A stretch of DNA of 64,000 nt from Tsuneonella sp. CC-YZS046 (lineage in GTDB: Bacteria; Pseudomonadota; Alphaproteobacteria; Sphingomonadales; Sphingomonadaceae): NCBI RefSeq assembly GCF_035581365.1, contig NZ_CP141590.1, forward strand, positions 434,001-498,000. The letters run 5' to 3'. The notes beneath the pieces are model-generated. The model saw only the letters and a list, made by a program, of their open reading frames with translations. It made no database searches and was not told where the DNA came from. How positions within the stretch are numbered: position 1 is the first letter of the stretch; the number at the start of each line of letters is the position of its first letter. Below, one piece after another: positions 1-64,000 of the stretch. The position numbers and the translations under genes were made by a program.

Positions 1-1
1 C

Positions 2-1063
2 GCTCTCGACGCCGATGACACGGCGATGCTGGTCTATACCTCGGGCACTACCGGACGGCCCAAGGGGGCGATGATCAGCCATGGCAACATGTTTTCGGCC
101 GCGCGGTTCTATCGCGATTGGGTGGATCTGCGCGAGACCGATGCGGTGCTTGCGCTGGCGCCGTTGTTTCATGTGACCGGATTGTCCGGCCATATCTTCC
201 TGGCGATCGACGCGGCCGCGCCGGTGATATTCAACTATCGCTTCGAGCCCAGAGTGATGCTGGAGGCGGTCGTGGAGCACAAGCCGAGCTTCACTGTCGG
301 CGCGATCACCGCCCTCAATGCGCTGACCGGATATTCCGGTTTCCGGAAGGAGCAATTCTCCAGCCTGCGCGCCATTCTTTCCGGCGGCGCGCCGATTCCG
401 CCTGCGGTGCGCCAGCAGTTTTTCGACCGGACCGGCCTGTGGATCGGCAATGTCTACGGGCTGACCGAGACCAGCGGGCCGATCACCGCTTCGCCGGTGG
501 GCGCCGACATTCCGGTCGATCCGCAATCGGGTGCGCTTTCGACGGGGATCGCCGTCAATTGCACGCTGATTAGCTTCCGGGATGGGGATGGGCGCGAAGC
601 CCCGGTGGGCGAGGTGGGGGAACTTGTGGCGCAGGGGCCTGGGGTGGTTTCAGGCTATTGGAACAAGCCGCAGGAAACCGAGGAAGCCATGCGGGAGTTC
701 GGGTTCATGACCGGGGACATGGGCTTTCGCGACGAACAGGGGTGGGTCTATCTGGTCGACCGCAAGAAGGACATGATTATTGCGTCCGGCTACAAGGTCT
801 GGCCGCGAGAGGTGGAGGATGTGATCTATCTCCATCCGGCGGTACGGGAAGTGGCGGTGGTCGGCGTGCAGGACCAGTATCGGGGCGAAACGGTCAAGGC
901 CGTGGTCAGCCTCAAGCCCGGGGCCGCCGCGCAGGCGGATGAGATCAGGGAGTTCTGTAAGCAGCGCCTTGCCGCCTATAAATATCCCCGGATCGTCGAC
1001 ATCGTCGAGGAATTGCCCAAGACCCTGACGGGCAAGATCATCCGGGCGGCCGTGCGGGACTGA
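2..1063 (+). CDS. AMP-forming acyl-CoA synthetase, C-terminal part (5' end outside window)
   Basis: The frame is already open at base 2, so the N-terminus lies to the left of the window. The visible part opens with the phosphate-binding loop of the ANL superfamily (YTSGTTGRPKG), followed by the adenylation core with NVYGLTETSG. The hinge GDMGFRDEQG leads into the C-terminal lid domain, which ends in the conserved LPKTLTGKI with the catalytic lysine. The family activates a carboxylate to an acyl-adenylate and then an acyl-CoA. The substrate cannot be read from sequence; a medium or long fatty acid or an aromatic acid are both possible. Given the oxygenase and dehydrogenase genes downstream, a catabolic role is likely. 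About 150-200 residues are missing compared with a full-length enzyme. Confidence 0.93.
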   Translation, partial: ALDADDTAMLVYTSGTTGRPKGAMISHGNMFSAARFYRDWVDLRETDAVLALAPLFHVTGLSGHIFLAIDAAAPVIFNYRFEPRVMLEAVVEHKPSFTVGAITALNALTGYSGFRKEQFSSLRAILSGGAPIPPAVRQQFFDRTGLWIGNVYGLTETSGPITASPVGADIPVDPQSGALSTGIAVNCTLISFRDGDGREAPVGEVGELVAQGPGVVSGYWNKPQETEEAMREFGFMTGDMGFRDEQGWVYLVDRKKDMIIASGYKVWPREVEDVIYLHPAVREVAVVGVQDQYRGETVKAVVSLKPGAAAQADEIREFCKQRLAAYKYPRIVDIVEELPKTLTGKIIRAAVRD

Positions 1064-1263
1064 TTTTCCGAAAGCAGGAAGGATGGCGGGTGCTTTGCAT
1101 CCGTTCCTGATTAATAATGGCGCAGGAATGCGCGGGTTTTGCAAAGCCGGTGGGGCCAGCCTGCCGAAATAGAGCCGAACCGGATATGTTGGGCATTGGC
1201 GCTTCCGGGTGACGCGGTATGCGGCCGCGATCAACCTGGGCCTGCAGTCACCACCCGCACATC

Positions 1264-2151
1264 ATGCGTCATAAAGAGCGGTTTCTATTATGCCGGCCCG
1301 CGGGCGGCTTTTACGATATGCTCTGCCAGATCGGTTTGTGCTGCGTCTATGCCGACAAGTGGAACAGAATCGTTCTGGTCGATACCAGCCATCCCACCAC
1401 GGAATATTTCCGGGATCGCTTCTCGAACTATTTCGGAAGCCTGAGGCGCAATCTGCTGCTCGACATTTCTGGCATCAGGGCACGTCTGGCGAGGTTGCCG
1501 GTGCATCCCGTGGAATTGTCGGGCCGCCTGCATGAATATGCCGCGGTTGCGGGCAAGCCGTGCGGGCCGATGGTAGACCGGGCCACCGGCATCCCGCTGA
1601 CTTTCGATTTCACCCGGGATCACGATCATCCCCTGCTGGTGCATCACACCTGGGGGCGCAGCCGGTTTCCGCTGCAGGCTCTGGAAAGGATGCGGCTGCA
1701 TCCTGCCCTCCGGCTCGAGGTGGTCAGGCGCATGAAGGAGATCGGCGCGCCCTTCACCGCGCTTCATGTCAGGGCGACCGATTATCAGACCGATTACCGG
1801 GCCGGGATCGCAGGCTTGAAAGACAAGCTGGCAGGCCCGGTATTCGTGGCGACGGACAATCGGCAAGTGCTGGATTTCATCCGCGCGGAATGTCCCGACG
1901 CCGATGTATATTCCTTCTCCTCGCTACCGGAGGAAAGCCGTCCCTTGCACGATCTGAGCGGGCAGAAGGGCGATGTCTACGAGATCAACCGCGACGCGAT
2001 CGTCGATGTGCTGATGCTTGCCCATGCGAAGACCCTCTATGCGTTTCGACTACAGCCCAATCCGCTCGGCGCCAGCCTGTCGGGCTATTCGCGGCTGGCC
2101 TTCGATCTGCGTAACAACCGCCGATTGCTGGACCGCTTGATGTCGCGATAA
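1264..2151 (+). CDS. Orphan glycosyltransferase with fucosyltransferase-like fold
   Basis: About 295 residues. The N-terminus has a GGFYDMLCQIG segment of the kind seen at the start of nucleotide-sugar transferases of the fucosyltransferase superfamily. In the middle is HVRATDYQTDY, which fits the H-x-R-x-x-D motif of the GT11, GT23 and O-fucosyltransferase groups. It is followed by VFVATDN and then DVLMLAHAKTLYA, matching the usual order of donor-site motifs. There is no signal peptide or membrane segment. Neither candidate start, the ATG at 1264 nor an in-frame ATG at 1219, has a clear ribosome-binding site; 1264 was chosen because the conserved part begins right after it. No glycan or polysaccharide genes adjoin it, so acceptor and donor are unknown. 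The exact CAZy family is unassigned. Confidence 0.6.
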   Translation: MRHKERFLLCRPAGGFYDMLCQIGLCCVYADKWNRIVLVDTSHPTTEYFRDRFSNYFGSLRRNLLLDISGIRARLARLPVHPVELSGRLHEYAAVAGKPCGPMVDRATGIPLTFDFTRDHDHPLLVHHTWGRSRFPLQALERMRLHPALRLEVVRRMKEIGAPFTALHVRATDYQTDYRAGIAGLKDKLAGPVFVATDNRQVLDFIRAECPDADVYSFSSLPEESRPLHDLSGQKGDVYEINRDAIVDVLMLAHAKTLYAFRLQPNPLGASLSGYSRLAFDLRNNRRLLDRLMSR

Positions 2152-2189
2152 TCCGGGGAATGCCTTCGGTGCAAGCCGTGGAGCATCGC

Positions 2190-3140
2190 CTATCGGGCCT
2201 GATCCGGGGTGGCGCCGACATGCGCCGCGCCTCGCTCGATGGCCAGGCGCTCCTGCCGGAAGCGCTCGCGATAGCGCGCGCGTTGCTCCGCCGTGCGTTC
2301 CTCATGGCAGGCCGGGCAACTGACGCCTTCTTCATAGAGATGCGAAGCGCGATCCTCTTCGCTGACCGGCCGCCGGCAGGCATGGCACAATGCATGGGTG
2401 CCGGGCGCAAGTCCGTGGCCCACCGTCACGCGCTGGTCGAACACGAAGCATTCCCCTTGCCACAGGCTGTCTTCCGGGGCGACCGTCTCGAGATATTTCA
2501 GGATTCCGCCCTGGAGATGATAGACATCGTCTATCCCCTCGGCCTTGAGGAAGGCGGTGGATTTCTCGCAGCGAATGCCGCCGGTGCAGAACATCGCGAC
2601 CTTGGGTGGGATGCCAGCGCCCAGCAGCCTGTCGCGCTCTGCCCGGAACCATGCGGGAAAGTCGCGGAAGGTTCTGGTCTTGGGGTCTATGGCGCCCCGG
2701 AACGTGCCCACCGCGACCTCATAGTCGTTGCGCGTGTCGATCAGGATGGTGCCGGGCTGCGAGATCAGGCTGTTCCACTCCTCCGGTGCGACATAATGCC
2801 CCACGCTCAGCAGCGGGTCGATTCCCGGCTGGCCCATGGTCACGATCTCGCGCTTGATCCGCACCTTCATGCGATGGAACGGCTGGGTTTCCGCGCGCGA
2901 GAACTTCACTTCCAGATCCTCGCAGCCCGGCCACTGGCGGATATGTTCCAGCACTGTGCCGATTGCGCCGTCCGTGCCTGAAATGGTGCCGTTGATGCCT
3001 TCCGGGGCGACCAGCAGCGTGCCCTTGACGCCCTTTGCGCAGCACAGTTTCGCCAGCGCCGCGCGTGCCGCGCCGCAATCGTGGAGAGGAAAGAATTTGT
3101 AGAGCGCAGCGACGCGGATCGGCTGGCTGGGAACGGTCAT
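2190..3140 (-). CDS. trhO: tRNA uridine(34) hydroxylase, rhodanese-domain protein
   Basis: A 316-residue member of the TrhO/YceA (UPF0176) family. These proteins hydroxylate uridine 34 of certain tRNAs, giving 5-hydroxyuridine, the first step toward the cmo5U and mo5U wobble modifications. Residues 1-100 form the N-terminal alpha/beta domain with VAPEGINGTISG. A rhodanese domain follows with ILIDTRNDYE and the reactive loop MFCTGGIRCEKS (Cys185 and Cys191). The C-terminus has paired cysteines (CHAC and CPAC) that could hold a metal, then an Arg/Glu-rich tail. The ATG at 3140 was chosen because GGAA lies about 9 bases ahead. The frame remains open upstream to 3311, but that stretch shows no family similarity. 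Confidence 0.9.
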   Translation of the reverse strand: MTVPSQPIRVAALYKFFPLHDCGAARAALAKLCCAKGVKGTLLVAPEGINGTISGTDGAIGTVLEHIRQWPGCEDLEVKFSRAETQPFHRMKVRIKREIVTMGQPGIDPLLSVGHYVAPEEWNSLISQPGTILIDTRNDYEVAVGTFRGAIDPKTRTFRDFPAWFRAERDRLLGAGIPPKVAMFCTGGIRCEKSTAFLKAEGIDDVYHLQGGILKYLETVAPEDSLWQGECFVFDQRVTVGHGLAPGTHALCHACRRPVSEEDRASHLYEEGVSCPACHEERTAEQRARYRERFRQERLAIERGAAHVGATPDQAR

Positions 3141-3204
3141 GTCGGGAATTTCCATGGATTGTGCATCGGGGCGGATAGACGAGGCCGGGGAATGCTGCGC
3201 GGCC

Positions 3205-4641
3205 TTATTGGTCGAAGCGCCTGCGGATGACGAGATTGCGGATTTCCGACATATCCTCCATCGCAAATCGAACCCCTTCGCGGCCAAGGCCGGAATCCTT
3301 GACCCCGCCATATGGCATGTTGTCCACCCTGTAGGATGGAACGTCGTTTATCACGATTCCGCCGACTTCGAGGCGATCCCAAGCGTCGAGCGCCTTGAAG
3401 ATGTCGCGGGTGAAGATGCCGGCCTGCAGGCCGAACTTGCTGTCATTGACGATCGCCAGCGCTTCCTCAAAGGAACCGAACGGCACCAGGAATGCAACCG
3501 GCCCGAACGCCTCCTCGAGGTTCAGCTTCGTGTCGCGCCTCACGCCTTCCAGCAATGTCGGCTCCAGCATGGCGCCGTCCCGATTTCCCCCGCACAGGAG
3601 GCGAGCGCCCTTCACGGTGGCTTCCGCTATCCAGGCTTCGAGTCTCCTCGCTTCCTCTTCGTCGATCATCGGGCCGACGAAAGTGCCCTCCTTTCGGGGA
3701 TCGCCGGTGACGAGCGCTTTGGTCCCCTCGACGAGGCGTTGGCGGAATTGCTCGTAGATATTCTCATGGACCAGGATGCGCTGCACGCCGATGCAGCTCT
3801 GGCCCGACTGATAGAACGCGCCGAACAACACGCGGCTCACCGCATCCTCGATGTCCGCATCCTGATCGACGATTACGGCGGCATTGCCGCCCAGTTCCAG
3901 CACCACTTTCTTCTTGCCGGCCTTCGCCTTGAGATCCCAGCCCACCTCAGGGGAGCCGGTGAACGAAAGCAGTTTCAAACGTTCGTCGGTGGTGAGCAAT
4001 TCCGCGCCGTCCCGGCTCGCGGGCAGGATCGAGAAGGCGCCTTCCGGCAGATCCGTCTCCGCCAGGATTTCGCCGATTATCAAGGCGCCGAGCGGGGTTC
4101 TGCTGGCCGGCTTCAATACGAAGGGGCAGCCGACCGCGATGGCAGGGGCTATCTTGTGGGCGGCCAGGTTGAGCGGAAAATTGAAGGGTGAAATGAAAGA
4201 GCACGGGCCGATCGGCACTCTCTTCCAGATTCCCTGATACCCTCGTGCGCGAGGGCTGATGTCGAGAGGCTGGACTTCGCCGGTTATTCTGACGGCCTCC
4301 TCCGCCGCGATCTTGAAGGTGTCGATAAGCCGGCTCACCTCCCCGCGGCTGTCCTTGATCGGCTTTCCGGCCTCGATGCACAGCACCTGGGCCAGTTCCT
4401 CTTCCCGTTGCCTGAAACGCGCGACGCAATGCTGCAGCACTTCCTGCCGCTCGTAGCTCGCCATGCGGGCCATCGGCTCGGCGGCATCGTGCGCGGCTGC
4501 GATGCCATCCGCGATGGTGCCGGCATCCGCCAGGGCGACGCGAGTCACCACATCGCCTGTATATTTGTCCTTTACTTCAAGGTCGGAGTTTAAATAAACT
4601 TCCTTGTTTGCCAGAAACAAAGGATATTGCTCTTTTGTCAT
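3205..4641 (-). CDS. NAD(P)-dependent aldehyde dehydrogenase
   Basis: A complete 478-residue member of the aldehyde dehydrogenase superfamily. It oxidises an aldehyde to the acid with NAD(P). Visible catalytic elements are Asn154 in SPFNFP, the cofactor-binding Lys177 in VLKPAS, the general base Glu249 in LELGGN and the nucleophile Cys283 in SGQSCIG. The C-terminal PYGGVKDSGLGREG is typical. The sequence is closest in feel to the phosphonoacetaldehyde/lactaldehyde/non-phosphorylating glyceraldehyde-3-phosphate dehydrogenase group, but the substrate is not determined. It lies just upstream of trhO on the same strand, 64 bases away. Its position beside acyl-CoA synthetase and oxygenase genes suggests catabolism. 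Confidence 0.92.
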   Translation of the reverse strand: MTKEQYPLFLANKEVYLNSDLEVKDKYTGDVVTRVALADAGTIADGIAAAHDAAEPMARMASYERQEVLQHCVARFRQREEELAQVLCIEAGKPIKDSRGEVSRLIDTFKIAAEEAVRITGEVQPLDISPRARGYQGIWKRVPIGPCSFISPFNFPLNLAAHKIAPAIAVGCPFVLKPASRTPLGALIIGEILAETDLPEGAFSILPASRDGAELLTTDERLKLLSFTGSPEVGWDLKAKAGKKKVVLELGGNAAVIVDQDADIEDAVSRVLFGAFYQSGQSCIGVQRILVHENIYEQFRQRLVEGTKALVTGDPRKEGTFVGPMIDEEEARRLEAWIAEATVKGARLLCGGNRDGAMLEPTLLEGVRRDTKLNLEEAFGPVAFLVPFGSFEEALAIVNDSKFGLQAGIFTRDIFKALDAWDRLEVGGIVINDVPSYRVDNMPYGGVKDSGLGREGVRFAMEDMSEIRNLVIRRRFDQ

Positions 4642-4907
4642 GAATTAATCAGCCGGCATGATGTTGATCGTATGATTTTGGCGATATGTTATCTCCCTGA
4701 AGTTTACAGGGCGGAACGCGGCGCGACAAGTTCCTGGCTTGCCGCGTCACGGGGGAAACCCGGCGCATATTCCCGACGCGGCGGAATGCGGAGCGATGGG
4801 ATGGCAATATGAAGATGGGGGTCGTCTACCCCGGCTGGACTGCAGGATAACGACGCGACAGGGTTCCCGCGCGATGCCGGCCGGAGTCTTCCGCCTGGGG
4901 CCTGACT

Positions 4908-5564
4908 CTAGTTGACGAGCAGGCCTCGTTCGAAGATTTTTCGATGCGCTTCGTCCATCACCGAGCGCACCCGGTCGGACAGGGAATATATTTTCGAGCG
5001 CAGATCCAGCGGATCGGGGCGAGCTTCCACGATGCTCATGTCCGACATTCGTTTCAGAGTGTAGAACAGCGCTGTGCTGGAATACTCCCCTGTTTCCAGG
5101 AGATCCACCGCCCGCGCTTCAAAGGATTCGTAGAGATTGACGGCTATTCTATATTCTATCGAATAATATTTTATTCCAAGCTCATCCTCTATCATTTTTA
5201 TCCGGTCGTGCATCGAGCCAAACCAATTCTCTCCCCTCTGGGGGGATCGCGATTTCATCCATGCATGGATGGAGAGGTGCGCGCATTCCAGCAGGTTCCG
5301 CGTATCGGGGTGCAAATCGTAGCATTGATGGCCCGTGTCGGCAGGGGAGGGCCTGGTCTGCAGCAGCCCGGATCTCTTGAGTTCGTTCAGCGCCAGAAAA
5401 AGAGTTGAGCTGGGAATCGCGCAGGCCGTCAGGATAGAATGAGGGGATGAAACTCCATTTTCGTAAATATATGAAATAATGGAATATTGCCGAGTATAGA
5501 CGCGCAACCGCGTCGCCTTCTCGACTTCCGCTACTATTTCCGAGATGCTTTGCGTGCGTGTCAT
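4908..5564 (-). CDS. Transcriptional regulator with two tandem winged-helix units
   Basis: A 218-residue protein without a recognisable effector domain. Residues 26-96 and 137-207 can be aligned over 71 positions without a gap. Both units have a Q/E-Y start, a SST(A)LF recognition-helix region followed by a Leu-rich helix and LKR, then an RP-x-P wing and a closing E-x-AH. Each looks like a MarR- or PadR-like winged helix, so one chain may supply both halves of a dimer-like DNA-binding module. It is divergently transcribed from the hydrolase/PQQ/Rieske operon and 204 bases away from its first gene, and is therefore a good candidate regulator for it. The family name is uncertain; the internal duplication is the visible fact. 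Confidence 0.65.
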   Translation of the reverse strand: MTRTQSISEIVAEVEKATRLRVYTRQYSIISYIYENGVSSPHSILTACAIPSSTLFLALNELKRSGLLQTRPSPADTGHQCYDLHPDTRNLLECAHLSIHAWMKSRSPQRGENWFGSMHDRIKMIEDELGIKYYSIEYRIAVNLYESFEARAVDLLETGEYSSTALFYTLKRMSDMSIVEARPDPLDLRSKIYSLSDRVRSVMDEAHRKIFERGLLVN

Positions 5565-5768
5565 GGGTCTTCAAGGCAGCTCAGGATCATGACTCGGGCG
5601 TCATCGCCCTATTTGCCAATTCGGCCCCGCCTCATGCAAACCAAAATTTCCATCACATTTTGTAGTTGCGGCGGCCCGATTGGCTTTCCCATAATCGCTC
5701 GAAAGAAACAAACGGTATCCGGGCTTCGGCCCGGTTCTCGCAAAGATTTCCCTGCCGTGGAGAGTGTA

Positions 5769-6854
5769 ATGCCCAATGCAGACCGGCTTCCGAAGGATGA
5801 CGAAGTCGTAACCGACAATTACGTGAAGCTCTCCCGCGGGGGCATCCGCTATCTTGAGGCGGGGCCGGTCGACGGGCCTCTGCTGATCTTCATCCATGGC
5901 TGGCCGGAACTCGCGATCAGCTATCGCCATCAATTGCCGGTTTTCGGGCAATTGGGCTTCCGCGCCATCGCGCCGGATATGCCCGGCTTCGGCGGGTCAG
6001 CCGTGCATCAAAAGCACGAGGATTACGCGCTGGAAAAGCTGAATCGCGACATGGCCGAGTTTGTCGACGCGCTGGGCGCAGGCCAGGCCGTGTGGATCGG
6101 CCATGACTGGGGGAGCCTGGTCGTGTGGAGTTTCGCGGCCCACTATCCGGAAAAATGCAGCGCGGTCGCCAGCCTGTGCGTTCCTTACCGGACTGTCGAG
6201 CTTGGCGTGGATCACCTGATTACCACGGTGGATCGGTCGGTATACGATCCCCAGGAGCACCCGGCGGGGCCGTGGGATTACATGCTGTTCTATCAGGAAA
6301 GTTTCGACAGGGCGCGCAAGGTGTTCGAGCGGGATACCGAGGCTTTCTTCCGCTTCATGTTCGGGAAGGGCGATCCCAAGGGATTCGACCAGCCCACCAT
6401 TACCGCGGGGGTGCGCAAGCGCGGCGGCTGGTTCGGCAACGATGCCTCTCCGCCGGAAGCGGCGCGCGATGACGCCATCGTCGATCAGAACGCCCTGTCC
6501 GTCTATGTCGCGGCCTATCGACGCTCCGGCTTCTTCGGTGCGGACTCCTATTACATGAACCATGAAGCCAATGCGGAATACGCTTCTCGCTCGGTCAATG
6601 GCGGGCGGCTGGACATGCCGGTCCTGTTCGTGTCCGCCGATTACGATTACTGGTGCGACACCGTGCGCAATACCGTCTTCGGCGAGGAGATGCGCAGGCT
6701 CTGTTCCGATCTCACGGCGTTCAGAGTGCCGGCTGGGCACTGGATCATGCAGGAAGAGCCGACAAAGGTGAATTCGGCGCTCTGCCATTGGCTCGCCACC
6801 CGGGCGAAGGTCTGGCCCGATCTGCCGGCGCCGGATTGGAAGCCGATCGATTGA
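5769..6854 (+). CDS. Alpha/beta hydrolase, epoxide hydrolase-like
   Basis: 361 residues. HGWPE at 43-47 is the oxyanion motif HG-x-P of epoxide hydrolases and haloalkane dehalogenases. The nucleophile is Asp113 in GHDWGS, rather than the serine of esterases. The acid is probably in SADYDYWCD and the histidine in PAGHW near the C-terminus. Tyrosines in the cap (YMLFYQES and SYYMN) could be the epoxide-activating pair. The ATG at 5769 is preceded by GGAGAG at good spacing; the frame is open further upstream to 5487, but that part overlaps the divergent regulator and shows no family similarity. It is the first gene of a six-gene operon and probably opens an epoxide or hydrolyses a related intermediate. 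Confidence 0.85.
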   Translation: MPNADRLPKDDEVVTDNYVKLSRGGIRYLEAGPVDGPLLIFIHGWPELAISYRHQLPVFGQLGFRAIAPDMPGFGGSAVHQKHEDYALEKLNRDMAEFVDALGAGQAVWIGHDWGSLVVWSFAAHYPEKCSAVASLCVPYRTVELGVDHLITTVDRSVYDPQEHPAGPWDYMLFYQESFDRARKVFERDTEAFFRFMFGKGDPKGFDQPTITAGVRKRGGWFGNDASPPEAARDDAIVDQNALSVYVAAYRRSGFFGADSYYMNHEANAEYASRSVNGGRLDMPVLFVSADYDYWCDTVRNTVFGEEMRRLCSDLTAFRVPAGHWIMQEEPTKVNSALCHWLATRAKVWPDLPAPDWKPID

Positions 6855-6870
6855 TCGTCGGGGTCAGGTG

Positions 6871-8964
6871 ATGCGCAAGAAATCAGGGCTGTGCCTGCTG
6901 TCGCTGTTGGTTGCCTTGGCGCTTCCGGCGATCCTTTCGGCTGGCGCGCAGGCATCGGTGGCGCCCGCGCCTTATACGGAGCAATGCGCGGGATGCCATG
7001 GCCGCACATTGCAGGGCGCCTTTGGGCCGGCGCTTTCCGGCGATGCGTTCCGCAAGAAATGGGCGGGAAAGGTGGCGAGCCTGCGGGCTTATATCGCCAA
7101 GAGCATGCCGCCGGGGCAAGCCGGGGTGCTGAACGGCGCCCAATATGACCAGGTCACCAGATATATAGCGGACGTCAACAAGCTGGGCAGCCTGGCGGCG
7201 GACGATGCCGCTCCGCCCCCGCAGGCCCCTGCCGAAGCGGAAGCTGCCGTTTCCGAAGGAAATGTCGCGGGCGGACAATTCGGCGAAGCCGATTTCGACG
7301 ACGATGGCTTCAAGGCGGAGATGGAACGTCGCCGGAAACTTCTGGCGAGTCTGTCAGAGGTCACCGATGCGGAATTGCTCGCGCCTGCGCCGTCCGATTG
7401 GCTGCAATGGCGCCGCACCTATGACGCGCAGGGTTTCTCGCCGCTCGCCGGCATCAACCGCAAGAATGTCATAAGCCTTGGAATGCGCTGGAGCCTGGCC
7501 CTGCCCCAGGGCACCAACCAGATCGCGCCGCTGGTCCATGAAGGCGTGATCTTCGCCAACAGCGCCGGCACGGTGATGGCGATCGAGGCCGACACGGGCA
7601 CCGTGCTGTGGCAATACAGCCGCCCCGCCAAAGTCAAGCCGCTCGGCCCCCCGGTGACAAATCCCCGCAGCATGGCGCTGTATGGGCACAGCCTGTTCGT
7701 TCCCACCGTCGACAATCACATGCTGGCTCTCGATTTCCGGACCGGAGAGCTGTTGTGGGATCATCACGTCGAAGGCCCGGGCGAGATGCTGCGCATGACA
7801 GCCGGGCCGGTGGTGGTCCATGGCAAGGTCATCCAGGGCATATCCGGCTGCGCGGGAAGCTATGTCCCGGGCGGCTGCTTCATCGTTGCGCTGGATAGCC
7901 GGACGGGCAAGGAACTCTGGCGCTTCAACACGATCGCCCCGCCCGGGTCGCCCGACGATAGCTGGAATAGTGCGCCCCTGGATGAGCGGGTCGGCGGATC
8001 GGTGTGGACCACAGGCAGTTACGACCAATCCACCGGCCTGGTCTATTTGGGTACCGGCCAGACCTATCGCATCAAGCCACTGATGGAAAAATCGGCCGCG
8101 GGCCAGCGCGATGAAGCGCTGTATACCAACACCACATTGGCGCTGGAGCCGGATAGCGGGAAGCTGGTCTGGCATTACCAGCACATGGCCCGGGAACTGT
8201 GGGATCTGGACTGGTCGTTCGAGCGCACGCTGGCCACGATCCCCGTCGATGGGAAGCCGCGCCGGGTGGTCATGACCATGGGCAAGATCGGCGTTCTCGA
8301 CGTGCTGGACGCCAGGACCGGCGACTATCTCTTCTCGCGCGATCTGGGCTTGCAGGATCTGGTGACGGACATCGATCCCAAGACCGGGCGCAAGACCATT
8401 CGCGCAGGCGCGGAGCCGATCGCAAACGAAGCCGTGCCGATCTGCCCGTTCCCCTCCGGCATAAGGAATTTTCCGGCGACGTCCTATGACGAGCGTTCCG
8501 GAACCCTGTACATTCCCGGCACGGAATCCTGCATGAACTATATGTGGCGCCCGCAGGAAGCCGATTGGGACATTGCCTATCAGATGCTGCCGAGGCCGGA
8601 CAGCGACGGCAAGTTCGGCCGGGTGGATGCCATGGATGTGCGCGGCAAGGCGAACGGCTGGAACGTTCGCCGGCGCGCCGGGCTTTCCAGCGCGGTCGTG
8701 GCCACACAAGGAGGGCTGCTGTTTGAAGGGGCTCTCGACCGTTATTTCCGGGCGCTGGACAGCTCATCCGGCAAGGAACTCTGGTCGGCTCGCCTTCCCG
8801 ATGTTCCGAATGCCTTTCCAGTAAGCTATGCTGTGGGCGGTAAACAGTGTATCGTCATCACGACTGGCGGCGGCGGTCCAACGGATGCAACCTACAGTGC
8901 GTTTACTCCCGAGAATAAGCGCACCGCCTCCGCCACGATCATGTTCGCGTTTTGCGAACGATAG
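6871..8964 (+). CDS. PQQ-dependent dehydrogenase with N-terminal cytochrome c domain
   Basis: A 697-residue periplasmic quinohaemoprotein. A signal peptide (residues 1-29, ending AQAS) precedes a cytochrome c domain with CAGCH at 39-43 and a likely axial methionine at 79. An acidic Ala/Pro linker follows, then an eight-bladed propeller. At least six blades show the tryptophan-docking pattern A-x-D/E-x-x-(S/T)-G-x-x-x-W, for example AIEADTGTVLW and ALDSRTGKELW. A GCAGSYVPGGC segment probably forms a disulphide. Classical type II alcohol dehydrogenases carry the haem domain at the C-terminus, so the order here is reversed. It begins 16 bases after the hydrolase; GTG at 6868 is an alternative start. 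It likely oxidises an alcohol or aldehyde intermediate and passes electrons to the respiratory chain. Confidence 0.9.
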   Translation: MRKKSGLCLLSLLVALALPAILSAGAQASVAPAPYTEQCAGCHGRTLQGAFGPALSGDAFRKKWAGKVASLRAYIAKSMPPGQAGVLNGAQYDQVTRYIADVNKLGSLAADDAAPPPQAPAEAEAAVSEGNVAGGQFGEADFDDDGFKAEMERRRKLLASLSEVTDAELLAPAPSDWLQWRRTYDAQGFSPLAGINRKNVISLGMRWSLALPQGTNQIAPLVHEGVIFANSAGTVMAIEADTGTVLWQYSRPAKVKPLGPPVTNPRSMALYGHSLFVPTVDNHMLALDFRTGELLWDHHVEGPGEMLRMTAGPVVVHGKVIQGISGCAGSYVPGGCFIVALDSRTGKELWRFNTIAPPGSPDDSWNSAPLDERVGGSVWTTGSYDQSTGLVYLGTGQTYRIKPLMEKSAAGQRDEALYTNTTLALEPDSGKLVWHYQHMARELWDLDWSFERTLATIPVDGKPRRVVMTMGKIGVLDVLDARTGDYLFSRDLGLQDLVTDIDPKTGRKTIRAGAEPIANEAVPICPFPSGIRNFPATSYDERSGTLYIPGTESCMNYMWRPQEADWDIAYQMLPRPDSDGKFGRVDAMDVRGKANGWNVRRRAGLSSAVVATQGGLLFEGALDRYFRALDSSSGKELWSARLPDVPNAFPVSYAVGGKQCIVITTGGGGPTDATYSAFTPENKRTASATIMFAFCER

Positions 8965-8988
8965 AAACGGGTCCGGAGAGAGAGTTTC

Positions 8989-10257
8989 ATGAACAGTCCC
9001 CTTGAGAGCAGCACTTTCGACATCGACCATCGGTTCACCCAGCAGTCCGGTCTGTCGACTGGTCCGGTGCCGTTGGAACCCTATTATTCGGAGGAGTTCT
9101 ATCAGGCGGAGAAGGAGCAGATCTTCAAGCGCGCCTGGCTGGTGATCGGGCGGGTGGAAGATATTCCGGAGCCTGGCGATTTCATGCGCCGCGATGTGAC
9201 CATCGCCGGCGTTTCCGTGCTCCTCACGCGCACCAAGGGCGGTGAGATCCGGGCCTTCCACAATACCTGCTCGCACCGCGGGACGGAAGTGGTGATGGCG
9301 CGGGAAGGCAAGGCATCGCGCTTTGTCTGCCCCTATCACAACTGGACCTATCGCAACGACGGTTCCCTGATGGGCGTGCCGGACGAGAGAGCGTTCTTCG
9401 GGGTCGACAAGAGCAAGTGCGGGCTGGAGCCGATCGCGGTGTCCATCTGGGAAGGCTACATCTTCATCAATCTCCAGAAGGCTCCCGAAGTGACGCTGGA
9501 GGAGTTTCTGGGTCCCCTTGCGGATTATCTGGCGGGCGTGCCCTATACTTTCCCCGACAATGCCTTTGTCGTGCGGGCGGATGTGGGCGCGAACTGGAAG
9601 ATCGTGTCCGACGCTTTCCTGGAAAGCTACCATATCCCGGCAATCCATCCCGAAACGATCGGGGCGACTTTCTCGTCCAACGAGAATCCGTTCGCGCGGC
9701 TGCTCGATGCCAAGCTGCTGGGCCAGCACGCCCATGTTTCGATGTATGGGAATCCGAACTTCGAATTGCAGGAAAAGCACAAGATCGATCGCGTCGCGCA
9801 GAAGCTGGAAGGTGCCGGCAGCGTCATTTCCGCCAACAAGCTGGACGACATGCAGCAATTCCTCGCGCATCCGGTCGTGAACCCGACGAAGACGAGCGGA
9901 TGGTCGATGGATTCCGTGCATATCTTCCCGCACACCCATATCAACTGGGGCCCCGGGGGCTTCTGGCTGCACCAGTTCTGGCCGTTGGCGGTCGACAAGA
10001 CACGGCATGAAGCGCGCTTCTTCATGGCCAAGCCCATGACGATGCGCCAGCGCCTGCAGCAGGAGCTTTATGTCGCTCGCGTGCTGGAGGTCATCGCGGA
10101 AGACCTGTGCAACATGGAACGCACCCAGCGCGGGGTGAGCGCGGGAGCCAAGCAGTTCATGCAATTGCAGGACAATGAAGTCGCCATCCGGCGTTCGATC
10201 GACAATGTGATGCGCTGGGCCTCTGCCGGCACCGTGAAGGAGGCACTTGCAGCATGA
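8989..10257 (+). CDS. Rieske non-haem iron oxygenase, alpha subunit
   Basis: 422 residues. The Rieske [2Fe-2S] ligands are Cys94 and His96 (CSHRG) and Cys114 and His117 (CPYHNW). The catalytic domain has the mononuclear iron motif in DAFLESYHIPAIH, with His215 and His220 as ligands; a downstream aspartate is expected as third ligand. The family hydroxylates or demethylates aromatic and related substrates using electrons from a ferredoxin and reductase. No reductase, ferredoxin or classical beta subunit is encoded nearby, so redox partners must come from elsewhere. It starts 24 bases after the PQQ gene, and its last codon overlaps the next gene by ATGA. The substrate is unknown. Confidence 0.92.
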   Translation: MNSPLESSTFDIDHRFTQQSGLSTGPVPLEPYYSEEFYQAEKEQIFKRAWLVIGRVEDIPEPGDFMRRDVTIAGVSVLLTRTKGGEIRAFHNTCSHRGTEVVMAREGKASRFVCPYHNWTYRNDGSLMGVPDERAFFGVDKSKCGLEPIAVSIWEGYIFINLQKAPEVTLEEFLGPLADYLAGVPYTFPDNAFVVRADVGANWKIVSDAFLESYHIPAIHPETIGATFSSNENPFARLLDAKLLGQHAHVSMYGNPNFELQEKHKIDRVAQKLEGAGSVISANKLDDMQQFLAHPVVNPTKTSGWSMDSVHIFPHTHINWGPGGFWLHQFWPLAVDKTRHEARFFMAKPMTMRQRLQQELYVARVLEVIAEDLCNMERTQRGVSAGAKQFMQLQDNEVAIRRSIDNVMRWASAGTVKEALAA

Positions 10258-10604
10258 GCGACGCAAATATGTTGCCGGCCGAGTTCGCGGATCTGGAGCG
10301 GTTCGTCGCGCATTGGGCGAAGCCCACGGTGAATGAGCGGGTCGATGCCAGGTGCCGCAGCACCATGGCCGAGATCACGGAATTCTACGATGCGCTGATC
10401 GTGCGTGCGAGCGATATTCTGGATTACCTCGATCAATTTCCGCTGCATGACATGCCGGAGGATGCGGCTCGCCTGGCGCAATTGCTGCTGGCGCTAGTTC
10501 AGGCATCGGTTGCGGTGGAAATTCAGGGGCAGCCCTTGCCGCCCAAGACGGAATATCCGTTCCGGGTCGAACTGGTCGGGGGTGTGGCTCCATACGGATA
10601 TTAG
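10254..10604 (+). CDS. Small unknown protein coupled to the Rieske oxygenase
   Basis: 116 residues, starting within the stop of the oxygenase gene (ATGA overlap), so the two are translationally coupled. It is predicted to be largely alpha-helical up to residue 90, with a motif EITEFYDALIVRASDILDYLD and a second helix LAQLLLALVQASVAVEIQ. There is no signal peptide, cysteine cluster or known domain that I recognise. It is much too short for a classical beta subunit (about 160-180 residues in a cystatin-like fold), yet its position is where a small subunit would be. It may be an accessory or stabilising partner of the oxygenase. Function is unknown. Confidence 0.7.
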   Translation: MSDANMLPAEFADLERFVAHWAKPTVNERVDARCRSTMAEITEFYDALIVRASDILDYLDQFPLHDMPEDAARLAQLLLALVQASVAVEIQGQPLPPKTEYPFRVELVGGVAPYGY

Positions 10605-10649
10605 GGCGCGCCGGCAGGAACGGCGTGCTTTCATGATAGGGAGAGATTG

Positions 10650-11174
10650 ATGTTTGCTGGTGCGAATGCGCTTGTTCAGGGCGCATGGTATGTGAGGGAT
10701 CTGGATGAGGCCCTGGCGATCTGGATCGAGCGGGGGGCGGGTCCCTTCCGGGTTGCCCGGCATATGGTGATCGATACGGAATATCGCGGGCAGCCATCCC
10801 AGCTCGAACTCAGCGTGGGCTGGGGCCAGTTCGACGGGATGCAGGTCGAATGCGTCCAGCAACACAACGACGCTGCCTCTGCCTTCAAGGACAGCTATCC
10901 GGATGGCCCGCCCCCGGGGATCGGTGGCATCCATCACTTCGGCATGATCAATCATGATTATGACAAGGCGCTTGCCGGATGCCTCTCGCAAGGCTTCCAG
11001 CCCGCGACGTCGGGCAATTTCAACGGCACCCGCTTCGCCCATGTCGACACGCGGGAGGCCTATGGCTTCATGACCGAGCTTACCGAAGGCACCGAGGCTA
11101 TCCTGACCTTTTATCGCGACGTCGAGGACAGCGCGCGGAACTGGGACGGCAAGGACCCGATCAGGCCGCTTTGA
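10650..11174 (+). CDS. VOC (glyoxalase/bleomycin-resistance) superfamily protein
   Basis: 174 residues with the two beta-alpha-beta-beta-beta repeats of the vicinal oxygen chelate fold. The N-terminal half contains QGAWYVRDLDEAL and the second half contains GGIHHFGMINHDYDKAL and FAHVDTREAYGFMTELTE. Candidate metal ligands are the histidine pair in GIHHFG and a glutamate in the last strand. VOC members catalyse isomerisation, epimerisation or extradiol ring cleavage. Here a role as lyase, epimerase or dioxygenase downstream of the Rieske step is plausible but not provable. The ATG at 10650 lies behind a GGGAGAG ribosome-binding site, and the next gene begins 11 bases after its stop. Confidence 0.8.
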   Translation: MFAGANALVQGAWYVRDLDEALAIWIERGAGPFRVARHMVIDTEYRGQPSQLELSVGWGQFDGMQVECVQQHNDAASAFKDSYPDGPPPGIGGIHHFGMINHDYDKALAGCLSQGFQPATSGNFNGTRFAHVDTREAYGFMTELTEGTEAILTFYRDVEDSARNWDGKDPIRPL

Positions 11175-11185
11175 GCCGGGGAGGT

Positions 11186-12091
11186 ATGCGGATGGCTTCT
11201 GAGACTGGCCGGGGCCTTGCCCCTTCCAGCGAGCTGGATCTGGTGTTCTGGCCGGTCGGGCATTCCGCGCTCAGTCTTCAGGAGCATCTGGAGATTGCCA
11301 AGGCCGGAAACTTCACCAGCCTTGCGATCGCGCCGAACCGCGCCAAGGCAATGATGCAGCAAGGTCTGACGGCTGCGGACCTTGTGGAAATGGCTGCCGG
11401 GCACGGAGTGCGCTACACCCAGCTCGACGGCATTGCGACCTGGGTCAAGGACTGGCGCGCGACGAAGGGCGATCCCGATCTGAATGCCTGGATCGAGGGG
11501 CTTTTCGATATCGACATGGTGGAAGCGCTGGAGATTGGCGCGGCGCTGGGGGCGCAAGCCGCGGTGGCCGTTCCCTTCTTCGATGAAGGCAGCATTCCGC
11601 ATGACCGGCTTGTCGAGGATTTTGCGAAATTTTGCGACATATCCGCCGGATACGGAATTGAAATTCATATTGAATTCATTCCATTCTGGGGCCTTCGCGA
11701 TCTGCCGGCGGTGTGGGACATCGTATCGGCGGCCGATCGCGGAAATTCCGGGATCGTGGTGGACACCTGGCACCTGCAAAAAGGCTCGCGCGATTTTCGG
11801 CGGGATATGGAACTGCTTCGCGCCATCCCCGGAACGTTCCTGAAGCATGTGCAACTGGCGGATGCGGATCTCGCCGCCCATGCCGACACCTTGGCCGGAG
11901 ACGTGATGTTCCGGAAATTTCCCGGCGAGGGGGAACTGGAGATCGCGGAGATGCTCTCCATCATCATGGAGAAGGGGCAGTTGCGGAGCGTCGGCCCGGA
12001 AGTGGTCAATGCCAACCTCGCGGATATGGCAACCCTGGAAATCGGTGAGCGCGCAGGGGCGGCCACAAGAAAAATGCTCAACCGGGCCTGA
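11186..12091 (+). CDS. Sugar-phosphate isomerase/epimerase-like TIM-barrel protein
   Basis: 301 residues of the xylose-isomerase-like TIM-barrel family (AP endonuclease 2 superfamily). Barrel strands with likely metal ligands are visible: IEIHIEFIPFW (Glu), GIVVDTWH (Asp and His) and FLKHVQLADAD (His and Asp). The family includes epimerases, dehydratases and hydroxypyruvate isomerase-like enzymes, and in catabolic clusters often acts on keto-acid or dehydroshikimate-like intermediates. The ATG at 11186 has GGGGAGG directly upstream; an ATG six bases further on is an alternative. It is the last gene of the six-gene operon. Confidence 0.82.
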   Translation: MRMASETGRGLAPSSELDLVFWPVGHSALSLQEHLEIAKAGNFTSLAIAPNRAKAMMQQGLTAADLVEMAAGHGVRYTQLDGIATWVKDWRATKGDPDLNAWIEGLFDIDMVEALEIGAALGAQAAVAVPFFDEGSIPHDRLVEDFAKFCDISAGYGIEIHIEFIPFWGLRDLPAVWDIVSAADRGNSGIVVDTWHLQKGSRDFRRDMELLRAIPGTFLKHVQLADADLAAHADTLAGDVMFRKFPGEGELEIAEMLSIIMEKGQLRSVGPEVVNANLADMATLEIGERAGAATRKMLNRA

Positions 12092-12229
12092 CCGGAAGGT
12101 GCCTGACTATCTCCAGGCGGAAGATAACCGGCCGCTTCGCGGCGTGCAGCAGGATCAGGCCAGCCCCCGATGCGGATTATGGGGTCCGCACGCCGGTGCA
12201 AACCCCATGCTCATGGGCGGACGCGAAGA

Positions 12230-12406
12230 TCAGCTGTTGTCTTCGACCGGCGCATCCGGGCCGTTTTTCTTGATGGAGTCGATGGCGTTCTGCGCCGATG
12301 CCCTGGATTTGTAGCCTTCGGTCGAGAACATCACCTCGGAATTATACTTGAAGCGGGCTCGGAACTCGCCCGCCTTGTCCTTGTATATCTCGAATGTGTG
12401 CGCCAT
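12230..12406 (-). CDS. YegP-family (DUF1508) small protein
   Basis: A 58-residue protein, complete with an AGGAGG ribosome-binding site a few bases before the ATG at 12406. The sequence starts MAHTFEIYKDKAGEFRARFK and continues with GYKSRASAQNAIDSIKKN, the standard pattern of a single DUF1508 unit: F-x-I-Y-K-D... W/F-R-x-R, then E-x-Y-x-x-K-x-x-A-x-x-x-I. E. coli YegP has two such units; one-unit versions are common in proteobacteria. The biochemical function is not established. It lies between the catabolic operon and the degraded stretch left of the integrated element, and is itself intact. Confidence 0.82.
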   Translation of the reverse strand: MAHTFEIYKDKAGEFRARFKYNSEVMFSTEGYKSRASAQNAIDSIKKNGPDAPVEDNS

Positions 12407-12804
12407 GCTTTCCTCCTGTTGCTAACGGGTTGATCGAAAACGAGCTTGTCATTCGGCAGGTAGTGGCGACCTTCGATCCGCACTTCGCTGCCTCGCCAAT
12501 TGACAAGAATGCATGGCTTGGTGGACGCAGGCAGATCCGGGTTGGCGGCATATTCGAGCGCTGTATTCAGGGTCATGCCTCCGATTTCCGGGTGATATTC
12601 GCCTTTGCGTTTGACCGCGATGATGGCCGGCGCCTTGACCCAGCCTGGCGAGGCTATTTGCGCCGCGACATTGAGCGAGGTCAGCATCCCGATCCAGGCA
12701 AGGCCCGCCAGGAACATCACCGCGCCCGCGCCCATGCAGCCCAGCAGGGCGCCATAGCCAGCCGCGTCCAGCCCAAGCTCGCGCCGCGCGACCAGCGGCA
12801 GCAT
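12331..12804 (-). pseudogene. Collapsed MFS transporter fragment (DUF894-like)
   Basis: Residues 1-29 of this frame (MLPLVARRELGLDAAGYGAL and on) resemble a mid-protein loop and helix of MFS exporters of the DUF894/EntS-like group. They are joined directly to FLAGLAWIGMLTSLNVAAQ, a helix that normally lies about 30-40 residues later. An in-frame stop lies just upstream, so the first half of the transporter is gone. After SPGWVKAPAI the similarity ends, and an unrelated segment (KGEYHPEIGGMTLNTALEYA...) follows, which runs through the ribosome-binding site of the YegP-like gene. The whole looks like a transporter gene with at least two deletions, fused to something else. It is not expected to be functional. 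Confidence 0.55.
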
Positions 12805-12820
12805 CGCCCAGAGCGCGCTG

Positions 12821-13015
12821 GACCTGGAAGGCGGAATCGACTATCCATTATTATGGCCAATATTGTGGATTGCCGATCCTTTCGGATACTTGCGGCAAGT
12901 GATGGAACGCGCTTCGCCCGCCGGATTCTTCCATTACCTTGAATGGCCACGGCGGATAGTTACCATGTGGTTGCCGGAAGGCCCACGGGCCTGGAATTAC
13001 ACGGCAAGTCTTTGA
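12821..13015 (+). pseudogene. Possible gene remnant left of attL
   Basis: A plus-strand frame from 12821 to a TGA at 13013 reads DLEGGIDYPLLWPILWIADP, continues with FGYLRQVMER and ends in MWLPEGPRAWNYTASL. The tryptophan/proline-rich, low-rarity composition looks like real protein. No start codon with a ribosome-binding site is visible except an internal ATG at 12902. The frame begins where the collapsed transporter ends. It may be the tail of a gene truncated by the rearrangement. I do not recognise the family, and it may be chance. Confidence 0.25.
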
Positions 13016-13018
13016 AAA

Positions 13019-13066
13019 TATGGTGCCGGCTACAGGATTCGAACCCGTGGCCCCCTGATTACAAAT
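13019..13066. repeat. attL: displaced tRNA-Thr 3' end
   Basis: 48 bp identical to 22169-22216 except for one base (t at 13038, g at 22188). It contains the CCA end, acceptor strand, T-arm and variable region up to the anticodon loop of the tRNA on the minus strand. Past 13066 the sequence diverges, so no complete tRNA is present here. The left copy has the canonical T-loop base, suggesting it is the original chromosomal tRNA end and that the element supplied the right copy. Confidence 0.9.
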
Positions 13067-13183
13067 TTGCGTTTGGTCGTTCTCTCGCATTGCCTGCCAT
13101 TGCATAAAGTTGCAGAAAACCGCTGAATCCCTTGCCATTATCGTACCTACCGTTGTATGGTGTTGCTTACCGTTCCTGAAACG

Positions 13184-13201
13184 GTGCTTATTCAGTGCTT
13201 A
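13184..13201 (+). repeat. Left subterminal repeat, candidate integrase arm site
   Basis: GTGCTTATTCAGTGCTTA: two GTGCTTA units with a four-base spacer, 23 bases before the integrase start. The same 18-mer with one change is at 22105-22122, just inside the right end. A third degenerate unit (TTGCTTA) is at about 13163-13169. Paired direct repeats inside both ends of a tyrosine-integrase element are the usual arrangement of arm-type binding sites. Confidence 0.6.
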
Positions 13202-13223
13202 TTATCGAGGCTGGTAATCACGC

Positions 13224-14462
13224 ATGGCAACGATCACGATCCGGGCAGTCAAGGCATTCCAGGCGGATGAAAAGCCCGCCTTTCTATGGGATGACGAGGT
13301 GCGGGGCTTTGGCCTGTTGGCGCAGCCATCGGGCAGCAAGACCTATGTGTTCCAGTATCGGGCGGGCATAGGGCGCGCAGGCAAGGTGCGCCGCGTCACG
13401 CTCGGCAAGCACGGCAACCTTGCCCCCGATGAGGCGCGCAAGCTGGCCAAGGGGCTGGCAGCGGAGGTGGCCAAGGGCGGCGACCCGGTCGGGGACCGCA
13501 AGGCCAAGGCGGCGAGACAGGCGCTTACACTCAGCCAAGTGCTGGACAGCTTCATTGCCGATCACGCCAAGCAGAACCTGAAAGAAAAGACGTGGGCCGA
13601 ATATGAGCGGCTGGCGGACAAGATCATTAAGCCTGCGCTCGGCGCAATCGAGGTTGACGCACTTAAGACCGAGGACGTTGCGCGTTTCTATCGGGATGAG
13701 CGCAAGCAGGCGGCTACACAGGCGAGTTTAGCTGTTCGGGTGTTATCGTCTGCATTGTCTTGGGCGCAGGAACATGGTTTGCGCGGCGTTGGACCTAACC
13801 CGGCGCGGATCCGGCTGGCAGGCACCCGCAGGCGCGAGCGGCTGTTTAGCGATGCCGAGGTTGCCCGCATTCTGGCCGCGCTCGACAAGCTGGAAGCGGA
13901 CAACACCATTTGCCCCCAGGCGGCGCTTGGCGTGAGGTTGCTCTTCGCCACGGGATGCCGCGTTGGCGAGATATGCGCCCTGCGCTGGGAAGATGTTGAC
14001 CTTGAAGCCGGAGTAATCCGCTGGGGTGACACGAAGACCGGCTATCTTGAAAAGCCGATCACGGGGGAAGGGCGGGCCTTGCTGAAAGCCGCGCCCCGCA
14101 TTGTCGGCAGTCCATGGGTTTTGCCTGCCATCACAGCGCCCATGAAGGCGCTTCGCCTTGAGATCGTGCGCGAGGCGATGGAAGAGGCGATGAGCGCGGC
14201 CAGCGTCGAAGCTGGCGAAAATGCCAGCCTGCACCTGATCCGGCACTGGTTTGCCACGAAGACCTATAACAACCCGGCCATCGCCCTGCCGGTCGCCATG
14301 AAGATCGTGGGGCACAAGTCGGTCGCGGCGGCGATGCGATACGCTCACCCGCAGCGCGAAGAGATCGCCAAGGCTGCCGAGGCGGCATCGAAGCTCCGTA
14401 CGGCATCGGTGAAGGCCGCAGCCAAGCGCGGCAAGGTTGTGCAGATGGCAGCGTCAAAATGA
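13224..14462 (+). CDS. Tyrosine-recombinase integrase (DUF4102-type arm-binding domain)
   Basis: 412 residues. Residues 1-90 form the N-terminal arm-DNA-binding domain typical of P4/CP4-57-like integrases (FLWDDEVRGFGLLAQPSGSKT, RVTLGKHGNLAPDEAR). A SAM-like core-binding domain follows, then the catalytic domain with Arg246 in GCRVGEICALRW, His337 and Arg340 in LHLIRHWFA, His364 in GHKS and the nucleophile Tyr373 in MRYAHP. The full R-H-R-H-Y set is present, so the enzyme should be active. It catalyses site-specific integration and excision at the tRNA-Thr target. It lies beside attL, at the far end of the element from the intact tRNA. The next gene starts in its stop codon (ATGA). Confidence 0.95.
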   Translation: MATITIRAVKAFQADEKPAFLWDDEVRGFGLLAQPSGSKTYVFQYRAGIGRAGKVRRVTLGKHGNLAPDEARKLAKGLAAEVAKGGDPVGDRKAKAARQALTLSQVLDSFIADHAKQNLKEKTWAEYERLADKIIKPALGAIEVDALKTEDVARFYRDERKQAATQASLAVRVLSSALSWAQEHGLRGVGPNPARIRLAGTRRRERLFSDAEVARILAALDKLEADNTICPQAALGVRLLFATGCRVGEICALRWEDVDLEAGVIRWGDTKTGYLEKPITGEGRALLKAAPRIVGSPWVLPAITAPMKALRLEIVREAMEEAMSAASVEAGENASLHLIRHWFATKTYNNPAIALPVAMKIVGHKSVAAAMRYAHPQREEIAKAAEAASKLRTASVKAAAKRGKVVQMAASK

Positions 14463-15178
14463 GTGCGTGGGATGACTATCAGAGAGCGACCCGCCACTAT
14501 TGGCTGGCGCACGTCACGCCGGAGTCCGTCGCGGCCGCGCTGGCGGACTTCTCGCTGCAACCGCAGGTAAGCTTTGATTGGATTGCCGAGGCGATCAAAA
14601 GTGTTCCGACTGGACTAAGCCCGTTTGAATGGGACGGTTGCGAAGCGTTTACCGGACGGGCTTGGCCGCCAAATCGAACCACGGCGCGGGATGCGTGGAG
14701 AGATTTGTCCGGGGCTATCGGGGCCGTTTTTGAGATAATCTTGGAAAAGCAGCCCGAATTGGAATCCGGTATCAACGAGGATGATTCTCGGCGCATTCAG
14801 GCAGCAAGAGAGGCGCTAGGTGATCTATGGGATGTAGCCCGCTCGCGCGAGACTATGGACGCGGAGCCTAGGAAATATCGAAGCACTGCGGCCAAGGAAC
14901 TACGTATCGAGCAGGCGCTAGTGCTCTCCATCATTTTTAGGCGCGCGTTCGGCAGAGACGCGACAATCGACAACAGGGAAGTCACCGCAGGCGGCCTGTG
15001 GCCAGACTTTTACCGACGCATCATGGCATTGGCTTTCGATGCTCCGATAACGCGGCGCGATGAAACTGTGCTGGATGAGGCGCGCTCGCAAGTGCTCGAA
15101 ATCCGTAGGCGGATGCGTGAAAGATTTGGGGCAGGCGAAGACGACGAGGGGTATTTGTATTTTGGATTAGAGAATTAA
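14459..15178 (+). CDS. Unknown protein translationally coupled to the integrase
   Basis: 239 residues, starting in the integrase stop (ATGA). It is mostly alpha-helical and soluble, rich in Trp and acidic residues, with no signal peptide, membrane segment, cysteine cluster or nucleotide-binding motif. A tryptophan-rich N-terminus (WDDYQRATRHYWLAHVTPES) and an Arg-rich helix before an acidic end (EIRRRMRERFGAGEDDEG) are the only notable features. I do not recognise a family. Genes in this position in integrative elements are often directionality factors or cargo; at 239 residues it is long for the former. Codons include more rare ones (ctt, gat, att) than the chromosomal genes nearby. Confidence 0.7.
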   Translation: MSAWDDYQRATRHYWLAHVTPESVAAALADFSLQPQVSFDWIAEAIKSVPTGLSPFEWDGCEAFTGRAWPPNRTTARDAWRDLSGAIGAVFEIILEKQPELESGINEDDSRRIQAAREALGDLWDVARSRETMDAEPRKYRSTAAKELRIEQALVLSIIFRRAFGRDATIDNREVTAGGLWPDFYRRIMALAFDAPITRRDETVLDEARSQVLEIRRRMRERFGAGEDDEGYLYFGLEN

Positions 15179-15244
15179 TAAACCCCCGTGCAACGCAACT
15201 AGCAGCGCGACAAATGGTGAGCCTCTGCAAACGGAGGCAAACCA

Positions 15245-15457
15245 ATGGACCCGCAAATCAATACAGAATTGCTAGTGGTAAAGGAGGCGGCGGATTATTG
15301 CCGTCTCAGCCAGAGCTATCTCAACACCTTACGCGTTAGCGGTGGCGGTCCGGCCTTTCTCAAGCTTGGCAGCGCCGTCAGATATCGTCGTACCGATCTC
15401 GATGCATGGCTGGAATCCCGGCTTGCCCGATCAACTAGTGCGCGGGAGATGGCATGA
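15245..15457 (+). CDS. AlpA-like helix-turn-helix protein (excisionase/regulator)
   Basis: 70 residues of the MerR-like/AlpA DNA-binding family (HTH_17). LLVVKEAADYCRLSQSYLNT is the helix-turn-helix, followed by the wing GPAFLKLGSAVRYRRTDLDAWLESR. AlpA-type proteins in P4-like satellites and integrative elements act as excisionase or activate integrase and early genes. The overlap with the next frame (ATGA at its stop) begins a run of coupled genes up to the primase. A purine-rich GGAGGC stretch lies about 10 bases before the start. Confidence 0.85.
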   Translation: MDPQINTELLVVKEAADYCRLSQSYLNTLRVSGGGPAFLKLGSAVRYRRTDLDAWLESRLARSTSAREMA

Positions 15458-15729
15458 TGGACCGCCCCGCACTGGCCGCGATCTGGCCGCCGACCGCTGC
15501 CGTTGCAGCCCTTGCCGGGCACAACCCCAAGTCACCGATGCAGGCGATCCGGGAGAAGTGCCTGGATTGCACCGGCTATCAGCCATCCGAAGTGGCACGT
15601 TGTGAGAGCGTGATTTGCCCGCTGTGGCCGTTCAGGGCTGGAAAGCATCCTTACACCGCATCGGCGCTGAAAAAGGCCGCCCTGGACGCATCTTTTGAGA
15701 AAACAGGGGCGGTTGAGGGGGAGTCATGA
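15454..15729 (+). CDS. Small Cys-rich phage-type protein
   Basis: 91 residues. The core KCLDCTGYQPSEVARC, then CPLWPFRAGKHPY, has four cysteines in a C-x2-C...C-x4-C arrangement and the CPLWP-F-R-x-G signature. Small proteins with this signature are frequent in proteobacterial prophages and mobile elements, close to replication genes, and probably bind zinc. The function is not known. It overlaps both neighbours by four bases, so it is co-translated with the AlpA-like protein and the next gene. Confidence 0.75.
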   Translation: MMDRPALAAIWPPTAAVAALAGHNPKSPMQAIREKCLDCTGYQPSEVARCESVICPLWPFRAGKHPYTASALKKAALDASFEKTGAVEGES

Positions 15730-16169
15730 CGATGCAGACAGCATGGGAGGCCGCCGTTGCGGCGGAAAAGTTCGCCCGTTCGACGATGGAACAATACCGC
15801 GCCGAGATACTTGTCCCCGCCGATAAGGCGTATGCTGAGGGGCGGGCGACGTTTCAGCATTTGAGCGGCGCGGAGGAAGGTTGGGAACCCTACACGTCTG
15901 CCCTTGCCGACGCCCTTGATGCCATGATCCTGACGCCTGCCCCGACGCTGGCGGACGTTGTGTTCAAGTTGGAACGGGGGCTGGCGGACGGCGCGTTCGA
16001 TGGGCGCGGCGACACCAACCGGAAGATCCGCGTGGTGGTGGAGGATGTTCGTCGCCTTGGCATCAATCAGTTTGCCGCTTCCAAGACAGAAGCGGCATCT
16101 GTCACCGAAGGCTGGCCGCTGTTTAGCAATTGCGATGATGACACGCCGCCGGAGGGTGATGCCGCGTGA
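15726..16169 (+). CDS. Small unknown protein of the element
   Basis: 147 residues, helical, with an acidic C-terminal end (NCDDDTPPEGDAA). The start overlaps the upstream stop; a second in-frame ATG lies six bases on. There is no recognisable domain, no membrane segment and no signal peptide. It is translationally coupled to the primase gene on its right by a GTGA overlap. Homologous-looking unknowns often sit directly before primase-helicase genes in sphingomonad prophages, so a replication accessory role is possible, but this is only a guess from context. Confidence 0.65.
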   Translation: MTMQTAWEAAVAAEKFARSTMEQYRAEILVPADKAYAEGRATFQHLSGAEEGWEPYTSALADALDAMILTPAPTLADVVFKLERGLADGAFDGRGDTNRKIRVVVEDVRRLGINQFAASKTEAASVTEGWPLFSNCDDDTPPEGDAA

Positions 16170-18196
16170 ACGCCGACACCTTTGCGCCAATGATGCGCGA
16201 TGTGGCGATAGCCCTTTTCGGGCTGCCGAACCAGCGCCTTAGCAACGCCGAAACGCTGCGCTGGGGGAATCATGGCAGCCTCAAGGTCGATCTGGCTGAT
16301 GGCGTCTGGCACGACAAAGAGGCCAACGAAGGTGGTGGCGTACTCGATCTGGTTATGCGTGAACGCGGCTGCGACAAAGCCGGTGCGCTGGCGTGGCTGG
16401 AAGGGGAGGGGTTGATCGCGCCTCGCGAACAGGCCCCCGGGAAACCCATATTTTACGACTATCGCGACGAAGCCGGCGCGGTGTTGTTCAAGGTGGAACG
16501 ACGCGGCAAGGGTAATATCCCGCCTTTCCTCCAACACGGGCCGGACGGCAATGGCGGCTTTGTAGCGCGCAAGGACATTATGCAGGGCGTGCGCCTGGTT
16601 CCATACCGTCTGCCTGAGCTGATCGTCGCCGATCCTGCTGCCATCGTTTTCATTTGTGAGGGCGAGAAGGATGCCGACCGACTAGCGAGGCTGGGGCTTG
16701 TCGCAACAACTAGTCCGGGGGGCGCGGGCAAGTTTCGGGCAGAGTTCGCGCCGCTGTTTGCCGATCGTCGTGTGGCGGTCCTGGAAGACAATGATCAGGC
16801 CGGCCGAGATCATGCTGCGGATGTGGTGGCGAAACTGGACGGCGTTGCGGCCGATGCGGTTGCACTCAAGTTACCGGGGCTTCCGCAAAAGGGCGATGTT
16901 TCGGACTGGCTGAACAACGGCGGCTCCGCTTTTCAGCTTCTCCAGATTGCCGAGACGGCACTGGGAACGGACGCACTGCCATTGCCGACGCTCGATCTTG
17001 CCGCGCTGGCAAAGACCCGCGCCAAGGCCAAGCCATTCGCGATCGAACGCATTGCGCCGCTGGCCGAGACAACGTTGTTCACCGGGCCGGGATCGGCTGG
17101 CAAGAGCCTGTTAGGGCAACAACTCGCCACGGCTGGTGCGGCTGGACTGCCCTGCCTGGGATTGAATGTGCAGCCGGGGCCGACGCTCTATCTCACCTGC
17201 GAGGATGATGCCGAGCAACTGCACTGGCGGCAGGAGCACCTTTGCGCCGCTATGGGGTCCAGCATGGCGAGCCTGGCCAACAAGCTACACCTGGTAAGCC
17301 TCAGGGGCGAGCTGGGCAACGAGCTGGCGACGTTCACGCGCGACGGTAAGATGACACCGGCCGTCACATTCCAGCGTATAGCCTCGATGCTTCGGAAAAC
17401 CGGCGCGAAGCTCGCCTTTCTCGATAACGTGGCGCACCTGTTCACGGGCAATGAGAATGACCGTGGCGACGTGACACGGTTCGTCAACCTGCTGAACAGG
17501 CTGGCCGGGGAAACCGGCGCGGCGATCGTGCTGCTGGGGCACCCGAACAAGCATGGCGACGAATGGAGCGGATCGACCGCATGGCCCAATGCCGTTCGCT
17601 CACGGATATACCTGGAGCACGATGAGGATAGCGACATCCGCACCCTCACGCTGCCTAAGGCCAACTATGGGCAGAAGGGCGAGGTTGTCCGCTTCCGATG
17701 GTTCGATTGGGCGTTCTGGCGTGACGAAGACTTGCCTGCAGATACCCGCGCCGAGCTTGCCGAGGTCACCAAGGCCAATGGCGAGAACGCTGCCTTCCTT
17801 CGCTGCCTCGCCCAACGCACGAAAGAGCGCCGGCACGTCTCCGAAAAGGTGGGAGCCAACTATGCTCCCAAGATTTTCGCCACCATGGTCGAGGCGAAGG
17901 GGATGAAGAAAGAGCGGCTGGTCGAGGCTATGGACCGGCTGTTTCGTATAGGTGCAATCGAGCGTGGATTCCTCTGGCGAGACACCGCCGAGGGCAAGGA
18001 TATTTTCGGCCTCCGGGAAACCGGAAACGTAACCGGAAACCGACCGGAAACTACTTCCGCAAACGACCGGAAACCCGCAGAGAGCGACCGGAAAACACAC
18101 CCTATAGATACTACGTATCAATCAGGCGCGGCCTCTCAGTCCGCCGCGCCCGAAGACGATGACCTAGATTGGGGCGACAATGGGGAGGGCGAGTAG
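16166..18196 (+). CDS. Primase-helicase: TOPRIM domain fused to RecA-like ATPase
   Basis: 676 residues with a GTG start that overlaps the previous stop; GGAGG lies 11 bases upstream. Residues about 30-130 include WHDKEANEGGGVLDLVMRERG of the primase zinc-finger-like region, although the zinc cysteines are not evident. The TOPRIM domain follows (IVFICEGEKDADRLARLG, then VAVLEDNDQAGRDHA). The second half is a RepA/AAA_25-type ATPase with Walker A GPGSAGKS and Walker B-like LAFLDNVAHLF. The C-terminal tail is low-complexity (GNVTGNRPE... DDDLDWGDNGEGE) because the DNA there carries iterons. It is the likely replication initiator of the element. Confidence 0.88.
   Translation: MNADTFAPMMRDVAIALFGLPNQRLSNAETLRWGNHGSLKVDLADGVWHDKEANEGGGVLDLVMRERGCDKAGALAWLEGEGLIAPREQAPGKPIFYDYRDEAGAVLFKVERRGKGNIPPFLQHGPDGNGGFVARKDIMQGVRLVPYRLPELIVADPAAIVFICEGEKDADRLARLGLVATTSPGGAGKFRAEFAPLFADRRVAVLEDNDQAGRDHAADVVAKLDGVAADAVALKLPGLPQKGDVSDWLNNGGSAFQLLQIAETALGTDALPLPTLDLAALAKTRAKAKPFAIERIAPLAETTLFTGPGSAGKSLLGQQLATAGAAGLPCLGLNVQPGPTLYLTCEDDAEQLHWRQEHLCAAMGSSMASLANKLHLVSLRGELGNELATFTRDGKMTPAVTFQRIASMLRKTGAKLAFLDNVAHLFTGNENDRGDVTRFVNLLNRLAGETGAAIVLLGHPNKHGDEWSGSTAWPNAVRSRIYLEHDEDSDIRTLTLPKANYGQKGEVVRFRWFDWAFWRDEDLPADTRAELAEVTKANGENAAFLRCLAQRTKERRHVSEKVGANYAPKIFATMVEAKGMKKERLVEAMDRLFRIGAIERGFLWRDTAEGKDIFGLRETGNVTGNRPETTSANDRKPAESDRKTHPIDTTYQSGAASQSAAPEDDDLDWGDNGEGE
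18020..18122 (+). repeat. Iteron array with AT-rich stretch, candidate replication origin
   Basis: Nine-base repeats ACCGGAAAC start at 18020, 18032, 18043, 18066 and 18087 (the last ends in A instead of C). A degenerate copy TCCGCAAAC starts at 18056. Start-to-start distances are 12, 11, 13, 10 and 21 bases, close to one or two helical turns. Directly after the last copy comes a low-GC segment (CCTATAGATACTACGTATCA around 18101-18120), unusual in this GC-rich window. Iterons followed by an AT-rich unwinding region inside the initiator gene is the arrangement of the lambda O origin and of several satellite origins. Confidence 0.65.
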
Positions 18197-18241
18197 AGCT
18201 ATGCCCGCCTCTCTCTTTCGCGCTCCAAAAAAGGCTATGCG

Positions 18242-18667
18242 ATGACCGGCGAGATTCGGACCCGCCTGCGGCGGCTGGCGGACGATTGCGAAGAGCGGGC
18301 ACGCCGGGCGGATAGCGCCGATGCGCGAAGCCTGTTCCACCAGACCGCGATGCTGGCGCGTAAAGCTTCACAGCAACCCTACCAGACCGAGGGGGACTTG
18401 CAGGGCTGGCTTGACGCCATGAGCGCCCAGGCAGGCGTGGCGCGGTTCCTGGACGGCGATCCCGTGGACTATGCCACCTTTCAGCCATCGCGGCGACCGG
18501 CACGATTGCTGAGTGCTCGCCAGCTTGCCGACCTGTTCGGGATGACGGAACGCGGCGCGCGAAAGGCAATCGAGCGGGGGCATCGCAGGCGGATTTATGG
18601 CTTCCATCGCGACGGCAAGAGGTGGCTTGCGGAGCGAGATGCGTTCGGAAATCTGATCGGCAATTAG
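18242..18667 (+). CDS. Unknown protein with C-terminal helix-turn-helix
   Basis: 141 residues. The N-terminal half is helical and Arg/Ala-rich (RLRRLADDCEERARRADSAD). The C-terminal third (LLSARQLADLFGMTERGARKAIERG, then GFHRDGKRWLAERDAF) resembles an excisionase- or MerR-like DNA-binding domain. It is the first gene after the primase, 45 bases downstream of its stop. The likely role is a regulator or an accessory DNA-binding protein of replication or packaging, as inferred from position. No ribosome-binding site stands out before the ATG. Confidence 0.6.
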   Translation: MTGEIRTRLRRLADDCEERARRADSADARSLFHQTAMLARKASQQPYQTEGDLQGWLDAMSAQAGVARFLDGDPVDYATFQPSRRPARLLSARQLADLFGMTERGARKAIERGHRRRIYGFHRDGKRWLAERDAFGNLIGN

Positions 18668-18817
18668 TAGGGAACCCATACCAGAACACGAAATGTCGTG
18701 CTTTTTAAGCAACACTGCCAATCCAATAAGCACGGGATAATCACGGCAGTCACGAAGCCGCTTGATCCACCAGTTCCGTTTCAGTTCCGCAAAACCCCGA
18801 TTTGCTATGCAGCGGTC

Positions 18818-19279
18818 ATGACGTTGCCGACCATCCCCAAGCCCCGCACCCGGCGCGGCCCTGCCCCCAAGCAGCCACCAGCCAATGCGGCGGACCTGAT
18901 CCGCGACCTTGCCGCCGATGGCTGGGCGATCCTGGGCATCGCGAAGCGGCTGGGCACAAGCAAGGATACCTTCGCCCGCTGGCTCGATCAGAACCCGGAT
19001 TTGCAGGAAGCGTTCGACGCGGGCCGGGAGAACGAACGCTATGCGCTGCACAACATGCTCTACCGGCAGGCCATGGAGCACGGCAACGCCACGGCGGCCA
19101 TGTTCCTGCTGAAAGCGCGCCACGGATACCGCGAGGGCGACCAGAGCCAGACCGGCGGACGCGTCAATGTCACCATCGCCCTGCCCGGTGCGATGACGCT
19201 GCAACAGTTCACATCGATCGGCGCGAAGGCAGCGCCGTCCGCTGTTCCAACAATCGAAGGAAAGGAAATCGTTCAATGA
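18818..19279 (+). CDS. Terminase small subunit-like protein
   Basis: 153 residues from ATG 18818; the frame is open further left, but the conserved part begins at about residue 20. AADLIRDLAADGWAILGIAKRLGTSKDTFARWLDQNPDLQEAF is a helix-turn-helix of the type found in phage small terminase subunits. It is followed by ALHNMLYRQAMEHGNATAAMFLLKARHGYREGDQ, also a standard terminase-small pattern. TerS binds the packaging site on DNA and recruits TerL. It lies two small genes upstream of the large subunit, the usual order. A four-base overlap couples it to the next gene. Confidence 0.78.
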   Translation: MTLPTIPKPRTRRGPAPKQPPANAADLIRDLAADGWAILGIAKRLGTSKDTFARWLDQNPDLQEAFDAGRENERYALHNMLYRQAMEHGNATAAMFLLKARHGYREGDQSQTGGRVNVTIALPGAMTLQQFTSIGAKAAPSAVPTIEGKEIVQ

Positions 19280-19509
19280 CCGAGGATAAGCTCGCACTGA
19301 TGCGCCGCATCGGGGCATCGCTCAAGACTATCGGTGCAGCATGCGCCGAGAGCTTCAACCATGCCTGTGCTGGCAGCACGACGCCGTTGCAGCCCTTGGA
19401 CGAACGGCTCGGCCAGGAGGTTCGGAACCTGCGCCGCGATGGCCAGGGTCAGCTTGCGGATGCCCTGCTGGCTTTTCGTGACGAAATGGGAGCGAATGAC
19501 AATGGCTAG
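19276..19509 (+). CDS. Small unknown protein between terminase genes
   Basis: 77 residues starting in the stop of the TerS-like gene (ATGA). It is helical, with a LRRDGQGQLADALLAFRDEMGAND end and two cysteines in the middle. No domain is recognised. The coupling suggests a packaging-related accessory function, without proof. It overlaps the next gene by eight bases. Confidence 0.6.
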   Translation: MTEDKLALMRRIGASLKTIGAACAESFNHACAGSTTPLQPLDERLGQEVRNLRRDGQGQLADALLAFRDEMGANDNG

Positions 19510-20206
19510 AATTGCCCACCACAAGGTCCGCGCGCTGGGAGCAATCGCTGAACGCATGGCGCGATCAGTCGGCGAGAAGGGCGACAACGCGGCAGCACGC
19601 CGGTTTCTGGCCGAGGTCAATCGCGTTCATGCGGGCGCGGCGGCACTGGACAATGTGCGTGCCAACCGCAGTCCTCTCGACACGGCGGAAGGCCATGCGC
19701 TGAAGGTCGGCAAGCTGGCGAAGAAGTTCGACAATGAGGTCACGGCGGTCATCAATCGCTCTGGTGAAATATGGCGCGAGGGAATGAGCGACGTGCAGCG
19801 CCGGATCGACGAGAAGATCGATCTGAAACCGAATGCTTTTGCGGAGGAAATCCGCGCGACTTTTCGCACAATGAACCGGAAATCGAAGGTGGAACTGCTC
19901 GGCCAGCTCGTGAAGGAAAACAGGGGGCCGGAGCTTGCCGCCATCGTGAAGGCTCCCTCTATTCTGTCCGGAATCAGCGATGCGGAACGGGCGGATTATG
20001 AGCGGGCCATTATTTCCATGCATGCTCCGAAGGAACTGGCGGAACAGACATGGCTCGATGAACTCTTCGATTCGGTTGGCATCGTAGCGACAACTTCAAG
20101 CGGCCTCGTGCGCGACTTCATGGATCCCGGTGAGCTTGCTCGCATAGAACGCGCAGAGGCTTCCGCGGTAGAAGCTGGCGAAGCGTTCGACCAGTCGCTG
20201 CAATGA
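19502..20206 (+). CDS. Unknown helical protein upstream of TerL
   Basis: 234 residues from ATG 19502 (GGGAG at nine bases; an ATG six bases earlier is an alternative). It is strongly alpha-helical with heptad-like stretches (LKVGKLAKKFDNEVTAVINRSGEIWREG, RRIDEKIDLKPNAFAEEIRATFRTM). There is no membrane segment, signal peptide or enzyme motif. Proteins of this kind are found directly before the large terminase gene in many sphingomonad and rhizobial prophages, but their function is not established. It overlaps TerL by four bases. Confidence 0.65.
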   Translation: MARIAHHKVRALGAIAERMARSVGEKGDNAAARRFLAEVNRVHAGAAALDNVRANRSPLDTAEGHALKVGKLAKKFDNEVTAVINRSGEIWREGMSDVQRRIDEKIDLKPNAFAEEIRATFRTMNRKSKVELLGQLVKENRGPELAAIVKAPSILSGISDAERADYERAIISMHAPKELAEQTWLDELFDSVGIVATTSSGLVRDFMDPGELARIERAEASAVEAGEAFDQSLQ

Positions 20207-21594
20207 ACCTCGAGCTAAACCCGTTCCAGGAGCGGGTGATGATGCTGCCCGAGGAGGTTGACGCGTTCCTTGGCGGGGGGCGCGGCGGTGGCAAGTCCTA
20301 CGGCCTGGCACTGCTGGCGCTTCGCCATGTCGAGCAATACGGCACCGCTGCACGCATCCTGTATATTCGGCGCACCTATAAGGGGCTGGCGGATTTTGAA
20401 CTGATTGCCCGCGACTTGTTCGGTGCGGTCTATGGCGGAGCGGCGCGCTATAATTCGGCGGAACATGTCTGGCGCTTCCCCAACGGCGGCTATCTGGAAT
20501 TAGGCCAGCTCGAATCCCATGCCGACTACGCCAAATATCAGGGCCGCACCTTCACATTGCTGCTGGTGGACGAGGCGGGCCAGTATCCCGATCCGGCCTT
20601 GCTCGACATTCTCCGGTCCAACCTGCGCGGGCCGAAGGACGTGCCTATCAGGGCGGTTGTCGCGGCCAATCCGGGAGGGGTAGGGCACTACTGGCTGGCA
20701 AAGCGGTATGTGTTCAAATCAGCCCCCTGGACGGCTTTTCTGGAAGAGAAATCGGGGCGGCAATGGGTCTATGCCCCTTCGACCTTCGCGGGCAATCAGT
20801 TCATTGATCGGGAGCAATACGCCGATCAGCTACGCTCAAGCTGCCCCGACGATGCCGAGCTTTTAAGAGCTTGGACGGATGGGGATTGGGCAATAGCCCG
20901 TGGTGCCTATTTCGCCAGCGTGCTCGATGAAAGTCGCAACGCCGTGGACCCGTGGCAAGCCGTGCCGGAAGCGCTTGGCCACGGTTACGGGCCTGGAAGG
21001 CTATGGCTGACATATCTGGCACACGACTTCGGGAGCAGCGCGCCGAGCGTAACCTATATCGTCGCGCGTTCGCCGGGTGCCGAGGGACCGGACGGCAGGT
21101 TCTACCCTCGCGGCAGCCTGGTGCTGATTGACGAGCTGGCGACCTGTAAGCGCGATCGACCGAGCGAAGGCCTGGGCTGGACCGTTCCCATTCTGGCTGA
21201 GGAAATCGTCGCCATGTGCAAGCGCTGGGGAGTCAGGGCGCAGGGTGTCGCTGATGACGCGATATTTGCACAGACCGGCCATGGCGCCGGAAGCATCGCG
21301 AACGAGTTCGGGCGGTGTGGCGTTCATTTCCGTCCTGCTCGCAAGGCCGATCGGCTGACTGGCTGGACGATGATGCGAAGATTGCTGGCAGACGCCGGTA
21401 AGCCCGACGTGCCGGGCCTCTATATCTCGCGTGTCTGCGAATATTTCTGGTCAACCGTTCCGTATCTGGCGCGGGACCAGAAGCGCGTGGAAGATGTAGA
21501 TTCAAGCGGTCCGGACCATGCCGCCGATGCGGTGAGGTATGGGTGCCTGCGGCGCGATGATCGCATTCAGCGTGTTAGGCTTGGTGGGGTTTGA
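20203..21594 (+). CDS. Phage terminase large subunit
   Basis: 463 residues. The N-terminal packaging ATPase has Walker A GGGRGGGKS at 24-32, an adjacent C-motif region and Walker B LLLVDEAG with Asp123-Glu124. The C-terminal RNase H-like nuclease shows the expected acidic residues in AHDFGSS, GVADDAIF and GPDHAADAVRYG. All key motifs are intact, so the protein should cut and package DNA into a prohead. In a phage the next gene would be the portal; here the stop is followed within 30 bases by a convergent membrane-protein gene and then the att site. The element therefore has a packaging motor but no head to fill. Confidence 0.93.
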   Translation: MNLELNPFQERVMMLPEEVDAFLGGGRGGGKSYGLALLALRHVEQYGTAARILYIRRTYKGLADFELIARDLFGAVYGGAARYNSAEHVWRFPNGGYLELGQLESHADYAKYQGRTFTLLLVDEAGQYPDPALLDILRSNLRGPKDVPIRAVVAANPGGVGHYWLAKRYVFKSAPWTAFLEEKSGRQWVYAPSTFAGNQFIDREQYADQLRSSCPDDAELLRAWTDGDWAIARGAYFASVLDESRNAVDPWQAVPEALGHGYGPGRLWLTYLAHDFGSSAPSVTYIVARSPGAEGPDGRFYPRGSLVLIDELATCKRDRPSEGLGWTVPILAEEIVAMCKRWGVRAQGVADDAIFAQTGHGAGSIANEFGRCGVHFRPARKADRLTGWTMMRRLLADAGKPDVPGLYISRVCEYFWSTVPYLARDQKRVEDVDSSGPDHAADAVRYGCLRRDDRIQRVRLGGV

Positions 21595-21622
21595 GGCTCA
21601 CAACATCGACAGGCCGAGTAAT

Positions 21623-22066
21623 CTACTTCACCAGCGACATTTGCCAAATATGACCAGCAAGATAAGCTAGGGCTCCCACAAACAAATTCCAGCGTTGCCA
21701 GGTCATCCAAAATAGCGGCTTAGCCGCCGCGCTTTTCAAGTCGGTCTTTCCGCGTTCAAACTCTTCCGTAAGATAGATATGCGCCTCTGGAAGCTGCTCA
21801 TAGGCGTTTTTCTTGAACTGGATTATGTTGAAATTGAGCGTCAGAAACGACTGTCGCCGTTGAAGGGCGACGAGTCCGCTAAAGAAGCTGATCGCCCAGA
21901 ATATGACAGCTGCGCCGATCGGAATCATGGCAGGTGAAAACGGCTCTCCGGAAGTCTGGTGCACAGCAAATGCAATTCCACCACCCGCCGCGCCCAGCAC
22001 GAAGTGAATGAACTGCGACATTGAGCGCTGCAGTTCGCTATAGATGTCCAGAAGGCCATCGCTCAT
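21623..22066 (-). CDS. Three-helix membrane protein, cargo of the element
   Basis: 147 residues. Predicted membrane segments are at about 19-35 (FIHFVLGAAGGGIAFAV), 45-67 (AMIPIGAAVIFWAISFFSGLVAL) and 127-144 (FVGALAYLAGHIWQMSLV), with a charged cytoplasmic stretch of about 55 residues between the second and third. It is the only gene of the element on the minus strand, and base composition is visibly more AT-rich than in its neighbours. It lies between terL and the right end, where satellites and prophages often carry anti-phage or fitness cargo. No family is recognised; an abortive-infection or superinfection-exclusion membrane effector is one possibility by analogy only. Confidence 0.7.
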   Translation of the reverse strand: MSDGLLDIYSELQRSMSQFIHFVLGAAGGGIAFAVHQTSGEPFSPAMIPIGAAVIFWAISFFSGLVALQRRQSFLTLNFNIIQFKKNAYEQLPEAHIYLTEEFERGKTDLKSAAAKPLFWMTWQRWNLFVGALAYLAGHIWQMSLVK

Positions 22067-22104
22067 TTCTGCAACCTCACTCCCACCAGTCGCAGTCGCT
22101 CGCC

Positions 22105-22122
22105 GTGCTTATTCGGTGCTTA
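22105..22122 (+). repeat. Right subterminal repeat, candidate integrase arm site
   Basis: GTGCTTATTCGGTGCTTA, the same double GTGCTTA unit as 13184-13201 with one substitution, in the same orientation. It lies 46 bases inside the right attachment repeat. Its presence at both ends argues that the current element ends are the true ends and that the right end has not been lost. Confidence 0.6.
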
Positions 22123-22168
22123 GCGAGACCCCATGACAGACTGGAATTATCATATAACCCATTGATTT

Positions 22169-22246
<78 letters not shown>

Positions 22247-22264
22247 ACGCATCGCCCCTCTGCT

Positions 22265-23152
22265 TCAAACCGCGCCAAAGGTCCAGCCCTCCGTTCGAGC
22301 GATTTCATCGGTCATGCCCTTGGGCGCCCAAAGGCCGGGGCGATCCGCAACCATGCGCAGCCATGCGGCGGTGAGGAGTGCATCGGCGCTGTGATCGTCG
22401 ATCGGGCCAGCGCCGGGCAGGGGCGGGCAGCCCAGGGTTTCCAGCGCGCAATTCAGCTCCTGCCGGTCCTTCATCTTGCTGCGCGAAGCGGTGCGCCCCC
22501 CGGCGATCGCGGCAAGCGCCGTGTAGATTTCCACGATGACGGAGCCGCGCGCGGGCAGCGGGTCGATCGGCCAGACCGGTAGGCGCCCCGTCAGCCGGTG
22601 CAGCATCCGCATCCCCGAAAGGCTGGATTTGCCGACCTGCGCCGCGCCGACCAGGTTGAAATTGCTGTAGGGCTTGCAGCCCATCGCGGCCTGGGCCTGC
22701 TCGGTCACGCGGAAGCGGCCGCGCCGGTGGCCGGCCTTGGCATGGTGGAAGCGATCCCCCTCGCGCGCACCGTGCCGCCGGAAGTAGCGGGACGCGACCG
22801 GATGATCGACGAAGCTGCCCACGGTGAGATGCGGATCGTCCGTGCAGATTTCCTCCACCAGCGCCCACAGCCCATGCGCGTCGGCCGGGCTGCGCTCCCA
22901 GCCCGGGAAGAACGCGCCGCAATCGGCAAAGGGCATGGAGGTGCCGAGGTCGAGCCCCACCAGCGTATCGCCGGGCAGCTCGCGCCGGAGATAATCCAGC
23001 ACGCCTTCGCGCGACCACGCGCCGGTCGGCCGAACCAGCCGTGGCGGCCCGCCATCGTGCCCGCAGATGGCGACCGCGATCCCCTTCTGCCGCTCGCCCG
23101 CCGCACCGGACCAGTCAATCGCGGCAAAATGGCGGAACCGGCCGGGCCGCAT
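22265..23152 (-). CDS. DUF429-type RNase H-fold protein
   Basis: 295 residues from ATG 23152, which overlaps the rarA stop (ATGA), so the gene is co-translated with rarA. It opens with FAAIDWSGA, the acidic first strand of the RNase H-like fold, with further acidic positions in VGLDLGTSMPF, VIVEIYTALAA and DDHSADALLTAAW. This pattern fits DUF429, predicted to be a nuclease. Function is not experimentally known. Pairing with rarA points toward DNA repair or replication-fork processing. The frame continues slightly upstream of 23152, but the extension is short and unconserved. Confidence 0.75.
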   Translation of the reverse strand: MRPGRFRHFAAIDWSGAAGERQKGIAVAICGHDGGPPRLVRPTGAWSREGVLDYLRRELPGDTLVGLDLGTSMPFADCGAFFPGWERSPADAHGLWALVEEICTDDPHLTVGSFVDHPVASRYFRRHGAREGDRFHHAKAGHRRGRFRVTEQAQAAMGCKPYSNFNLVGAAQVGKSSLSGMRMLHRLTGRLPVWPIDPLPARGSVIVEIYTALAAIAGGRTASRSKMKDRQELNCALETLGCPPLPGAGPIDDHSADALLTAAWLRMVADRPGLWAPKGMTDEIARTEGWTFGAV

Positions 23153-24474
23153 CAGCCGCGCCGTTCGCGCCGCTTCTTGTCCCACCATTCCATCCGCTCG
23201 ATCACCTGCCGTTCGAAGCCCCGCTCGACCGGCTGGTAATAGGCTTGCGGCTCCATCTCTTCGGGCCAGTAGTCCGCGCCGGAAAAGCCCTCCTCGGTAT
23301 CGTGGTCATAGGCGTAGTCCTTGCCATAGCCAATGTCCTTCATCAGCTTGGTCGGCGCGTTCAGGATATGCGCCGGCGGGCTGAGGGAGCCGGTTTCCTT
23401 CGCACTGGCCCAGGCCGCCTTCTGCGCCTTGTAGGCGGCGTTCGACTTGGGCGCGGTGGCGCAATAGAGGCAGGCCTGCACGATCGCCAGCTCGCCTTCC
23501 GGGGAGCCGAGGAATTCATAGGCATCCTTGGCGGCAAGGCATTGGGTCAGCGCTTGCGGGTCGGCCAGCCCGATATCCTCGCTGGCGAAGCGGGTCAGCC
23601 GCCGCAGCACATAGAGCGGCTCCTCCCCGGCCGTGAGCATCCGCGCGAGATAATACAGCGCGGCCTGCGGATCGGACCCGCGCAGGCTCTTGTGAAGGGC
23701 GGAGATCAGATTGTAGTGCCCTTCGCGATCCTTGTCGTAAACCGCGACCCGGCGCTGGAGGAACTTGCCCAGGGCCGCAGGGTCCAGCGGCTCCGCGATA
23801 TCGGCGGAATAGAGCGTTTCGGCCTGATTGAGCAGGAAGCGCCCGTCGCCATCCGCCGAGGCCACCAGCGCTGCCCGCGCATCCGCCGTCAGGGGCAGGG
23901 GCCTGCCTTCCAGCGCTTCGGCCCGGTCGAGCAGCACGCCCAGCGCGGCGGCATCCAGGCGGTGCAGGATCAGCACCTGCGCCCGGCTGAGCAGCGCGGC
24001 GTTCAGGGCGAAGCTCGGGTTCTCGGTGGTCGCCCCGACCAGCGTCACGGTCCCGCGCTCGACATAAGGCAGGAAGCCATCCTGCTGCGCCCGGTTGAAG
24101 CGGTGGATCTCATCCACGAACAGCAATGTGCGCTGCCCGGCCCTGGCCGCCGTTTCCGCCTCCGCGAACGCCTTCTTGAGATCGGCGACGCCCGAGAACA
24201 CCGCGCTGATCGCCGCGAACCGCATCCCCACCGCATCGGCCAGCAGGCGGGCGATGCTGGTCTTGCCGGTGCCGGGCGGCCCCCACAGGATCATGGATGA
24301 CAGCCGCCCCGCACCCACCATCCGCCCGATCGCGCCTTCGGGGCCGGTCAGATGCTCCTGGCCAATGATGTCGGAAAGCTGGCGCGGCCGCAGGCGGTCG
24401 GCCAGCGGGGCATCCGCGCGCGGCTGTTCGGAAGGGGCAGAGGGCGAAGGCTGCTGACCGAACAGATCGTCCAT
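23152..24474 (-). CDS. rarA: Replication-associated recombination protein A (AAA+ ATPase)
   Basis: 440 residues of the RarA/MgsA/WRNIP1 family, an AAA+ ATPase that acts at stalled replication forks and interacts with SSB. Walker A is WGPPGTGKTS, Walker B is LLFVDEIHRFN, sensor 1 is VGATTENPSF, and the C-terminal region has the family segments SALHKSLRGSDPQAALYYLARM and RFASEDIGLADP. The start MDDLFGQ was chosen at 24474 because the conserved domain follows and the long open frame beyond it overlaps the glycosyltransferase gene. That gene ends four bases upstream, so the three genes GT4, rarA and DUF429 form one minus-strand unit. Confidence 0.95.
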   Translation of the reverse strand: MDDLFGQQPSPSAPSEQPRADAPLADRLRPRQLSDIIGQEHLTGPEGAIGRMVGAGRLSSMILWGPPGTGKTSIARLLADAVGMRFAAISAVFSGVADLKKAFAEAETAARAGQRTLLFVDEIHRFNRAQQDGFLPYVERGTVTLVGATTENPSFALNAALLSRAQVLILHRLDAAALGVLLDRAEALEGRPLPLTADARAALVASADGDGRFLLNQAETLYSADIAEPLDPAALGKFLQRRVAVYDKDREGHYNLISALHKSLRGSDPQAALYYLARMLTAGEEPLYVLRRLTRFASEDIGLADPQALTQCLAAKDAYEFLGSPEGELAIVQACLYCATAPKSNAAYKAQKAAWASAKETGSLSPPAHILNAPTKLMKDIGYGKDYAYDHDTEEGFSGADYWPEEMEPQAYYQPVERGFERQVIERMEWWDKKRRERRG

Positions 24475-24478
24475 CGGC

Positions 24479-25639
24479 TCAGTTCCTGTCGATTGCCTGC
24501 CGCTGCCGCACGAGGCGCAGATAGGTTGCGGCGACGGCATGGTTGATGCGGTCCCAATCGAAATCCTGGCTACGCGAATGGCCCGCCTCGCCATGCGCGC
24601 GGCGCAGCTCCGGCTGTTCGATATAGGCGCGCAAGGCTTCCGCGAACTGGCGGATCGCGCCGGGGCGGACCAGCCTTCCGGAAATGCCGTCATCGACCAG
24701 GCTTTCGCTGCCGGTGGCCTCCGCCGCGACCACGGGCAGGCCGCAGGCCATCGCTTCCAGCGTCACATTGCCGAACGTCTCGGTGATCGAGGGATTGAAC
24801 AGCACGTCCATGCTGGCCACCGCGCGCCCCAGATCGGCGCCGTGCTGGAAGCCGGCGAAGCTCGCATCCGGCAGCCGCGCCTCCAGCCAGCCGCGCGCCG
24901 GCCCGTCCCCGACGATCAGCAGCTTGTGCGGCACCCGGTTGCGGCGAAGCTCGTCCACGGTGTCCGAGAACACGTCCAGCCCCTTTTCCATCACCAGCCG
25001 GCCCAGGAAGCCGATTGCAATATCGTCGTCGCCGATGCCATGCGCGCGCCGCCAGGCGAGATCGCGCCGGTTCTGGTTGAAGGTGTCGCGGTCCACCCCG
25101 CGCGACCAGAGCGAGATGTCGTAGCTCATCCGCTGGTCGCGCAGGACCTGCGCCATGCTTTCCGAAGGGGCCACCAGCGCGTCGCAGCGGCGGTAGAAGC
25201 GCCGCATGATCGCTTCCAGCATCGGTTCGGTAAAGGCCAGCCCATAGTAGCGCATGTAAGTCTCGAAACGCGTATGGACCGAGGCGAGCACCGGCAGGCG
25301 CCGGTTGCGCGCCCAGCTGAGCGCGCGGTGGGCCGAAATGTCGGGCGAGGAGAGATGGACCACATTGGGCGCGAATTTCCTGAGGTCGCAGCGCACCCTG
25401 GGGGACAGGCCCATCGGCATCCGGTATTCCTTGCGGCCGGGGATCGGGAAGGACGGCAGGCCGACCAGCGTGCCGGTCGCCTCGAAGGCGGGATTCGCCA
25501 CCGTGGGCGCATAGACGCGCACTTGCGTGCCCTGCCGCAACAGATAATCCACCAGCCGGTTCAGGGCCTGGTTGGCGCCATCGCGGACATAATTGTAGTT
25601 GCCGCTGAACAGCGCGATGCGAAGTTCGGAAAGTTCCAT
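24479..25639 (-). CDS. GT4-family glycosyltransferase (mannosyltransferase-like)
   Basis: 386 residues with a GT-B fold. The N-terminal domain starts LRIALFSGNYNYVRDGANQA and continues with PNVVHLSSPDISAHRAL and SVHTRFETYMRYYG. The C-terminal donor domain has GFLGRLVMEKGLDVF, LLIVGDGPARGWLEA, FAGFQHGADLGRA and the nucleotide-sugar signature NPSITETFGNVTLEAMACGLPVVA (E-x7-E). This resembles the MgtA/GtfA mannosyl- and sulfoquinovosyl-type transferases that glycosylate membrane lipids, and in sphingomonads a glycosphingolipid or phospholipid acceptor is plausible. The acceptor is inferred, not seen. The open frame runs much further upstream to 26800, but that part is unconserved and covers another gene on the same strand. 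Confidence 0.9.
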   Translation of the reverse strand: MELSELRIALFSGNYNYVRDGANQALNRLVDYLLRQGTQVRVYAPTVANPAFEATGTLVGLPSFPIPGRKEYRMPMGLSPRVRCDLRKFAPNVVHLSSPDISAHRALSWARNRRLPVLASVHTRFETYMRYYGLAFTEPMLEAIMRRFYRRCDALVAPSESMAQVLRDQRMSYDISLWSRGVDRDTFNQNRRDLAWRRAHGIGDDDIAIGFLGRLVMEKGLDVFSDTVDELRRNRVPHKLLIVGDGPARGWLEARLPDASFAGFQHGADLGRAVASMDVLFNPSITETFGNVTLEAMACGLPVVAAEATGSESLVDDGISGRLVRPGAIRQFAEALRAYIEQPELRRAHGEAGHSRSQDFDWDRINHAVAATYLRLVRQRQAIDRN

Positions 25640-25899
25640 TGCGGCCGCGCTTCTAGGGCCGATTGCGCGCGATGGCGAGCCTGAGGGAACGGAAAAAGCC
25701 GTGGCTGGATCGTTTTCCTCAGGGAAGAAGGTATTCCCTTCGCCGCAAGCCGGAGAGAGAAGGGCGGAAGACCGGCAGCCGCCGGCCGGCCCTCTGCCCT
25801 GAAAAGAAACCCACCGGCGCAGGAAAGGGGGCAGTCTGCGCCGATGGGCCAGTGAAATCGATTCCGCGGCCGGAGCTTGCCCGGCACGCTCGCTTTCGG

Positions 25900-26268
25900 T
25901 CAGCGGCGGTAATACCGGCCGCGGTCGCCCCGCCAATTGCGCCGGTCCTGGCGATCCCAGCGGTCGCGGTCGCGATAGCGGTAATCGCGCCGGTCGTAGC
26001 GGTAATAATTCCGATAGTTCGGCCGGTCGTAATAATAGCCGCGATACCTCGGCTGATCGTAGTAGTAATACCCGTCGCGATAATGGCGGCGGTCGTTGCT
26101 CGATGCGATGGCCGCGCCGATGGCCAGGCCCACTACGCCCGCGCCGATCGCGATAGCCGCATCGTTGTCGCCGCGGTCGTAGCGGCGAGCCTCGGCAGGG
26201 GTTGCGGCCAATGTGGCCGCCGCGGCAAGCGCCGCGCCCAGCGCCGTCTTTCCGAAGATACTGAACAT
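25900..26268 (-). CDS. Exported Arg/Tyr-rich protein with glycine-zipper segment
   Basis: 122 residues from ATG 26268 with AGGAGG at ideal spacing. The signal peptide (FGKTALGAALAAAATLAATPAEA) is followed by a short acidic linker and a hydrophobic glycine-zipper-like segment (AIAIGAGVVGLAIGAAIASS). The rest is almost entirely Arg, Tyr, Asp and Asn in loose repeats (YYYDQPRYRGYYYDRPNYRN, then DRDRWDRQDRRNWRGDRGR). Such proteins are common in sphingomonads and resemble RcnB-like periplasmic proteins in composition only. No function can be assigned. The low-complexity tail could bind acidic polymers such as polysaccharide or DNA. Confidence 0.8.
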   Translation of the reverse strand: MFSIFGKTALGAALAAAATLAATPAEARRYDRGDNDAAIAIGAGVVGLAIGAAIASSNDRRHYRDGYYYYDQPRYRGYYYDRPNYRNYYRYDRRDYRYRDRDRWDRQDRRNWRGDRGRYYRR

Positions 26269-26556
26269 ATCCTGCCTCCTTCGCCCGCCTGCCATCCGAC
26301 GGCAGGACTATCTTGGCATGGCGGCATGAAAGCAGGATGCGTGTGAACCCGGGCTTAACCTTTTGGTAATGTGAAAAGGGGGCGGGAGTTGACGCAGAAC
26401 GCCGGAAATGTGCATTCCGATTTCCCTTTCCGGCGCGCCGCAACCCCGCGCTGAAGCGGCCTTCCATGGCGAGCGGCGAGGGATTTTCAGTGTGACCTTT
26501 CGCAAAGGCGCCTCTCCCGGAGCCGTCAGGCCAGTTGTGTCGCTCTCTGCCTTTGC

Positions 26557-26639
26557 CGTCATCCCAGCGAAGGCTGGGATCTTTATGAGGCATTGCGCGA
26601 CCAGGCCGCCTGACACGCCAGCTTTCGCTGGCATGACGA
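26557..26639. repeat. REP/BIME-like palindromic repeat pair
   Basis: CGTCATCCCAGCGAAGGCTGGGATC at 26557-26581 and its inverted relative GCCAGCTTTCGCTGGCATGACG at 26618-26639, with 36 bases between. The unit is itself a hairpin (CCCAGC...GCTGGG). A second pair of the same sequence lies at 28166-28247, on the other side of the polymerase gene. The GTCATCCCAGCGAA...GCTGGGATC motif is a dispersed intergenic repeat in many sphingomonad genomes. Confidence 0.8.
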
Positions 26640-26752
26640 ATGAGGGTGCGGGATGCTCTGCGTGTCATCCGGCAGGATAAGCCAGATTTTCCCGGGGTAG
26701 GAAAGGCTCGGCAGCCACCCGCCAGCCACTCCGCGATGAATCCGCTTGTCTG

Positions 26753-26767
26753 GAACATAATAAGAAC
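26753..26767 (+). promoter_or_regulatory. LexA operator (SOS box), GAAC-N7-GAAC
   Basis: GAACATAATAAGAAC is an exact match to the alphaproteobacterial LexA box (GTTC-N7-GTTC read on the other strand, that is GAAC-N7-GAAC). It ends 44 bases before the ATG of the Y-family polymerase. The gene should be repressed by LexA and induced by DNA damage. Confidence 0.85.
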
Positions 26768-26811
26768 AAATGCTATGCCGTCCGAATCACGGAGTCCCAC
26801 GGCACATCCCC

Positions 26812-28104
26812 ATGCTTCTCGCCCCCTCCCCCTTTTCCCCTTCGCCGCTGCGCTGGCTCTATGTCGATTTCAACAGCTACTTCGCCAGCGTGGAGCAACA
26901 GCTGCGGCCCGATCTGCGCGGGCGGCCGGTGGCCGTGGTCCCGGTGGAAAGCGACAGCACCTGCGCCATTGCCGCGAGCTACGAGGCCAAGGCCCATGGC
27001 ATCCGCACCGGCACGGCGATCTGGGAGGCGAAGAAGCTGTGCTCCGATCTGGTCTGCGTCCTCGCCCGGCACGAGCTTTATGTCGAATATCATCATCGCG
27101 CGATCGAGGAGATTTCCCGCCATATTCCGGTGAGCGACGTCTGCTCGATCGACGAGATGGCCGCGCGGCTGATGCGCAACGAGGCCGAGCCCGCCGTCGC
27201 GCGGGAAATCGCTCTGGCGGTGAAGGCGGGACTGAAGGAGCGGCTGGGGGAATGGGTGCGCTGCTCCATCGGGATCGCGCCCAACCGCTATCTCGCCAAG
27301 GTGGCGACCGATCTCGAGAAGCCCGACGGGCTGACCGTGCTGATGCCGGAAGACATCGAGCGGCGGCTGACGGCGGAACTGGCGCCGATCGACCTGCCCG
27401 GCATCGGCCGCAACATGAAGAAGCGGCTGCATATTCGCGGCATCCACAGCGTTGCCGATATTTTCGCGCTCGACCGGCGGCAATTGCGCAAGGCGTGGGG
27501 CAGCATCTGGGGCGAGCGGATGTGGTATTATCTGCGCGGCCACGACTTGCCCGAATTGCGGACGCAGCGGCGCAGCATCGGGCACAGCCATGTGCTCGCG
27601 CCCGAAATGCGCCCCCCGGCGCGGGCAGTGGACGTTGCCCGGCGGCTGGTGCTGAAGGCGGCCGCGCGGCTGCGGCGGATGGGCTATACCGCCAGCATCT
27701 TCGGCTTTTCGGCGCGGCTGGAGGATGGGCGTCGCCTGCGGCTGGAGATGCGCTGCCGCCCGGCGCAGGACAGCGTCACCTTCCTCGCCATGATGCTGGA
27801 GGCATGGGATCGCCTGGTGCCGCGCGAGGCGGGGGTGAGGGTCAGGAAGCTGTCCGTCGCATTCTATGGGCTGGAGCCGGAGGCGGCGTTCCAGCCGGAC
27901 CTGTTCGCGCAGGCCGAGGCCGAGGCTGGCCCCTGGGCGCGGCGGCTGCGCGATGCCCGGCTTTCCCGCGCGCTCGACCGGCTCAATCACCGCTTCGGGC
28001 GCGACACGGTGCTGATCGGAATGCTGCCGTCGGCCGGGCGGGGTTTCTCGGGCGCCAAGATCGCCTTCACCCGCATCCCCGACCGGGAAGAATTCATAGA
28101 GTGA
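26812..28104 (+). CDS. Y-family translesion DNA polymerase
   Basis: 430 residues from ATG 26812; an earlier in-frame ATG at 26770 would start three bases after the LexA box and is less likely. The palm has Asp19 in YVDFNSYFASVEQQ, the steric-gate region of this group, and the second acidic pair in CSIDEMAARL (Asp114, Glu115). The fingers have SYEAKAHGIRTG. The helix-hairpin-helix LPGIGRNMKKRL and a little-finger domain follow. Length and motifs place it among the UmuC/DinB-type polymerases without an ImuA/ImuB context; no umuD or dnaE2 neighbour is seen. It copies past DNA lesions with low fidelity during the SOS response. Confidence 0.9.
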   Translation: MLLAPSPFSPSPLRWLYVDFNSYFASVEQQLRPDLRGRPVAVVPVESDSTCAIAASYEAKAHGIRTGTAIWEAKKLCSDLVCVLARHELYVEYHHRAIEEISRHIPVSDVCSIDEMAARLMRNEAEPAVAREIALAVKAGLKERLGEWVRCSIGIAPNRYLAKVATDLEKPDGLTVLMPEDIERRLTAELAPIDLPGIGRNMKKRLHIRGIHSVADIFALDRRQLRKAWGSIWGERMWYYLRGHDLPELRTQRRSIGHSHVLAPEMRPPARAVDVARRLVLKAAARLRRMGYTASIFGFSARLEDGRRLRLEMRCRPAQDSVTFLAMMLEAWDRLVPREAGVRVRKLSVAFYGLEPEAAFQPDLFAQAEAEAGPWARRLRDARLSRALDRLNHRFGRDTVLIGMLPSAGRGFSGAKIAFTRIPDREEFIE

Positions 28105-28165
28105 AGGCTATCGGATAGATTCGCCTAAAACCTTCAGGCAAGCGCGGCCGGGGGCGAGGCCTTAT

Positions 28166-28247
28166 CGTCATCCCAGCGAAAGCTGGCATCTTGGGCGGCT
28201 AGGTGATGCATTGCCCACAACGATCCCAGCCTTCGCTGGGATGACGA
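28166..28247. repeat. REP/BIME-like palindromic repeat pair, second copy
   Basis: CGTCATCCCAGCGAAAGCTGGCATC at 28166-28190 and GATCCCAGCCTTCGCTGGGATGACGAT at 28222-28248, inverted to each other with about 31 bases between. It matches the pair at 26557-26639. It lies between the convergent stops of the polymerase and the PaiB-like gene and could act as a bidirectional transcript end. Confidence 0.8.
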
Positions 28248-28274
28248 TGAGGGCGAACGTCTGGAATTGGGTGA

Positions 28275-28904
28275 TTAGCTGTCTTTCGAGCGCGCGATGA
28301 CTTCGTTAGCCAATGCAGCATGGCCATCCTCACGCAGTCCTGCGGCGACACCACGCTGATTGCGCTCGGGCTGGTTCTGACTCATCTTCCACTTGCCTTC
28401 GAGGCGGCTGATAGGAATCTCCAGGCCGACGATGCCCTTGAGTTGTGCTTTTACGTAATCATCCGGCGCGTCGCTCACATCCCACGGTTCGGCACGGCCA
28501 TTTTCCTGGGCGCTGGTAAGTTCCGTGATCTGCTCAAGCAGCCATGCCGGATCGTCGATGACACGGCACGGACCGTGGGCCTGAACGATGACATAATTCC
28601 ATGTCGGCACCACCTTCCCATGCTCCCGTTTAGTCGGATACCATGATGGACTGACATAACCTTGCAGTCCCTGGAATACTACCAACACCGGGGTTCCCTT
28701 GCGCAACCCGGCAATCTGTTCGTTGGCCTTCGCAAGGTGGGCGCGAAGCACGTCACCGTCTTTCTCTACATGAAGACTGAACGGTATGACATTGGCCATC
28801 AGTCCAGATGCACCTGCAGTTATAAGCGTGCCCAGAGGGTGTGCTCGGATCGCCTCATGCAGGATTTGAGGGCGATCTTCGCGAAATGCAGGTGGACGAT
28901 ACAT
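28275..28904 (-). CDS. FMN-binding PaiB-family protein
   Basis: 209 residues of the PaiB/FMN-binding negative transcriptional regulator family (split-barrel flavin-binding fold). The N-terminus MYRPPAFREDRP is the family hallmark, followed by HPLGTLIT, VIPFSLH, HLAKANEQ and the flavin-site region YVSPSWYPTKREHGKVVPTWNY. C-terminal GIVGLEIPISRLEGKWKMSQN is also typical. Bacillus PaiB takes part in repression of sporulation and protease genes, but most homologues are probably general FMN-binding oxidoreductase-like or regulatory proteins. No neighbouring target is evident here. Confidence 0.9.
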   Translation of the reverse strand: MYRPPAFREDRPQILHEAIRAHPLGTLITAGASGLMANVIPFSLHVEKDGDVLRAHLAKANEQIAGLRKGTPVLVVFQGLQGYVSPSWYPTKREHGKVVPTWNYVIVQAHGPCRVIDDPAWLLEQITELTSAQENGRAEPWDVSDAPDDYVKAQLKGIVGLEIPISRLEGKWKMSQNQPERNQRGVAAGLREDGHAALANEVIARSKDS

Positions 28905-29062
28905 CGTAGCTGGTTAGCAGCATGGAAGGCTGACCGCTATTGGATCATAGCGGCCGTCACAGCGCTTCCGTTCGTCTGGCGCGTGCGGAGGCCGCGGGGC
29001 GCGCAACCCCCTGTGCTGCACGCTCGCGCTCTTCTGCTACCTCGCCGGTTCGGCGAAAGGCG

Positions 29063-30895
29063 TCAGGCCGCTTCTTTCTTGCGGCTTGCCTTCTTGCGCT
29101 CGTTCGGGTCCAGGATCGCCTTGCGCAGGCGGATCGATTTCGGCGTGACTTCGACCATTTCGTCATCGTCGATATAGGCGATGGCCTGTTCCAGCGTCAT
29201 GACCCTGGGCGGCGTCAGGCGGATGGCGTCGTCCTTGCCGGTCGACCGGAAGTTGGTGAGCTGCTTCGACTTCATCGGATTGACTTCGAGATCGTCAGGC
29301 TTGGCGTTCTCGCCGATCAGCATCCCTTCATAGATCTTTTCCTGCGGCTTCACGAACAGGATGCCGCGATCTTCCAGGCTGTTCAGCGCATAACCCACCG
29401 CTTCGCCGGTGCAGTTGGAGATCAGCACGCCATTCTGCCGGCCTTCGATCGCGCCCTTGTAGGGGCCGTATTTCTCGAACAGCCGGTTCATGATGCCGGT
29501 GCCGCGCGTGTCGGACAGGAACTCGCCGTGATAGCCGATCAGGCCCCGGCTCGGCGCGGAGAAGGTGATGCGGGTCTTTCCGCCGCCGGATGGCCGCATG
29601 TCGGTCATCTCGGCCTTACGCTGATTCATTTTCTCGACCACCGTGCCGGAATGTTCGTCGTCCACATCGATCACGACCGTCTCGTAAGGCTCGGTGCGCT
29701 TGCCGTTCTCATCCTCGCCGAACAGCACGCGCGGGCGACTGATGCCGAGTTCAAAGCCTTCGCGGCGCATCGTTTCGATCAGCACGCCGAGCTGGAGTTC
29801 GCCACGCCCGGCGACTTCGAAGCTGTCCTTGTCGGCTGATTCGGTTACCTTGATCGCCACATTGCTTTCCGCCTCGCGCATCAGGCGGTCGCGGATCATG
29901 CGGCTGGTCACCTTGTCGCCTTCGCGCCCGGCCATCGGGCTGTCGTTGACCGCGAAGCGCATCGACAATGTCGGCGGATCGATCGGCTGCGCCTTGATCG
30001 GGGTGGAAACCGACGTGTCGGCGATGGTGTTGGCAACGGTAGCTACGGTGAGACCGGCGAGGCTGATGATGTCCCCTGCCTTGGCTTCGTCCACCGGCAC
30101 GCGGTCCAGCCCGCGGAATGCCATGATCTTGGACGCGCGGCCGGTTTCGATCACCTTGCCGTCGGCGTCCAGTGCATGGATGGCCTGGTTGGCCTTGACC
30201 GTTCCGGACTGGACCCGGCCGGTCAGCACGCGGCCGAGGAAATTGTCACGGTCGAGCAAGGTGACGAGGAAGCTGAACGGTGCGTCCCGGTCCAGCGACG
30301 GTGGCGGCACATGGTCCACGATCTTCTGGAACATCGGCTCGAGCGTGCCTGCGCGCAGGCTCGGGTCTTCGTTGGCGTAGCCGTTACGGCCCGACGCATA
30401 GAGCACAGGAAAGTCGAGCTGTTCATCCGTGGCTTCGAGGGAGACGAACAGGTCGAACACCTCGTCCAGCACTTCCTGAATACGTTCGTCCGGGCGGTCG
30501 ACCTTGTTGACGACCACGATCGGGCGCAGGCCCAGCGCCAGCGCCTTGCCGGTGACGAACTTGGTCTGCGGCATGGCGCCTTCGGAACTGTCGACCAGCA
30601 GGATCACCCCATCGACCATGGACAGGATGCGCTCCACCTCACCGCCGAAGTCGGCGTGGCCGGGCGTGTCGACGATGTTGATGCGCGTGCCGTTCCACTC
30701 GATCGAGGTAGGCTTCGCGAGGATGGTGATCCCGCGCTCCTTCTCCAGGTCGTTGGAATCCATCGCCCGCTCCTCTACCCGCTGGTTGTCGCGGAAGGTG
30801 CCGGATTGGCGGAAAAGCTGGTCGACCAGCGTGGTTTTGCCATGGTCGACGTGCGCGATGATGGCGATATTGCGCAGGGCTTCGGGAGCGGACAT
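29063..30895 (-). CDS. typA: Ribosome-associated GTPase TypA/BipA
   Basis: 610 residues, the full length of the family. G1 is AHVDHGKTT at the N-terminus, followed by switch I with [21 protein letters not shown]3 DTPGHADF and G4 VNKVDRPD. Domains II, III and V and the BipA-specific C-terminal domain follow, ending in a Lys/Arg-rich tail. BipA is a translational GTPase that binds the 70S ribosome and supports 50S assembly and growth under cold or other stress. The gene stands alone, with no co-oriented close neighbour. Confidence 0.97.
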
Positions 30896-31152
30896 TCGCG
30901 TAAGGGGCTTTCAACGGAGGAATGGGGTAAGGCGGCAGGGCCGCCCTTGAGCCCGCGCCCCGTAGCGGAACCTTGCGCAAACGGCAAGCGCCGCGTGCGT
31001 GGCCGGTTCGATGCATTTCCTTCCAAAAGCGATCAATAAACGAGCTGGGAGCGTGAAATAATGATTGTGGTTGATCTTCTCCAATTTTACTGTGTTTCAG
31101 GCTGATGCGGGGGGCATCAACTTCCTCCGTTCCGCAAGCGGGGGGAGGCATG

Positions 31153-33831
31153 ATGAGAAGCATCGTATCGGGCTATCGCCATTCGACCCTTGTCGTCGTT
31201 TTCGCATTTCTCGGCTTCTCGACCCCAGGCCCGGCCTGGGCGCAGGGCGGTGAAAGCGCTCCCTCCCCGCAGGACACCCCCGCGTTCGACGAGCCGTCCG
31301 GCAACGAAATCATCGTGACGGCAACCAAGCGCGAAGTAACGCTGCAGAATGTGCCGGTGGCGGTGACGGTGACCACCGCGGAAACGATCGAGCGCGCCAA
31401 TATCCGCGACATCCAGGATTTGCAGACGGTCGTGCCTGCGCTGCGCGTGGTGCAGCTGCAGAGCGCGGCCAACACCAACTTCTTCATCCGCGGCTTCGGC
31501 AACGGCGCCAACAATGTCGGGATCGAGCCATCCGTCGGCGTGTTCGTGGATGGCGTGTTCCGTTCCCGGACGGCGTCGCAGATCAGCGATTTTCCCGACA
31601 TCCGGCGGGTGGAGGTGCTGCGAGGCCCGCAATCGACGCTGTTCGGCAAGAACGCCTCGGCGGGGGTGATCTCGATCATAACGCAGGAGCCGCAATATCG
31701 CTTCGGCGGTTCGCTGGAGGCATCCTACGGCAATTACGACGCCGTGGTGGCGAAGGGCTATGTGACCGGCCCGCTGGCGGAGAACGTCGCGGTCAGCGTC
31801 GCCGCCGGGCTGAATAAGCGCGACGGGTTCGTGCGCGATCTGGGAACAGGCGGCCGCGCCAATGACCGCGACCGCTGGTTCGTGCGCGGGCAATTGCTGT
31901 TCGAGCCGGACGACAGCCTGAAAATCCGCCTGATCGGCGATTATGACAAGATCGACGAGGTTTGCTGCGCCGTCGTCAACCTGAGGAGTTCGCCGGCCAC
32001 CGGCGCGATCCTGGCGCTGGGCGGGCAAGTGACCGATCCCGCCCATCCTTTCGCGGACCGGACCTACAACAACTTCCCCTCATCCAACGATGTCGAGAAT
32101 TACGGCTTTTCCGCCCAGCTGGATTACGAGGCCGGGCCGGTGAACGTCACGTCGATCACCGCCTTGCGCAAGACCAATTCCCTGACCGACCAGGATTCCG
32201 ATTTCACCACCGCAAGGCTGCTCGACCGCAATTTCCAGGATCAGTCGCTGCGGACCTTCACCCAGGAACTCCGCCTTTCCGGCGATTTCGGCGACAAGGT
32301 CAGCGCTCTGCTCGGCGTGTTCTACATCAACGAGAAATTCGATCAGGAGAACGACGTTTTCTTTGGCCCGGATTTCCGCGGCTATGCCGATCTTTTGATT
32401 CAGGGCGCTTCCGGCGGAGCGTTGAGCGTGCCGGTGCTGGAAGGAACCTTCGGCGCGCTGGAAGGGGACCCCGCCAAATATCTCGGCCGGTTCTTCGCTC
32501 CGGGTTCCGGGCTGGACGAGGCCTACCGGCTCAAGAACGAGTCATTCTCGATCTTCGGGCAGGTCGATTTCGCGCTGACGGATCGTCTCACGCTGACAGC
32601 CGGCGGAAACTTCACCAGGGACAAGAAGAGACTGCGCACCAATGTGATAGCGACCGATGTATTCTCCGCCATTGATCTCGACAATCCGCTATATGCGGCG
32701 TTCCGCCAGCAATTGCTGGCGGCGGGCGGGCTGCTCCAGGCCGGCGTCGATCCGACCGACCCGGCGGCCGTGCTGGCCTTCGCGACCGATCCGGCGACCA
32801 TGCCCGCCTATCAGCAGATTATGGGCTTCGCCAACGCCAACCAGAACAATCCGCAAGCCAATCCGATCGGGGGGCTGCGGACGCTCCAGATATTCCCGCC
32901 GTTTCTCAACGTCCCCAATGCCGTCGAAAGCGGGAAGACCAGCGACAACGATTTCTCCTATACGCTGCGGCTTTCCTATGATGCGACCGATCGGGTCAAT
33001 CTCTATGCCAGCTATGCGACGGGCTTCAAGGCAAGCTCCGTCAATCTCTCGCGCGACAGCCGCCCGCCGGCCGATGATGCCAGCGCCCTGGCCGGGGCGG
33101 GGCTGATCACGCCCAATCTGCGGTTCGGCAGCCGCTTCGCCGGGCCGGAGGAATCGCGGGTGATCGAATTCGGCGCGAAGGGGAACTGGGGCGCCTATTC
33201 GGCCAATCTTGCGGTGTTCCATCAGGAAATCAAAGGCTTCCAGTCCAATATCTTTACCGGCACCGGCTTTGCTCTCGCCAATGCGGGCAAGCAGTCCACC
33301 TATGGGGTGGAATTCGAGGGCACGGCCAGGCCGGTCGATCCGCTGACGCTGGGCCTTTCGGTGGTGTGGCTCGATCCCAAGTATGACAGCTTCCCGGAAT
33401 CCGCGGTGGGCGACCAGAGCGGGCGCAAGCCGGTCGAGATTCCGGAATGGTCGATCACGGTCAGCGGGCAATGGGAGCAGGAGATCGGGAACGGCGACCG
33501 GCTGATCGCCCGCGCTGCCTATCACTATGAATCCCCGGCCTGGGCGGTGGAAGGGCTGCCGGGCTTCGTTTCCCGCGATGCCGCCGGCAATGCGGTCGAC
33601 TATACGCTCGCGACCGAGGCGGCCCGCCCCTTCAAGCGCCAGGTCGACGAGCTGGAAGCGTCGCTCACCTATGCCATGGGGAACGGCTTCGAACTGTCGG
33701 TCTGGGGCCGCAATCTGCTCGATGACCGCTATCTCAACCGCATCTTCAATTCCGTGGCGCAGCCTCAGGCCATCTCCGGCTACCTGAATCTGCCCCGGAC
33801 CTACGGGGTTTCAGCGCGGTTCAAATGGTAG
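31153..33831 (+). CDS. TonB-dependent outer-membrane receptor
   Basis: 892 residues from ATG 31153, which follows GGGGGAGG; an ATG three bases earlier is possible. A signal peptide ends at PAWAQG. A TonB box-like segment (NEIIVTATKREVTLQNVPVAVTV) leads to the plug domain with FIRGFGNGANN and RRVEVLRGPQSTLFGKNASAGVI. The barrel follows and ends in RTYGVSARFKW with the terminal aromatic residue. It is the iron-complex/sugar-type receptor common in sphingomonads (OMR family); the ligand is not known. It stands alone, between typA and DUF805, with no transporter partner, which is usual for these receptors. Confidence 0.93.
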   Translation: MRSIVSGYRHSTLVVVFAFLGFSTPGPAWAQGGESAPSPQDTPAFDEPSGNEIIVTATKREVTLQNVPVAVTVTTAETIERANIRDIQDLQTVVPALRVVQLQSAANTNFFIRGFGNGANNVGIEPSVGVFVDGVFRSRTASQISDFPDIRRVEVLRGPQSTLFGKNASAGVISIITQEPQYRFGGSLEASYGNYDAVVAKGYVTGPLAENVAVSVAAGLNKRDGFVRDLGTGGRANDRDRWFVRGQLLFEPDDSLKIRLIGDYDKIDEVCCAVVNLRSSPATGAILALGGQVTDPAHPFADRTYNNFPSSNDVENYGFSAQLDYEAGPVNVTSITALRKTNSLTDQDSDFTTARLLDRNFQDQSLRTFTQELRLSGDFGDKVSALLGVFYINEKFDQENDVFFGPDFRGYADLLIQGASGGALSVPVLEGTFGALEGDPAKYLGRFFAPGSGLDEAYRLKNESFSIFGQVDFALTDRLTLTAGGNFTRDKKRLRTNVIATDVFSAIDLDNPLYAAFRQQLLAAGGLLQAGVDPTDPAAVLAFATDPATMPAYQQIMGFANANQNNPQANPIGGLRTLQIFPPFLNVPNAVESGKTSDNDFSYTLRLSYDATDRVNLYASYATGFKASSVNLSRDSRPPADDASALAGAGLITPNLRFGSRFAGPEESRVIEFGAKGNWGAYSANLAVFHQEIKGFQSNIFTGTGFALANAGKQSTYGVEFEGTARPVDPLTLGLSVVWLDPKYDSFPESAVGDQSGRKPVEIPEWSITVSGQWEQEIGNGDRLIARAAYHYESPAWAVEGLPGFVSRDAAGNAVDYTLATEAARPFKRQVDELEASLTYAMGNGFELSVWGRNLLDDRYLNRIFNSVAQPQAISGYLNLPRTYGVSARFKW

Positions 33832-33933
33832 GAAGCGGCGCCGATCCGCATATAGTGGTGCCTGTTTTTGTTTGTATCGGCATCGCGTTTGTGTTTGCTG
33901 CCGGTAATTCACCGAGTTGGAGAGGGGGAAATT

Positions 33934-34386
33934 ATGGAATGGATGATCCTGCCTTATAAGCGCTATTTCGATTTTTCGGGGCGTTCGCGCCGGCTCGAAT
34001 ACTGGATGTTCGTGCTGTTCAGCCTGATTGTCGCATCCGTGCTGTTCGCGCTTATCATGGCAGGCGGGCTTAATTTCGCCGCCCTTTCCAATCCGGAGGC
34101 CCTGGATATGTCGTTTGGGCCGCTCTTCTGGCTGGGGGGCCTGCTGCTGTCCTTGTTCTGGCTCGGTTCGCTGATCCCGGGAATTGCGGTGGTCGTGCGG
34201 CGGCTGCACGATCGCGATATGTCGGGATGGTGGTATCTCGGGATAATCGTCGCCTCGATGATCCCGATCATCAACTTCATCGCCGGCATCGCCTTTCTGG
34301 TGCTGATGCTGCTGCCGGGCACGCCCGGCCCCAATCGCTTCGGGCCGGACCCGAAGGACCCCGCCAGCGCGGAGGTCTTTGCCTGA
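33934..34386 (+). CDS. DUF805 inner-membrane protein
   Basis: 150 residues. The signature YKRYFDFSGRSRRLEYWMF opens the protein, then four hydrophobic segments, with VVRRLHDRDMSGWW in the middle and LLMLLPGTPGPNRFGPDP at the end, all hallmarks of DUF805. Function is unknown; members are small inner-membrane proteins. A GAGAGGGGG ribosome-binding site precedes the ATG. The following lipoprotein-like frame starts within the stop codon, suggesting co-translation. Confidence 0.92.
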   Translation: MEWMILPYKRYFDFSGRSRRLEYWMFVLFSLIVASVLFALIMAGGLNFAALSNPEALDMSFGPLFWLGGLLLSLFWLGSLIPGIAVVVRRLHDRDMSGWWYLGIIVASMIPIINFIAGIAFLVLMLLPGTPGPNRFGPDPKDPASAEVFA

Positions 34387-34922
34387 GCCGAAACCGCTTC
34401 ATCGACGTTCCGGCGGCGGCGCTGGCCTTGCTGGCCGCCGCCTGCGGCGGGGATGCCCCATCCGGTCCGGCCACGAACGCGCCGGAGCCGCCCGGCATGG
34501 AGAGGTTGCCGGTGATGGGGCCGGAACGGCTCATCCTTCTGGTGGAATCCGATCCGATCGACGGGGCGGGGCTGGAGCCGGAAGACAGCTATCCCGCCCG
34601 ATTGGAGAGGGCGCTGCGGGCGCGGGGCGTGAATGGCCGGCTGGCGACTGTCCGGGCCGATGGGGGCGGGGCCGCGCTGAAGGCGCAAATCGCCCGGTTG
34701 CAGGGCAAGCCCGCGCTGGCGCTGGTGTCCGGCACGGCTGACGCGGAGTTCATTTCCACGGTTGTCACCGCGGTTCCCGTCCACCGGCTGGATCTGGAAA
34801 CCCCCTTGCGGGGCAAGCCGGACCTGTTCGTGCGCGGCGGGAAGGGCCTGACCGTGCGGGGCGTGGAGGAACTGGTCGGCGCGACGGCGGATGGCATAGC
34901 CCAGGCGATGCCCCGGGAATAA
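34383..34922 (+). CDS. Degenerate TesA/arylesterase-like lipoprotein with CTG start
   Basis: 179 residues if translation begins at the CTG at 34383, which overlaps the DUF805 stop as CTGA and has GGAGG seven bases upstream. No ATG, GTG or TTG is available near the start. The beginning is a lipoprotein signal (SRNRFIDVPAAALALLAAAC, lipobox LAAC). The rest resembles SGNH hydrolases of the TesA type: LEPEDSYPARLERALRARGV matches the block after the catalytic GDS motif. However, the position of the nucleophile reads VESDPIDGAG, without GDS. The catalytic serine therefore seems lost, and the protein may be a pseudoenzyme or a non-catalytic ligand-binding protein. Confidence 0.6.
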   Translation: MSRNRFIDVPAAALALLAAACGGDAPSGPATNAPEPPGMERLPVMGPERLILLVESDPIDGAGLEPEDSYPARLERALRARGVNGRLATVRADGGGAALKAQIARLQGKPALALVSGTADAEFISTVVTAVPVHRLDLETPLRGKPDLFVRGGKGLTVRGVEELVGATADGIAQAMPRE

Positions 34923-34991
34923 TCCAGCCTGCGCCAGGGTCGCGCCTGTTAAGGGCTCAAGCCACGGCCATGCAATCAATAGGTCCTGACC

Positions 34992-36077
34992 CTAGAAGAT
35001 CCGCTCCACCGCGCCTTCATGCACTTTCCAGATCGCGGCTTCTCCCTTGATCGCCTCGAAGGGCGCCAGCTCCGTTCCGGTCATCCAGACCTGTGCGTTC
35101 CCGCCGCGCAAGCGCTCGAACAAGGCCTCGCGCCGCAGCGGGTCCAGATGGGCCGCGATTTCGTCGAGCAGGAGCAGCCCCGGTCTTCCGTGCGCCGCCA
35201 GCGCGGCATGGGCAAGGATGATCGAGATCAGCATCGCCTTTTGCTCGCCGGTGGAACAATCGGCGGCAGGCATCGCCTTGCTGGCCATGGCGACCGCCAG
35301 TTCGTCGCGATGCGGCCCGGCGAGGGTTCGCCGGGCGGATCGGTCGCGCGCGCGATTGGCCCGCAACTCCGCCAGCAGCGCGTCGGGCTCGGCCGCGCTG
35401 CCCGCGAGATAGGTGAGGGCGGGGCGGGCGAACGGCTCGTCCGGCAGATCTTCCAGGGCGGCTTGCAGGCGCTCGACCAGCGCGCGCCGTCCGGCGGCGA
35501 GCGGCGCGCCCGCCTCGGCCAGTTGCGCTTCCACCGCATCCAGCCAGCCTGCATCCGCCTCTTCTTCGCCCGACAACAGGCGGTTGCGCTCGCGCAAGGC
35601 GGCCTCGTAGCGGGCGGCATGGCGCGCATGTGCCGGATCGAGCGCCAGCGCAAGCCGGTCCATCAGCCGCCTGCGCCCGCCCGCGCTGTCCATGAACAGC
35701 CTGTCCATGGCAGGGGTGAGCCAACTCAGCGTCAGCCATTCCGCCAGGGTGATCGCGCTTGCCGGGGCGCCGTTCACCTGCACCACGCGGCGTCTCGGCT
35801 GGTCGGCCCGGGTTCCGGTGCCGAGCTTCACCTTCTCGGCGCCATCCGTGCAATCCAGCTCGGCGCTGATCGAAAATCCGCCGCCGTCCTTCGCCGCCAT
35901 TTCGGTCAGGGCGGCGCGGCGAAGCCCGCGTCCGGGCGCGAACAGGGACAGCGCCTCCAGGATGTTGGTCTTGCCCGCGCCGTTCTCGCCCACCAGCAGA
36001 TTGAACCGCCGGGTTCCGTCCAGCGAACTGGCGGCGTGGTTGCGGAATCCGCTCAGGATCAGGCGGTCGACGGGCAT
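34992..36077 (-). CDS. recF: DNA replication/repair protein RecF
   Basis: 361 residues from ATG 36077. The N-terminal SMC-like ATPase half has Walker A GENGAGKTN at 30-38 after LILSGFRNH. The C-terminal half has the signature DCSTGEQKAM and Walker B LLLLDEIAAHLD. RecF, with RecO and RecR, loads RecA on gapped DNA bound by SSB. It is usually found near dnaA-dnaN-gyrB, but here it stands outside that cluster. It is followed on the same strand by nothing close, and is preceded 11 bases upstream by the queuosine-precursor transporter gene, so the two are probably co-transcribed. Confidence 0.95.
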   Translation of the reverse strand: MPVDRLILSGFRNHAASSLDGTRRFNLLVGENGAGKTNILEALSLFAPGRGLRRAALTEMAAKDGGGFSISAELDCTDGAEKVKLGTGTRADQPRRRVVQVNGAPASAITLAEWLTLSWLTPAMDRLFMDSAGGRRRLMDRLALALDPAHARHAARYEAALRERNRLLSGEEEADAGWLDAVEAQLAEAGAPLAAGRRALVERLQAALEDLPDEPFARPALTYLAGSAAEPDALLAELRANRARDRSARRTLAGPHRDELAVAMASKAMPAADCSTGEQKAMLISIILAHAALAAHGRPGLLLLDEIAAHLDPLRREALFERLRGGNAQVWMTGTELAPFEAIKGEAAIWKVHEGAVERIF

Positions 36078-36088
36078 TGCGGACCTGC

Positions 36089-36826
36089 TCAGCGGGATTT
36101 CGCGAAGGGGGAGAAGTCGGTGTCGGTATCGAACACCTCCACTCCTTCCCGATGCTTGAGCCAGTTCACGGCGACATATGTGGCGGGCGTCAGCAACGCT
36201 TCCCAGGCGGTCTTGATAAGCCATTGCGAGGCGACCACCTGCGCAAGCTGCTCGGGCGGCCAGCCGGCCAGGCCGTAAAAGGCGAGGGGGTAGAAGATCA
36301 GGCTGTCCAGCCCCTGGCCCACCACGGTGGAGCCGATCGTGCGTGTCCACAGCAGCTTTCCGCGCGTCCACAGCTTCATCCGGGCGAGGACGTAGGAATT
36401 GGCGAACTCGCCCGCCCAAAAGGCGGTGATCGACGCGAGAACGATCCGCCAGCTGTTGCCGAACACCGCCTCGTAAGCGCCCTGGTGGGGCCAGCCTTGG
36501 GCGGGCGGCAGCGCCACCACGACCCATGCCATGAAGGCCATGAAGATCAGCGCGGCGAAGCCGGTCCAGATCACGCGGCGGGCATGGGCATAGCCATAGA
36601 CCTCGGTCAGCACGTCCCCGATGATGTAGCTCAGCGGGAAGAACAGCACGCCCGCGCCGAACGACCATTCCTGCCCGCCCGGCAAGGTGACGAAGGAAGG
36701 CTTGGAAGCGCCGATGATGTTGGACAGCAGCAGGATGGCGACGAAGGCCGCCATGATGAGGTCGAAATAGCGAAAATGGGCTCGGCCGCCTGCCTGGCCT
36801 TCTATCCGTGTCGGCTGCTCGTTCAT
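36089..36826 (-). CDS. Queuosine precursor transporter (YhhQ/QPTR family)
   Basis: 245 residues from ATG 36826, with six predicted membrane segments. Family markers are VLFFPLSYIIGDVLTEVYGYAHARRVIW, AFWAGEFANSYVLARMK and TRTIGSTVVGQGLDSLIFY. The QPTR/YhhQ/VUT_1 family imports queuosine precursors such as preQ0/preQ1 or queuine for tRNA modification. The protein ends HREGVEVFDTDTDFSPF, also typical. It precedes recF by 11 bases on the same strand. A TTG six bases earlier is an alternative start without a better ribosome-binding site. Confidence 0.92.
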   Translation of the reverse strand: MNEQPTRIEGQAGGRAHFRYFDLIMAAFVAILLLSNIIGASKPSFVTLPGGQEWSFGAGVLFFPLSYIIGDVLTEVYGYAHARRVIWTGFAALIFMAFMAWVVVALPPAQGWPHQGAYEAVFGNSWRIVLASITAFWAGEFANSYVLARMKLWTRGKLLWTRTIGSTVVGQGLDSLIFYPLAFYGLAGWPPEQLAQVVASQWLIKTAWEALLTPATYVAVNWLKHREGVEVFDTDTDFSPFAKSR

Positions 36827-37000
36827 GTGCAATTGGCCCGTAGAGATTTGCCCCGTGCGATAAACACGCTATGCGGCATGGCATATGCACGTCATCGGCT
36901 ATGCTGGATAGAGGCCAGCGTCTTTGTGGAGAAGGCAAGGACAAGAGTTTAGGTTAGGCATCGTCTTGCAATATGGATAGGGCAAGGCAGGTCAAATCGG

Positions 37001-37077
37001 GACCCCGTAGCTCAGCTGGATAGAGCATTCGCCTTCTAAGCGAATGGTCGCAGGTTCGAATCCTGCCGGGGTCGCCA
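37001..37077 (+). tRNA. tRNA-Arg(TCT)
   Basis: 77 bases including the encoded CCA. The acceptor stem is GACCCCG/CGGGGTC, the D-arm GCTCAGCTGGATAGAGC, the anticodon arm TTCGCCTTCTAAGCGAA with anticodon TCT, and the T-arm CGCAGGTTCGAATCCTGCC. It reads AGA arginine codons. No integrated element is seen next to it. Confidence 0.97.
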
Positions 37078-37154
37078 CTTTGCAATGCCAGCTTTTCCGG
37101 GCCTGAACAGGGGAAGTGTGATTTTTTGTAATTTATGGCGCGAGCGATTTGCAA

Positions 37155-37172
37155 TTGCGAGTCGTTCTCGTT
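37155..37172 (+). promoter_or_regulatory. Fur-like box before the PepSY-DUF2271-DUF4198-ApbE operon
   Basis: TTGCGAGTCGTTCTCGTT, with CGAG-N5-CTCG arms, 11 bases before the PepSY ATG. It matches the sequence at 47305-47320 (read on the minus strand) in 14 of 16 positions. The same style of palindrome stands before tonB and the siderophore receptor, so a shared iron regulator is likely. Confidence 0.55.
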
Positions 37173-37183
37173 ATTTGGCCGCG

Positions 37184-37861
37184 ATGTTCAACAGTGGTCC
37201 TCATGGCGCGACTGCCGGTGCAAAGGCGCCTGCCGCCAAGCGGAAAGTCAGCGCGAAGGCGTTCTGGCTGAAGCAGCTGCACACCTGGCATTGGGTGAGT
37301 TCCGCCATCAGCCTGATCGGCCTGCTGCTGTTCGCCTTCACCGGGATCACGCTGAATCATGCCGCCGATGTGGAGGGGAAGCCGGTGGTGACCGAGCGAT
37401 CGGCCGATCTTCCGGCGGATCTCCTGCCCTTGCTTGCTCCCGCCCCGGCAGAGGCGGATGGGACGCAGAAGCCGCTGCCGCCGCAGGTCGCCAGCTGGAT
37501 CGGCAAGGAGCTTGGGCAATCCGGCGCGGGCAATGCCGAATGGTCGGCCGATGAAGTCTATCTGGCGCTGCCCCGGCCGGGCGGAGACGGCTGGGTCGCC
37601 ATCGACCGGCATAGCGGAGCCGTGACCAGCGAGATAACCGATCGCGGCTGGATCAGCTATCTGAACGACCTGCACAAGGGGCGCAATTCCGGCACCGTGT
37701 GGAAATGGTTCATCGATATCTTCGCGGTGGCGTGCTTCCTGTTCGCTCTCACCGGGCTGCTGCTGCTGAAGCTCCACGCGGCGAAGAGACCGAGCACATG
37801 GCCGCTGGTCGCGGCCGGTTTCGCGCTGCCCGCCTTGCTTGCCATTGTTTTCATTCACTAA
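37184..37861 (+). CDS. PepSY-associated membrane protein of the iron cluster
   Basis: 225 residues. After a basic N-terminus, a membrane segment (WVSSAISLIGLLLFAFTGITLNHAAD) leads into a periplasmic PepSY domain (VYLALPRPGGDGWVAIDRHSGAVTSEITDRGWISYLNDLHKGR). Two more membrane segments close the protein (FIDIFAVACFLFALTGLLLL and WPLVAAGFALPALLAIVFI). The LNDLHKGR and SWISYLNDLH-type sequence is typical of PepSY_TM proteins in iron-uptake loci, thought to pass electrons across the inner membrane for reduction of ferric siderophores. It starts the operon with DUF2271, DUF4198 and ApbE, 14 bases before the next ATG. Confidence 0.88.
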   Translation: MFNSGPHGATAGAKAPAAKRKVSAKAFWLKQLHTWHWVSSAISLIGLLLFAFTGITLNHAADVEGKPVVTERSADLPADLLPLLAPAPAEADGTQKPLPPQVASWIGKELGQSGAGNAEWSADEVYLALPRPGGDGWVAIDRHSGAVTSEITDRGWISYLNDLHKGRNSGTVWKWFIDIFAVACFLFALTGLLLLKLHAAKRPSTWPLVAAGFALPALLAIVFIH

Positions 37862-37875
37862 GGAGAATGCCGCCG

Positions 37876-38409
37876 ATGCAAATCAGACATCGCATGTTGC
37901 TGGGAAGCGCCGCCGTCATGGGCGCCACCGGCACGATCGCAAGCCCCGCCCTGGCCCAGACGATGACGCTGGACGTGACCATCCCGCGCCTTTCCGTGGC
38001 CGAGTATCACCGTCCCTACGTCGCGATCTGGCTGGAGAAGGAAGGCGCCCCCGCCCGCACTCTCCAGGTCTGGTACGATTACGACATGAAGAACGGGGAA
38101 GGCACCAAATGGCTGCGCGATGTGCGCCAGTGGTGGCGTGCTTCGGGCCGTTCGATGCGGTTTCCGGCCGATGGCGTGACCGGGGCGACCAGAGCGCCGG
38201 GCAAGCATCAGGTGAAGTTCACCGCCGGGAAGGGGCCGCTCGGCGCGGTTGCTCCCGGCCAGTACACGCTGGTCATCGAGGCCGCGCGCGAGGTGGGCGG
38301 GCGCGAACTGCTCCGCCTGCCGTTCACCTGGCCGGCCAAGCCCGGCGCGACCGTGCGCGCATCGGGCCAGAGCGAATTGGGGCCGGTCACTTTGACTTTC
38401 GGCAAATGA
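37876..38409 (+). CDS. DUF2271 periplasmic protein with a DxxTGAT flavinylation-type motif
   Basis: 177 residues from ATG 37876 (AGGAG ten bases upstream; an ATG nine bases earlier is too close to it). A signal peptide ends at PALAQT. The family segments are RPYVAIWLEKEGAPARTLQVWYDYD and YTLVIEAAREVGGRELLRLPF. Residues 99-105 read D-G-V-T-G-A-T, which fits D-x-x-(S/T)-G-A-(S/T), the consensus of threonines that ApbE modifies with FMN. The ApbE gene lies two genes downstream. A flavinylated periplasmic electron carrier working with the PepSY protein is the natural inference. Confidence 0.85.
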   Translation: MQIRHRMLLGSAAVMGATGTIASPALAQTMTLDVTIPRLSVAEYHRPYVAIWLEKEGAPARTLQVWYDYDMKNGEGTKWLRDVRQWWRASGRSMRFPADGVTGATRAPGKHQVKFTAGKGPLGAVAPGQYTLVIEAAREVGGRELLRLPFTWPAKPGATVRASGQSELGPVTLTFGK

Positions 38410-38423
38410 GGGAAGGAAATTCG

Positions 38424-39311
38424 ATGAAAGGCAAGTTTCTGCTCGCGGGCGCGATTGCCGCGCTCCTGCTCCCCGCCAGCGCCCAGGCGCACCGGCAATG
38501 GATGCTGCCGTCGTCCACCGTGCTTTCCGGCGACGACAGCTGGGTCACGGTCGATGCGGCCGTTTCCAACGACCTGTTCTATTTCGAGCATGTGCCGCTG
38601 CGGACCGACGGCATCAAGGCGACCGCGCCCGATGGCAGCGAAGTGGCGATCGAGAATGCCGCCACCGGCAAATATCGCTCCACCTTCGATGTCCATCTGA
38701 CCAAGCAGGGCACCTATCGCATCGCCTCCGTTTCGAGCGGAGTGATGGGAAGCTACACGCTGAACGGCAAGCAGGAACGCCTGCCGCGCGGCACCACCAA
38801 GGATACGCTGGCCAAGGCCATTCCGGCCGGGGCGACCGATGTGCAGACCGCCGAAACCAGCAATCGCAACGAAATCTTCGTGACGCTGGGCGAACCGACC
38901 TCGACCATCTTCACGCCGACCGGCGTCGGCATCGAGCTGGTTCCGATCAGTCATCCGAACGATCTGGTGGCGGGCGAAGCGGCCAGCTTCCAGTTCCTGC
39001 TGGATGGAAAGCCGGCGAGCGGGCTGAAAGTCACCGTGGTTCCGGGCGGAATCCGCTATCGCGATTCGCTCGATCAGCTCGATCTGGTGACGGACGACGA
39101 CGGCAAGCTGACCGTGACCTGGCCCACTCCGGGCATGTATTGGCTCAATGCCTCGGTCGGCGGTGGACGTGAAGGCGGGCCGGGCGGCCCGGGTGGACCG
39201 GGTGCTCCGGGCGCGGCCGAAGGAACTCCTCCGCCACCGCCGCCCGCTCCGGCAGGCCCCGCGCCTCGCCGGGCGTCCTACGTCACCACGCTGGAAGTGC
39301 TCGCCCCCTGA
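38424..39311 (+). CDS. DUF4198 periplasmic protein with Gly/Pro-rich insert
   Basis: 295 residues. The signal peptide ends PASAQA-22, which would leave His23 as the first residue of the mature protein (HRQWMLPSSTVLSG). This N-terminal His-x-x-W-x-x-P start is typical of DUF4198/NikM-like proteins and suggests metal binding by the free amino group and imidazole. Two Ig-like parts follow (SNDLFYFEHVPLRTDGI and AASFQFLLDGKPASGLKVTVVPGG). After WLNASVGGG a Gly/Pro-rich stretch (about residues 247-283) separates the last strand VTTLEVLAP. The ribosome-binding site is GGAAGGAA. It is co-transcribed with the PepSY and DUF2271 genes. Confidence 0.87.
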   Translation: MKGKFLLAGAIAALLLPASAQAHRQWMLPSSTVLSGDDSWVTVDAAVSNDLFYFEHVPLRTDGIKATAPDGSEVAIENAATGKYRSTFDVHLTKQGTYRIASVSSGVMGSYTLNGKQERLPRGTTKDTLAKAIPAGATDVQTAETSNRNEIFVTLGEPTSTIFTPTGVGIELVPISHPNDLVAGEAASFQFLLDGKPASGLKVTVVPGGIRYRDSLDQLDLVTDDDGKLTVTWPTPGMYWLNASVGGGREGGPGGPGGPGAPGAAEGTPPPPPPAPAGPAPRRASYVTTLEVLAP

Positions 39312-40267
39312 GCACCAGCCGCATTGCCATTCCGCCCGGCCTTTCCCCCGCGAATTTCGCCGGGCGGGAGGCCGGAGCGCGGATCGCTGGCCTTTCCGGG
39401 CAGACCATGGGCACGCTCTGGTCCGCCCGGATCGCCGGTGCTCCGCCTTCCGCGCGAGAGGCCATCCAGGCGGTGCTCGACCGGGTGATCCGCCAGATGA
39501 GCAACTGGGAAGCGGATTCCGACATCAGCCGCTTCAACAGCGCCCCGCTTGGGCAATGGCGCGATCTTCCCGACGAAATGATGCTGGTGCTTCGCGCGGG
39601 CCTGGATGTGGCCCGGGCCAGCGATGGAGCATTCGATCCGGCAATCGGACGGATGGTGGACTATTGGGGCTTCGGGCCGGCCCAGGGCGCCCGGAGCGAG
39701 GCCGGACCATGCTGGCGGGCGATCGAACTGGACGGGCCGCGCGCGCGCCGCATGACGGATGTGGCGCTGGATTTTTCCGGCATCGCGAAAGGCTATGCGG
39801 TGGACGCGGTCTGTCATGCTCTGGAGGATCTGGGCTGCCGCCATTTCCTTGTCGAGATCGGCGGCGAACTGCGCGGGCAGGGCGTCAAGCCGGACCTGCA
39901 GCCGTGGTGGGTCGATGTGGAAGGGCCGCCGGGCCTGGGCGTTCCCACATTGCGCATCGCCCTGTGCGGCCTGTCGGTGGCGACCTCGGGCGATTACCGC
40001 CGCTTCCGCCAGAAAGACGGCGTGCGAATATCGCACAGCATCGACCCGATCCAGGGTGCCCCCATCGCCAATTCCGTCGCTTCCGTCACCGTGCTTCACC
40101 AAAGCGCGATGTGGGCCGATGCCTTCGCCACGGCGATCACCGTGCTCGGCCCGGAAAGAGGGATGGCGCTGGCCGAGCGGCAGGAGCTTCCAGTGCTGAT
40201 GGTGGAGCGCGCCGGCGGCCAGGCCAGGGAGCATCTGTCGTCCGGCTTGCGGGCGATGCTGGATTGA
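39308..40267 (+). CDS. apbE: FAD:protein FMN transferase ApbE
   Basis: 319 residues if translation starts at CTG 39308, which overlaps the DUF4198 stop as CTGA. The first ATG (39407) lies within the conserved GQTMGTLWS motif itself and cannot be the true start; no ATG, GTG or TTG lies between. Further motifs are WEADSDISRFNSAPLG, SDGAFDPAIGRMVDYWGF, ALDFSGIAKGYAVD, FLVEIGGELRGQG and the magnesium site region HSIDPIQGAPIANSVASVTVL with WADAFATAITVLG. ApbE transfers FMN from FAD to a threonine of a partner protein outside the cytoplasm. The co-operonic DUF2271 protein carries a matching target motif. Confidence 0.9.
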   Translation: MSTSRIAIPPGLSPANFAGREAGARIAGLSGQTMGTLWSARIAGAPPSAREAIQAVLDRVIRQMSNWEADSDISRFNSAPLGQWRDLPDEMMLVLRAGLDVARASDGAFDPAIGRMVDYWGFGPAQGARSEAGPCWRAIELDGPRARRMTDVALDFSGIAKGYAVDAVCHALEDLGCRHFLVEIGGELRGQGVKPDLQPWWVDVEGPPGLGVPTLRIALCGLSVATSGDYRRFRQKDGVRISHSIDPIQGAPIANSVASVTVLHQSAMWADAFATAITVLGPERGMALAERQELPVLMVERAGGQAREHLSSGLRAMLD

Positions 40268-40323
40268 TATTGGGCTGAATTGAGGCAGGCGGATTGGACA
40301 GGAAAACGAACCGCCCCGCTCGC

Positions 40324-41007
40324 TCAGGTGTTCGCCCAGCGCCGGAGAAGATTGTGATAGACCCCGGTCAGCCGGATGATCTCCGCATTGTCGTGGCCCA
40401 GATCGGCGGCGAGCGACTGGATGCTGCTGTCGAGATCGAACAGGGTTTGCCGCGCGCCATCGTCCCGGATCATGGATTCGATCCAGAAGAAGCTGGCCAC
40501 GCGCTGGCCGCGCGTCACCGGCTCCACCCGGTGCAGGGAAGAGGAAGGATAGAGCACCGCGTGGCCGGCCGGCAGCTTGACCTGCTGGATGCCGAACAGG
40601 GTTTCGACGGTCAGTTCCCCGCCATCGTAATCTTCCGGGTCCGAAAGGAACACGGTCATCGAAAGGTCGGAGCGGACGCGGAAGCCGGTTTCCTTCTGAA
40701 TCCGGACCGCGCTGTCGATATGGGTGCCGAAGGCCTGGCCCCCGCTGTAGCTGTTGAACAGCGGGGGATAGATGCGCAATGGCAGGGCGGCGGCGATGAA
40801 CAGCGGATTATGCCCGAGCGCCTCGAGGATCGCCTGCCCGGCCTCGCGCGCTTCCGCCCCCGCTTCGGGAAGCTGCAGATTGTTCTTGGTGAGCGCGGAT
40901 TGATGGCCCGCGGTCACATTGCCGTCGACCCAGTTTGCGGCGTCGATGCGCGTCCGCAACGTCCTTACCTGCTCGGCATTCAGCAAGCCGGGAATGGCGA
41001 TCAGCAT
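40324..41007 (-). CDS. PKHD-type Fe(II)/2-oxoglutarate hydroxylase (PiuC/YbiX-like)
   Basis: 227 residues. The iron ligands are in FGTHIDSAV (His and Asp) and [21 protein letters not shown] (His, and Arg for 2-oxoglutarate). [14 protein letters not shown] is the family signature. PiuC/YbiX hydroxylases are regularly encoded next to catecholate siderophore receptors of the Fiu/PiuA type, and are iron-regulated, but their substrate is not known. The start lies 12 bases after the tonB stop on the same strand, so both are co-transcribed downstream of the siderophore receptor. Confidence 0.93.
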
Positions 41008-41019
41008 GAGCGGCTGCGA

Positions 41020-41760
41020 TCAGGTGAGAAGGACGAAGGGAATTTCGACGACTCCCTTGACCATGACGGGCTTGCCGTCGCGCATGATCGGCGACCAGCG
41101 CCACTTGCGCACCGCCGAAAGGGCCGCGTCGTCCAGCCGGGAGAAACCGCTGCTCTGGGACACGGAAATGCCGGACACCTTGCCGTCCACGCCCACGGTT
41201 ACCGAAAGCATCACAGTGCCCTGCTCGCGCCGGCGGCGGCTCTCCGTCGGATAACGGGGCGGTGAGCCGGACACCATCTTGGCGGCGAGATTGCTGTCCT
41301 GCACGATGCTGGGCGCCGCGACCACCGGAACGGAGACGGCGGCGGGCGCGGAAGAGGCCGCAGGCACCGGAGACGGCTGCTCGGGCACCGGATCGGGCGT
41401 GGTCACGACAGGCGGCGGGTTGTGCGCGATGCGCAGCGGCGGGATGGGGGCGACGATCTCCGGGCGGGCTTGCGGAGGGGTGGGTTCGGCGGGCGGCGGG
41501 GGCGGTGGCGTCAGGTCCACGACCGTGAGCCGCGGCTCTTCCTTCTTCGCGACCACCTCATAGCCCAGCAGCAGGGCCGCAGCGAGGGCGGCTATGTGAA
41601 AACCTGCGGTGACGATGATCGCCGGAATATTGAGGCGGCCCCCTTCGCCATAGCGGCTGGGCGATTCCGCGACGCGGGATTCGATAGCCTGAACCCTGTC
41701 CGGGCGCATAGTGGCGATCTCCGGCCGCGCAGCGCACGCAGAAGGCAAGGGATCCGACAT
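41020..41760 (-). CDS. tonB: Energy-transducing protein TonB
   Basis: About 246 residues from ATG 41760 (AGGA eight bases ahead). Other in-frame starts are at 41832, 41793 and 41709, so the N-terminus is uncertain. A single membrane anchor (IPAIIVTAGFHIAALAAALLLGYEVV) is followed by a Pro-rich spacer (PPPPPPAEPTPPQARPEIV...). The C-terminal TonB domain has PPRYPTESRRRREQGTVMLSVTVGVDGKV and SSGFSRLDDAALSAVRKWRWSP. TonB couples the inner-membrane proton gradient to outer-membrane receptors. No exbB/exbD lies nearby. A palindrome at 41835-41849 just upstream suggests iron control. Confidence 0.9.
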   Translation of the reverse strand: MSDPLPSACAARPEIATMRPDRVQAIESRVAESPSRYGEGGRLNIPAIIVTAGFHIAALAAALLLGYEVVAKKEEPRLTVVDLTPPPPPPAEPTPPQARPEIVAPIPPLRIAHNPPPVVTTPDPVPEQPSPVPAASSAPAAVSVPVVAAPSIVQDSNLAAKMVSGSPPRYPTESRRRREQGTVMLSVTVGVDGKVSGISVSQSSGFSRLDDAALSAVRKWRWSPIMRDGKPVMVKGVVEIPFVLLT

Positions 41761-41834
41761 CCCGTGATCCTGTTCTTCCGCAGTCCCGAACATAGCACCA
41801 AGCCCCTTCGCAATCCCCCTAGCCGACAACATAA

Positions 41835-41849
41835 TGCGAATCAATCGCA
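41835..41849 (-). promoter_or_regulatory. Fur-like palindrome before tonB
   Basis: Read on the minus strand TGCGATTGATTCGCA: arms TGCGA and TCGCA around five bases. It directly abuts the most upstream in-frame ATG (41832), which argues that translation starts further downstream. The sequence resembles the boxes at 37155 and 47305. Confidence 0.6.
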
Positions 41850-42032
41850 CGGAAAATAAGGGTGCGGCATTTGCAGGCAGGCGAGTGGCAGCCACTACAT
41901 ACCTCCGCTCGCCTGCCGCCCCTCATTCGGACCCGTATTTGCAATCAAGTCGCATTCCAGGAAATTGACTGCGGTCAAAATCGGATTGCCCCCTCGCCAG
42001 AAACATTCCGGCGAGAGGGCAATCGGCATTCA

Positions 42033-44438
42033 TCAGAAGGTGTAATTCACGCTGAGCACCGCCGAGCGGGTTGGGGCGGGCTGCGCCCAGCTGCCGCCGA
42101 GCTGGTTGCGGACGGTGGTGACGTATTTCTCATTGGTGAAGTTCTGCACGTTCACCTGCGCGGTCAGCCGTTCCGTGATCGGATAGGATGCCATGAAGCG
42201 GTGGATCGTGTAGCTGGGCACGTAGTAACCGACATATTGGTCAGCCACGAGCTGCGCCAGCGTGGGCTGGTTGAGCAGATACTTGCCCTGATAAGTGATG
42301 CCGTAGCCCAGTTCCAGGCCGAAGGGGAAGCGGTAGGTCGTGAACAGGCTGCCCGAATGCTTGGGCGTGTTGGTCAGCGCATAGCCCCGGGTCGGATCGG
42401 GGAAGGTGGCGCTGTTGTTGCAACCCGTGGCGCCCGGATTGTCGATGCAGAAGTCGGATACACCCTGCCGGATCTTGGACTTCAGATACATGTAGTTGGC
42501 CGAGATGGTCCAGTTTTCGGTGATGTTGCCGGAAGCGCCGAGCGAGATGCCCTCCACCCGCTGCTTGCCGTCCAGCCTCTGGTCGGGCAGCGTCGGGTCG
42601 TTGGAGTTGATCCTGATGCTGTCGCGATCGTTGCGGAACCACGCAGCGCTGACGAGCAGTCTCTTGCCGAAGAGATCGGCCTTGGCGCCGACCTCGTAAT
42701 TCTTGGTCGTTTCCGGCTTGAGATTGCAGTTCGCGGCCGAGCAGGCGCCGTCGACCGCAGCCTGCGATGGGTTCTTCGACGTGCCGGTCGCGATGTAGAG
42801 GCTGGTGTCGGGCGTCGGCTTGAATACCGCGCCGATGCGGTAGGAGAACAGGTTGTCGCTGTTGCGGAACGGCCCGGTGGTGGTGTTCACGTCGCCCAGA
42901 TTGGGGGCTCCGGCCGTGGTCACATAGCTGATCGTGCTGTTGTGGCCCTTGGCGTGCTCGTAGCGGATGCCGCCGTTTAGCTCGAACATCTCGCCGAACT
43001 TCATCGTGTCGAACAGATAGGCGGCGAAGGCCTTGCGCTCCCCGCGGTTATAGCTGGTGCGGATGAAGTTGATCGGGCCGGTATAGACATTGCTGCCATA
43101 GGTGAAGCCCGCCGGGCCTTGCACGATCTCGCCCGGGTTGGCGATGTTGACCAGCGGGAAGGCGGGCGTCGAGCCGTCCGCGTTGCGCGGGAGCGTGCCC
43201 TGGTTCTGGCTATAGTCCTCCCACAATGCCGAGGCGCCGAGGACCAGCGAGTGGGCGATGCCGCCGGTATCGAAATCGGCGCTGATGTCGAACTGGTTGT
43301 ACAGGGTTTCGTTGGTGATGAGGCGCTGCACGCCGCGCCCGCCGGTGGGCAGATAGTAGCCCTCAGGGATGGTGGCGGGGCACGCGGCCTCGACCGGGGG
43401 AACGGCGAAGGTTCCGGGCTGCTTGCCGGTGGAGGCCAGGCAGAAGGTGCCGGTGGGCTGGCTGGTTATGGTGTTCTGCTTGATCTTCTCGTAGCGCGTC
43501 AGGTTGCGGATATTGATGCTGTCGCTGAATTCATGGCTGAAGATCGCCTGCAGCGCGTTGGTCTTCGAGTTCTGCTGGTCGAGGTTGGCGAAGCCGTAAT
43601 AGCCGCTGCGGTCGAAATCGGACAGGTAACCGCCGAGATTGGCATAATAGCGCAGGCCGTATTGCGGCATGCCCTTGTCGTCGAGATGCTCGTACTGCAG
43701 CGTGAGATTGGTCGGATTGTCGATGCCGATGGTGATCGCGGGCGCCACGCCCCAGCGCTCGTAGAATTCCACATCGCGGCCCGGGACGTCGTTTTCGTGA
43801 TAGACGGCGTTGAGGCGAATCGCGATCAGCTCGTTGAGGCGCAGATTGGCGTCGACAGTGCCGCGATAGTAATCGTCCGTGCCGATGCCGGCGCTGACGA
43901 CGGTCTGGTCGTCGGCCAGCGGCTTCTTGGTGACGAGGTTGATCGTGCCCGCCACCGAGCCGCCGCCGCTGTAAACCGAATTGGCGCCGTTGGTGACCTC
44001 GATCTGCTCGATGTTGTAGGTTTCGTTGCGGTTGAGGAAGGCAGAGCTGCGCACGCCATCGATGGTGACGTCGTTCTTCGCGTCCTGGCCGCGCAGGATG
44101 ATGCGGTCGCCATAGCCGAAGCCGCCCTCGCCCGCGCCGAAGGTGATGCCCGGCACGGTCTGCAGCACGTCGCGCAGCGTCAGCAGATTCTGCTGCTGGA
44201 TGCTCTTGTTGGTGATGACGGTGATCGTCTGCGGCGTGTCGAGCAGCGGCGCGGTGTATTTCGGCGACGCGGCGCGTTCAGCCTTGACCTCGGATTCATC
44301 GATCGCGGTGTCGGTCACGGTCACGCCGCCGAGCCGCTGGGTTTCGCCGGAATCCTGCGCATGGGCGCCGCTCGTGAAGGCCATTGCGCTGACGCAGCCC
44401 AGCGCGAGGAAGGAAGGAATCGATGTGGATTTTGCCAT
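42033..44438 (-). CDS. Catecholate siderophore TonB-dependent receptor (Fiu-like)
   Basis: 801 residues with a signal peptide ending GAHAQD. The plug domain has SPKYTAPLLDTPQTITVITN, LLTLRDVLQTVPGITFGAGE, DRIILRGQDAKNDVTIDGVR and NIEQIEVTNGANSVYSGGGSVAGTINLVTK, the TonB-dependent siderophore-receptor pattern. The barrel closes with RSAVLSVNYTF, ending in phenylalanine. Its closest type is the Fiu/PiuA receptor for monomeric catecholates, as the PiuC-like hydroxylase and TonB follow on the same strand. A GGGGG ribosome-binding site precedes the ATG. Fur-like boxes lie upstream at 44454-44521. Confidence 0.93.
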   Translation of the reverse strand: MAKSTSIPSFLALGCVSAMAFTSGAHAQDSGETQRLGGVTVTDTAIDESEVKAERAASPKYTAPLLDTPQTITVITNKSIQQQNLLTLRDVLQTVPGITFGAGEGGFGYGDRIILRGQDAKNDVTIDGVRSSAFLNRNETYNIEQIEVTNGANSVYSGGGSVAGTINLVTKKPLADDQTVVSAGIGTDDYYRGTVDANLRLNELIAIRLNAVYHENDVPGRDVEFYERWGVAPAITIGIDNPTNLTLQYEHLDDKGMPQYGLRYYANLGGYLSDFDRSGYYGFANLDQQNSKTNALQAIFSHEFSDSINIRNLTRYEKIKQNTITSQPTGTFCLASTGKQPGTFAVPPVEAACPATIPEGYYLPTGGRGVQRLITNETLYNQFDISADFDTGGIAHSLVLGASALWEDYSQNQGTLPRNADGSTPAFPLVNIANPGEIVQGPAGFTYGSNVYTGPINFIRTSYNRGERKAFAAYLFDTMKFGEMFELNGGIRYEHAKGHNSTISYVTTAGAPNLGDVNTTTGPFRNSDNLFSYRIGAVFKPTPDTSLYIATGTSKNPSQAAVDGACSAANCNLKPETTKNYEVGAKADLFGKRLLVSAAWFRNDRDSIRINSNDPTLPDQRLDGKQRVEGISLGASGNITENWTISANYMYLKSKIRQGVSDFCIDNPGATGCNNSATFPDPTRGYALTNTPKHSGSLFTTYRFPFGLELGYGITYQGKYLLNQPTLAQLVADQYVGYYVPSYTIHRFMASYPITERLTAQVNVQNFTNEKYVTTVRNQLGGSWAQPAPTRSAVLSVNYTF

Positions 44439-44453
44439 TGTATTGCCCCCATG

Positions 44454-44521
44454 TTGCGAATTATTGCGGGGCAGCTATTGCGCCTCGATTGCAATGTCAA
44501 CGATATTGCGATTAATTATCG
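44454..44521 (-). promoter_or_regulatory. Two Fur-like boxes before the siderophore receptor
   Basis: On the plus strand TTGCGAATTATTGCG (44454-44468) and CGATTAATTATCG (44509-44521), the second a palindrome with CGAT/ATCG arms. The AT-rich surroundings fit promoter elements. Transcription of the receptor runs on the minus strand. Confidence 0.5.
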
Positions 44522-44576
44522 ATAATGTGCGATATTGAGGGGGCGCCGGGCGTCAGCGCATCGGAACGTCTGCGCC

Positions 44577-47120
44577 TCAGAACATCTTTCGCAGATCGAT
44601 CCCCACGAACCGGCCGCGCGGGTCGCGATAATCCGCCTGATAGCTCAGTGGCACCTCGCCGTTCGGATCGGTGACTTTCTGCCGGGAATCCAGGATATTG
44701 TTAAATTCGAAGCTCAACCGCAGGCCTTTCAGGAACGGAGCCTTTTCGATCACCTTCGCCTGCTGGTCGAAATTGATGAAGAGCCTCGCATCGAGAATGA
44801 GCACGCTGCCGAAGCGCAGGTCGGAACTGGCAGGCGCGCCGCTGGACCGCACCCTTGTCGGCGCCGTCCAGCTTCCGGTCAGGCGCAGGCCGAACCCCTT
44901 GTAGAAGGTGCCGCCTTCGAGCTCCAGCGCATGGCGGGCGACCCCGCCCGAACTCAGCGCATCTCCATCGAGCAGGTCCAGTATCGGCCCGGTTTCGGCG
45001 ACCACGACTTTCTCGGAAAAGCGCACGGTATGATACAGCGATACGTTCCAGCGGCCCTGGCCGCTGCCCCCGGGCCCGCCCGGTCCGCCAAAGCCTCGCG
45101 GGCCGCCGCCCGGACCACCCGGACCGCTGGAGCCTCCCGGCTGGCCTCCACCGGCGCCCGGCCTGCCGGCGGGTGGGCCACCGGCTCCGGGAGAGGGCGG
45201 ACGATCGCCCAGGATGCGCGATTGCGCGGTGGGTTGCGCCTGCCCGATCGTGCCGGAAAGGTTGAAGCCCCATCGCAGGCGGGAGCTTCTGGTTTCGCTG
45301 AAAGTTACGGGCCGCTGATCGATCGACACCAGCCTGCCGTCCGTATCCCGCACGATCCGGCCGGGGAACGCGGCTTCGATCGCGGGTGTGAGCACGGGGA
45401 AGGACTGGGTGACGTCGTCCGAACGGTTGCGGAAATATTCGACGATCAGGTTGGAATTATTGAGAAAGGGCAGTTGCCATGTGGCCGCGAGTTTGATGTC
45501 GCGCTGCTTTTCCCTTTTGAGATCGGGGTTGCCGCCGGTGATGATGGTTACCAGGGTGGTTTCCCCCCGCGTGAAATCATACACTGTCCGGTTGAATGTA
45601 AGGAGTTCGGGATTGCCCAGCTGGGCCAGGCTGGGCGCCGCTTCGTCGACGAAATAGCTGGCCTGCAGATTGAGCTTTTCCCAGGGCGACCAGGTGATCC
45701 CCGCGCTCCAGTCGACCAGCGTTCCGAAGTCCGACAGATGGTTTATGCCGGCGCTGAGATTGAGGGAAATGTCGCCCGCGCCAGCCAGGACGTTTTCCTT
45801 GCGGCTGGAGACCGGGATCGCGAGATTGATTCCCCCGGAAAGATCGTCGCGCTTGAGGATGGTGTGAATGTTCCCCGCCTGGCTGCCGCTGTTGTCGGAG
45901 CGCGTGTGATTCAGCCCGGCCTTTGCCGTCAGCGACAGATTTCCGGCTGGCAGCAGGATCGGGTTCCCCGACAGCGTGACGAGAGAATTGAGCGCCAGAT
46001 TCTTGCTTTCCGTGCGGTCGAAGCCGGCCGGTGAGAGCGCCGGAAGGGAGCCGGCTATGTCGAGATTGCCGGAGGATGCGGCTGCAACGAGGGAAGAGGT
46101 GTCGGCTTCCCGGGCCACCTTCGTGTCGAGGTCGCTGTGCGAGGCGTCCGCGGTCGCGGTGAGTTGCCATTGCCCAAGCGGCTTGTTGAGCGTGACGCCG
46201 CCCTGCAGGGAAGTGGTCGCCGTCTTGCGCACCAATGCGCCGGGCAGGCTGCGCAAGGCCTCGGCCCCGTCCGGCGCCACCAGGCGGACCATGTTCAGGC
46301 CCAGCAGATCGCGCGCGTCGGAGCGGGCGATCGTCGTATTGATGGAGAGCGAGCCGCCTTTCCCTTCTCCGCCCAGCCCGGTCGACCATGTGCCGTTGAG
46401 CGTGAGGTCGCGGCTGTCGTCCACCAGGCTGCGATAGGCGGCCGGATCGGGATCGGATGCAATCGTCGGAATATTGCCGGAAGGCTGGATGACATGGCGC
46501 TCCGCCTCGGTCAGCATGGAGGTGTCTTCCAGCTTGGCATTGATATTGAACCGGCGCGATCCGTTGATGCTGACCAGCCCTGCTTCCAGTTCGCTTTCGG
46601 TAAAGCCGCCGCGCGTGGGAACGTTGTATTCCCCCGCCACGGTCTTGCCGGCGTAATTATCCTTGAGGATGAAATTGACCACGCGCTGATTGGCGGAATA
46701 GCCGTAGCGCAAGGCCACCTCCTCCGGCAGCACTTCCATCCGGCGGATCGCTTCCGGCGGAATGTCCCGGATTTCCCGGAAGCTGGATATGCGCTGGCCG
46801 TTCAGCAGGATGACCGGCCCGCCTTCCCCGCGGCCTCGCCCGCTGCTGGTCTGCGGGCTGACGGCCTCGAGCAGCTCGTTGAGCGATGCCGCGCCGTAAG
46901 AGGCGATATCGGCTTCATCGAGGGTCATTATAGGGGCTTGCGGGGTGTCGACCATCCCGTGCCAGGGAGTGGCGATCACCAGGATTTCATCGTTGTCCGG
47001 CAGGCTGTCACCGCCTTGCGGAATTGTTTCCGGCGCCGAAACCCCCGATGAGGGAAGGGAGGACTGTTCCGATATGGATGCGGTTGCCAGAGCGATCGGC
47101 AGGACGAGAACAGCGTGCAA
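44577..47120 (-). CDS. TonB-dependent receptor-like outer-membrane protein with Gly/Pro-rich loop
   Basis: 847 residues, starting at TTG 47120 with GGAG at eight bases. After a signal-like start a plug domain is visible (TPQAPIMTLDEADIASYGAASLNELLEAVSP, VILLNGQRISSFREIRDIPPEAIRRMEVLPEEVALRYGY), without the usual RG-x-x-S-x-x-x-G core, replaced by ALRYGYSANQRVVNFILK. The barrel follows. Between two strands it has an insert of about 50 residues made almost only of Gly and Pro (about 45055-45205 in DNA), probably an exposed loop. The C-terminus is RGRFVGIDLRKMF with terminal Phe. Homologous proteins in sphingomonads are of unknown substrate. A Fur-like box lies 185 bases upstream. Confidence 0.85.
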   Translation of the reverse strand: MHAVLVLPIALATASISEQSSLPSSGVSAPETIPQGGDSLPDNDEILVIATPWHGMVDTPQAPIMTLDEADIASYGAASLNELLEAVSPQTSSGRGRGEGGPVILLNGQRISSFREIRDIPPEAIRRMEVLPEEVALRYGYSANQRVVNFILKDNYAGKTVAGEYNVPTRGGFTESELEAGLVSINGSRRFNINAKLEDTSMLTEAERHVIQPSGNIPTIASDPDPAAYRSLVDDSRDLTLNGTWSTGLGGEGKGGSLSINTTIARSDARDLLGLNMVRLVAPDGAEALRSLPGALVRKTATTSLQGGVTLNKPLGQWQLTATADASHSDLDTKVAREADTSSLVAAASSGNLDIAGSLPALSPAGFDRTESKNLALNSLVTLSGNPILLPAGNLSLTAKAGLNHTRSDNSGSQAGNIHTILKRDDLSGGINLAIPVSSRKENVLAGAGDISLNLSAGINHLSDFGTLVDWSAGITWSPWEKLNLQASYFVDEAAPSLAQLGNPELLTFNRTVYDFTRGETTLVTIITGGNPDLKREKQRDIKLAATWQLPFLNNSNLIVEYFRNRSDDVTQSFPVLTPAIEAAFPGRIVRDTDGRLVSIDQRPVTFSETRSSRLRWGFNLSGTIGQAQPTAQSRILGDRPPSPGAGGPPAGRPGAGGGQPGGSSGPGGPGGGPRGFGGPGGPGGSGQGRWNVSLYHTVRFSEKVVVAETGPILDLLDGDALSSGGVARHALELEGGTFYKGFGLRLTGSWTAPTRVRSSGAPASSDLRFGSVLILDARLFINFDQQAKVIEKAPFLKGLRLSFEFNNILDSRQKVTDPNGEVPLSYQADYRDPRGRFVGIDLRKMF

Positions 47121-47193
47121 ATCAATATCTCCAGAAGGGGAAGCCCTCTCCGTCAGCTCACGCGATATGTTTTAATAATTGAGTATCAGACAG

Positions 47194-47292
47194 TTATGTG
47201 TGATCGGGCAGGTCGCTGCCCTCCTCGGGAAGCAGCAGCGGGCCCGTCCCGTAGCCTCGGATCGGCCGGCCTATAATGATCTGCCTGTTCAT
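47194..47292 (-). CDS. Possible 32-residue leader ORF before the receptor gene
   Basis: An ATG at 47292 opens a 32-codon frame, MNRQIIIGRPIRGYGTGPLL and a short acidic end. It lies between the Fur-like box (47305-47320) and the TTG start of the receptor gene at 47120, on the same strand. No good ribosome-binding site is seen. It could be a small protein, a regulatory leader or chance. Confidence 0.25.
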   Translation of the reverse strand: MNRQIIIGRPIRGYGTGPLLLPEEGSDLPDHT

Positions 47293-47304
47293 CGTCCAGA
47301 GTTT

Positions 47305-47320
47305 CGATAACGATTCGCAA
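47305..47320 (-). promoter_or_regulatory. Fur-like box before the receptor unit
   Basis: Minus-strand TTGCGAATCGTTATCG; 14 of 16 positions match 37155-37170 (TTGCGAGTCGTTCTCG). It sits just past the stop of the fusion gene on the same strand and upstream of the receptor unit. The repeat of the same motif at the two outer borders of the iron region supports a common regulator. Confidence 0.5.
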
Positions 47321-47326
47321 TTACTT

Positions 47327-48085
47327 TTATTCAGGCTTCTCGATCCGCATCAGGAGCGCTTCAAGCCGCACCTGGGCGCCCTGAACGACATTCAACTGAG
47401 CCACGACGCCACTGAACGGCGCCACAAGCGCATATTCCATCTTCATGGCTTCCAGCGTGAGCAGCTTCTGTCCTTTGGCCACCGCGTCGCCCGCCGCCAC
47501 ATCCAGCGAAATCACCTTGCCCGGCATCGGGGCCACGATCGAGCCGTCGGCTCCGGCATCGGGCGCGGTCCTGGCATAGACCACCAGCACATCAGCTTCC
47601 GGCGCATTGGTGATCCAGAACTTGGTGCCATTGAGGCGATAGCCGCCCTCGGCCCTGTCCGCGCGCAGCTTCATGGAAACCACATCGGAACCCGCCCCGG
47701 CTTCGGACATGGCGAGGCTGCCGACATGCTCGCCGGAGATCAGTCCGGGCAGGTATCTGGCCTTCTGTTCGGCGCTGCCCCAGCGGCGGATCTGGTTGAC
47801 GCACAGATTGGAATGCGCGCCGTAGGAAAGCCCCACGGAAGCGGAAGCGCGGGCGATTTCCTCCTGCGCGACGACATGCTCCAGATAGCCGAGGCCCAGT
47901 CCGCCATCCTTTTCCTCGACCGTGATGCCGTGCAGGCCCAGTGCGCCCATCTCGGGCCATAGCTCACGCGGAAACCAGTCCTTCTCGTCGATGCGGGCAG
48001 CCAGCGGAGCGATGCGCTCGTTCGCGAAGCGGGCCGTCGTTTCCCGGATCATTCCGGCAGTTTCGCCGAGATCGAAATCGGCCAT
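47327..48085 (-). pseudogene. In-frame fusion: isovaleryl-CoA dehydrogenase N-terminus to MCC alpha biotin domain
   Basis: 252 codons without a stop. Residues 1-177 match isovaleryl-CoA dehydrogenase ([57 protein letters not shown]). From about residue 179 the sequence is the biotinyl domain of methylcrotonyl-CoA carboxylase alpha ([36 protein letters not shown]), with biotin-Lys215. The dehydrogenase lacks its C-terminal helical domain and catalytic Glu; the carboxylase lacks its biotin carboxylase part. Both belong to leucine degradation, usually ordered ivd, mccB, hydratase, mccA in one operon, so a deletion of several kb fused the first to the last gene. AGGAGGAAAG ahead of the ATG remains intact, and the product may still be made. 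Confidence 0.85.
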
Positions 48086-48218
48086 CGCGCTTTCCTCCTC
48101 CGCTTTTATCCTCAGCCGGCCATGAGGCTATCCCCGGGCCGGGCGCCGGGTCCGCTCCGGCCAATCTGCCACTTTGCGGGGATGCTGGACAGCAGTTTGG
48201 ATGAGCGGCGCAACCGGC

Positions 48219-49001
48219 TCAGGCGCGGTCCGCGGTCTCGAAGGGTTCGGCGGTGATGGGATAGCCGCGATCTTCCGGAATGCACAGCAAGGTCGTCGGT
48301 CCGCTGCGGTCGAGGAAGGGCACGATGATGTCCGGCGGGATGGCGAGCGCGTGATCCTGCGCTTCGGCGAAGCTCCGGAATTGGGCCAGCCGTTCCAGAT
48401 TGCGGCGAGTGGGGTAGATCACTCTCATCTCGCCGCGATCCGCCCTGGCGAGCGCTTCCTGCGCGCTGATCCAGAACAGCCGGGTGTTCTCGGTCGCGTC
48501 GATGGCGATATCGACCTCGCCCGTGCCGAGATTGGCCAGATAGAAGCGCGTATCGAAGGTTCGCGCATGTTTCATGTTGGGCCGCCAGCGCGCGAAGGGC
48601 GTCAGGCTTTGGGGCGCCAGCTTCCAGCCGAAATGGGCGAGAACGGGGGCCAGCTCGCCCTTGTCCAGCAGCAGGGCGCGGGCCTGGGCGGCGATGGCCG
48701 CATCCACGATCCCGTCGAGGCCGATGACCAGTCCGGTTTCTTCCAGCGTTTCGCGGATTGCCGCGACCCGCGCCGATAAATCGTCCTGATCCCCGCCATG
48801 GCCGAGGCTGGCGGCCAGCTCACGATCCGCATCGTCGATGCGTCCGCCCGGAAACACCGCCGCGCCTCCGGCGAAGGCCATGGCGGCGGAGCGCGTCACC
48901 ATCAGCAGTTCGGGAAGGCCGCCGGAACGGGCATTGCGGAATATCACAACCGTGGCGGCGGGAATGGCAGTGGCGGGATCGACTTCTTCCGGTTCGGTCA
49001 T
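48219..49001 (-). CDS. NUDIX hydrolase (NUDT19-like)
   Basis: 260 residues. The NUDIX box is visible as AFPGGRIDDADRE... with an insertion, then AAIRETLEETGLVIG, giving the R-E-x-x-E-E core. The surroundings (RSAAMAFAGGAAVFPGG, RWRPNMKHARTFDTRFYLA) resemble the NUDT7/NUDT19 coenzyme A diphosphatase group. Substrates cannot be read from sequence; CoA or acyl-CoA would fit the neighbourhood of acyl-CoA metabolism, which has been partly lost here. It stands as a single gene on the minus strand. Confidence 0.88.
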   Translation of the reverse strand: MTEPEEVDPATAIPAATVVIFRNARSGGLPELLMVTRSAAMAFAGGAAVFPGGRIDDADRELAASLGHGGDQDDLSARVAAIRETLEETGLVIGLDGIVDAAIAAQARALLLDKGELAPVLAHFGWKLAPQSLTPFARWRPNMKHARTFDTRFYLANLGTGEVDIAIDATENTRLFWISAQEALARADRGEMRVIYPTRRNLERLAQFRSFAEAQDHALAIPPDIIVPFLDRSGPTTLLCIPEDRGYPITAEPFETADRA

Positions 49002-49301
49002 GCAGCCTTATTGCTGCGGCGGGCAGGAATGCCAAGCGCCAAAAATCGCGGGCGGTTCAGTAGGTGTCGGGATGTTTTACAGAATTTGCCGCGTTAACCT
49101 GGCGGTTACCATCGAGAGCGTAGGAAATCGGTTATCCGGCGAGTTTGGCACGGTGCCTGCATAACATTCGGTGACCCCGCAAGGGGCACCCCCAAGTCTT
49201 CGATCGAGGCGGGATCAAATCCCCAAGTCTCCGTGGTCCCGCCTCCCCGAAGCCCCCATCCAGAAGCAGTCAGGCAGAAACTCGGGGCGCTTGACGCCCG
49301 G
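49002..49301. other. Intergenic stretch without a gene
   Basis: Three hundred bases between the NUDIX and grxD genes. I see no credible coding frame, RNA or operator. A short C-rich direct repeat (CCCCAAGTCT) occurs twice near 49190-49230. Confidence 0.5.
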
Positions 49302-49631
49302 TCAGGCGGACGGTGCCACCTGCTTTTCCCGCATCAATTGCTGGAGTTCGCCGGCCTCGTACATCTCCATCATGATGTCGCTGCCACCGATGAATTCGCC
49401 CTTCACATAGAGCTGGGGAATGGTCGGCCAGTCCGAATAACCCTTGATGCCCTGGCGAATCTCCATGTCCTGAAGCACATCGACGCTTTCATAGGCCACC
49501 CCGCAATGATCCAGGATCGCCACGGCGCGGCTCGAGAAACCGCATTGGGGAAAGAGCGGTGTGCCCTTCATGAAGAGGACCACGTCGTTCTGCTGGACGA
49601 TTTCGTCGATGCGTGCGTTGATGTCGGACAT
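49302..49631 (-). CDS. grxD: Monothiol glutaredoxin (Grx4/GrxD type)
   Basis: 109 residues. The active-site motif is PLFPQCGFSSRAV with the CGFS signature of monothiol glutaredoxins, followed by IPQLYVKGEFIGGSDIMMEMYEAGEL. CGFS glutaredoxins bind a [2Fe-2S] cluster with glutathione as a homodimer or with BolA, acting in iron-sulphur trafficking. The bolA gene lies 26 bases upstream on the same strand, so both partners come from one transcript. Confidence 0.97.
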   Translation of the reverse strand: MSDINARIDEIVQQNDVVLFMKGTPLFPQCGFSSRAVAILDHCGVAYESVDVLQDMEIRQGIKGYSDWPTIPQLYVKGEFIGGSDIMMEMYEAGELQQLMREKQVAPSA

Positions 49632-49657
49632 TGGGATGCCTTTCGAAGCTTCCTGCT

Positions 49658-49891
49658 TCAGTTGGGTGCGGCGGTGGTCAGTTGCAAGGCGTGGAGCGCG
49701 CCGCCCATCCGCCCGCCCAGCGCAGCATAGACGAGCTTGTGCTGCTGAACCCGGCTTTTGCCGGCGAAGGCCGAGGACACGACATGGGCGGCGTAATGAT
49801 CCCCGTCTCCGGCAAGATCGGTCACGGTCACTTCCGCGTCGGGAAGGGCCGACTTGATCAGGCTCTCGATTTCGACAGCGGCCATCGCCAT
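49658..49891 (-). CDS. bolA: BolA-family protein
   Basis: 77 residues from ATG 49891 (a second ATG is six bases on). The fold is visible as VEIESLIKSALPDAEVTVTDL, HYAAHVVSSAFAGKSRVQQHKLVYAALGGRMGGALHALQL. The HKLVY-x-ALG motif and the histidine used as cluster ligand with glutaredoxin are present. The protein is likely a partner of the adjacent CGFS glutaredoxin in iron-sulphur transfer or iron sensing. Confidence 0.93.
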   Translation of the reverse strand: MAMAAVEIESLIKSALPDAEVTVTDLAGDGDHYAAHVVSSAFAGKSRVQQHKLVYAALGGRMGGALHALQLTTAAPN

Positions 49892-49907
49892 TGTGCGGCT
49901 TCCTGCC

Positions 49908-50231
49908 TTACGCTTCGCCGATAAGCTGGCGCCGCGCCTCGACGGACTTTTCCGCCAGCGCCGCGCGAACCCCGGCCTCGTCGATCTCGACCCCGGCATT
50001 GGTCAGATCGCCGATCAGCTTGCGAACGACATCCTCGTCGCCTGCTTCCTCGAAGTCCGCCTGGACCACAGCTTTGGCGTAGGCTTCGGTTTCCGCTTCG
50101 TTCAGCCCCATTTTTTCCGCGGCCCATTGCCCCAGCAGGCGGTTGCGGCGCGCGGCGATGCGGAATGTATTTTCTTCGTCCAGCGCGAACTTGGCTTCTT
50201 CGGCGCGCTCACGATCGTTGAAATCGGTCAT
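49908..50231 (-). CDS. DUF1476 protein (F1-ATPase zeta-inhibitor type)
   Basis: 107 residues. FNDRERAEEAKFALDEENTFRIAARRNRLLGQWAAEKMGL is the conserved N-terminal part, with further family segments EAYAKAVVQADFEEAGDEDVVRKL and a C-terminal helix. In Paracoccus and other alphaproteobacteria the DUF1476 zeta subunit inhibits ATP hydrolysis by F1F0-ATPase. Not all members bind strongly, so inhibition here is inferred from the family. It is 16 bases upstream of bolA and in the same operon. Confidence 0.92.
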   Translation of the reverse strand: MTDFNDRERAEEAKFALDEENTFRIAARRNRLLGQWAAEKMGLNEAETEAYAKAVVQADFEEAGDEDVVRKLIGDLTNAGVEIDEAGVRAALAEKSVEARRQLIGEA

Positions 50232-50282
50232 CGGATGCCTTTCGGTGAATGCATTGAAAATTAGTCTGCGTGAGGCCTGGCT

Positions 50283-51284
50283 TCAAGCGTCCATTCTCAC
50301 AAGCAATTTGCCTACGGCCTTGCGATCCGCAAGGGCCGCGATGGCCTCTCCCGCACGTTCCAGGGGGTAAGTGGCGCTGATCTTCGGCTTTATCCGGCCT
50401 GCCTTCCACAGGTCGAACAATTCGCCGGTCATGGCGGTCGCCGCCGAGGATTGCCGGTCGAGGAACGCCCCCAGGAATACACCCCGCACATCGCAGCTTT
50501 TGAGAAGGGTGAGATTGAGCGGCAGGCGAGCGATTCCCGCCGGGAACCCGACTACCAGGAAGCGGCCCTCCCAGCCGATGGCGCGCAGCGCCGGTTCGGA
50601 ATAGTCGCCGCCGACATTGTCGATAATCACCTGCGCGCCATCGGGGCCGCAGGCATCCTTGAACTGGGCAGCAAGTGCCCGGGAACCGTCCTTGTCGAAC
50701 GGGCCGCTCGGATAGATCACCGTCTCGTCGGCGCCCGCTTCGCGCGCTGCCTGCGCCTTCTCCTCGCTGGAAACCGCCGCGATTACCTGCGCGCCGAGAT
50801 ATTTGCCAAGCTCGACCGCCGCGAGGCCGACGCCGCCGGCCGCGCCCAGCACCAGCAGCGTGTCTCCCGCCGCCAGCTCGCCCCGATTGCGCAGCGCATA
50901 AAGCGCGGTGACATAGGTCATCGGCATGGCGGCGGCGCTGGCAAGGTCGATGCCGTCCGGAACGGGGAACAGCCGGGATGCGGCAATCGCCGTCTTTTCC
51001 CGCAAACCGCCGTAAATCGTGATGGCGGCCACCCGGTCCCCCGGCTCCCACCCTTCAACCTCTTCGCCCACTGCCTCGATCGTGCCGGACACTTCGCCGC
51101 CCGGGGCGAAGGGGCGCTGCGGCTTGAACTGATACAAGTCGCGAATAATCAGGGCGTCCGGAAAATTGATCGCGCAGCCAGCCACCTTGACGAGCACCTC
51201 GCCCGGCCCGGCGACCGGCTCTTCGATGTCGCCGACAGCAAGGGTTTCGGGTCCGCCCGCCTCTGTGGAAAGGAGCGCCCTCAT
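50283..51284 (-). CDS. Zinc-free NADPH:quinone oxidoreductase (MDR family)
   Basis: 333 residues of the medium-chain dehydrogenase/reductase family, quinone oxidoreductase type. The N-terminal GroES-like domain lacks the catalytic zinc cysteines; [33 protein letters not shown] is typical. The Rossmann motif is [22 protein letters not shown], which favours NADPH. The gene likely reduces quinones or enones; the precise substrate is open. Its start overlaps the leuD stop by ATGA, hence co-translation. Confidence 0.92.
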
Positions 51285-51883
51285 GCCTCGACGGCCGTGC
51301 CCTTGGCAAACCAGGGCATTTCCCGCTGATGGCGGCTTTCATAGGCCGAGATCGCGGCATCCTGGGTCAGGGTCAGGCCGACTTCATCCAGCCCTTCCAG
51401 CAGGCAATGCTTGCGGAAGGGATCTATCTCGAACTTGAACCGATCCTGGAAGGGAGTGGTGACGGTCTGCGTTTCGAGATCGACCGTGATCGGATCGGTC
51501 CTGGCGACTTCCAGCAGCCGATCGACCTGTTCCTGCGGCAGCACGACCGTGAGTATGCCGTTCTTGAAGGCGTTGCCGGAAAAGATGTCCGAGAAGGACG
51601 GCGCGATCACCGAGGTGATGCCCATGTCCAGCAGCGCCCATGCGGCGTGCTCCCGGCTCGACCCGCAGCCGAAATTGTCCCCGGCGATGAGGATCGGCGC
51701 ACTCTTGAACTCGGACTGGTCGAAGATATTGTCCGGATCTTCCCGAACCGTCTCGAATGCGCCCACGCCCAACCCTTCGCGGCTGATGGTCTTCAGCCAG
51801 CGCGCCGGGATGATGACGTCGGTGTCGACATTCTTGCGGCCGAACGGAATCGCGCGGCCCTCGACCTTGCGGAGAGGTTCCAT
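51281..51883 (-). CDS. leuD: 3-isopropylmalate dehydratase small subunit
   Basis: 200 residues from ATG 51883, whose A is shared with the TGA of the small upstream gene; a TTG one codon earlier is less likely. Signature parts are [51 protein letters not shown] and [26 protein letters not shown]. LeuD forms the swivel domain of isopropylmalate isomerase with LeuC, in leucine biosynthesis. Confidence 0.97.
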
Positions 51884-52053
51884 CAATCGGTTTCCGGCGG
51901 CTCGCCCGAAGGCACGGTCGGAGCGGGCTTCTTTTCGGTCTTTTCCTTACGGCGCGAGCCATAAAGCAAGGCCGCCGCGATAGCCGCGGAGCCGATCGCG
52001 GCCCCGGCCAGGGCAGCGGGGCCTTTCCAGTTCTTGTCGCTTGGTTTGCTCAT
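51883..52053 (-). CDS. Small single-span membrane protein between leuC and leuD
   Basis: 56 residues beginning [20 protein letters not shown], with one hydrophobic segment (about 12-31, Ala/Gly-rich) followed by a highly charged and Pro-rich tail ([15 protein letters not shown]... PPETD). It starts 38 bases after leuC and its stop overlaps the leuD start (TGATG). The intact frame and double coupling suggest it is real. It may be a small inner-membrane protein or leftover; function unknown. Confidence 0.7.
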
Positions 52054-52091
52054 GACACCTCAATGAATGGCTGCGGCGCTGCTGGCAAGGC

Positions 52092-53540
52092 CTAGGCGGC
52101 CTCCGCTTCGCGCAACAATTCCCGCACGTCGGTCAGATGGCCGGTCACCGCCGCCGCGGCGGCCATCGCAGGCGAAACGAGATGGGTGCGCGCGCCGGGG
52201 CCCTGGCGGCCGACGAAATTGCGATTGCTGGTCGAGGCGCAGCGCTCGCCGGGGGGAACCTTGTCCGGGTTCATGCCGAGACAGGCCGAACAGCCTGGTT
52301 CGCGCCATTCCAGCCCGGCCTCTATGAAGATCTTGTCGAGGCCTTCCGCTTCGGCCTGGGCCTTCACCAGGCCGGACCCGGGAACCACGATCGCCCATTT
52401 GACATTGTCCGCCTTGCGGCGGCCCTTGATCACTTCGGCGGCGGCGCGCAGATCCTCGATCCGGCTGTTGGTGCAACTGCCGATGAAAATGTTCTGTACT
52501 TCGACTTCGGACAGCTTCTGGCCCGGCTCAAGGCCCATATAGGCAAGGCTGGCCCGCGCCGCTTCCTGCTTGGATGCGTCGGGGAAGCTCTCCGGAGCAG
52601 GAACCATGCCGCCGATCGGCGCCACATCCTCGGGTGAGGTGCCCCAGGTGACGGTAGGCTCTATATCGGCCGCGTTGATCGTCACGCTCTTGTCGAAACG
52701 GGCGCCATCGTCCGTCCGCAGGGTTTTCCACCAGGCGACGGCCTTTTCCCAATCCTCGCCCCTGGGGGCCAGCGAACGGCCCTTCAGATAGGCGAAGGTC
52801 TTCTCGTCCGGCGCGACCAGCCCGGCGCGGGCGCCGCCTTCGATCGACATGTTGCAGACGGTGAGGCGGGATTCGACGCTCATCTCCTCGAACACCTTGC
52901 CCCGGTATTCGATCACATAGCCGGTGCCCCCGGCTGTGCCGATCACGCCGATGATGTGGAGGATGAGATCCTTGGAGGTGACGCCCGGGCCGAGTTCGCC
53001 CTCGACGCGCACTTCCATGTTCTTCGATTGCTTGAGCAGCAGGGTCTGGGTGGCCAGCACATGCTCGACCTCGGACGTGCCGATGCCGAATGCCAGCGCG
53101 CCGACGCCGCCATGGGCCGCGGTATGGCTGTCGCCGCAAACGATGGTGGCGCCGGGCAGGGAGAACCCCTGTTCGGGGCCGACCACATGGACGATCCCCT
53201 GCTCGAGGTCCGTCGCGCCGATATAGCGGATGCCGAATTCGGGCGCGTTCCGCTCCAGCGCGGCGAGCTGCTGGGCGCTTTCCTTGTCGGCGATGGGCAG
53301 GCGGTTGCCGGCCGGATCGAGTCGGGCCGTTGTGGGCAGATTGTGATCGGGCACCGCCAGGGTCAGGTCGGGGCGGCGGACCTTGCGCCCGGCAAGGCGA
53401 AGCGCCTCGAACGCCTGGGGGCTGGTGACTTCGTGAACGAGATGGCGGTCAATGAAGATCAGGCAGGTGCCGTCATCGCGGCGTTCCACGACATGGGCAT
53501 CCCAGATCTTCTCATAGAGTGTGCGCGGTTTACTGGCCAT
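52092..53540 (-). CDS. leuC: 3-isopropylmalate dehydratase large subunit
   Basis: 482 residues from ATG 53540; an ATG nine bases earlier is an alternative. Family motifs are [63 protein letters not shown] and [12 protein letters not shown], which supply the three cysteine ligands of the [4Fe-4S] cluster. With LeuD it interconverts 2- and 3-isopropylmalate. The operon continues with the small membrane gene, leuD, quinone oxidoreductase, DUF1476, bolA and grxD. This pairs leucine biosynthesis with iron-sulphur functions. Confidence 0.97.
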
Positions 53541-53616
53541 GCGCGGCACTTAATCCGCCTTGCGCGGAATGCAAGCGGGGCTGGCGATATCGGGGCGCGA
53601 GGCGTAATGGAAAATC

Positions 53617-54141
53617 ATGAGCTGGGCGCTTCCCCTTGCCATTGTGCTGGCCACGATCCTTGCGATGGAATGGGTCGCCTGGGCGAGCCACAAATATATC
53701 ATGCACGGCTTCGGCTGGGCATGGCATCGCGATCATCATGAGCCGCATGACCGGCTGCTGGAGAAGAACGATCTCTATGCCCTGGTCGGCGCCGCGATGA
53801 GCATTTCGATGTTCGCGCTCGGCAGCCCGATGCTGATGGGTTCGGGCGCGTGGTGGCCCGGCACCTGGATCGGCCTCGGCATCCTGGGCTACGGCATAAT
53901 CTACACGCTGGTGCATGACGGGCTGGTTCATCAGCGCTATTTCCGCTGGGTGCCCCGGAAAGGATACGCCAGGCGACTGGTGCAGGCGCACAAGCTGCAC
54001 CACGCTACGGTGGGCAAGGAGGGCGGGGTCAGCTTCGGCTTCGTGTTCGCTCGCGATCCGGCGGTGCTCAAGGCGGAACTGCAGGCGCAGCGGCAGGCGG
54101 GTATCGCGGTGTTGCGGGAAGCCGAGGCCGCTGATTTCTAG
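53617..54141 (+). CDS. crtZ: Beta-carotene 3-hydroxylase
   Basis: 174 residues of the CrtZ family of di-iron membrane hydroxylases. All histidine motifs are present: HKYIMH, HRDHHEPH, HDGLVHQR and HKLHHA, in the usual spacing between membrane helices. The enzyme hydroxylates beta-ionone rings, giving zeaxanthin from beta-carotene, a precursor of the yellow nostoxanthin-type pigments of sphingomonads. No other crt gene is in the window. Its end overlaps the convergent sufE stop by four bases. Confidence 0.95.
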   Translation: MSWALPLAIVLATILAMEWVAWASHKYIMHGFGWAWHRDHHEPHDRLLEKNDLYALVGAAMSISMFALGSPMLMGSGAWWPGTWIGLGILGYGIIYTLVHDGLVHQRYFRWVPRKGYARRLVQAHKLHHATVGKEGGVSFGFVFARDPAVLKAELQAQRQAGIAVLREAEAADF

Positions 54142-54545
54142 CTGGCGGCCAGTCTGGCCGCCGTTTCCCTGATAAGCGCGATCATGTTGGGCACCCCCTG
54201 GGTGCGGTTGGAACTGAGCTGCTTCTTCAGCTCGAACGGCTCCAGCGCGGCCAGTATGTCCATGTCCGCCACTTCCGCCGCCGGCTTGTCCTGAACCGCC
54301 GACAGGACCAGCGCGACAATCCCCTTGGTGATCGCGGCATTGCTGTCGGCCAGGAAATGCAGCTTCTCGCCATCCTGCGTGGGATAGATCCAGACCGCCG
54401 CCGAGCAGCCGCGAACCAGCGTCGCGTCGGTCTTCAGCGCGGCCGGCATCTCCTCCAGTTCGCGGCCGAGTTCGATCAGCAGGCGATAGCGCTCATCGCC
54501 TTCGAGAAATTCGTATTCTTCGCGGATGTCGTCGAGGCTGCGCAT
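54138..54545 (-). CDS. sufE: SufE-family cysteine desulphuration protein
   Basis: 135 residues from ATG 54545. SLDDIREEYEFLEGDERYRLLIELGREL leads to LVRGCSAAVWIYP with the sulphur-accepting Cys47. The rest (ALVLSAVQDKPAAEVADMDIL, LSSNRTQGVPNMIALI) matches SufE. SufE takes persulphide from SufS and passes it on to the SufBCD scaffold. The gene is monocistronic here and convergent with crtZ. Confidence 0.95.
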   Translation of the reverse strand: MRSLDDIREEYEFLEGDERYRLLIELGRELEEMPAALKTDATLVRGCSAAVWIYPTQDGEKLHFLADSNAAITKGIVALVLSAVQDKPAAEVADMDILAALEPFELKKQLSSNRTQGVPNMIALIRETAARLAAS

Positions 54546-54660
54546 GGCGGGCCATGTAATCGAAGCGCCGGGCCGCACAAGCCCGCATCGCATGTTTAGC
54601 ATTCTTCAACCGCTTTCCGGGAAGAAGGGGGCGGAATCGGAGATCGGGGCGGGACGTACG

Positions 54661-55014
54661 GTGAATTCTATTCGTATTCTCTTCAAGGTGATCGGCGCCG
54701 TCTTCGTGATCGGCATGATAGCGATCGGGATCGGCGGCACCTATCTGGAGCGCAATCCGGAAGAAGCGGCCGCCTATGCCGTGGCGACGATGGGCGTGGA
54801 CAGCGATGCCGGCATGCCGGACCAGGCGGGCCAGATGATCGACAATTACGGCGATGCGCGCCGGGTGATCGCGGATGCCAAGAGCGCGGAAAGCGAATAT
54901 CGCGCGCGCCGGGCGCAACGGGCCGCCACGGCAGAGGGCTGGGGCGAGGAATCCGCCACCGGGCAGGACTGGAGCGACCAGGCTTCGGCCTCTTCCGACT
55001 ATTTCGTGGACTAG
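54661..55014 (+). CDS. Small single-span membrane protein of unknown function
   Basis: 117 residues if started at GTG 54661, with GGGAC seven bases upstream; an ATG at 54592 is a longer option. One hydrophobic segment (ILFKVIGAVFVIGMIAIGIGGTYL) near the N-terminus is followed by a soluble, helical, acidic part rich in Ala, Glu and Asp. No domain is recognised. It is located just before rimP, but 156 bases apart. Function is unknown. Confidence 0.65.
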   Translation: MNSIRILFKVIGAVFVIGMIAIGIGGTYLERNPEEAAAYAVATMGVDSDAGMPDQAGQMIDNYGDARRVIADAKSAESEYRARRAQRAATAEGWGEESATGQDWSDQASASSDYFVD

Positions 55015-55170
55015 TCTCTTGCGCCGGTCGCTCCGGCGATTTGACTTGCATCCGCTCCTGTTTGCGCCTAAACAGACGCCCATCCCGACATTGTGAAGCA
55101 ACGTTCGGGCCGGCGCCGGAAGGGGCCGGCGCCAAACTGCTTTGCCATGATGTCGGCTTTTGGAGTTGGC

Positions 55171-55725
55171 ATGGCGAATATCGCGCGCATTACGGAGGTG
55201 ATCGAGCCGGAGGTGAAGGCCTTGGGCTTCGAACTCGTGCGCGTGAAGATGCTCGGTTCCGAAGCCGGGGACGAGCCGGCCCTGCAGATCATGGCGGAAG
55301 ATCCGGCGACCGGGCAGTTGCTGATCGAGCAATGCGCCGAACTTTCCCACCGCGTTTCCGACCGGCTCGACGAGCTGGAGGAACGGGGCGAGGTCCTGGT
55401 CGAAGGCGCCTACCGCCTCGAAGTCTCCTCGCCGGGGATCGACCGTCCCTTGACCAGGCTCAAGGATTTTGCCGACTGGGCAGGGCATGAGGCCAGGATT
55501 GAACTCGTCGAGTTGCTGGATGGTCGTAAGCGCTACCGTGGCGATCTGGCCGGAGTCGACGAGGCGGGCGAGATCGTCTCCATCACCGATGATGGAAATA
55601 CCTATTCCGTGCCGTTCGGCGCGATTGCCAGCGCGAAGCTGGTGCTGACCGACCGGCTGATTGCCGCCACCCGTCCGCTGGATGCGAGCGGCGCCGATGA
55701 AATTCTCGAAGTAGAGGAAGGCTGA
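55171..55725 (+). CDS. rimP: Ribosome maturation factor RimP
   Basis: 184 residues from ATG 55171 with GGAG five bases upstream. The N-terminal domain (ARITEVIEPEVKALGFELVRVKM, EQCAELSHRVSDRLDE) and YRLEVSSPGIDRPLTRLKDF are standard, followed by the C-terminal SH3-like domain. RimP is required for 30S subunit maturation. It opens the cluster rimP-nusA-ylxR-infB-rbfA, with nusA starting only 8 bases after its stop. Confidence 0.96.
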   Translation: MANIARITEVIEPEVKALGFELVRVKMLGSEAGDEPALQIMAEDPATGQLLIEQCAELSHRVSDRLDELEERGEVLVEGAYRLEVSSPGIDRPLTRLKDFADWAGHEARIELVELLDGRKRYRGDLAGVDEAGEIVSITDDGNTYSVPFGAIASAKLVLTDRLIAATRPLDASGADEILEVEEG

Positions 55726-55732
55726 AGAACCG

Positions 55733-57406
55733 ATGAGCAGTGCGATTTCCGCCAACAAGGCAGAGCTGCTTGCGATCGCCAATGCGGTCGCCACCGAGAA
55801 GATGATCGACAAGGCGATCGTCATCGAGGCGATGGAGGAAGCGATCCAGAAATCGGCGCGCAGCCGGTATGGCGCGGAGAACGACATCCGCGCCAAGCTC
55901 GATCCGCGCACCGGCGACCTGCGCCTGTGGCGCGTGGTCGAGGTGGTCGAGACGGTCGAGGACTATTTCAAGCAGGTCGATCTCAAGCAGGCGGAGAAGC
56001 TGGACGCCAACGCCAAGCTGGGCGATTTCATCGTCGATCCGCTGCCGCCGGTCGATCTCGGGCGTATCGACGCGCAGTCCGCCAAGCAGGTGATCTTCCA
56101 GAAGGTCCGCGATGCGGAGCGCGAGCGCCAGTATGAAGAGTTCAAGGACCGTGCGAGCGAGATCATCACCGGCGTTATCAAGTCGGTCGAATTCGGCCAT
56201 GTGATCGTCAATCTCGGCCGGGCCGAGGGCGTCATCCGCCGCGATCAGCAGATCCCGCGCGAAGCCGCTCGCGTGGGCGAGCGGGTGCGCGCGCTTATCA
56301 TGAAGGTGGAACGCAACAATCGCGGTCCGCAGATATTCCTGTCGCGCGCCCATCCCGAATTCATGAAGAAGCTGTTCGCGCAGGAAGTGCCCGAGATCTA
56401 CGACGGCATCATCGAGATCAAGGCGGCCGCGCGCGATCCGGGCAGCCGCGCCAAGATCGGCGTCATCAGCCATGACAGCTCGATCGACCCGGTCGGCGCC
56501 TGCGTCGGCATGAAGGGGTCCCGCGTCCAGGCGGTCGTGCAGGAACTGCAGGGCGAGAAGATCGATATCATTCCCTGGAGCGAGGATACCGCGACCTTCG
56601 TCGTCAATGCGCTCCAGCCCGCCACCGTCAGCCGCGTGGTGATCGACGAGGATGAAGGCCGGATCGAGGTCGTCGTTCCGGACGATCAGCTCAGCCTCGC
56701 CATTGGCCGTCGCGGCCAGAACGTCCGGCTGGCGTCGCAGCTCACCGGCAGCGCCATCGACATCATGACCGAGGCCGAATCGAGCGAGAAGCGCCAGAAG
56801 GAATTCGCCGAGCGCTCCAAGATGTTCGAGGAAGAGCTGGACGTCGATGAAACCCTGTCCCAGCTGCTGGTGGCCGAAGGCTTCGCCGAGCTGGAAGAGG
56901 TCGCCTATGTCCCGCTGGAGGAACTGGCTTCGATCGAAGGCTTCGACGAGGAACTGGCCGAGGAGCTGCAGAGCCGCGCCAACGAGGCGCTGGAACGCCG
57001 CGAGGAAGCCGCGCGGCAGGAACGTCGCGGCCTTGGCGTGGAAGATGCCCTGGCGGAGATTCCCCACCTGACCGAGGCGATGCTCGTCACGCTCGGCAAG
57101 GCGGGAATCAAGACTCTCGACGACCTTGCCGATCTTGCGACCGACGAGCTTATCGCGCGCAAGCGGGCGGAGCAGCGCCGCCGCGAAAATTCGCCTCCGC
57201 GCCGTTCGCAGCGCGAGGACAACAAGGGCGGTGTGCTCGGCGAATACGGCCTGACCGAGGAGCAGGGCAACGAGATCATCATGGCCGCCCGCGCGCACTG
57301 GTTCGAAGATGAGGAACCGGCGAACGGCGGCGAGGCCGGCCCAGACAATGGGCCAGATAACGGGCCAGACAATGGGGAGGCCGCCGGTGCGGAATCCTCC
57401 CAATGA
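55733..57406 (+). CDS. nusA: Transcription termination/antitermination protein NusA
   Basis: 557 residues. The N-terminal RNA-polymerase-binding domain begins ISANKAELLAIANAVATEKMIDKAIVIEAMEEAIQKSARSRYG. It is followed by an S1 domain, two KH domains (ARDPGSRAKIGV and PDDQLSLAIGRRGQNVRLAS) and a C-terminal pair of helix-hairpin-helix repeats. The end carries a short triple repeat GPDNGPDNGPDNG. NusA controls pausing, termination and antitermination. The gene overlaps the ylxR start by 20 bases. Confidence 0.97.
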   Translation: MSSAISANKAELLAIANAVATEKMIDKAIVIEAMEEAIQKSARSRYGAENDIRAKLDPRTGDLRLWRVVEVVETVEDYFKQVDLKQAEKLDANAKLGDFIVDPLPPVDLGRIDAQSAKQVIFQKVRDAERERQYEEFKDRASEIITGVIKSVEFGHVIVNLGRAEGVIRRDQQIPREAARVGERVRALIMKVERNNRGPQIFLSRAHPEFMKKLFAQEVPEIYDGIIEIKAAARDPGSRAKIGVISHDSSIDPVGACVGMKGSRVQAVVQELQGEKIDIIPWSEDTATFVVNALQPATVSRVVIDEDEGRIEVVVPDDQLSLAIGRRGQNVRLASQLTGSAIDIMTEAESSEKRQKEFAERSKMFEEELDVDETLSQLLVAEGFAELEEVAYVPLEELASIEGFDEELAEELQSRANEALERREEAARQERRGLGVEDALAEIPHLTEAMLVTLGKAGIKTLDDLADLATDELIARKRAEQRRRENSPPRRSQREDNKGGVLGEYGLTEEQGNEIIMAARAHWFEDEEPANGGEAGPDNGPDNGPDNGEAAGAESSQ

Positions 57407-58181
57407 GCCGCTAAGGCCCGACATCGCCGCATCGCGGCCGGTTCGCAACGGCGGGCCGGGTCGCTCCCCCGTATCCGGCCAGGAAAAGGACGGGCCGGAG
57501 CGGAAATGCGTGCTGAGCGGAGACGTGCGCGGTCGCGACGAGATGTTGCGGCTGGCTATATCCCCTGCCGGTCCGGACGGAATCAGCCAGGTGCTGCCCG
57601 ATGCGCTGGCGCGCGCGCCGGGGCGCGGCGCCTGGATCGGCGTGCCGCGAACCGAGCTGGAAGAGGCGCTGGCCAAGGGCCGGCTCAAGGCCGCGCTCGC
57701 CCGGGCGTTCAAGGATGGGCGCTTCGATATTCCCGAAGATCTGGGGGAGCGCGCGGAAAATGCGCTCCAGCGGGCTTTTCTCGAGCGGCTGGGGCTCGAA
57801 ATGCGGGCGGGAAAGCTTATCTTGGGTTCCGACCGGATCGCCGAGCAGGCGCGAATGGGCCGGGTTGCCTGGCTGGGTCATGCGGCGGATGCCAGTGACG
57901 ATGGCGCGCGCAAGCTGGATCAGGCATACCGTGTGGGTCTGGATGAAGAAGGTTCCGGAAAGGGCGGCTTGCGCTTGCCACTGGACCGTGCGGCGTTGTC
58001 TGTGGCATTGGGCCGCGACAATGTCGTCCATCTGGCGTTGGCCGACATGGAATCGGCCGAGCGGGTGAGCGCCCCGCTTCGTCGCTTGCTGCATTTTACG
58101 GGTGCTGTGCCAGCGGCTGCAGGCGCTTCGGGAAGCGATCTGTTGATGGCCGCTGCACCAGGCATTGCGACGACGAATTGA
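57387..58181 (+). CDS. YlxR/DUF448 nucleic-acid-binding protein with L7Ae-like C-terminal part
   Basis: 264 residues from GTG 57387, with GGGGAGG six bases upstream. ERKCVLSGDVRGRDEMLRLA and the following VLPDALARAPGRGAWIG are the DUF448 (YlxR) domain, which binds RNA or RNase P in other bacteria. The second half (LILGSDRIAEQARMGRVAWLGHAADASDDGA) resembles a ribosomal L7Ae-like domain, a typical fusion in alphaproteobacteria. It is coupled to nusA by overlap and leads into infB after 25 bases. The role is probably in RNA binding, translation or RNase P control. Confidence 0.88.
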   Translation: MRNPPNEPLRPDIAASRPVRNGGPGRSPVSGQEKDGPERKCVLSGDVRGRDEMLRLAISPAGPDGISQVLPDALARAPGRGAWIGVPRTELEEALAKGRLKAALARAFKDGRFDIPEDLGERAENALQRAFLERLGLEMRAGKLILGSDRIAEQARMGRVAWLGHAADASDDGARKLDQAYRVGLDEEGSGKGGLRLPLDRAALSVALGRDNVVHLALADMESAERVSAPLRRLLHFTGAVPAAAGASGSDLLMAAAPGIATTN

Positions 58182-58206
58182 GATTACGAAGGAAACGAAC
58201 AGGCGT

Positions 58207-60807
58207 ATGAGCGATAACGAAAACACACCAACGCGCACCCGTCGGCCGCTTGGGCTGAAGCGTTCGGTCGAGGCTGGCGAAGTCAAGCAGACTTTCAGTC
58301 ATGGCCGCACCAACAAGGTGGTGGTCGAGGTGAAGCGCCGCAAGTTCATGAAGCCCGGCTCGCCGGAGGCTGCGGCTTCCGCACCTGCGCCCACGCCTGC
58401 TCCGGCCCCGGTCGCCAAGGCTCCGGAGCCGAAGGCCCCGGCGCGCCCCGCCCATGTGGCCCCGACCGGCGAAACCCGTCAGGAAATGCAGGCTCGCCTG
58501 CTGCGCGAGGCCGAGGAGTCCCGCCTTGCCGCCGCGGAAGAAGCCAATCGCCGCGAAGAGGAAGACCGCCTGCGCGCGATCGAGGAAGAGCGTCGCCGCG
58601 CGGAAGAGAATCGCAGGCTCGAGGAACAGGCCGAACAGCAAGCGAAAGCCGCCGAAGCCGGCGGCGATGCGCCTGAACAGGCCGCGCAAGTGCCGCCTGA
58701 AACAGGCGCGGGCGAGCCTGAGAGCACGGCCCAGAAGGGGCCGGAACAGGATCGGCCCAATACGCAGGGGAATGCTAACGCGGAACCCGCGCCGGCGCCG
58801 CGCAAATTCACCCCGGTGCAGTCTCCCAAGCCCAAGCGTGTGGAGAAGGAGGCGCCCGGCAAGAAGGGACCTGGCCGCGAGGTTCGCGATAACCGTGGCG
58901 ACGATCGCCGCCGTGGCGGCAAGCTGACCGTCAACCGCGCCTTGAACGACGATGAAGGCGCGCGCGCCCGTTCGCTTGCGGCGCTCAAGCGCGCCCGTGA
59001 GAAGGAACGGCGGGCCCACTTCTCCGGACAGCAGCAGCAACGTGAGAAGCAGGTGCGCGACGTCGTCGTGCCCGAAGGTATCACGGTGCAGGAACTGGCC
59101 AACCGTATGGCTGAAAAGGGCGCCGACCTGGTGAAGGCGCTGTTCAACATGGGCATGATGGTCACCGTCAACCAGACGATCGACCAGGATACGGCGGAAC
59201 TGCTGGTCGAGGAGTTCGGCCATCGGATCCAGCGCGTTTCCGAAAGCGACGTCGATATCGACACGTCGGAAGACGTCGATGCGGATGAAACGCTGAAGGC
59301 GCGTCCGCCGGTCGTTACGATCATGGGCCATGTCGACCACGGCAAGACCAGCCTGCTCGACGCCTTGCGCGGAACCGATGTGGTGCGCGGGGAAGCCGGC
59401 GGCATCACCCAGCATATGGGCGCCTACCAGATCAAGACGAAGTCGGGCGACAAGATCACCTTCCTCGATACGCCGGGCCACGAGGCATTCACCGAAATGC
59501 GGGCGCGCGGCGCCCACGTCACGGATATCGTGGTGCTGGTGGTCGCCGCGGACGACGGGATCATGCCGCAGACGATTGAGGCGATCAATCACACCAAGGC
59601 GGCCGGCGTCCCGATGATCGTGGCGATCAACAAGGTCGACAAGCCGGAGGCCAATCCGCAGAAGATCAGGGAACGCCTGCTGGAGCACGAGATCGTCGTC
59701 GAGGCGATGTCGGGCGAGGTGCAGGACGTGGAAGTTTCCGCCAAGACTGGCGCGGGGCTGGATAATCTGATCGAGAAAATCCTGCTCCAGGCCGAATTGA
59801 TGGAACTCAAGGCCAATCCGGATCGCGAGGCGGAGGCAATCGTGATCGAAGCCAAGCTCGACAAGGGCAAGGGGCCTCTGGCGACCATTCTCGTCACTCG
59901 CGGTACGCTGAAGCAGGGCGACGTCTTCGTTGTCGGCACGGAGAGCGGCCGGGTGCGCGCGATGATCGACGACAAGGGCAAGCAGGTGAAGGAAGCGCCA
60001 CCATCCATGCCGGTGGAAGTGCTCGGCCTTGGCGGCGTGCCGATGGCCGGCGATACCATGACGGTGGTGGAGAACGAGCAGCGCGCCCGCGAAGTGGCCC
60101 TGTATCGCAAGGAAAAGGCGACCGAGAAGCGCACCGCGATCGCGCCCGCCAGCCTCGATGCGATGTTCTCGGCCCTGGCCGACAAGCAGAACGTCATCGA
60201 GTTCCCGCTGGTGGTCAAGGCGGACGTGCAAGGCTCCGTCGAAGCGATCAACACCGCGCTTCACAATCTGTCGAACGACGAGATCAAGGTCCGGGTGCTG
60301 CATTCCGGCGTCGGCGCGATCACCGAAAGCGACGTCACCCTGGCTTCGGCCAGCGGCGCGCCGATCATCGGCTTCCATGTCCGTCCGAATGCGAAGGCGC
60401 GCGAGCTGATCGAGCGCAACAAGGTACGGATGATCTATCACGACGTGATCTATCATCTGACCGAGCAGATCGCGAAGGAAATGGCGGGCGAGCTGGGTCC
60501 GGAACGGATCGAGCATGTGGTCGGCAGGGCCGAGGTCAAGGAGATCTTCCCGGCGGGCAAGCGTGACAAGGCCGCGGGCCTTCTGGTGCTCGAAGGGTAT
60601 ATCCGCAAGGGCCTCAATGCGCGCCTTACCCGCGAGGATGTCATCGTGTCCAAGACGACGATCGCTTCCCTGCGCCGGTTCAAGGACGATGTGGACGAGG
60701 TCCGCGCCGGTCTCGAATGCGGTGTCGTGCTGGCTGATACGAACGACATCAAGCCGGGCGATCATCTCGAAGTGTTCGAGGTCGAGGAACGCGAACGGAC
60801 GTTGTGA
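58207..60807 (+). CDS. infB: Translation initiation factor IF-2
   Basis: 866 residues from ATG 58207 (an earlier in-frame ATG at 58165 overlaps ylxR and is less likely). The N-terminal IF2 segment ([34 protein letters not shown]) is followed by a long charged, Ala/Pro/Glu-rich region. The G domain has [22 protein letters not shown] and AINKVDKPE, and domains II, III and C2 follow. IF-2 places initiator tRNA on the 30S subunit. Confidence 0.98.
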
Positions 60808-60850
60808 TCCATTCCCCCTGTCGCTCGCGGCAGGGGAGGAGGATTGAACC

Positions 60851-61252
60851 ATGGCACGACAGCAATCGACCCCCGAGACGCGCAGTGTCCGCCTGCTCAA
60901 GGTGGGCGAGCAGGTGCGCCACGTCATTTCCGAATTGCTCACGCGCCAGCAGGTGCATGACGAGGTGCTCACCGCCCATTCCGTAAGCGTTACGGAAGTG
61001 CGGATGTCGCCGGACCTGCGGCTCGCCAAGGTCTATGTGAAGCCGCTGCTCGGTTCGGAAGAGGAGGAAGTGCTCCAGGCCTTGCGCCGGAACACCGCCT
61101 TCTTCCAGCGCGAGGTGGCGCAGCGGCTCAAGCTCAAATATGCCGCGAAGATCCAGTTCCGCGCGGATGAAAGCTTCGATGAGGCGGGCCGCATAGAGCG
61201 GCTGCTGTCCGATCCGCGCGTTGCTCGCGATCTGGAGGATGGCGGGGATTGA
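60851..61252 (+). CDS. rbfA: 30S ribosome-binding factor RbfA
   Basis: 133 residues with the KH-like fold of Rbf[45 protein letters not shown] and [40 protein letters not shown]. It acts in 16S rRNA processing and 30S maturation, next to infB as in many bacteria. It has GGAGGA about 10 bases upstream of its ATG. Confidence 0.97.
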
Positions 61253-61299
61253 GCGCTGGCCGTGCTGGCCTTTGCAACCGCAATCCCTATGTAACGGCC

Positions 61300-61989
61300 A
61301 TGGGCAACATGCTTTACACAGCCGCCGCGCTGATCGTCCCGCTGGTCATCGCCATCGTCTTCCATGAGGTCGCTCATGGCTGGGTGGCGCGTTCGCTGGG
61401 CGATCCGACGGCTGAGGAGCAGCGCCGGCTGAGCCTCAATCCCGTCCGCCATGTCGATCCGATCGGCACGGTGGTTCTTCCCGGGATGCTGGCGCTCATC
61501 AAGGCTCCGGTTTTCGGTTGGGCCAAGCCGGTTCCGGTGAACAAATGGCGGCTGCGCAATCCGCGCTTCGGGATGATGGCGGTGGCGGCTGCGGGGCCGG
61601 GGACCAACTTTGTGCTGGCCGCGATCGGCGCGATCCTGCTCGGCCTGCTGGTGAGGGGTGGGGGGCAGCAGGAAGTCGGCGAATTGATGCTTTTCGCTGC
61701 GACGAGCCTCAATTATTTCATTACGATCAATATCTTCCTCGCCATGTTCAACCTGCTGCCGGTGCCGCCTTTCGATGGTTCGCATATCGTGGAAGGCCTG
61801 CTCCCTCCTCAGGCCGCGCGGCAATACAACCGGCTGCGGCCATTCGGCTTCCCGCTGCTCCTGTTGCTGCTGCTGGTGATCCCCTGGCTTTTTCCCGAAC
61901 TGGGCATTGTCGAAAATGTCGTGCTGCCGCCCGTGATGTGGGCCGCGGAACATTACTACACCCTTGCCCGCGCCATCGCAGGCGGATGA
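61300..61989 (+). CDS. Site-2-protease-type zinc metallopeptidase (M50)
   Basis: 229 residues if started at ATG 61300; a TTG at 61249 overlapping the rbfA stop (TTGA) with GGAGG upstream is a plausible longer start. Zinc ligands are in IVFHEVAHGWVA (HExxH) and NLLPVPPFDGSHI (N-x-x-P-x-P-x-x-D-G). At least four membrane helices are visible. The family cleaves membrane proteins in regulated intramembrane proteolysis. Its place between rbfA and truB is common in alphaproteobacteria; the substrate is not known. Confidence 0.88.
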   Translation: MGNMLYTAAALIVPLVIAIVFHEVAHGWVARSLGDPTAEEQRRLSLNPVRHVDPIGTVVLPGMLALIKAPVFGWAKPVPVNKWRLRNPRFGMMAVAAAGPGTNFVLAAIGAILLGLLVRGGGQQEVGELMLFAATSLNYFITINIFLAMFNLLPVPPFDGSHIVEGLLPPQAARQYNRLRPFGFPLLLLLLLVIPWLFPELGIVENVVLPPVMWAAEHYYTLARAIAGG

Positions 61990-61993
61990 TTTC

Positions 61994-62914
61994 ATGGCTG
62001 GCGCGATGCCGCATGGCTGGATCATTCTCGACAAGCCGCTCGGCCTTGGCTCGACCCAGGCGGTGGCGGCGGTGAAGCGCAATTTGCGGCAGGCGGGATA
62101 TGGCAAGGTGAAGGTGGGGCATGGCGGCACGCTCGATCCGCTGGCTTCGGGAGTGCTGCCGATCGCGGTGGGAGAGGCGACCAAGCTCGCCGGGCGAATG
62201 CTCGATGCCACGAAGGAATATGCGTTCGTTCTGCGCTTCGGCGAGGAGACCGACACCCTGGATGCGGAAGGGCGCGTGATGGCCACCAGCGAGGTCCGGC
62301 CGTCGCTTGCCGGGGTGGAGGCGATGCTTCCGCGCTTCACGGGGGCAATCGAGCAGGTTCCGCCCGCCTTTTCCGCCCTCAAGGTGGAGGGCCGGCGGGC
62401 CTACGATCTGGCGCGCGCGGGCGAGGAGGTGGAATTGGACGTGCGGAATGTCGAGATATTCTCTCTCTCCGCAAGCTCGGGGAGAGAGGGCTGCGTGGAG
62501 GAGGTGCTGTTCACCGCCCATGTCTCCAAGGGCACCTATATCCGCGCGCTGGCGCGAGACATCGCGCATGCGCTCGGCACGGTCGGCCACGTCACGATGC
62601 TGCGCCGGTTGAGGGCGGGGCCGTTCGACCTTTCCCGGGCGATTTCACTGGACAAATTGAACGAAGTCGGTCAGGGCGCGCCTCTTGAAGACGTAATCCT
62701 GCCGCTGGAGGCAGGGCTGGACGACATCCCGGCCCTGGACCTCGATCCGGAAGCGGCACGGGCGGTCCGTCAGGGCCGGGTCCTTTCCGGATTGCCCCAG
62801 GACGATGGGCTGTATTGGGCGCGTGCCGGCAGATTGCCAGTCGCACTGATGGAGCTTTCGGGCGGCGACGCCCGGGTCGTCAGGGGGTTCAACCTTCCCG
62901 ATGTCGCGGAGTGA
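61994..62914 (+). CDS. truB: tRNA pseudouridine(55) synthase
   Basis: 306 residues from ATG 61994; an ATG 12 bases later is possible. The motifs are GWIILDKPLGLGSTQAVAAVKR, VGHGGTLDPLASGVLPIAVG with the catalytic aspartate in GTLDPLA, KEYAFVLRFGEETDTLD, and KGTYIRALARDIAHALG. TruB makes pseudouridine 55 in the T-loop of tRNAs and also acts as a tRNA chaperone. It is separated from the M50 protease by four bases and from rpsO by six. Confidence 0.97.
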   Translation: MAGAMPHGWIILDKPLGLGSTQAVAAVKRNLRQAGYGKVKVGHGGTLDPLASGVLPIAVGEATKLAGRMLDATKEYAFVLRFGEETDTLDAEGRVMATSEVRPSLAGVEAMLPRFTGAIEQVPPAFSALKVEGRRAYDLARAGEEVELDVRNVEIFSLSASSGREGCVEEVLFTAHVSKGTYIRALARDIAHALGTVGHVTMLRRLRAGPFDLSRAISLDKLNEVGQGAPLEDVILPLEAGLDDIPALDLDPEAARAVRQGRVLSGLPQDDGLYWARAGRLPVALMELSGGDARVVRGFNLPDVAE

Positions 62915-62920
62915 ATGAAT

Positions 62921-63190
62921 ATGTCGGTTACCGCCGAGAAGAAGCAGGAAATCATCAAGGACAATGCCCGCCAGTCCAACGACACGGGCAGTCCCGAAGT
63001 GCAGGTCGCGATCCTCACCGAGCGCATCCGCAACCTGACCGAGCACTTCAAGGGCCATCACAAGGACAATCACTCGCGTCGCGGCCTGCTGATGATGGTC
63101 AACAAGCGGCGTTCCCTGCTCGCCTATCTCAAGAAGAAGGATGTCGAGCGGTATAACGCCCTGATCCAGAAGCTGGGTCTTCGTAAGTAA
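62921..63190 (+). CDS. rpsO: 30S ribosomal protein S15
   Basis: 89 residues, the standard length, from ATG 62921 with GGAG eight bases upstream; an ATG at 62915 is too close to it. Family motifs are [55 protein letters not shown]15 binds the central domain of 16S rRNA and represses its own mRNA in some bacteria. A terminator-like hairpin follows before pnp. Confidence 0.98.
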
Positions 63191-63199
63191 AGAGATTGC

Positions 63200-63226
63200 G
63201 AAGCGGCCCCTGGCGGGCCGCTTCTT
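63200..63226 (+). terminator. rpsO-pnp intergenic hairpin
   Basis: GAAGCGGCCC, loop CTGGC, GGGCCGCTTC: a perfect 10-bp stem, followed by TT but no long U-run. It starts 9 bases after the rpsO stop. A partial terminator or an RNase III-type processing site in the pnp leader would fit. Confidence 0.8.
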
Positions 63227-63349
63227 GCATGGGCTGCCCGCAATCCGGCGGGCGCCCCGGGGCGGAAACAGGCCCCATACCGGACCGGGACGGTACACCC
63301 GGCAGCAAAACCCCGCCGGCAATAGGGCCGCGGGACTGAGGAAAATCCA

Positions 63350-64000
63350 ATGTTCGACGTTAAAACCGTATCGCTGGAGTGGGGCGGAAAGACCCTCACT
63401 CTGGAAACCGGCCGTATTGCCCGTCAAGCCGACGGCGCCGTGCTGGCCACTTATGGCGAAACCGTGGTGCTTTGCGCCGTGACGGCCGCCAAATCGGTGA
63501 AGGAAGGCCAGGACTTCTTCCCGCTCACCGTGCATTATCAGGAAAAGTTTTCCGCCGCCGGGCGCATTCCGGGCGGCTTCTTCAAGCGCGAGCGGGGGGC
63601 GACCGAAAAGGAAACGCTGACCAGCCGCCTGATCGACCGCCCGGTGCGGCCGCTGTTCCCCGAAGGCTTCTACAACGAGATCAACGTCATCGCCCAGGTG
63701 ATGAGCTATGATGGCGAGACGGAGCCGGATATCGTCGCGATGATCGCGGCCTCTGCCGCGCTCACCATCTCCGGCGTGCCGTTCATGGGGCCGATCGGTG
63801 CCGCCCGGGTCGGCTTCAAGGACGGTGAGTATCAGCTCAACCCGTCTCTGTCCGAAACCGCCGAAGGCCGCCTCGACCTCGTTGTCGCCGCGACGCAAGA
63901 AGCGGTGATGATGGTCGAATCCGAGGCCAGGGAACTGACCGAGGACGAGATGCTCGGCGCCGTCATGTTCGCGCATGAGGAGTCCCGCGAGGTCATCAAG
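63350..64000 (+). CDS. pnp: Polynucleotide phosphorylase, N-terminal part (3' end outside window)
   Basis: The first 217 codons of PNPase. [94 protein letters not shown] are the first RNase PH domain; the second domain, KH and S1 parts lie beyond the window. PNPase degrades RNA from the 3' end by phosphorolysis as part of the degradosome. The ATG at 63350 has GAGG nine bases upstream. The 160-base leader contains a strong hairpin and may serve autoregulation, as known for E. coli pnp. Confidence 0.97.

What the first reader, a model, noticed from the sequence alone, without database searches (positions are those of the whole stretch)
18020..18122. Helically phased iterons plus AT-rich stretch inside the primase gene: candidate origin
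Five ACCGGAAAC copies (the last with one change) and one degenerate copy occur at 18020-18095, spaced 12, 11, 13, 10 and 21 bases, that is on one face of the helix. An AT-rich segment follows at once. The repeats force a low-complexity tail onto the protein, which suggests selection at the DNA level. Lambda O and several satellite initiators have origins inside their own gene.
Basis: partly seen in the sequence, partly recalled or inferred. Interest (0 to 1): 0.72.

Follow-up and report, generated by a model that had tools for sequence, protein, structure and literature searches.

The report
Replication origin inside its replicase gene
The repeats at the end of a phage-satellite-like replication gene look like docking sites for that gene's own protein, followed by two DNA hairpins, and the same layout recurs at the end of nearly all the closely related genes examined, which points to a conserved, mix-and-match replication origin written into the tail of the gene.

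Summary
The repeats are real: four exact ACCGGAAAC, one with one change, one with two, spaced 12, 11, 13, 10, 21. They end a primase-helicase gene of a 9.2-kb element between 48-bp direct repeats at tRNA-Thr.

Homologues support an origin. Of 47 distinct homologous 3' ends, 43 carry a significant array (control gene ends: 6 of 313). Repeat letters differ between lineages, but 12-11-13 spacing recurs (16 of 47; permutation mean 1.4). Coding copies use all three frames; 79 of 287 copies lie beyond the stop. Two hairpins follow: one with a TAC/TAAA-type loop (41 of 47 with stem of 5 bp or more) and a GC-rich one. Repeat letters co-vary with the C-terminal winged helix, hairpin letters with the helicase domain; direct neighbours do not co-vary.

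Corrections: the pitch is 11.4 bp, so not one face of a 10.5-bp helix; the hairpin, not AT-richness, is conserved.

Best reading: a satellite origin overlapping its initiator gene, PICI-, lambda- and RSF1010-like in parts; a new variant. Binding and replication untested.

The parts
16166..18196 (+). rep: primase-helicase-winged-helix initiator gene, 676 aa
   Evidence: phrog_239 DNA primase/helicase 4.2e-34; AlphaFold2 mean pLDDT 88.3, residues 624-676 mostly below 50
16982..17557 (+). RepA-like helicase domain (Pfam AAA_25), residues 273-464
   Evidence: AAA_25 4.8e-29; best PDB sequence relative is RSF1010 RepA, 1g8y, 2.1e-23, next 0.0011
17783..18025 (+). C-terminal winged-helix domain, about residues 540-620, proposed iteron-binding domain
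   Evidence: AlphaFold2 of residues 524-620: pLDDT 91.6; winged-helix proteins among the top VIA-align rows, best Z 8.4, but no Foldseek match at E<=0.001
18020..18028 (+). iteron 1 ACCGGAAAC
18032..18040 (+). iteron 2 ACCGGAAAC
18043..18051 (+). iteron 3 ACCGGAAAC
18056..18064 (+). iteron 4, degenerate TCCGCAAAC
   Evidence: the same letters in L152 and L153
18066..18074 (+). iteron 5 ACCGGAAAC
18087..18095 (+). iteron 6 ACCGGAAAA
18107..18119 (+). hairpin 1: GATAC-TAC-GTATC
   Evidence: TA-loop hairpin of stem >=5 in 41 of 47 homologous ends; 55 of 2400 shuffles; 6 of 313 control gene ends
18125..18150 (+). hairpin 2: GC-rich stem GGCGCGGC / GCCGCGCC with 10-nt loop
   Evidence: fold z -3.1 here; z<-2 in 32 of 45 homologues, in 2 of 45 and 3 of 45 control stretches
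13019..13066 (+). left attachment-site repeat (48 bp, one mismatch to the right copy)
22169..22216 (+). right attachment-site repeat, overlapping tRNA-Thr (22171-22246, minus strand)
13224..14462 (+). tyrosine integrase
   Evidence: Phage_integrase 6.2e-18
15245..15457 (+). HTH_17 (AlpA/excisionase-like) regulator
   Evidence: HTH_17 4.6e-11; phrog_66 5.3e-09
18818..19279 (+). terminase small subunit-like gene
   Evidence: phrog_309 4e-15
20203..21594 (+). terminase large subunit
   Evidence: phrog_2 1.6e-24

Best explanation
It is the replication origin of an integrated phage-satellite-like element, overlapping the 3' end of the element's own initiator gene. The C-terminal winged helix of the primase-helicase binds the iterons (about one protomer per 11.4 bp; median six copies). 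This places the RepA-like helicase ring next to the two hairpins just downstream, where the strands are opened and priming starts, and host polymerase then extends. Shown here by sequence comparison: the array, its spacing, its freedom from reading frame and stop codon, the two conserved hairpins, and the pairwise co-variation winged helix/iterons and helicase/hairpins. Inferred: binding, one protomer per iteron, that the hairpins are helicase or primase entry sites, and that replication starts here.
For: Arrays p<=0.01 in 43 of 47 homologous 3' ends; in 6 of 313 control gene ends. Spacing 12-11-13 in 16 of 47 (order-permutation mean 1.4, maximum 6 in 2000) with different repeat letters. 287 copies: 79 beyond the stop; coding copies in phases 0/1/2 = 75/75/58; 36 of 37 genes with two or more coding copies use more than one frame. 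Hairpin 1 in 41 of 47 with stem >=5; loop TAC or TAAA in 40 of the 45 placed; stem letters free (AT-rich or GC-rich); hairpin 2 z<-2 in 32 of 45. A DNA pattern of hairpin 1 plus the start of hairpin 2 hits 6 places in 397 genomes, all at rep 3' ends on the rep strand by their coordinates; the reversed control hits once by my reading of the table; in the viral collection 4 of 4 contigs hit carry rep at that place. Winged helix with iteron rho 0.43 (Mantel p 0.002), helicase with hairpin 2 rho 0.37 (p 0.004), while the neighbours helicase/winged helix (0.06) and iteron/hairpins (0.02, 0.06) are not correlated. In PICIs the region immediately 3' to rep is the origin (PMC6092414, passages).
Against: No binding, melting or replication data. 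DnaA-box matches 0 of 45, so host loading is unexplained. No separate AT-rich melting region is conserved; 7 of 45 hairpin-1 stems are GC-rich (my count). The hairpin-1 criterion (TA loop, stem >=5) was set after looking at the sequences. Hairpin 2 is weaker where it is non-coding (z<-2 in 9 of 18) than where it is coding (23 of 27). L136 has only 3 copies (p 0.13); L121 and L127 lack hairpin 1. Of 72 more distant primase relatives assessed, 18 reach the floor p of 0.024 for a repeat family and 9 show a TA-loop hairpin; most show neither. Helicase and iterons also correlate weakly (rho 0.12, p 0.02). Homologues are not independent, so the p-values overstate the evidence.
Confidence: 0.84

Rival explanations
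1. The iterons and hairpins are an operator or RNA element that controls rep expression (autorepression, attenuation or copy-number control by handcuffing), not the origin itself.
For: The conserved hairpins could also form in the rep mRNA; plasmid iterons often serve control as well (recalled).
Against: The element lies at the end of the gene; a simple scan of 17900-18900 found no promoter-like site and its one terminator-like site at 18687-18700, not at the hairpins; Rfam gave only the tRNA and one sub-threshold match in 13000-22300. Same-strand direct repeats with an 11.4-bp pitch suit a protein array on duplex DNA.
Confidence: 0.08
2. It is a packaging (pac/cos) or terminase-binding site.
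For: In the window a terminase small-subunit gene starts about 670 bp downstream.
Against: The same layout stands near large terminases of different families (phrog_2 in the window, phrog_9 in L054 and L147, phrog_15 in L148), and in 16 of 26 stretches none of five terminase queries matched. The iterons co-vary with the Rep winged helix; window and L054 have similar iterons but different terminase families.
Confidence: 0.03
3. Protein-level repeats: a low-complexity tail selected as protein, with DNA repeats as a by-product.
For: In 28 of 45 homologues hairpin 1 is still inside the reading frame, and the tail is open over 50-100 codons in many.
Against: All three frames are used, 79 of 287 copies and 17 of 45 hairpins are beyond the stop codon, and the tail is predicted disordered.
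Confidence: 0.02
4. Co-variation of winged helix and iterons is only physical linkage: cassettes recombine as neighbours, without functional fit (compatible with an origin).
For: The two are adjacent in the gene; helicase-hairpin similarity may reflect shared ancestry of the frame around a swapped cassette.
Against: If closeness were enough, iterons and hairpin 1 (3-39 nt from the last counted copy) and helicase and winged helix should co-vary too; they do not.
Confidence: 0.2

Closest known systems
PICI / SaPI replication origins (pri-rep-ori)
   Same: Integrated satellite; origin at the 3' end of the replication gene; iterons (PMC6092414, passages)
   Different: PICI origins have two iteron sets flanking an AT-rich region; here there is one same-strand set (downstream of hairpin 1 only 15 copies against 10.2 expected over 45 loci), then two hairpins; the array overlaps the reading frame in most homologues
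RSF1010 (IncQ) oriV with RepA, RepB', RepC and ssiA/ssiB
   Same: Helicase domain is RepA-like (1g8y 2.1e-23); iterons and hairpins; in RSF1010 RepC recognises iterons, RepA unwinds, RepB' primes at the ssi stem-loops (PMC4234260, first part of section 18)
   Different: Here helicase, winged helix and (in the window) a primase-like half are one protein; repeats are 8-9 bp at 11.4 bp; hairpins lie in or next to the coding sequence; no priming shown
Lambda O / ori-lambda
   Same: Origin inside the initiator's own gene, iterons bound by that protein (PMC5043065, passages)
   Different: Lambda iterons are 19-bp inverted repeats with an AT-rich opening region (same passages); O is no helicase (recalled)
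Phage P4 alpha protein and ori
   Same: One protein binds origin repeats by a winged helix, unwinds and primes (PMC4234260, section 18)
   Different: P4 alpha has an SF3 helicase (recalled); here the helicase is AAA_25/RepA-like
pRN1-type plasmids
   Same: Required stem-loop origin just 3' of the multidomain replication gene (PMC4234260, abstract and passages)
   Different: pRN1 has no iterons, and has an archaeo-eukaryotic primase and SF3 helicase (section 18)

Membership tests
PICI | Iteron-bearing region at the 3' end of the replication gene | tested here: met
   43 of 47 rep 3' ends carry a significant array; that it is the origin is not shown
[quoted passage not shown]
   300 nt downstream of hairpin 1, 45 loci: 15 copies found, 10.2 expected (same strand); 3 found, 6.0 expected (reverse); arrays have about 6 each
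PICI | Induction and packaging by a helper phage | not testable with these tools
   needs culture work
RSF1010-type (IncQ) replicon | RepA-family hexameric helicase | tested here: met
   1g8y 2.1e-23; Foldseek 1nlf TMt 0.75; hexamer itself not tested
RSF1010-type (IncQ) replicon | Three separate proteins RepA, RepB', RepC | tested here: not met
   One 676-aa chain in the window
RSF1010-type (IncQ) replicon | ssi hairpins used as primer sites | tested here: inconclusive
   Hairpins present; their use is not testable here
Lambda-type origin | Iterons inside the initiator's coding sequence | tested here: met
   18020-18095 inside 16166-18196; true of 208 of 287 copies in homologues
Lambda-type origin | 19-bp inverted-repeat iterons | tested here: not met
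   8-9-bp direct repeats at 11.4 bp
P4 alpha family | SF3 helicase domain | tested here: not met
   Pfam hits at E<=0.01 are AAA_25 and KaiC-type ATPase only
P4 alpha family | Origin-binding winged helix of P4 alpha fold | tested here: inconclusive
   A winged helix is predicted; P4 alpha is not in the listed rows, which excludes nothing
pRN1-type | SF3 helicase domain | tested here: not met
   As for P4 alpha
Capsid-forming satellite (cf-PICI) | Own portal and capsid genes | tested here: not met
   Among ten proteins of the window element scanned, only terminase subunits hit head-and-packaging families; related loci L054, L147 and L148 do carry a portal

The most novel reading that the evidence does not exclude
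A so far undescribed, modular origin family: a single-protein, RSF1010-like replicon of phage satellites and prophages of sphingomonads, in which the origin is written into the 3' end of the initiator gene. A winged-helix/iteron cassette sets replicon specificity and is exchanged between elements as a unit, while the helicase-primase keeps its own matching pair of hairpins (small TAC/TAAA-type loop, then GC-rich) as loading and priming sites; hairpin 1 works by shape and loop, not by AT-rich melting.
Probability: 0.4. Interest if true: 0.76.

Novelty: new variant of a known kind. Interest (0 to 1): 0.66.

Why it matters
It gives dozens of natural, compact origin-plus-initiator units in which the specificity pair (winged helix and iterons) appears to have been swapped repeatedly within one frame. 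That makes two questions directly testable: how a winged-helix initiator reads its iterons, and what a hairpin next to an iteron array does in a system whose initiator is also the helicase. It also gives a sequence signature (array, TA-loop hairpin, GC hairpin at a rep 3' end) for finding satellites and their origins, and a caution that a low-complexity protein tail can be a by-product of an origin.

Tried and rejected
Chance repeats: rejected. Protein-level repeats: rejected by frames and stops. Packaging site: disfavoured by the different terminase families. Rfam family: only the tRNA and one sub-threshold match. Terminator: none at the hairpins. DnaA boxes: 0 of 45; IHF-like sites: 5 of 45 at zero mismatches (null mean 0.17) but not in the window, so not part of the core; a loose Fis-like pattern in 18 of 45 (null mean 11, maximum 19) says nothing (consensus letters recalled). 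Second iteron set downstream as in PICIs: not found; same-strand copies were 15 against 10.2 expected downstream and 21 against 14.5 expected in the 500 nt upstream, not tested further. Distant relatives: 77 loci among L021-L098, of which 3 run off their contig and 2 were too short, leaving 72; 18 reach the floor p 0.024 (40 shuffles, 600 nt around the stop) and 9 have a TA-loop hairpin; a few, such as L061 and L083, have arrays downstream of the stop; not used in the main counts. RNAalifold on the MAFFT alignment recovered hairpin 2 only, with little covariation energy (-0.27); I take this to come from MAFFT misaligning the variable stems, so the hairpin-1 case rests on shuffles and control gene ends, not on an alignment-based covariation test. 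P4 alpha's origin-binding domain did not appear in the listed fold matches. Literature: ten searches listed no paper whose title or abstract start describes this origin type; subscription journals are mostly not held.

Rows dropped: of 73 loci reaching residue 590, 48 were distinct; L122 (cut by its contig end) was left out of the iteron counts (47); L020 and L121 were also left out of the first Mantel test (45 rows), and L127 (no hairpin 1) too (44 rows). L121, L122 and L127 have no hairpin 1 and are missing from the hairpin listing (45). In one search the hairpin printed for L020 is a different one further on; its own 5-bp stem was used later. My notebook says 42 printed hairpins; the right number is 41. 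Main and control iteron tests differ slightly: up to 170 nt before hairpin 1 with 200 shuffles, against 120 nt before to 50 nt after a stop codon with 100 shuffles.
Full report
Observation. The repeats are at the stated places: ACCGGAAAC at 18020, 18032, 18043 and 18066, ACCGGAAAA at 18087, and TCCGCAAAC at 18056; spacings 12, 11, 13, 10, 21. Two exact copies 0-4 bases apart occur nowhere else in the 3.35-Mb genome. The six-copy 8-mer family was reached by none of 200 dinucleotide shuffles of the 90 nt examined.

Setting. The gene (16166-18196) encodes a 676-aa protein: primase/helicase by PHROG (phrog_239, 4.2e-34; primase families at residues 154-262), AAA_25 by Pfam (4.8e-29), and a C-terminal winged helix by structure prediction. 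No Toprim model of Pfam reached E 0.01; the primase label rests on PHROG and on the match of the whole model to T7 gp4 (Foldseek 1e-15, TM 0.28 by query length). The only strong sequence relative in the PDB is the RSF1010 helicase RepA (2.1e-23; next 0.0011). The winged-helix model found no Foldseek match at E<=0.001; winged-helix proteins are among the top VIA-align rows (best Z 8.4), which shows the fold class but no close relative. The folded part ends at about residue 620; residues 624-676, encoded by repeats and hairpins, are predicted disordered. The gene sits in an element of about 9.2 kb between 48-bp direct repeats (13019-13066 and 22169-22216, one mismatch), the right one overlapping tRNA-Thr, with integrase, HTH regulator, small and large terminase subunits; no portal or capsid family was hit by the ten proteins scanned.

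Homologues. Relatives came from genome searches (11 of 197, 27 of 396 and 23 of 397 genomes with hits at E 1e-20, 1e-40 and 1e-60; overlapping sets of genomes), genome contigs (39 loci), viral contigs (45 loci) and a DNA pattern. Seventy-three loci reached residue 590; 48 were distinct. One (L122) is cut by its contig end, leaving 47. Named ones include Novosphingobium olei and Alteraurantiacibacter buctensis. Eighteen of the 48 reading frames are only 388-515 aa from stop to stop, so the primase half is not always on the same chain (my count from the listing; frames cut by a locus end, and L020's 193-aa frame, not counted).

Iterons. In up to 170 nt before hairpin 1, 43 of 47 loci have a repeat family at p<=0.01 and 46 of 47 at p<=0.05; the exception is L136. 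Of 313 other gene ends from 26 stretches, 6 reached p<=0.01. Copies per array: median 6, range 3-10. Repeat letters differ (CCGGAAAC, CCCGAAC, GCGGGAAA, GCACAAC, GCACCAAC, CCGATGAC types), yet the spacing 12-11-13 occurs in 16 of 47 and 12-11-13-10 in 10 of 47; permuting the order of spacings gives means of 1.4 and 0.27. Several of these loci are close relatives. Coding copies are spread over phases 0/1/2 as 75/75/58, 36 of 37 genes with at least two coding copies use more than one frame, and 79 of 287 copies lie beyond the stop codon. This is selection on DNA, not on protein.

Pitch. The best common period is 11.4 bp (mean resultant 0.80 against 0.42 for random non-overlapping placement at that period); at 10.5 bp it is 0.37. 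So the copies do not sit on one face of ordinary B-DNA; they turn by about 30 degrees per copy, unless the bound DNA is underwound. Arrays were scored on the rep strand; reverse copies inside arrays were 11 against 2.8 expected over 45 loci, and downstream of hairpin 1 there were 15 same-strand copies against 10.2 expected and 3 reverse against 6.0, so no second set.

Hairpins. A perfect stem of at least 5 bp with a 3-4-nt loop starting TA, a criterion set after looking at the sequences, is found in 41 of 47 ends, in 55 of 2400 shuffled regions and in 6 of 313 control gene ends. Four more have a 4-bp stem (L018, L130, L109, L125), recognised by eye; L121 and L127 have none. Loops are TAC (26), TAAA (14), TAA (2), TATA (2), TAAC (1), while stems range from TATATA to CCCCCC; seven of 45 are GC-rich by my count, so AT-rich melting is not what is conserved. 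Hairpin 1 is coding in 28 and non-coding in 17 of 45. Hairpin 2 has z<-2 in 32 of 45, against 2 of 45 and 3 of 45 control stretches; it is weaker where non-coding (9 of 18) than where coding (23 of 27).

Location test. The pattern ATACTACGTAT-(2 to 12)-GGCGCGG was sought in 397 genomes: six matches, each at the end of a rep gene on its strand by coordinates; the reversed control matched once by my reading of the table. In the viral collection four contigs matched and all four carry rep at that place.

Co-variation. Along the gene the order is helicase, winged helix, iterons, hairpins. Pairwise similarity of iterons follows that of the winged helix (rho 0.43, Mantel p 0.002) and similarity of hairpin 2 follows that of the helicase (rho 0.37, p 0.004; hairpin 1 rho 0.19, p 0.02; the two hairpins 0.24, p 0.01), whereas direct neighbours do not correlate (helicase/winged helix 0.06, p 0.20; iterons/hairpin 1 0.02; iterons/hairpin 2 0.06). 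Helicase and iterons correlate weakly (0.12, p 0.02) and winged helix and hairpin 1 slightly negatively (-0.14). These are 44 rows; 42 rows after removing helicase pairs above 85% give much the same. Examples: the window and L152 share 47% of the helicase but 90% of the winged helix and nearly the same iterons; L152 and L151 share 69% of the helicase but 42% of the winged helix and have different iterons. The simplest reading is a winged-helix/iteron cassette moving within a helicase-hairpin frame. Linkage alone should also make iterons and hairpins co-vary, which they do not; but shared ancestry of the frame can explain helicase with hairpin, so that pair is suggestive only.

Which elements. 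The module occurs with different packaging genes: Rep, HNH, TerL (phrog_9), portal and integrase (L019, L054, L147, L149, L163, L170); TerL phrog_15 with portal and protease (L148); a match to a tape-measure protein in the same stretch (L015, L164, L167); and in 16 of 26 stretches none of five terminase queries matched. This argues against a packaging site.

Mechanism proposed. Winged helix binds iterons in register (inferred); about six protomers would suit a hexameric RepA-like ring (inference from median copy number and family); the ring is set next to hairpins 1 and 2, which act as entry or priming sites as the ssi stem-loops do in RSF1010 (analogy; PMC4234260, first part of section 18 read). 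No melting or priming was tested.

Known relatives. PICIs have the origin immediately 3' to rep with iterons on both sides of an AT-rich region (PMC6092414, passages); lambda has its origin within O (PMC5043065, passages); pRN1 needs a stem-loop just 3' of its replication gene (PMC4234260, abstract and passages); the PLE satellite has iterons in a non-coding region, one repeat of which binds RepA (PMC7145576, passages). The present type combines features of these and meets not all tested features of any. Ten literature searches listed no description of it.

Limits. Homologues share ancestry, so p-values are rough; iteron families were found by the same search used to count them, which the shuffles and control gene ends allow for; five short hairpins were placed by hand; nothing was shown in the laboratory.

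Noticed in passing
window 13019-22216: A compact integrated element with integrase, HTH regulator, rep-ori, small and large terminase but no portal or capsid family hit by the ten proteins scanned: a terminase-bearing satellite or a remnant.
   Followed up: partly
L054, L147, L149, L019, L163, L170: Loci with Rep, HNH, TerL (phrog_9), portal and integrase close together and no tail gene among the few proteins scanned: a candidate family of capsid-type satellites in sphingomonads.
   Followed up: partly
window 18073-18083 and other arrays: A second conserved box like ACCCGCAGAAA lies inside 14 of 45 arrays (null mean 3.0, two mismatches allowed); function unknown.
   Followed up: partly
L016, L125, L101, L109, L118: IHF-consensus sites in the array region of 5 of 45 loci (null mean 0.17), several sharing a block close to CTAAGTCATTGA; the window has none.
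   Followed up: partly
L127, downstream of the rep stop: In place of hairpin 1 there is a long inverted repeat (AGAGAGAAAGGGGG...CCCCCTTCTCTCT) after a six-copy array (read).
   Followed up: no
L061 and L083: Distant primase relatives with eight-copy repeat families downstream of the stop codon (many spacings 10-12 bp), so 3' iterons may reach beyond this family.
   Followed up: no
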